Source of the DNA: Candidatus Eiseniibacteriota bacterium | GTDB lineage: Bacteria > JAFGKV01 | Direction: 5' to 3' | DNA length: 15,556 nucleotides | Assembly: GCA_025453925.1 (NCBI GenBank) | Contig: JALOPK010000063.1 | Location: forward strand, 1-15,556 | Shown here: positions 1-15,556 of the stretch, piece after piece | Layout: every line of letters starts with the position of its first letter | Numbering within the stretch: position 1 is the stretch's first letter | Translations under genes and position numbers: made by a program | The notes under the pieces: generated by a model | What the model was told of the DNA's origin: nothing | Seen by the model: only the letters and a program-made list of their open reading frames with translations | Databases searched by the model: none

Positions 1-595
1 CCTCATCACGCTCCAGCATCCAGCGCGGCACCAGAAGCTCGGCTGGAGACAGGCGCTGGAGTTCCTCTCCTGCCTGGACAGGGGTCAACTCCGTCCCCAG
101 GAACTCGCCCGACGCCAGGTCAACGGCCGCCAATCCCCATAAGGGTGTGCCGGGATTCACTCCGGCCAGATAGTTCGGTTTGCCCGCGTCGAGCAGGCTT
201 TCGCTGAGGACCGTGCCGGGCGTGACGACCCTGACTACGTCCCTCCGAACGATCCCCTTGGCCTGCGCGGGATCTTCGAGCTGCTCGCAGATAGCGACCT
301 TGTAGCCTGCACCGACCAGGCGATCGATGTAGGGCTCTGCGCTGTGGAAGGGAATACCTGCCAGCGGAACGTCACCCCCGCGTGACGTGAGGGCGATGCC
401 GAGCACCCTCGCCGCGGTTGCGGCATCCTCGCCGAACGTCTCGTAGAAGTCGCCCAACCTGAAGAGGACGATCGTCCCCGGGTACCGTCGCTTGACGCCC
501 CAGTACTGGCGCATCATGGGCGTGGTGGTCGGGACGCCAGGCGCGACAGCCGTCTCTGTCACCGTGGACTTCCGTGGCGGGGACGCATGCGACAT
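1..595 (-). CDS. mutS: DNA mismatch repair ATPase MutS, N-terminal part (runs off the window)
   Basis: MutS recognises base mismatches and small loops and starts methyl-directed or nick-directed repair together with MutL. Only the first 198 codons are present; the gene continues past the left edge, so the connector, clamp and ATPase domains are not visible. What is seen is domain I: the TPMMRQYW start region, then GDFYETF containing the Phe-X-Glu mismatch-reading motif (F50, E52), then RGGDVPLAGIPFH, AICEQLEDP and VRVVTPGT, all close to known MutS proteins. The ATG at 595 gives the usual N-terminus plus a short polar leader of about 25 residues. No clear ribosome binding site precedes it, and the stop of the upstream gene is 10 bases away, so it is probably translated by coupling. 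It is the last visible gene of the miaB-lapA-lapB-TPR/SPOR-mutS run. Confidence 0.95.
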   Translation of the reverse strand, partial: MSHASPPRKSTVTETAVAPGVPTTTPMMRQYWGVKRRYPGTIVLFRLGDFYETFGEDAATAARVLGIALTSRGGDVPLAGIPFHSAEPYIDRLVGAGYKVAICEQLEDPAQAKGIVRRDVVRVVTPGTVLSESLLDAGKPNYLAGVNPGTPLWGLAAVDLASGEFLGTELTPVQAGEELQRLSPAELLVPRWMLERDE

Positions 596-605
596 CTTGA
601 GTCGA

Positions 606-1547
606 CTAGGGTGCGGGAACAACGGGCACGCCGCAGGGAGTCTGCACGACGGCCGTGAACCCGGAGGCGGCAAGCCTCCCCTGGGCGGCGGCGGCCTCCG
701 CGGTGCCGGCGAACGCCCCGGCGACCACGGTAAACATGGGCCCCTCTGGCGTCACGTCCACCCGAACCCACGCATCAACCGCTGCTCCCCTGGCGGCGGC
801 CTGCCATCGTTCCGCACCGGGGCGGCTCCGCCACGAGCCAAGGTGGAGACAGACGCGCTCCGCATCAGGGGCGACAGGGTCCGCGATGACACCCCCCAAC
901 GGCGAGTCGCCCGTCGGCCCGAGGCGTTGGCCGGCATAGACGGCCTGGGGAGTGCCGGCCGCAGTCGAGGCGAGCAGATGCCACGCCTCCAGGGCTCCGG
1001 CGGAGTCCCTCAAAGCCTCCCTGGCCCGCGCCAGATCGAAGAGGGCCAGTATCCTGGCTTCAGAGACTGCGTCGTACCGGGCGACTTCCGCGGCAAGCTC
1101 CGCAGCCTGTGAGAACTCGCCCAGTTCCATGTGGGCGGCGCACAGGAGCTCCTTTGCCATCCCGTGCCAGTAGGAACGGTCCCTGTCCAACAGCCCCGCG
1201 CTCCGGGCGTCTTCAAGCAAGGATGCGGCTTCACCCACCCGCTCGTTCTCCATCAGCGTGAGGCAAAGCCAGTAGAGGCGGTCCACCCTCGTGTCCGGAT
1301 CCCAGGTCGTGTTCGCCCGGGACTTCCACGCATCCATCGCTTCGCCCGCTCGGCCGAGGGAATACAGTGCTACCATGTACTCCAGCTGGGCGGTGTCGAG
1401 ACGGGCGCTATCCGAAAATGCGTCCCGAAGCTCGCTGATGCAGGCATCTGGATCGAAACTCCCGAGGGTGTCCGCGATGGCCGGCCACCCCGCTGTGGCC
1501 AACCACACCGCGGCGAGGACGGCGCGGCCGGGCTTGCGAGTGGTCAA
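606..1547 (-). CDS. Exported TPR protein with C-terminal SPOR domain
   Basis: A 313-residue protein. Residues 1-25 look like a signal peptide (TTRKPGR, then a hydrophobic stretch ending PAIA/D), so it should act in the periplasm. Residues 35-200 are alpha-helical and alanine/leucine-rich with TPR-like repeats (ALYSLGRAGEAMDAW, LTLMENERVGEAASLL, HMELGEFSQAAELA). Residues 231-302 form one SPOR domain: two similar halves, VCLHLGSWRSRPGAERW and FTVVAGAFAGTAEAAAAQ. SPOR domains bind septal peptidoglycan lacking stem peptides, which suggests a division or envelope role. The chosen start is TTG at 1547, which overlaps the lapB stop as TTGA and sits right before the signal peptide. Longer in-frame starts exist (GTG or ATG up to 1637) but would run far into lapB and bury the signal peptide. 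The specific function is not recognised. Confidence 0.8.
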   Translation of the reverse strand: MTTRKPGRAVLAAVWLATAGWPAIADTLGSFDPDACISELRDAFSDSARLDTAQLEYMVALYSLGRAGEAMDAWKSRANTTWDPDTRVDRLYWLCLTLMENERVGEAASLLEDARSAGLLDRDRSYWHGMAKELLCAAHMELGEFSQAAELAAEVARYDAVSEARILALFDLARAREALRDSAGALEAWHLLASTAAGTPQAVYAGQRLGPTGDSPLGGVIADPVAPDAERVCLHLGSWRSRPGAERWQAAARGAAVDAWVRVDVTPEGPMFTVVAGAFAGTAEAAAAQGRLAASGFTAVVQTPCGVPVVPAP

Positions 1548-2713
1548 GCGGGAGCCGACCGAACGAAGGCCCCGATTCGTGCGCACGCGGGACACCGCCA
1601 CACAAACTCCGCCGACGGCGCACCGCAATGAGGGCACCGGTACTGCGGGAGTCCATGACCAGACAGCCTCGCGATCTCACGGCAGGCAACCGAGGCCTCC
1701 TCGGCTCTGCCGAGGTCGCAGAGGAATGCCGCCATCAGAGCGCGGGGAAAACTGGCCGACGGAGCAGCGTCAACGGCCTGCTGGGCACGCTCCACCGCCT
1801 TCTCCAGTGATCCGATTCGTTCATCGTAGAGCGCCAGCCTGCAAAGCGTCTCAACGTCGCCGGGTCGCTTCTGGAGCATCGTGTCATAGATCTCCAGAAT
1901 GCGACCGTACTCGCCGGCGTCATAGAGAGCGCGTTCGATCCGAGAATAGGCTAGGTCAGCCAACTCAGGAACCTCATCCGCCAAGCGAAGCCACTCAGCA
2001 ACCGCCTTATCCTTCTCCCCCAGCTGCAAGAATACATCACCCGACAGGAGGCGCGCGGGACCGCACTTGGGATCATCCACCAGGGCCTTGCGAATATCGG
2101 CGCGTGCCCGCCTGACATTCCCGGAAACCAAAGCGTCCTGCGCGCGTTCCACCCGGTACAAAGCCGCCCGGGGGCGGGCGGAGTGAGCGCTGAGTTTCTC
2201 CAGACTGCGGGCGACCTCGAGAGCCCGGTCCCATCTGCCAGATTCTTCCAGTGCGCGCAACAGCCGCAACAGGAGTTGCTCTTCATTCCCGAGCGCGGCA
2301 AGGGCCCGCTGAATCACATCGACGGCCGCCTCAGTCTTGCCGGCAGCCCGGAAGTCGTCGGCAAGGGCGATCGCGGCGTCGCGGTGAAGAGCAGCGGGAC
2401 TGCCGGGAATGGCCAAGATCGACTGGTGCAGGCGCGTGGCCTGCTCCACAGCTCCCCTGGCGCGAAGCAAATCGCCGAGCCGAAGCCGCGCTTCGAGGGC
2501 GTATGGTCCCGACTCAACGGCTGCGCGGAACGCACGCGCGGCCTCGTCTTTCCTGCCCCGCAGGAGATGATGGAGCCCTTCAAGATAGTCAGGATACGTC
2601 CAGGCTCGATCTTTCCTCGCGCGTGCGTTGCTGGCGCGGCGCAACAGAACAAATGCCGCCACCGCCATGGCAAGCAGGACCAGCAGCAGCGCCGTGTTCC
2701 CCTCAGGTGTCAT
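1544..2713 (-). CDS. lapB: Lipopolysaccharide assembly protein LapB (YciM)
   Basis: LapB is an inner-membrane-anchored TPR protein that presents LpxC, the committed enzyme of lipid A synthesis, to the protease FtsH and so limits LPS production; in E. coli it is checked by PbgA/YejM. Seen here: an N-terminal membrane anchor at about residues 7-24, TPR-type helical repeats from about 45 to 345, and a C-terminal rubredoxin-type metal knuckle with Cys360, Cys363, Cys374 and Cys377 (YRCPHC and WRCPAC). The length, 389 residues, equals that of the E. coli protein as I recall it. The ATG at 2713 follows AGGAGG with a six-base spacer and overlaps the lapA stop as ATGA. The order lapA-lapB is the same as in E. 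coli, which makes the call firm. It implies that the organism makes lipid A. Confidence 0.93.
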   Translation of the reverse strand: MTPEGNTALLLVLLAMAVAAFVLLRRASNARARKDRAWTYPDYLEGLHHLLRGRKDEAARAFRAAVESGPYALEARLRLGDLLRARGAVEQATRLHQSILAIPGSPAALHRDAAIALADDFRAAGKTEAAVDVIQRALAALGNEEQLLLRLLRALEESGRWDRALEVARSLEKLSAHSARPRAALYRVERAQDALVSGNVRRARADIRKALVDDPKCGPARLLSGDVFLQLGEKDKAVAEWLRLADEVPELADLAYSRIERALYDAGEYGRILEIYDTMLQKRPGDVETLCRLALYDERIGSLEKAVERAQQAVDAAPSASFPRALMAAFLCDLGRAEEASVACREIARLSGHGLPQYRCPHCGAPSAEFVWRCPACARIGAFVRSAPA

Positions 2714-3054
2714 CCCGTTCCTCCTTCGTCACCCCCACCCAGGTCCGCCGTGAGGGCGTCGTCTATCTCCTGGAGCGGAATCCGCTGGAACCCCTGGAGC
2801 TGTTCGGTCATCCGATCGCGTTCCTTACGGACGCCGCGCACTTTCGCCTGCATCTTGAAGTACTCGACGCTGGCGATGAAGAACATGACGACCATGCCCA
2901 GGAGGAAGGCAGCCAGAAGAACCAGCAGCAGAGGTGCCTCCGGGATCTCGCGACCGACCCATAGGCCCCTCACGGTGAGCGATGAGTTCTGGAACCCGAA
3001 AAACAAAAGAACTGCAAAGAGAACCGCCACCAGGAGCCATCTGAGAAACCACAT
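2710..3054 (-). CDS. lapA: Lipopolysaccharide assembly protein LapA (DUF1049)
   Basis: A 114-residue membrane protein of the LapA/YciS family, which works with LapB in control of LPS synthesis at the inner membrane. There are two membrane segments (about residues 3-21 and 40-62) joined by FQNSSLTVRGLWVGREIP, where the FQN element is typical of DUF1049. A charged helix that may form a coiled coil follows (about 64-90, EYFKMQAKVRGVRKERDRM). The tail is acidic and glycine-rich. The ATG at 3054 lies one base after the miaB stop and six bases after AAGGAGG, the best ribosome binding site in the window. Its stop overlaps the lapB start. Short length and fast divergence are usual for this family. 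Confidence 0.9.
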   Translation of the reverse strand: MWFLRWLLVAVLFAVLLFFGFQNSSLTVRGLWVGREIPEAPLLLVLLAAFLLGMVVMFFIASVEYFKMQAKVRGVRKERDRMTEQLQGFQRIPLQEIDDALTADLGGGDEGGTG

Positions 3055-3055
3055 C

Positions 3056-4330
3056 TCACGCCTCCTTGTCAGGCACGCCGCAAAGGGTGTGCCCTCGCAG
3101 GCCAGTTATCGTCACAGACACCATCGAGCCCGGCACGTGATGTCCCTGTACCACAACGACTCTGCCGTTGCGCGTCTTTCCCGCCGAGCATCCGGCATCC
3201 AATCGGTCAGGTCCATCCACCAGAACCTCCATCCGGTGTCCAATGGACCCAGCGACCTTTGAGTGGAGCGCGCCGTGATGCGCGGCGATCAGCCGGGCAA
3301 GCCGTTCGCGCTTGATCTCGAGCGGCACCTGCTCATCCATTGTCGCTGAGGGTGTCAACGCCCGAGGGGAGAACATGAATGTGAACGCCGTGTCGAACTC
3401 GAGTGTGCGCACCAGGGATTCGGTCGCCAGATAATCGTCCTCGGTCTCGCCCGGGAATCCGACGATTACGTCGGTTGACAGACCGAGGTCCGGCATCAGC
3501 GCGCGGGCCTGCTCCACGATCGCGTTGAACTGCGACACCGTGTATCCCCTTCCCATTCTGGCAAGTATCCGATCCGAGCCGGACTGCAGCGGCAGATGCA
3601 GCCTGTGCTCCACCGCGGGCTCTGACGCCATCACCGTCAGAAGTTCGTGACCCACGTCCGCAGGATACGGAGCCGTGAACCGGATGCGCTTCACGCCGGG
3701 CAGCCTGCACAGCCCGCGGACAAGGGCCCCGAATGTCACCCCTCGATACTTGTATGCCGACACACGCTGCCCGAGCAAGTCAAGTTCGACGCAACCGGCG
3801 CGGAGGGCCTCGCTCGCGAGTTCTGACACGTACGATGGGGGGAATGACACCTCGGGACCCCTCGTTCGCGGGACCACACAGAATGTACACCGATGGCCGC
3901 ATCCGCGCATGACCGGAATCCAGGCCTTGATACCGGCAGCGCGCCGCACCTCGGTGCTCCCCCTGATCCAGGGGCGGTCCCCCAAGGCGATTCCTCCCCC
4001 GTCGATCCATGAGGGAATCTCGTCCAGCCGGGAGGGAGACACCATCATGTGGAGGGCGGGCAGCTCCTTGCGGAGGTTTTCGCCGCGCCACTCCGCCGCG
4101 CAGCCGATCAGTGCGACCTTGGGCCGATGCGGCGCTCTGAGCAGCTCCCGGACACGGGCGACTGCCTTGTCCTCGGCTTTCGCCCGGACAACGCATCCGT
4201 TCACCAGCACCAGGTCCGCACCGCGAGCATCGACAGCCTCGGCCCACCCGGCTGCCGCAAGAAGCCCGGCCACCCGCTCGCTGTCGGCCTTGTTCATCTG
4301 GCAACCCATGGTTTCGATGTGAAACTTCAT
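3056..4330 (-). CDS. miaB: tRNA methylthiotransferase MiaB
   Basis: A radical-SAM enzyme that converts i6A37 to ms2i6A37 in tRNAs reading UNN codons, using two iron-sulfur clusters. The 424-residue protein has the N-terminal UPF0004 domain with its three cluster cysteines (C10 in MGCQMN, C46 in NGCVVR, C77 in IGCAAEW). The radical-SAM CX3CX2C is C144, C148, C151 in GCGHRCTFCVVPRTRG. It also has GRGYT, DVIVGFPGET, FTFMFSPR and a C-terminal TRAM domain from about 358. GCQMN and the overall layout favour MiaB over MtaB or RimO. The ATG at 4330 starts directly on MKFHIETMGC, is preceded by GGAG at six bases, and overlaps the stop of the Wzy-like gene as ATGA; an in-frame extension upstream has no homology. 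Oddity: the second motif reads NGC where MiaB usually has NTC. Confidence 0.9.
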   Translation of the reverse strand: MKFHIETMGCQMNKADSERVAGLLAAAGWAEAVDARGADLVLVNGCVVRAKAEDKAVARVRELLRAPHRPKVALIGCAAEWRGENLRKELPALHMMVSPSRLDEIPSWIDGGGIALGDRPWIRGSTEVRRAAGIKAWIPVMRGCGHRCTFCVVPRTRGPEVSFPPSYVSELASEALRAGCVELDLLGQRVSAYKYRGVTFGALVRGLCRLPGVKRIRFTAPYPADVGHELLTVMASEPAVEHRLHLPLQSGSDRILARMGRGYTVSQFNAIVEQARALMPDLGLSTDVIVGFPGETEDDYLATESLVRTLEFDTAFTFMFSPRALTPSATMDEQVPLEIKRERLARLIAAHHGALHSKVAGSIGHRMEVLVDGPDRLDAGCSAGKTRNGRVVVVQGHHVPGSMVSVTITGLRGHTLCGVPDKEA

Positions 4331-5484
4331 GCGCTGCTCCGCCCCTGAGAAGCCGTGGCGGCCAGCCACCCGGCGAGACTCCAGAAGACCACCTGCTGGC
4401 TGTAGTCGCGCCACGTGCAATCCACGAGGCCGTGGAGCACCACCCCCACCAGCAAGAGAGTGGCTCCCCAACCGAAAGGACGCAGCCACGGGCGGGGATC
4501 TCGCCGGACGGTCTCTGCATCCCGCATCATGGCCACGAACACGCCGATCAGCGCCGCCACCCCCAGCAGCCCGGTCTCAGCCCAGGTCTGGAGAAGCATG
4601 TTGTGGACGTGCTTGCCGGCAAGGGTGGGGATTTCTGCCCCGAGATGAGAAAGCATCGCGAACCAGAGCGTATCGTAACCGCTGCCCCCCCAGGGGTTCT
4701 CACCGATCACGCGAAAAACGGCATTCCACATCTGCAGCCGGAAGAGGTTCGTCGAGAAACCGGCGTCCGCCACGCTTCTCGCCCGAGCTCCGAAAGGGCC
4801 GGGAAACAGCGCGAGCACGAGTGCGCAGCCCGTCAGGATCAGAACGGCGCGCCCCCACCCCCAGCGCCGCCGGGCGATGAGCAGGCATGCACCAAGCAGA
4901 CCCAGCCACGCCCCGCGTGAAAGGCCCAAGGCGATGGCCGCAAGCAGCAAGACGGCAAGGGGAACGGCGACACGCCGCGCCTTCCGGCCACCGGAATCCG
5001 CCACGCCGATCGCGAAGAGGGCCATCGTCAGTTCGAATCCCGCTCGGCTGTTTGTATGGCCCATGAGATCAACGGAGTCATGGGTGAGTCGGCCATGCGC
5101 CACCGCCGCGGCAATCGTTCGAATTGCGCTGAACACCGCCCACGAGAGCCACGCTGCCGCGAAACCCATCACCACCCCCGGCACCCGGCGGGACAACGTG
5201 TACGCGCAGACGAAGATTGCCGCAAATGTGGCCAGCGTGACCCACTGCATCCGGGCGTACGCCATGCCTAAGGTCGGGATGGCCACTACCGGGAGGACGG
5301 ACACGGCGCAAAGCCCCAGATAGAGGAGCGGAAGATCACGCGACCATGGCCCACGCGTCCTCAGGATCGGAGTGAGAAGAACCAAAGCAGCAGCAAGGAG
5401 CACGCCGATCATCGCGTCGTGGAGCAGTGACCATCCTGCAACGATGGCTGGCATGGTCGATGGAAGCCTGATGGGATACCACAC
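4327..5484 (-). CDS. O-antigen ligase / polymerase family membrane protein (Wzy/WaaL type)
   Basis: An integral inner-membrane protein of about 385 residues with roughly ten hydrophobic segments, of the Wzy_C (O-antigen ligase) superfamily. These proteins join undecaprenyl-linked glycans to each other (Wzy) or to lipid A-core or another acceptor (WaaL) on the periplasmic side. Family signs are LSRGAWLGL at 188-196, NPWGGSGYDT at 263-272 in the large periplasmic loop, and the HVHNMLLQTWAETG region near 292-305, whose His and Glu match the conserved positions of the family. Polymerase and ligase cannot be told apart from sequence alone. The GTG at 5484 is the first ordinary start codon, but the frame stays open upstream and encodes a further hydrophobic segment, so the true N-terminus may be longer. 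It lies between the GT-C fusion and miaB and overlaps miaB by four bases. Confidence 0.82.
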   Translation of the reverse strand: MWYPIRLPSTMPAIVAGWSLLHDAMIGVLLAAALVLLTPILRTRGPWSRDLPLLYLGLCAVSVLPVVAIPTLGMAYARMQWVTLATFAAIFVCAYTLSRRVPGVVMGFAAAWLSWAVFSAIRTIAAAVAHGRLTHDSVDLMGHTNSRAGFELTMALFAIGVADSGGRKARRVAVPLAVLLLAAIALGLSRGAWLGLLGACLLIARRRWGWGRAVLILTGCALVLALFPGPFGARARSVADAGFSTNLFRLQMWNAVFRVIGENPWGGSGYDTLWFAMLSHLGAEIPTLAGKHVHNMLLQTWAETGLLGVAALIGVFVAMMRDAETVRRDPRPWLRPFGWGATLLLVGVVLHGLVDCTWRDYSQQVVFWSLAGWLAATASQGRSSA

Positions 5485-5537
5485 GAGTCCAAGAACGATG
5501 ATGCTCAGCCCCAGGCAGCCGGCTCGTAGGGTCAGCT

Positions 5538-5543
5538 CTCCTC
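5538..5543 (-). promoter_or_regulatory. Possible Shine-Dalgarno for the Wzy/WaaL-type gene
   Basis: GAGGAG on the minus strand lies just after the stop of the GT-C fusion gene. It is in the right place to serve the Wzy/WaaL-type gene, but no ATG, GTG or TTG follows at 5-9 bases in that frame. The in-frame codons after it spell a hydrophobic stretch (LRAGCLGLSIIVLGLV) that would make a natural first membrane helix. A CTG at 5535 is only two bases away. The site therefore argues for a longer protein with an unusual start, or for a start-codon change. Confidence 0.3.
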
Positions 5544-5549
5544 GACCGC

Positions 5550-8384
5550 CTACGGCGTCTCGAATCGGAATTGGAGCTCCTCCTCGACCATGGCCACCCT
5601 ATCGATCACCAGATTGCGGTCCTCGCCCTTGGATGGGTTCACGTAGTCGTTCGGGAAACGGAAGCGGACGGCCCGCAGCCCGGGGTCGGGGGAGGCCGCT
5701 GCGGAATACGTCCGCCATTCCCGGTCGGGAACGTCAAGCTCCCGGACTACCTCCCCGCCGATTTCCACGATCAGCCGGGGCCACTGACCTGCGGCCGGCG
5801 TACCACGGGCGGTGATCTCGAACGTCACCGGGCCCCCGGGGAAACGGAAGGAGTGTACGAGCCCGGCATCTCCGACATTGATCCCGCCCGGAACCGGAAA
5901 TCCCGGATGTTGATCCATGTTCTCCGCTTCCACGGTCACTCGGCGCACCCCGGCCGTGCGCCACGCGACCAGCCGGGCGATGGGGGCGGCAGCAAGATGC
6001 TCGCCCCCACCGGTCAGCACCGGCAGGGCGTTTCCCGCCTCGTCTGCAAAGCTGAGGGAAATGACCACATCGTCGGGGTAGCGACGGGGAGCTTCCCGAT
6101 ACAGGAAGTTCAGGGCCAGAGAATCGGCGCCGGTGATGCCGGCATCAAATCCGGAATCTGGGAGACTGAACGACCACCCTCCCGAAGGTGGCCTAAGCAT
6201 GGGGACCGAGTTCTCGGATTGCGCCAGCAGCACAGGCCGAACACCCGTGCGGGACCGCGCCACCGTCGCCCAGGAAACCACCAGCGCCACTTCGTCTCCC
6301 GGCTTCCACGTCTGTGTCGAGAATTCCGCGGAACGCACGGCGACCACGCGCCCGAACTCATAATCGAAGATCGCCTTGCCGCCCATGGTTTGGATGCGAC
6401 CATCCAGAGCATCGGCCTCACCAGTCCTTCCCAGATCGCGATAGAGCCTGGCCAGAAGCTGCGCGGCCTGCACATGGCGGTTCTCCAGGACGAGGGCCTT
6501 CTCAAGGCAAGAGACGGCTGCGGGAAGGCGCCCTGCCGCCGCAATGAGCCGACCTTGCTCGTACAGCGGCCGGGGATCCGAGCTGTCTGCCCGGGCAGCC
6601 CGGGCATACCAGGATACGGCCCCGTCGGCATCTCCTTCACGTTCGGCGATCATGGCCATGCCCATCAAGGCGGGCAGACTGGTCGGCGATCGCCCCAACA
6701 CCTGCTGCAATGCCGCTTGAGCCGAGTCGGACCTCCCTGCCTCAAGATAGAGCCGAGCCATGATCACTCGTGCATGATCCGCCTCATCGCCACCCGAGGC
6801 CAACCGTTCCTGTTCGACGCTCCACTGGGATTCGGAGGCGCGCAACCATGGCGTGGCCAGGCACACTACCGAGCCTCCCCAGGGTGTGGGGAACCGTTTC
6901 AGCTCCTCGAAGTTGCGATCAAGGCTGGCGCGGACGCGTTCGGGAACATGAGCGTACAGGTCGCTTTGATAGAGAATCGCCCAGCAGGCGGGGGAGGCCC
7001 GAACAAGGCTGTCGACCTGGCCCCCCAAGGTCGGCGTGATGATCTCGACCCCGGAAAGGGCCTGACCGAGATGTGCCTGAATAAGTCGCGTCGCCCAGGG
7101 GGGAGTCACCATTGCGGCCTGGGCGAGCACTCCCCGCGGGGACAGATACTCCGCAGCCAACGCCCAGGCATCCTCGACGTTCGGGTTGGTACGATAGCCT
7201 GCGTACGCCTTGCGGGCGGTCGACTGCCCGAACCAGCCGACCAGAAGGCCCAGCACGACCACCGCCGGGAACAGGCTGAGCTTGAGGCCAGCGATCCTGC
7301 GAAGACTGCTCAGGGCGTACTCACCGCACAGAACAAGCCCGCGGGCAGTTGCAAGGGACAGGGGAACAAAGAGGGTATTCAACACGGCCGGGTCTTGCGG
7401 ACGCCTGGCATTGAAGAGCAGCAGATTGATTGCGGGAATGCCCACCACGAACCACAGGAGCAGAAAGACCATCGGCCTTCGGGACCGTTTGTCGACGTAC
7501 ACCCTGCGTAAATCGTCAACCCGTATGATACGCTTTTTCAGACTCCCCACAACGCCCACCACCGCCAGAATCCCCAAGAGCCGGGGACCCCAGACGCCAT
7601 GGCCGAAGAGGTAGTTGTGAAGGAACCCGAAGTACCTGAGATTCATCAGCGGCGGCTTGGCGATGGGCGGATTTGCCTCCCGGCTGGTGAGCATCCACGT
7701 TACCGACCACAGCGCGCACACCGCAACCGCCACCGGCACTGCCGAAACATACTGCCATACGGGAGGCCTCAGCTCGGCGCCGTCCCGCCGCGTGCGCTGG
7801 GAGATGATGGCGCCTCCCACCGCCGCAACGGCGATCAGCAGGGGCACGGCCTGGAAGCCCGAAAGCGCGGCAATGATCCCGGATGCTCCCAATGCGATCC
7901 ACACTGGCCAGGCGGAGGAACGCAGGGCCAGCCCGAACAACGATGCGGTTGCAGCGTGCCAGAACATCTGGAATGCGTCGGGCACCGCCGACTGGGCGGC
8001 CTGGAGCAACCGCAGTGACCCCAACCCAAGGAATGCCGCGGCAAGGCCCTCCATCGGGCCGAACAGCGCCCATCCCGCTGCCGCAATGGCCGCGATTGCG
8101 GCGACAGCCGTCAGCCACGAGACGTTTCGAGCCCTGAGGATGTCCGCGCCGCCTACGCCGAACCCGCGCAACACCGCCCTGTGCGCCGGGCTTTGATACT
8201 CCACGTGCGGAAGGCGAAGCGCAGGCGCAGAGCGCGACGCTGACTCGGCGACGGTGGCGATCTCCCCCTCCATCAAAACGGCGCGTCGGATTCCGACGCG
8301 GAACCACACCGATGAGGCAATCACGGTCAGGGCCATCACCAGTAGAACAGCCCGCGAGGGTAGTGCCAGTTGTTCCTTTTTCAC
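5550..8384 (-). CDS. GT-C (GT39/ArnT-like) membrane glycosyltransferase fused to TPRs and a CBM60-like domain
   Basis: A 944-residue protein. Residues 12-380 are polytopic and resemble the GT39/PMT-ArnT fold: one helix, a periplasmic loop with acidic EGEIATVAES in the place of the usual Asp-Glu catalytic motif, YQSPAHRAV, then ARNVSWLTAVAAI and GWALFG. This class moves a sugar from a polyprenyl-phosphate donor to an acceptor outside the membrane. Residues about 535-660 are TPR-like repeats (ARLYLEAGRSDSAQAAL, AMIAEREGDADGAVSWY). A beta-rich region spans 690-800. The C-terminal module (about 815-935) begins VTVEAENM and has ARGTPAAGQWP, W890 and Y893, then FPNDYVNPSKGEDRNLVID, like calcium-dependent xylan-binding modules. 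The GTG start has GGGAG at seven bases and overlaps the lipoprotein stop as GTGA. The donor and acceptor are unknown. Confidence 0.72.
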   Translation of the reverse strand: MKKEQLALPSRAVLLVMALTVIASSVWFRVGIRRAVLMEGEIATVAESASRSAPALRLPHVEYQSPAHRAVLRGFGVGGADILRARNVSWLTAVAAIAAIAAAGWALFGPMEGLAAAFLGLGSLRLLQAAQSAVPDAFQMFWHAATASLFGLALRSSAWPVWIALGASGIIAALSGFQAVPLLIAVAAVGGAIISQRTRRDGAELRPPVWQYVSAVPVAVAVCALWSVTWMLTSREANPPIAKPPLMNLRYFGFLHNYLFGHGVWGPRLLGILAVVGVVGSLKKRIIRVDDLRRVYVDKRSRRPMVFLLLWFVVGIPAINLLLFNARRPQDPAVLNTLFVPLSLATARGLVLCGEYALSSLRRIAGLKLSLFPAVVVLGLLVGWFGQSTARKAYAGYRTNPNVEDAWALAAEYLSPRGVLAQAAMVTPPWATRLIQAHLGQALSGVEIITPTLGGQVDSLVRASPACWAILYQSDLYAHVPERVRASLDRNFEELKRFPTPWGGSVVCLATPWLRASESQWSVEQERLASGGDEADHARVIMARLYLEAGRSDSAQAALQQVLGRSPTSLPALMGMAMIAEREGDADGAVSWYARAARADSSDPRPLYEQGRLIAAAGRLPAAVSCLEKALVLENRHVQAAQLLARLYRDLGRTGEADALDGRIQTMGGKAIFDYEFGRVVAVRSAEFSTQTWKPGDEVALVVSWATVARSRTGVRPVLLAQSENSVPMLRPPSGGWSFSLPDSGFDAGITGADSLALNFLYREAPRRYPDDVVISLSFADEAGNALPVLTGGGEHLAAAPIARLVAWRTAGVRRVTVEAENMDQHPGFPVPGGINVGDAGLVHSFRFPGGPVTFEITARGTPAAGQWPRLIVEIGGEVVRELDVPDREWRTYSAAASPDPGLRAVRFRFPNDYVNPSKGEDRNLVIDRVAMVEEELQFRFETP

Positions 8385-8863
8385 CTATGCTCTCCCGTGA
8401 TTACAGCCATTCTGATGTAGAGATTGAGATCCCCCTGAGGGGAAAAACGATCGTTCAGCAAGGCAATCCGCAACACACCGGTCCCTGGGCCGAACGCCCT
8501 GTCTACTTGATACCACTCCCAGTCGGGAGACCGGATCCTAAACCTGCCCAGACGTTCACCGTTCCAGGTGCACTCGACCAGTGGCCATGTCCCTTCACAG
8601 GGCGTCCCCCTGGCTTCGATGGCAAGCGAATGGGCGATTTCCCGCAGCTGGAGGGTGTCCACCACCGCACCGGTCCGCCAGAGCGCCCACTCGGTCCCCA
8701 GCAAAGACCCGATGTCCAGTGCGAAGGAGGGGGCGGGAATCTCGAGAATCACTTGTCCCCGAGGCGCGGAATCCGCGGGAGGGGGCCGCCCTCCACATGC
8801 CGCGCACGCCACCAGCAATGCCCCGGGAACCAGGTCTCTCGAGATCACCACGCACCTCGCCAC
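8381..8863 (-). CDS. Small lipoprotein with a CBM60-like module
   Basis: About 160 residues or slightly fewer. The N-terminus has a hydrophobic stretch ending LLVACAACGG, with two possible lipobox cysteines (C20, C23), so it is probably lipidated and envelope-anchored. Residues about 80-155 contain IEARGTPCEGTWP, the SPDWEWYQ strand, then RIALLNDRFSPQGDLNLYI. This follows the same order and spacing as the C-terminus of the next gene (ARGTP..GQWP, W..Y, NDY..P..GEDRNL), so the two modules are paralogous. The likely role is binding of a cell-surface or exported glycan; no catalytic residues are seen. The start is uncertain among GTG codons at 8863, 8851 and 8848; the last has GAGG at six bases. 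It is the first gene behind the promoter at 8903-8930 and is coupled to the GT-C gene through a GTGA overlap. Confidence 0.7.
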   Translation of the reverse strand: MARCVVISRDLVPGALLVACAACGGRPPPADSAPRGQVILEIPAPSFALDIGSLLGTEWALWRTGAVVDTLQLREIAHSLAIEARGTPCEGTWPLVECTWNGERLGRFRIRSPDWEWYQVDRAFGPGTGVLRIALLNDRFSPQGDLNLYIRMAVITGEHR

Positions 8864-8902
8864 AGTCTGGAGACCGAAGAGCGCACTCTGACCGACACAG
8901 GC

Positions 8903-8930
8903 AGTATACTACTCATCACAGAGGCGTCAA
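8903..8930 (-). promoter_or_regulatory. Sigma70-type promoter inside the end of the third glycosyltransferase gene
   Basis: On the minus strand, TTGACG (8930-8925) and TATACT (8908-8903) are separated by 16 bases; each box matches the consensus at five of six positions. The predicted transcription start is near 8896, leaving a leader of about 30-50 bases before the lipoprotein start. The -35 box overlaps the last codons of the upstream glycosyltransferase, whose stop is doubled (TGATGA). It probably gives separate expression of the lipoprotein-to-mutS run. Confidence 0.65.
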
Positions 8931-10118
8931 AGGAGGCCGGGAACCCACCACCGACTCGTAGAGCTGCTCCAACCGCGCCCCGAACGTCGCCCAGCTCAGC
9001 GGGCCTTCAGCCAATGCCCGCGCGGTCTGACCGAGGCGCTGGCGCAGCGCAGGACTCTCCAGGAGCATCGCGATCTTGTCGGCGAAATCCTGCGGGTCCT
9101 CGTTGGCCGCCAGTGCGAAGGCGTGGGAATCAAGAAGCGTCCCGATGTCTCCCACGGCATTCGTGACCATCGGGCGTCCCGAGGCAAGGTAGTCACCAAG
9201 CTTGATGGGCCCGCGCCCTATGTTGTACTGGGTGTTCTGGAATGGCAACAGCAACACGTCGGCCGCGCCAAGCCACCATGTCATTGACTCCGCGGGTTGG
9301 GGCCCCGTCACGATGAGGTCTCGCCCCATCTGCAGTCCATGGATCCGGGCGAGATCCGCCACCTTTCGCGATCCGGGCCCGACGAGGAGAAACAGCACGC
9401 GCCTCCTGCGTCGCAATGCGGCGAACGCTTCGAGCACCAAACCGATATCGTACTGGACGAAGCCCATGTACTCGATCATTGGGATCTCCAACGGGAGATC
9501 AAGGCGACGCCTGGCCGCGAGCTGCTCGATGGGCGTGATGCGCTCTCCGTCGGCACCGGAGGGGAGGTAGTGCACCCGTGATGGCGGAATCCCCAACGCG
9601 TGGGCACGCCCTTCAAGTGCTCGAGACGTCACCGTCAGCATGGCGGCAGACGCCCGAAAATGCTCTTCAAAGAAGGTCTCGATCCATCCGAAGAACGTCC
9701 GCACCGCCCATGGCCGCGTGGCATGGATGATTCCGCCCTCACCTCCCCACCAATCCGCCCAGTCGGAACACAGAGGGACACCGCGCTCCCTCGAAAGGGC
9801 CAGAGCGGGGAGGATCACGGCAGGGCGGTTGTCAAAAGCGTGCACGACATCGAAGCGCCCCAGATGATGCCCGACTTGATAGCGCCTCAGGCAGTCCCAT
9901 GGATCCCAACCGGTCCTCAAGCTCCCAGAGAGGAGGTCAGGGGTCTCCAGCAGGTGCACCCCGTCGACATCACACTCGTCGAAGTGAAACCGGGCGGTTG
10001 GAGATATGGTCATGAGACTGATCTGGTGCCCTCTGCGCACCAGCTGGCGGGCGAGGCCGAGGGCACGGAAGTAGGTGCTGCGGCCACGCACGTTGTGGTT
10101 CAGCATGAGGACGCGCAT
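8916..10118 (-). CDS. Glycosyltransferase, GT4-like (GT-B fold)
   Basis: A 400-residue cytoplasmic or membrane-associated GT-B enzyme that should transfer a nucleotide-activated sugar during glycan synthesis. The N-terminal Rossmann half begins VLMLNHNVRGRSTYFRALGL; LPSGADGERI at about 185 is the usual start of the second half; IEYMGFVQYDIGLVLEAF, LLVGPGS and ADVLLLPF follow. The donor-binding region reads GRGPIKLGDYLASGRPMV (301-318). This is the variant in which the classical EX7E is replaced, as in proteins with LKL.EYLA.GKP, but here the second Glu position is Asp309. The ATG at 10118 begins a normal GT4 N-terminus and is preceded by GGGGG at seven bases. It is 38 bases downstream of the second glycosyltransferase. 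Sugar and linkage cannot be predicted. Confidence 0.85.
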   Translation of the reverse strand: MRVLMLNHNVRGRSTYFRALGLARQLVRRGHQISLMTISPTARFHFDECDVDGVHLLETPDLLSGSLRTGWDPWDCLRRYQVGHHLGRFDVVHAFDNRPAVILPALALSRERGVPLCSDWADWWGGEGGIIHATRPWAVRTFFGWIETFFEEHFRASAAMLTVTSRALEGRAHALGIPPSRVHYLPSGADGERITPIEQLAARRRLDLPLEIPMIEYMGFVQYDIGLVLEAFAALRRRRRVLFLLVGPGSRKVADLARIHGLQMGRDLIVTGPQPAESMTWWLGAADVLLLPFQNTQYNIGRGPIKLGDYLASGRPMVTNAVGDIGTLLDSHAFALAANEDPQDFADKIAMLLESPALRQRLGQTARALAEGPLSWATFGARLEQLYESVVGSRPPLTPL

Positions 10119-10156
10119 GTTTCAGCCCCCAGTTCCGGATCCATCGGCCGCAGTCG

Positions 10157-11269
10157 TCATCCCGTGGAATCCGCCAGCGTCTGAAACAGCCGGATGTAGG
10201 CGGAGGCCATTTGGTCGGCGCGGTAGTTCCGGTGCACGCGGAGTCTCCCTGCGCGGCCCTGCCTTTCGCAGAGAGCAGGGTCCGCGGCGAGTGTGCAGAT
10301 CGCGTCGGCAATCGGTGCGGCACACCCCGGTGGAACTATCGTGCCGCATCCCCCCTCGAGAAGCTCTCGAAGTCCACCGGCTGACGAACCAACTACGGGA
10401 ACCGACGCGGCCATTGCTTCCATCGTGGCAAACGGCATTCCCTCCCAAAGCGAGGGCTGGACATAGAGATCGAGATGCTGCAGGTACGGCGCCACGGCAC
10501 GGCGCCACCCAAGGAAATGCACGCGTGACCGGCCCTGGCCGCTCGCCGCGGCAATCTTCAGCGACCGCTCATCGGGCCCGCCACCGATGAGCACCAAGGA
10601 TGCCTCGGGCAACCGATCGTAAGCCCGGTGAAAGGCCGAGATCAGCACCCTCTGGCCCTTCTGCCGCGACAGCCTGCCCACGCAGCCGACGAGGGGGTTC
10701 CCCAAAGGTAGTTCACCAGGCCGCACTGCCGAGCCCTTGGCCGTGAATGCGGTCGAGTCCACTCCGTTAGGTATCACGTCGATCAGGTCCGGCCGGACTC
10801 CCTGGTGTCGCACTACGAACGCGGCTAACGAACCGGACACGACCACCACCCGGCGAGCCCGGCCCAGGGCCCACCGCGAGAGGAAGGCCTTGAGCGGGCT
10901 CCGCAACGTGATGCGATAGGGATCTTCGTTCTGCACCGTGCAGACCAGCTGGCACGTCTCAAGACCTCTCATCGCCAGGGCGCCGACAACTTCACCTCTC
11001 AGGAGCTGGCTGCATACCACGTTGATCCCGTTGGCGATGACGAATCGTCGAACCCGCGAGGCGACACCGAGTGCCGCAGGTCCCGGGCGTCCGAAGTAGG
11101 CCGTGGGGACCCCCATCCGTCGGTACAGGCCTTCCGCAGGTCCGCGGCCCGCCAAAGCGCCTGCCCAGACCTCAACTCCCTGAGCCCTGCTGTGCCTGGC
11201 AATCTCCAGCAGCGTGTTGTTGGGGCCCTCCTGCTTGAACGAAGTGTTGAGCAGCAGAACGCGGGCCAT
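10157..11269 (-). CDS. Glycosyltransferase family 4
   Basis: A 370-residue GT-B retaining glycosyltransferase. It begins ARVLLLNTSFKQEGPNNTLLEI, the nucleotide-fold start with an acceptor loop. The second half has VIPNGVDS (165-172), the GCVGRLSRQKGQ loop (195-206), IGGGPDE, and the donor-site EX7E at E276 and E284 in LWEGMPFATMEAM. This is a standard family 4 layout. The ATG at 11269 shares its A with the stop of the preceding gene (TGATG), typical of translational coupling; an in-frame GTG-type extension to 11299 would only lie inside that gene. It is the second of three consecutive GT4 genes, which together would build a repeat unit or core oligosaccharide. Confidence 0.92.
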   Translation of the reverse strand: MARVLLLNTSFKQEGPNNTLLEIARHSRAQGVEVWAGALAGRGPAEGLYRRMGVPTAYFGRPGPAALGVASRVRRFVIANGINVVCSQLLRGEVVGALAMRGLETCQLVCTVQNEDPYRITLRSPLKAFLSRWALGRARRVVVVSGSLAAFVVRHQGVRPDLIDVIPNGVDSTAFTAKGSAVRPGELPLGNPLVGCVGRLSRQKGQRVLISAFHRAYDRLPEASLVLIGGGPDERSLKIAAASGQGRSRVHFLGWRRAVAPYLQHLDLYVQPSLWEGMPFATMEAMAASVPVVGSSAGGLRELLEGGCGTIVPPGCAAPIADAICTLAADPALCERQGRAGRLRVHRNYRADQMASAYIRLFQTLADSTG

Positions 11270-12381
11270 CACTCGCGGTCCGAAAGGGGGAGAGCGCACG
11301 CGGCGGGGGTACCCCGTACCGCCGAATCTTCCAGCAGGCTCAGCATCCGGAGAGGCAGAAGCGTGGCCGAATAGTGACTCCGCTGGCGCTCGCGACCGGC
11401 CAGTCCGAGGGTTTTGCGCATGAGGGGATTACCGTAGAGGAGGAGGAGCGCATCGGACAGCCCGGCGATGTCCCCCGCGTCGATCAGAATGCCGGTGTCA
11501 CGGGTCACCACATCCTCCATCGAACCCACCCGTGTAGCGACCACCGGGAGGCCGACGGCCATTGCCTCCAGAGCTGCCATGGAAAGCGTCTCCACCCCTG
11601 GATCCGAAGGCAAGACGAATACGTCGGTCTTGCGAAGCATGGAGGAGACATCCTCAACCCAGCCGAGCCAGGAAACGCGGTCATCCACGCCCAGGGAACG
11701 TGCCAGGGCTTGGAGGCTCGATCGTTCTGGACCATCACCGGCGATCACGACCCGCAGGCGCGGAGCCTTCGCCGTGATCCTGGCGACCGCTTCCAGCAGC
11801 AGATCCACTCGTTTGTCCTGACGGAGGACTCCGCTGAACGCGACGTGCATCTGCGCGTCAGGCGACTTGTGCATCTGCACGGCGTCCTGATCGGCGACTC
11901 CGTTGGGCACGATGACGATCCGGCGGACGGGGATGCCCATCTCCTTCAGGCGATCCCGGTGTGCCGGAGACAGGGCCACGAAGCGCGAAACCCCGCCCCT
12001 GCTGAGCCGGTCCCACAGCGGGAAGCGGGCACGGACGGGAGTGGAGTGAATGGCCTGGACGACCCGCGCCCCGCAGAAGCGGCCCACCATCCTCGAGAGA
12101 ATGGTGGCGTTGCGCTCATCGATGGAAAACACAACATCGGGCCGCCAGCTTCGCGCCCGAACCAGCAGGTGTGCGACTCCCGCGAGGTCAAAACGCCACC
12201 GCAATGCCCCCTCATGCACCCGCGCCCCGGAGGGTGTGATGCGGGGGCCGAGGGGGCCGGGTCCCCGCAGGAATACCACCGTAGTCTCGAACCGCGGGCC
12301 CACAGCCTCCGGCAGCCAGTGGGCCATCTGCCGCACCGCGCCGTTCACCGCCCCTTGATTCAGAATCACCAAGAGTCTCAC
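11269..12381 (-). CDS. Glycosyltransferase family 4
   Basis: A 370-residue GT4 enzyme. It starts RLLVILNQGAVNGAVRQM, then SIDERNATILSRM, HSTPVRARFPLWDRLSR and IVPNGVADQD (157-166). The GT4 loop is FSGVLRQDKRVDLLLEAV, followed by IAGDGPER and the EX7E pair E264 and E272 in VETLSMAALEAM. The GTG at 12381 is chosen because the GT4 fold begins there; the frame is open for a further 107 codons upstream, but that part runs into the DUF362 gene and has no recognisable homology. The ribosome binding site is weak. It is the first gene of the glycosyltransferase trio, 68 bases after the broken DUF362 gene, and no clear promoter was found in that gap. Confidence 0.9.
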   Translation of the reverse strand: MRLLVILNQGAVNGAVRQMAHWLPEAVGPRFETTVVFLRGPGPLGPRITPSGARVHEGALRWRFDLAGVAHLLVRARSWRPDVVFSIDERNATILSRMVGRFCGARVVQAIHSTPVRARFPLWDRLSRGGVSRFVALSPAHRDRLKEMGIPVRRIVIVPNGVADQDAVQMHKSPDAQMHVAFSGVLRQDKRVDLLLEAVARITAKAPRLRVVIAGDGPERSSLQALARSLGVDDRVSWLGWVEDVSSMLRKTDVFVLPSDPGVETLSMAALEAMAVGLPVVATRVGSMEDVVTRDTGILIDAGDIAGLSDALLLLYGNPLMRKTLGLAGRERQRSHYSATLLPLRMLSLLEDSAVRGTPAACALPLSDRE

Positions 12382-12449
12382 CGGTGATGCGTCGCCTGAT
12401 CGGTCACGCGAGGAGAGGGAAGGCCACACGGGATTGCAGACGCTCGCGC

Positions 12450-13428
12450 CTATCCGCCCAGGTGCCCTTCGCGGCCGTATCGCTGGAAGAGCTCTCCCCA
12501 AGGTGTCGTCCGCCGCCAGTTCTCGTACACGTGTTTCTCCTTCAGCGGCCAATGCAGATAGTCGTGATTGAACTCCGAAATCAGAATGGGAAGACCGACC
12601 AGGGGGGTCCTGAAGATGAGCTTCTGAAGAGACCTGGTTGGTCCGTACCAGGAGAGCCAGCCGAGGAAGCGGTGGAAGGAATGGCCTACCGAGAAACCCC
12701 ACCTCTCACCGGTGATATCATCCCCGACGAGGGTGATCCCTGTCGGATCACCGCATCCGAGGCCTCGCTCATGCGCCAGCCGGATGTACCCTATGCTCAT
12801 GGGGTCAAAACCCATCAGCTTCGCCGCTACGGCATCAATGGCCACCTGGTCCGCACTGGCCAGGATGACGTTCTTGACCACGGGCGTCATGGTGCGGGGG
12901 CCGGGTCCGTTTCCGGCTGTGGTACCGTCCATTACGGCGAAAATCCCCGGGTGAATCTCCTTCTGAATCAGGAGCAAATCGACCAGAGTCTCGTGGATCC
13001 ATGTGTGGGTGTAGTGGCGGGATGCGGTCGAGCACGAGCAAGGGCGCCGCGGGACGGAACTGAACCCACTGCATGTCGGCCGGTTTGAAGTTGTATGACA
13101 CGGGGATTCCGTAGTGGCGGAAGATCGGCACATAGAGGTTCAGATCCTCGCCCTTGAACGCATTGATCACCACGGTTTTGTTCTGCACGCATACCAGATC
13201 GTCGAATCCGGCTGCCCGGAGGGCCATGATGCTGCCTTCGAGCTGCCATGGGGTGGTGTTGGCACCGGGGAATGGGTAGTGCCAGGATATGTTGTCCTTG
13301 ATGATGGTGGTCGCGCCGGGGCGGAGCGCCGACGTGACTCCGGCGAGTTCCATGAGTCGCGCATAATCCGCGAGCACGCGGTCGGGGGTGGTTCTGAGAA
13401 CGGCGACAACAGACGCAGGGGAGGCCAT
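12450..13428 (-). pseudogene. DUF362 family protein, broken by internal deletion and frame change
   Basis: DUF362 proteins are of uncertain function; some are linked to iron-sulfur cluster proteins. The 5' part (13428 to about 13020, 136 codons) reads MASPASVVAVL, ATTIIKDNISWHYPFPG, VCVQNKTVVINAFKGEDL and LLVLDRI. The 3' part is in another frame (about 13019 to 12450), from RHYTHTWIHETLVDLLLIQK through FAVMDGTTAGNGPGP, AIDAVAAKLMGFDP and IGYIRLAHERGLG to the TAG. Between LLVLDRI and RHYTH the family normally has about 45-50 residues including the Lys-Thr-His/Lys-Asn core (as I recall it); these are absent. So the break is probably an out-of-frame internal deletion rather than a single-base slip. 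The ATG has AGAGGAG at five bases. Neither fragment is likely to fold as a working protein; an assembly error is possible. Confidence 0.75.
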
Positions 13429-13454
13429 TCGAGCTCCTCTCGTGTGGCGGTGGT

Positions 13455-13850
13455 CTAAAACTCTTCGGGCGGTTCGTCCGGTGGGTCGGCGTGGTCGCGC
13501 ACGAGGACGAGAATGGCCGAATGCGGCACCACGAGGTAGTTCTGGCCTTCCAGCCGGATCTCCACGGCAGGCTTCCTAAGGAACACCGCATAGTCTCCCA
13601 CGGTTGCCTGCATCTGCGCGTGCCGAGGCTCAGGATCATCCGATTTCCATGGTTCCTCGTCGTTGGGCGTCGCGTCCACGACGAGAAGACCCGGGCCGAC
13701 CTCGACGATGGTGCCCGCCTGGACGGTGGCTTTCTCCGAGGCGGGGCGGGGAAGGTAAAGGCCAACCTCCGTCCGCTCTTCCCCTTGATCGGGGAGAATC
13801 AGGACGCGGTCGCCGACAACCTCGATCTCCTTGCCCGAACCAAGAACCAT
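13455..13850 (-). CDS. GroES-like co-chaperonin family protein
   Basis: A 131-residue protein with the Cpn10 barrel. IEVVGDRVLILPD (9-21) matches the GroES N-terminal strand; EERTEVGLYLPRPASEKAT (24-42) corresponds to the mobile loop with its hydrophobic tripeptide (GLYL); AGTIVEVGPG (45-54) matches GEVLAVG; VGDYAVFLRKPAVEI (84-98) and YLVVPHSAILVLVRD (105-119) match the C-terminal strands. Relative to classical GroES (about 97 residues) it has an insertion at about 60-80 containing EEPWKSDDPEP and an acidic proline-rich tail. It belongs to a divergent group annotated as co-chaperone GroES family. No groEL is adjacent and no CIRCE element is seen, so it may be an accessory or specialised partner. 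The ATG at 13850 has GGAGG at five bases; an upstream in-frame extension to 14000 is not homologous. Confidence 0.82.
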   Translation of the reverse strand: MVLGSGKEIEVVGDRVLILPDQGEERTEVGLYLPRPASEKATVQAGTIVEVGPGLLVVDATPNDEEPWKSDDPEPRHAQMQATVGDYAVFLRKPAVEIRLEGQNYLVVPHSAILVLVRDHADPPDEPPEEF

Positions 13851-13923
13851 GCAATCCTCCGGTGACAAGCGAACCTTCGCGGCGAATCGACGCGGGCTGG
13901 TGCCAGCCTGATGCGGGCATGCC

Positions 13924-13952
13924 AGGTTACGATGAGGGGCGGGGCTTGTCCA
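13924..13952 (-). promoter_or_regulatory. Weak candidate promoter before the GroES-like gene
   Basis: On the minus strand TGGACA (13952-13947) is followed after 17 bases by TAACCT (13929-13924). The -35 box matches the consensus at five of six positions, the -10 at only three. It would place a start near 13917 and a leader of about 67 bases. TGGACA is also part of a small perfect inverted repeat, GTCCAG-AGA-CTGGAC (13948-13962). Treat it as a candidate only. Confidence 0.25.
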
Positions 13953-13978
13953 GAGACTGGACGGCCGCTCGAAGGAAC

Positions 13979-14015
13979 AATGCGGGGCGAGGCTTCTCAC
14001 CCGCGGGTCCGCATT
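13979..14015 (-). other. Long stem-loop between the macro-domain and GroES-like genes
   Basis: AATGCGG (13979-13985) pairs with CCGCATT (14009-14015). Inside it, on the minus strand, a second stem of six pairs (GGGTGAG against CTCGCC, with one G-T pair) closes a four-base loop, leaving a seven-base bulge on one side. Together this gives about 13 pairs. It lies 15 bases after the macro-gene stop. No run of T follows, so it is not a standard intrinsic terminator; it could stabilise the mRNA end or separate the expression of the two genes. Confidence 0.45.
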
Positions 14016-14029
14016 GAGTTGTCGGTCCC

Positions 14030-14557
14030 TCAGCCCGCGAAGAAGCCCATGAGAACGTCCTTGTACTGCTGCATTTGCTCCTCGTCAGGCAGGCAGATTC
14101 GCACGTCCCGCACACTCCGTGCCTCGGGCAGGACCTCGATCATCGGGCCGAACATCTCTGCCGCCACCACCTCAGGAGGTGGGGCGGCATTCCCCACGCC
14201 CAGTGGCGGCATTGCGATGGATGTGGCGCGCGCGCCTTCGGCTGCCTCCAACACCTTGGACACTGCCAGCCCGACGGTCTCCCTGCTGACCTTCAGATCC
14301 TGCGTCATCACCGCGACGTGGGCGATGCGGCCGCAGGGCAGGGAACCTGAGCCAGTGAGCACTACTCCTCCCAAGGGGATGGGGCCTTTGCTGAGCGCCT
14401 CTCGCTCGATGCCGTCACCGCCTTCGCGCTTGAGGACTCCGGAGATACCGTGCTTCATCCATAGGTAGGTATTCGCCGGATTGACGATGATGTCGACCTT
14501 CTGTGCGATGAGGCTCTCCTGAACGAGCCTGATCGTCGCGTGTCCCAGTTTGATCAT
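14030..14557 (-). CDS. Macro domain protein (ADP-ribose-binding family)
   Basis: A 175-residue single-domain protein. Macro domains bind ADP-ribose and related molecules and may remove ADP-ribose from proteins or O-acetyl-ADP-ribose. Seen: VDIIVNPANTYL with Asp22 and Asn29, matching the adenine-contacting Asp and the conserved Asn; EREALSKGPIPLGGVVLTGSG; LPCGRIAHVAV; and AMPPLGVGNAAPPPEVV as the second phosphate loop. The first glycine loop, normally GGGVAGA, is replaced by KHGISGV (35-41), so binding may be altered. The ATG at 14557 has AGGAAG at five bases and starts at the first beta strand; an in-frame GTG at 14602 adds only a non-homologous leader. It diverges from the kinase-like gene on the other strand and heads the minus-strand run. 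Confidence 0.82.
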   Translation of the reverse strand: MIKLGHATIRLVQESLIAQKVDIIVNPANTYLWMKHGISGVLKREGGDGIEREALSKGPIPLGGVVLTGSGSLPCGRIAHVAVMTQDLKVSRETVGLAVSKVLEAAEGARATSIAMPPLGVGNAAPPPEVVAAEMFGPMIEVLPEARSVRDVRICLPDEEQMQQYKDVLMGFFAG

Positions 14558-14613
14558 GTCATCTTCCTTGTTGGCGCCGGAAACGGGCCAGACGTTGCCC
14601 ACGGCGGGGCATC

Positions 14614-14642
14614 TTGACAGGGGCCGAGGATTCTCCTATCGT
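14614..14642 (+). promoter_or_regulatory. Sigma70-type promoter for the cytidylate-kinase-like gene
   Basis: A perfect -35 box TTGACA (14614-14619) is followed, after a 17-base spacer, by TATCGT (14637-14642), which matches four of six positions of the -10 consensus. The spacer contains a short palindrome, AGGATTCTCCT. The predicted transcription start is near 14649, only a few bases before the ATG at 14653. It sits in the divergent gap with the macro-domain gene. Confidence 0.55.
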
Positions 14643-14652
14643 AGACACGGAC

Positions 14653-15375
14653 ATGGCCGCCATACCCCTTTGCACGGTGAATCACGTGAGTATCTCGTCG
14701 CTCTTCAAGCGAAAAGGGCAGAGTGCGACCCACGCCTCCGGCGATGCTCGACGCGGCGCTTCCCCGCGGCGGCTCCACGAAGGACGGCCGTGCATTACCC
14801 TTGCAGCGCAATGGGGATCGCGGGGCGAGCCCGCCGGACATCGCCTGGCCGCGAGGCTCGGATTCACCGAGTACGGCGCCGAGATTCTCGGCATACTGGC
14901 CGACCGGTCCAAGGTGCACCGAGACGTGCTCGCCGCTCTGGATGAAGACAGCACCGTGAACTTCAACTACCTGGTGAGCAGCCTCCTCGGGAACCCCTAT
15001 GTAGTCGCCGAGGATTTTGCCAGGGATCTCGTGCGGGTCATCCAGCAGATCGCCGAGGCCGGTGAGTCCGTCATTGTCGGCCGGGGTGCGGCCTTTGCGC
15101 TCCACGGCCCCCGCGTCCTCAACGTCCGCGTCATCGAGCCCTACCAGCAGCGGCTGACCCGACTCCGTGAGTCGAGGATGATGTCCTACACCGAGGCGGA
15201 AATCACTCTGGCGGAGATCGACAGCGCCAGGAGCCAGTTCGTGGAGGATTACTTCCGGCGTGACATCGACGACCCCGAGGCCTATGACCTCGTGATCAAT
15301 GCCCAATTCCTCGACGAGGATGCGATTCTGGACGTGATTCTCCGCGCGTTCGAGGCCAAACGTCTCGCGGGCTGA
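14653..15375 (+). CDS. Cytidylate-kinase-like family protein
   Basis: About 240 residues, related to the Cytidylate_kin2 family of P-loop nucleotide kinases; the actual substrate of this family is mostly untested. After a basic, probably disordered N-terminal 45 residues comes CITLAAQWGSRGEPAGHRLAARLGF, the P-loop region, where relatives have ISRxxGSGG; then EYGAEIL (relatives: YDxEII), SVIVGRGAAFAL (139-150), VRVIEPYQQRLTRL, and RSQFVEDYFRRDIDDPEAYDLVIN (relatives: YYxxxxxxDWxDPxxYDLVIN). The ATG at 14653 fits the promoter just upstream as a nearly leaderless start; TTG at 14614 is in frame but is the -35 box itself, and GTG at 14677 or 14686 are alternatives. The P-loop change raises doubt about kinase activity. 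It is the only plus-strand gene and converges on the DUF3467 gene 11 bases away. Confidence 0.8.
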   Translation: MAAIPLCTVNHVSISSLFKRKGQSATHASGDARRGASPRRLHEGRPCITLAAQWGSRGEPAGHRLAARLGFTEYGAEILGILADRSKVHRDVLAALDEDSTVNFNYLVSSLLGNPYVVAEDFARDLVRVIQQIAEAGESVIVGRGAAFALHGPRVLNVRVIEPYQQRLTRLRESRMMSYTEAEITLAEIDSARSQFVEDYFRRDIDDPEAYDLVINAQFLDEDAILDVILRAFEAKRLAG

Positions 15376-15386
15376 GACGATCGCAC

Positions 15387-15556
15387 TCACTCCTTCACTT
15401 CGGAGACAAGCTCCGGTGGCTTGAAGCCGATCTCGCCTCTCGCATGATCGCCCCTGTCCGGCAGCTTGATCGCACCATACTTCTCTTCGTGCTTATTGAT
15501 ATTGTCCTCCAGCGCGCGGTGAAAGAGCTTGGCATGCTGGGGCGTCATGACGACCC
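15387..15556 (-). CDS. DUF3467 family protein, C-terminal part (start lies beyond the window)
   Basis: The last 56 codons of a minus-strand gene cut by the right edge. The visible protein reads VVMTPQHAKLFHRALEDN, then INKHEEKYGAIKLP, then a polar tail ending PPELVSEVKE. The run TPxHAKxFxxALxxNIxxxEExxGxI is the signature of DUF3467, a family of short bacterial proteins of about 100 residues with no assigned function. The stop TGA is at 15387-15389, 11 bases from the end of the converging kinase-like gene. No terminator hairpin is visible between the two. The true start and upstream signals cannot be seen. Confidence 0.8.
   Translation of the reverse strand, partial: VVMTPQHAKLFHRALEDNINKHEEKYGAIKLPDRGDHARGEIGFKPPELVSEVKE

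Follow-up and report, generated by a model that had tools for sequence, protein, structure and literature searches.

A CBM36/60-type module in a putative lipoprotein and an adjacent GT-C-like membrane protein: candidate glycan grips in a surface-polysaccharide gene cluster

Little is understood of the way in which Wzy/WaaL-type enzymes and GT-C transferases keep hold of a growing periplasmic glycan, and a locus in which two neighbouring genes of a polysaccharide cluster appear to carry the same carbohydrate-binding module raises the question of what the two copies are for. The locus lies in a window of 15,556 nucleotides, which is one whole contig (JALOPK010000063.1) of a draft genome of Candidatus Eiseniibacteriota. 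From the sequence alone, a preliminary description had proposed that a lipoprotein and the C-terminus of a 944-residue GT-C protein share a CBM60-like module, that their genes are translationally coupled and that both modules hold the same growing or exported polysaccharide, one at the transfer site and the other on the envelope. The features considered are listed in Table 1.

Table 1. Position and main characteristics of the features of the window
Feature	Position	Strand	Characteristics
LapB-like gene	1544-2713	-	TPR plus LapB zinc ribbon; PF18073 above cut-off
LapA-like gene	2710-3054	-	PF06305 above cut-off
O-antigen ligase-like membrane protein (Wzy_C)	4327..5484	-	PF04932 69.1 bits (cut-off 31.7); ligase or polymerase
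944-aa membrane protein	5550..8384	-	GT-C-like N-terminal part, soluble region, TPRs, beta-rich region, C-terminal CBM36/60-type module
CBM36/60-type module of GT-C-like protein	5580..5939	-	residues 816-935; PF16841 48.5 bits; E819, E821, N912, D913, D922, N924, D928
TPR region of 944-aa protein	6405..6773	-	residues 538-660; PF13432 and PF14559 above cut-off; best-modelled part of full-length model
Multi-pass GT-C-like domain	7185..8384	-	residues 1-400; acidic motif E39-x-E41; PD at 135-136 kept
Putative lipoprotein, 160 aa	8381..8863	-	signal peptide, short linker, then lone CBM36/60-type module
CBM36/60-type module of lipoprotein	8387..8755	-	residues 37-159; PF16841 35.9 bits; AlphaFold2 model; site residues N137, D138, D145, N147
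Three GT4-type glycosyltransferase genes	8916-10118, 10157-11299, 11269-12702	-	PF13692/PF00534/PF13439

Both adjacent reading frames exist, with a 4-nt overlap (GTGA) in which the GTG start of the 944-aa gene overlaps the stop of the lipoprotein gene; the coordinates of two relatives (G001 and G002) agree. Downstream of the pair lies the Wzy_C gene and, further out, a MiaB-like gene and the LapA and LapB homologues, while the three GT4 genes are found upstream, a polysaccharide-assembly setting that lends support to the preliminary interpretation. The pair, its overlap and the cluster (three GT4 genes, Wzy_C, LapA and LapB) are the same, in the same order, in all of the genomes of this phylum that were examined (3/3). 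LapA and LapB are LPS-assembly genes. As for the lipoprotein, the lipobox, taken as a Cys after a hydrophobic signal and judged by eye, offers two candidate anchor residues at positions 20 and 23 (LVAC20 or C23-G24); Cys23-Gly24 is invariant across the three genomes, with LAC in G001 and SGC in G002. The protein would presumably sit on a membrane, inner or outer.

The ordered motif set said to be common to the two proteins (ARGTP, G.WP, W..Y, ND...P..G..NL.I) is indeed present in both, more fully as ARGTPxxGxWP, W..Y and ND....G.D.NL.I. BLASTP aligns residues 854-936 of the GT-C-like protein with 79-158 of the lipoprotein (83 residues, E = 2e-8). The observed score was 95; all of 2000 shuffles of the lipoprotein stayed below it, the highest at 62, and in the same comparison six further proteins of the window scored 29-45. 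Both copies exceed the curated cut-off of the Pfam CBM60 family (PF16841; 28.2 bits) and they are its only matches in this genome, which is 82% complete. The claim of one module in two adjacent genes was therefore upheld, but the ranges first given were somewhat short, the full extent being about 37-159 in the lipoprotein and about 816-935 in the GT-C-like protein. The site residues of the GT-C copy listed in Table 1 are invariant in the three orthologues, and N912, D922 and N924 also in a nine-sequence set of modules; invariance of the N, D and N in a larger set of 38 sequences is partly by construction, these fragments having been chosen by that motif. About 10 of 48 module hits lack the N-D-N motif or were mis-picked. 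In a tree of the 38 modules the three lipoprotein copies form one clade and the three GT-C copies another (97/93 and 100/99), so that the pair predates the split of these genomes; the relation between the two clades is left unsettled by this tree, whose long branches make deeper joins unsafe.

Which fold the module adopts was approached with an AlphaFold2 model of the lipoprotein, built from an alignment of six window-derived and related rows, in which the core has a pLDDT above 90. Foldseek against the PDB returned CBM36 structures as the best matches (E about 5e-6 to 1e-5), and VIA-align 2 superposed the model on CBM36 structures with Z 16.5-17.4, the rmsd for XynJ and 7ay3 being 1.8-1.9 A over 113-116 residues (Z 17.4 and 1.8 A over 113 residues at the highest score). 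Residues 37-159 of the model superpose end to end on CBM36 262-384. CBM6 and CBM35 rank after CBM36 (Z 14-15). Insecticidal toxin domains (Z about 13.7) in the structure list, ranked under the CBM36 rows, are generic jelly-roll matches. The CBM60 structures 2xfd and 2xhh are absent from this list of 50 structures, which excludes nothing.

In searches of the PDB with a profile of 14 modules, CBM36 (7ay3, 1ux7) and CBM60 (2xfd, 2xhh) formed the only coherent group, weakly (E 0.35-0.8); a nine-domain profile likewise gave weak CBM36 hits, and its match to a collagen adhesin (E 0.0014 for the sequence but 7.2 per domain) was judged to be due to chance. No hit was obtained in the PDB by single-sequence phmmer with the GT-C module, and a strong CBM60 from G374 gave nothing but an unrelated weak hit. 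A circular permutation has been described as connecting CBM60 with CBM36 (Montanier 2010, by its title, in PMC4725902). In our alignments the match of 2xfd begins with its fourth residue at profile position 21, which lies within the module, whereas that of CBM36 begins where the profile begins, and in the lipoprotein predicted model (one of the two modules) strands lie before the ARG strand, where 2xfd begins. These alignments and the model indicate that the modules combine a CBM60 sequence signature with the CBM36 strand order. The CBM60/CBM36 assignment of the preliminary description thus stands, with the correction that the predicted strand order is that of CBM36 and not the permuted one of the CBM60 structures. 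For the 944-aa protein, a full-length AlphaFold2 model built from three sequences had a mean pLDDT of only 44 and was set aside for fold claims; by homology to the lipoprotein copy, the GT-C copy is predicted to have the same CBM36-type fold.

In the CBM36 structure 7ay3, D367 and D372 bind the calcium at the sugar site through their side chains, and Q267, E269 and D376 bind the other calcium (PMC9165906). In the HMMER alignment D367 corresponds to the aspartate of the module's N-D (D138 in the lipoprotein, D913 in the GT-C copy), and the collinear end-to-end superposition places N147/N924 at the position of D372 (Asn for Asp). D145/D922 is an extra conserved acid in the module. Residues matching the CBM36 sugar-binding calcium site thus appear to be kept in both copies. 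The alignment equivalents of the other site are E819, E821 and D928 in the GT-C copy and E41, P43 and R151 in the lipoprotein; this second, structural site looks kept in the former and lost in the latter. By alignment, the calcium-ligand likeness that had been noted is supported for N-D and D-x-N, which fall where CBM36 has its sugar-contacting calcium, but apparently does not extend to the second site of the lipoprotein. Both modules are probably calcium-dependent. Since CBM60 is described as coordinating adjacent equatorial hydroxyls via calcium (PMC4444583), a gluco- or xylo-configured residue would be predicted in the native glycan.

The GT-C label given to the 944-aa protein was only partly sustained. 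A multi-pass domain is present, and the best Pfam similarity is to PMT_2, but this match is weak (28.0 bits in the genome search, cut-off 26.1; 23.6 bits in hmmscan, below cut-off) and fades in the orthologues (17.9 bits in G001, none in G002). In the alignment, the D-E found in the first outer loop of same-genome paralogues is replaced by ExE in the window genome (G000) and G001 and by EE in G002. A P-D in a later loop is shared with the paralogues; E41, the later PD and many other membrane-domain residues are invariant in the three orthologues. Glu may replace Asp in the acidic motif of GT-C enzymes (PMC6801728). Given the weak PMT_2 match and the ExE/EE, the protein is best regarded as a diverged GT-C with putative transferase activity.

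PF16841 is present in 20 of the 386 genomes sampled across the domain, and on reading its loci fall into two kinds: secreted/degradative, with hydrolase-like proteins (G185, G374) and DUF1592-like proteins (G154, G006 and G235, by eye), and biosynthetic. Two further genomes (G138 and G275), judged from their module sequences, resemble the former kind. Among the latter are (i) GT-C+CBM60 fusions of two other phyla (L042, L071), independent of ours, adjoining a WecG gene and a bacterial sugar transferase gene in G100 (PMT_2 4.8e-13) and GT4- and WecB-like genes in G498 (by eye); (ii) 135-137-aa single-TM CBM60 proteins, encoded by a gene that overlaps Wzy_C in the genomes of a single genus, which is probably Thermus given a signal from the named control Thermus composti, and a CBM60 protein gene overlapping Wzy_C in G350; (iii) a Wzz/Wzc-like gene (weak matches: EpsF 0.0016, Wzz 0.34) with a TPR-CBM60 protein encoded on either side in G014 and G301, and pairs of similar spacing in G530, G531 and G532; and (iv) a second locus of G002, where a pair of CBM60-like repeats occurs together with Wzz-like and Wzy_C genes. 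CBM60 occurs within 10 kb of Wzy_C in 4/12 families (0.45 expected at random, P = 5e-4) and within 3 kb in 2/12 (0.14 expected, P = 0.008), counts that omit the window's own family, rest on few families and include one case at 9.5 kb. Since the null ignores the general clustering of glycan genes, this proximity speaks for a biosynthetic setting rather more than for a particular tie to Wzy_C; what favours such a tie is the recurring overlap of the genes.

The most plausible reading, which we hold with reasonable but limited confidence, is that these CBM36/60-type jelly rolls are periplasmic glycan grips in surface-polysaccharide assembly, the GT-C copy and the lipoprotein copy acting with Wzy_C. 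It draws on homology, the predicted fold, the kept site residues, the kept gene order and the recurrence with GT-C, Wzy_C and Wzz/Wzc-like genes; from these we infer glycan binding, calcium, the identity of the glycan, the periplasmic topology and the partnership with Wzy_C. The glycan would be a surface polysaccharide, LPS O-antigen-like or an exopolysaccharide. The module of the GT-C-like protein would hold the acceptor at the active face or provide a scaffold. The second module would be kept at the membrane by the co-translated lipoprotein, and the two would grip lipid-linked or nascent glycan in concert with the neighbouring Wzy_C ligase/polymerase. Both copies may hold the same glycan, each from its own position in the envelope, as had been suggested. 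Since CBM60 also occurs in the secreted hydrolases and DUF1592-type proteins, the domain alone is no proof of a biosynthetic role.

The membrane protein could instead belong with the TMTC-like/PMT-like protein glycosyltransferases, its TPRs binding protein acceptors and the CBMs the transferred sugar, in which case the cluster would serve surface glycoproteins and not LPS. Wzy_C proteins include protein O-oligosaccharyltransferases, which counts for this possibility, as does the best Pfam similarity to PMT_2. We know of no CBM in the TMTC1-4/PMT family. A GT-C domain followed by TPRs is also the architecture of human TMTC1-4, which act on proteins in the ER (PMC7801869). We nevertheless consider it unlikely: LapA and LapB beside the cluster point to LPS, the independent fusions L042 and L071 stand among glycan-assembly genes without a TPR match, and the acidic motif differs from the canonical D-E. 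The same replacement of D-E, the PMT_2 match dropping from 28 bits to none and a long TPR region that suits scaffolding would fit a degenerate, non-catalytic GT-C, the two CBMs merely organising the Wzy_C enzyme and its glycan; with Glu accepted at the motif in GT-C enzymes and the membrane domain so conserved among orthologues, the chances of this are slimmer still. A role of the modules in catching plant polysaccharide from the environment, with the lipoprotein as a surface binder of xylan or glucan, recalls CBM60 and CBM36 in xylanases (PMC4725902, PMC9165906) and the secreted hydrolase-like proteins of G185 and G374, but seems very improbable for a cluster without hydrolase, transporter or esterase, where the neighbours are glycan-assembly or housekeeping genes and one of the copies forms part of a transferase-like protein of the membrane.

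Periplasmic grips of the kind we favour have counterparts among known systems. Nearest in predicted fold is CBM36 (Paenibacillus Xyn43A, 1ux7; XynJ, 2dcj; 7ay3; Z 16.7-17.4, rmsd 1.8-1.9 A), which shares the N-to-C strand order and has its calcium ligand D367 aligned with an Asp of the modules; identity is only about 15%, however, D372 is replaced by Asn, and CBM36 is known on xylanases, whereas the window modules belong to two products of a biosynthetic cluster, a lipoprotein and a membrane protein. CBM60 (PF16841; 2xfd, 2xhh) is close in sequence profile and in its RARG ... FxND signature, but its solved structures show, relative to CBM36, a circular permutation that the window modules lack by the model and alignments, 2xfd starting at a strand well inside them. 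The mycobacterial arabinosyltransferases EmbA/B/C are GT-C membrane enzymes that end in a calcium-containing CBM6/36-like module with a part in acceptor recognition, that of EmbC being understood to bind the acceptor glycan; the likeness drawn here is one of architecture, they have neither TPRs nor a lipoprotein twin, and in EmbC the ligand site is blocked by the loops that surround the calcium (PMC3044687). The GT136 enzyme ORF12 of Citrobacter youngae is a GT-C with a C-terminal CBM that binds O-antigen and is understood to hold the acceptor, but this CBM is Ig-like, belongs to a three-component pentofuranose system and, under the conditions tested, was not needed for activity (PMC11127046). 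In Wzc a periplasmic jelly-roll domain of CBM-like fold near Wzy, the deletion of which nearly abolishes capsule, has been proposed to hand repeat units over to Wzy; it is part of the co-polymerase and was compared with CBM29 and not with CBM36/60, whereas the window has a separate lipoprotein and a GT-C-like protein (PMC12881504).

GT-C or polymer machinery with a CBM is thus already known, and the present variant is new within the literature searched (not the whole literature), where no mention of PF16841 was found. Tentatively, CBM36/60 modules might even form a widespread, undescribed class of periplasmic acceptor grips, in GT-C enzymes, in small anchored partners coupled to Wzy_C and in TPR proteins around Wzz/Wzc-like co-polymerases, spread over about five phyla and perhaps near the form ancestral to the permuted CBM60. 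An annotation of the domain as 'xylan-binding' need not imply degradation of plant polysaccharide. Being soluble and of about 120 residues, the module offers a testable handle on glycan holding, and its Wzy_C-coupled form occurs also in the apparently cultivable genus, probably Thermus, mentioned above.

In two loci of other genomes (L070 and L017), the stop codon of the gene for the O-antigen-ligase-like membrane protein Wzy_C is overlapped by the start of a gene for a small protein with a single TM and a CBM60 signature. This overlap is also found in other genomes of the same genus, probably Thermus, and is kept throughout it. In three further loci (L015, L049 and L050), a Wzz/Wzc-like coiled-coil gene has one TPR-CBM60 protein on either side, an arrangement kept within one family of a phylum other than that of the window; in L015 the next gene encodes a phosphodiester glycosidase (NAGPA). 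At G036:C242 (L016) and G181:C20 (L053), one-TM proteins of ~860–885 amino acids combine a TPR-like central region with several CBM60-like repeats that are degenerate.

An additional locus (L019) is present in the Fermentibacteria genome G002. The window genome (G000), G001 and G002 each have a large set of PMT_2 (GT-C) matches (25 to 28 per genome), several of them in frames of 800–950 amino acids.

The DUF362 ORF is unbroken (370 amino acids) in L020, whereas in the window a frameshift, which is either genuine or an error of the assembly, splits it. The macro-domain/cytidylate-kinase-like neighbour pair is present in L020 too.

Coordinates of the features
Source	Positions	Feature
L070	1943-3834	Wzy_C/small CBM60 protein overlap
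L017	7326-9166	Wzy_C/small CBM60 protein overlap
L015	6772-11485	TPR-CBM60 and Wzz/Wzc-like genes
L049		TPR-CBM60 and Wzz/Wzc-like genes
L050		TPR-CBM60 and Wzz/Wzc-like genes
L019 (G002:C273)	1-2673	Two CBM60-like repeats in a truncated ORF, followed by a Wzz-like gene and then a Wzy_C gene
Window	12450-13428	DUF362 protein, two overlapping frames
Window	14033-14602	Macro-domain gene, adjoining the next
Window	14614-15372	Divergent cytidylate-kinase-like gene
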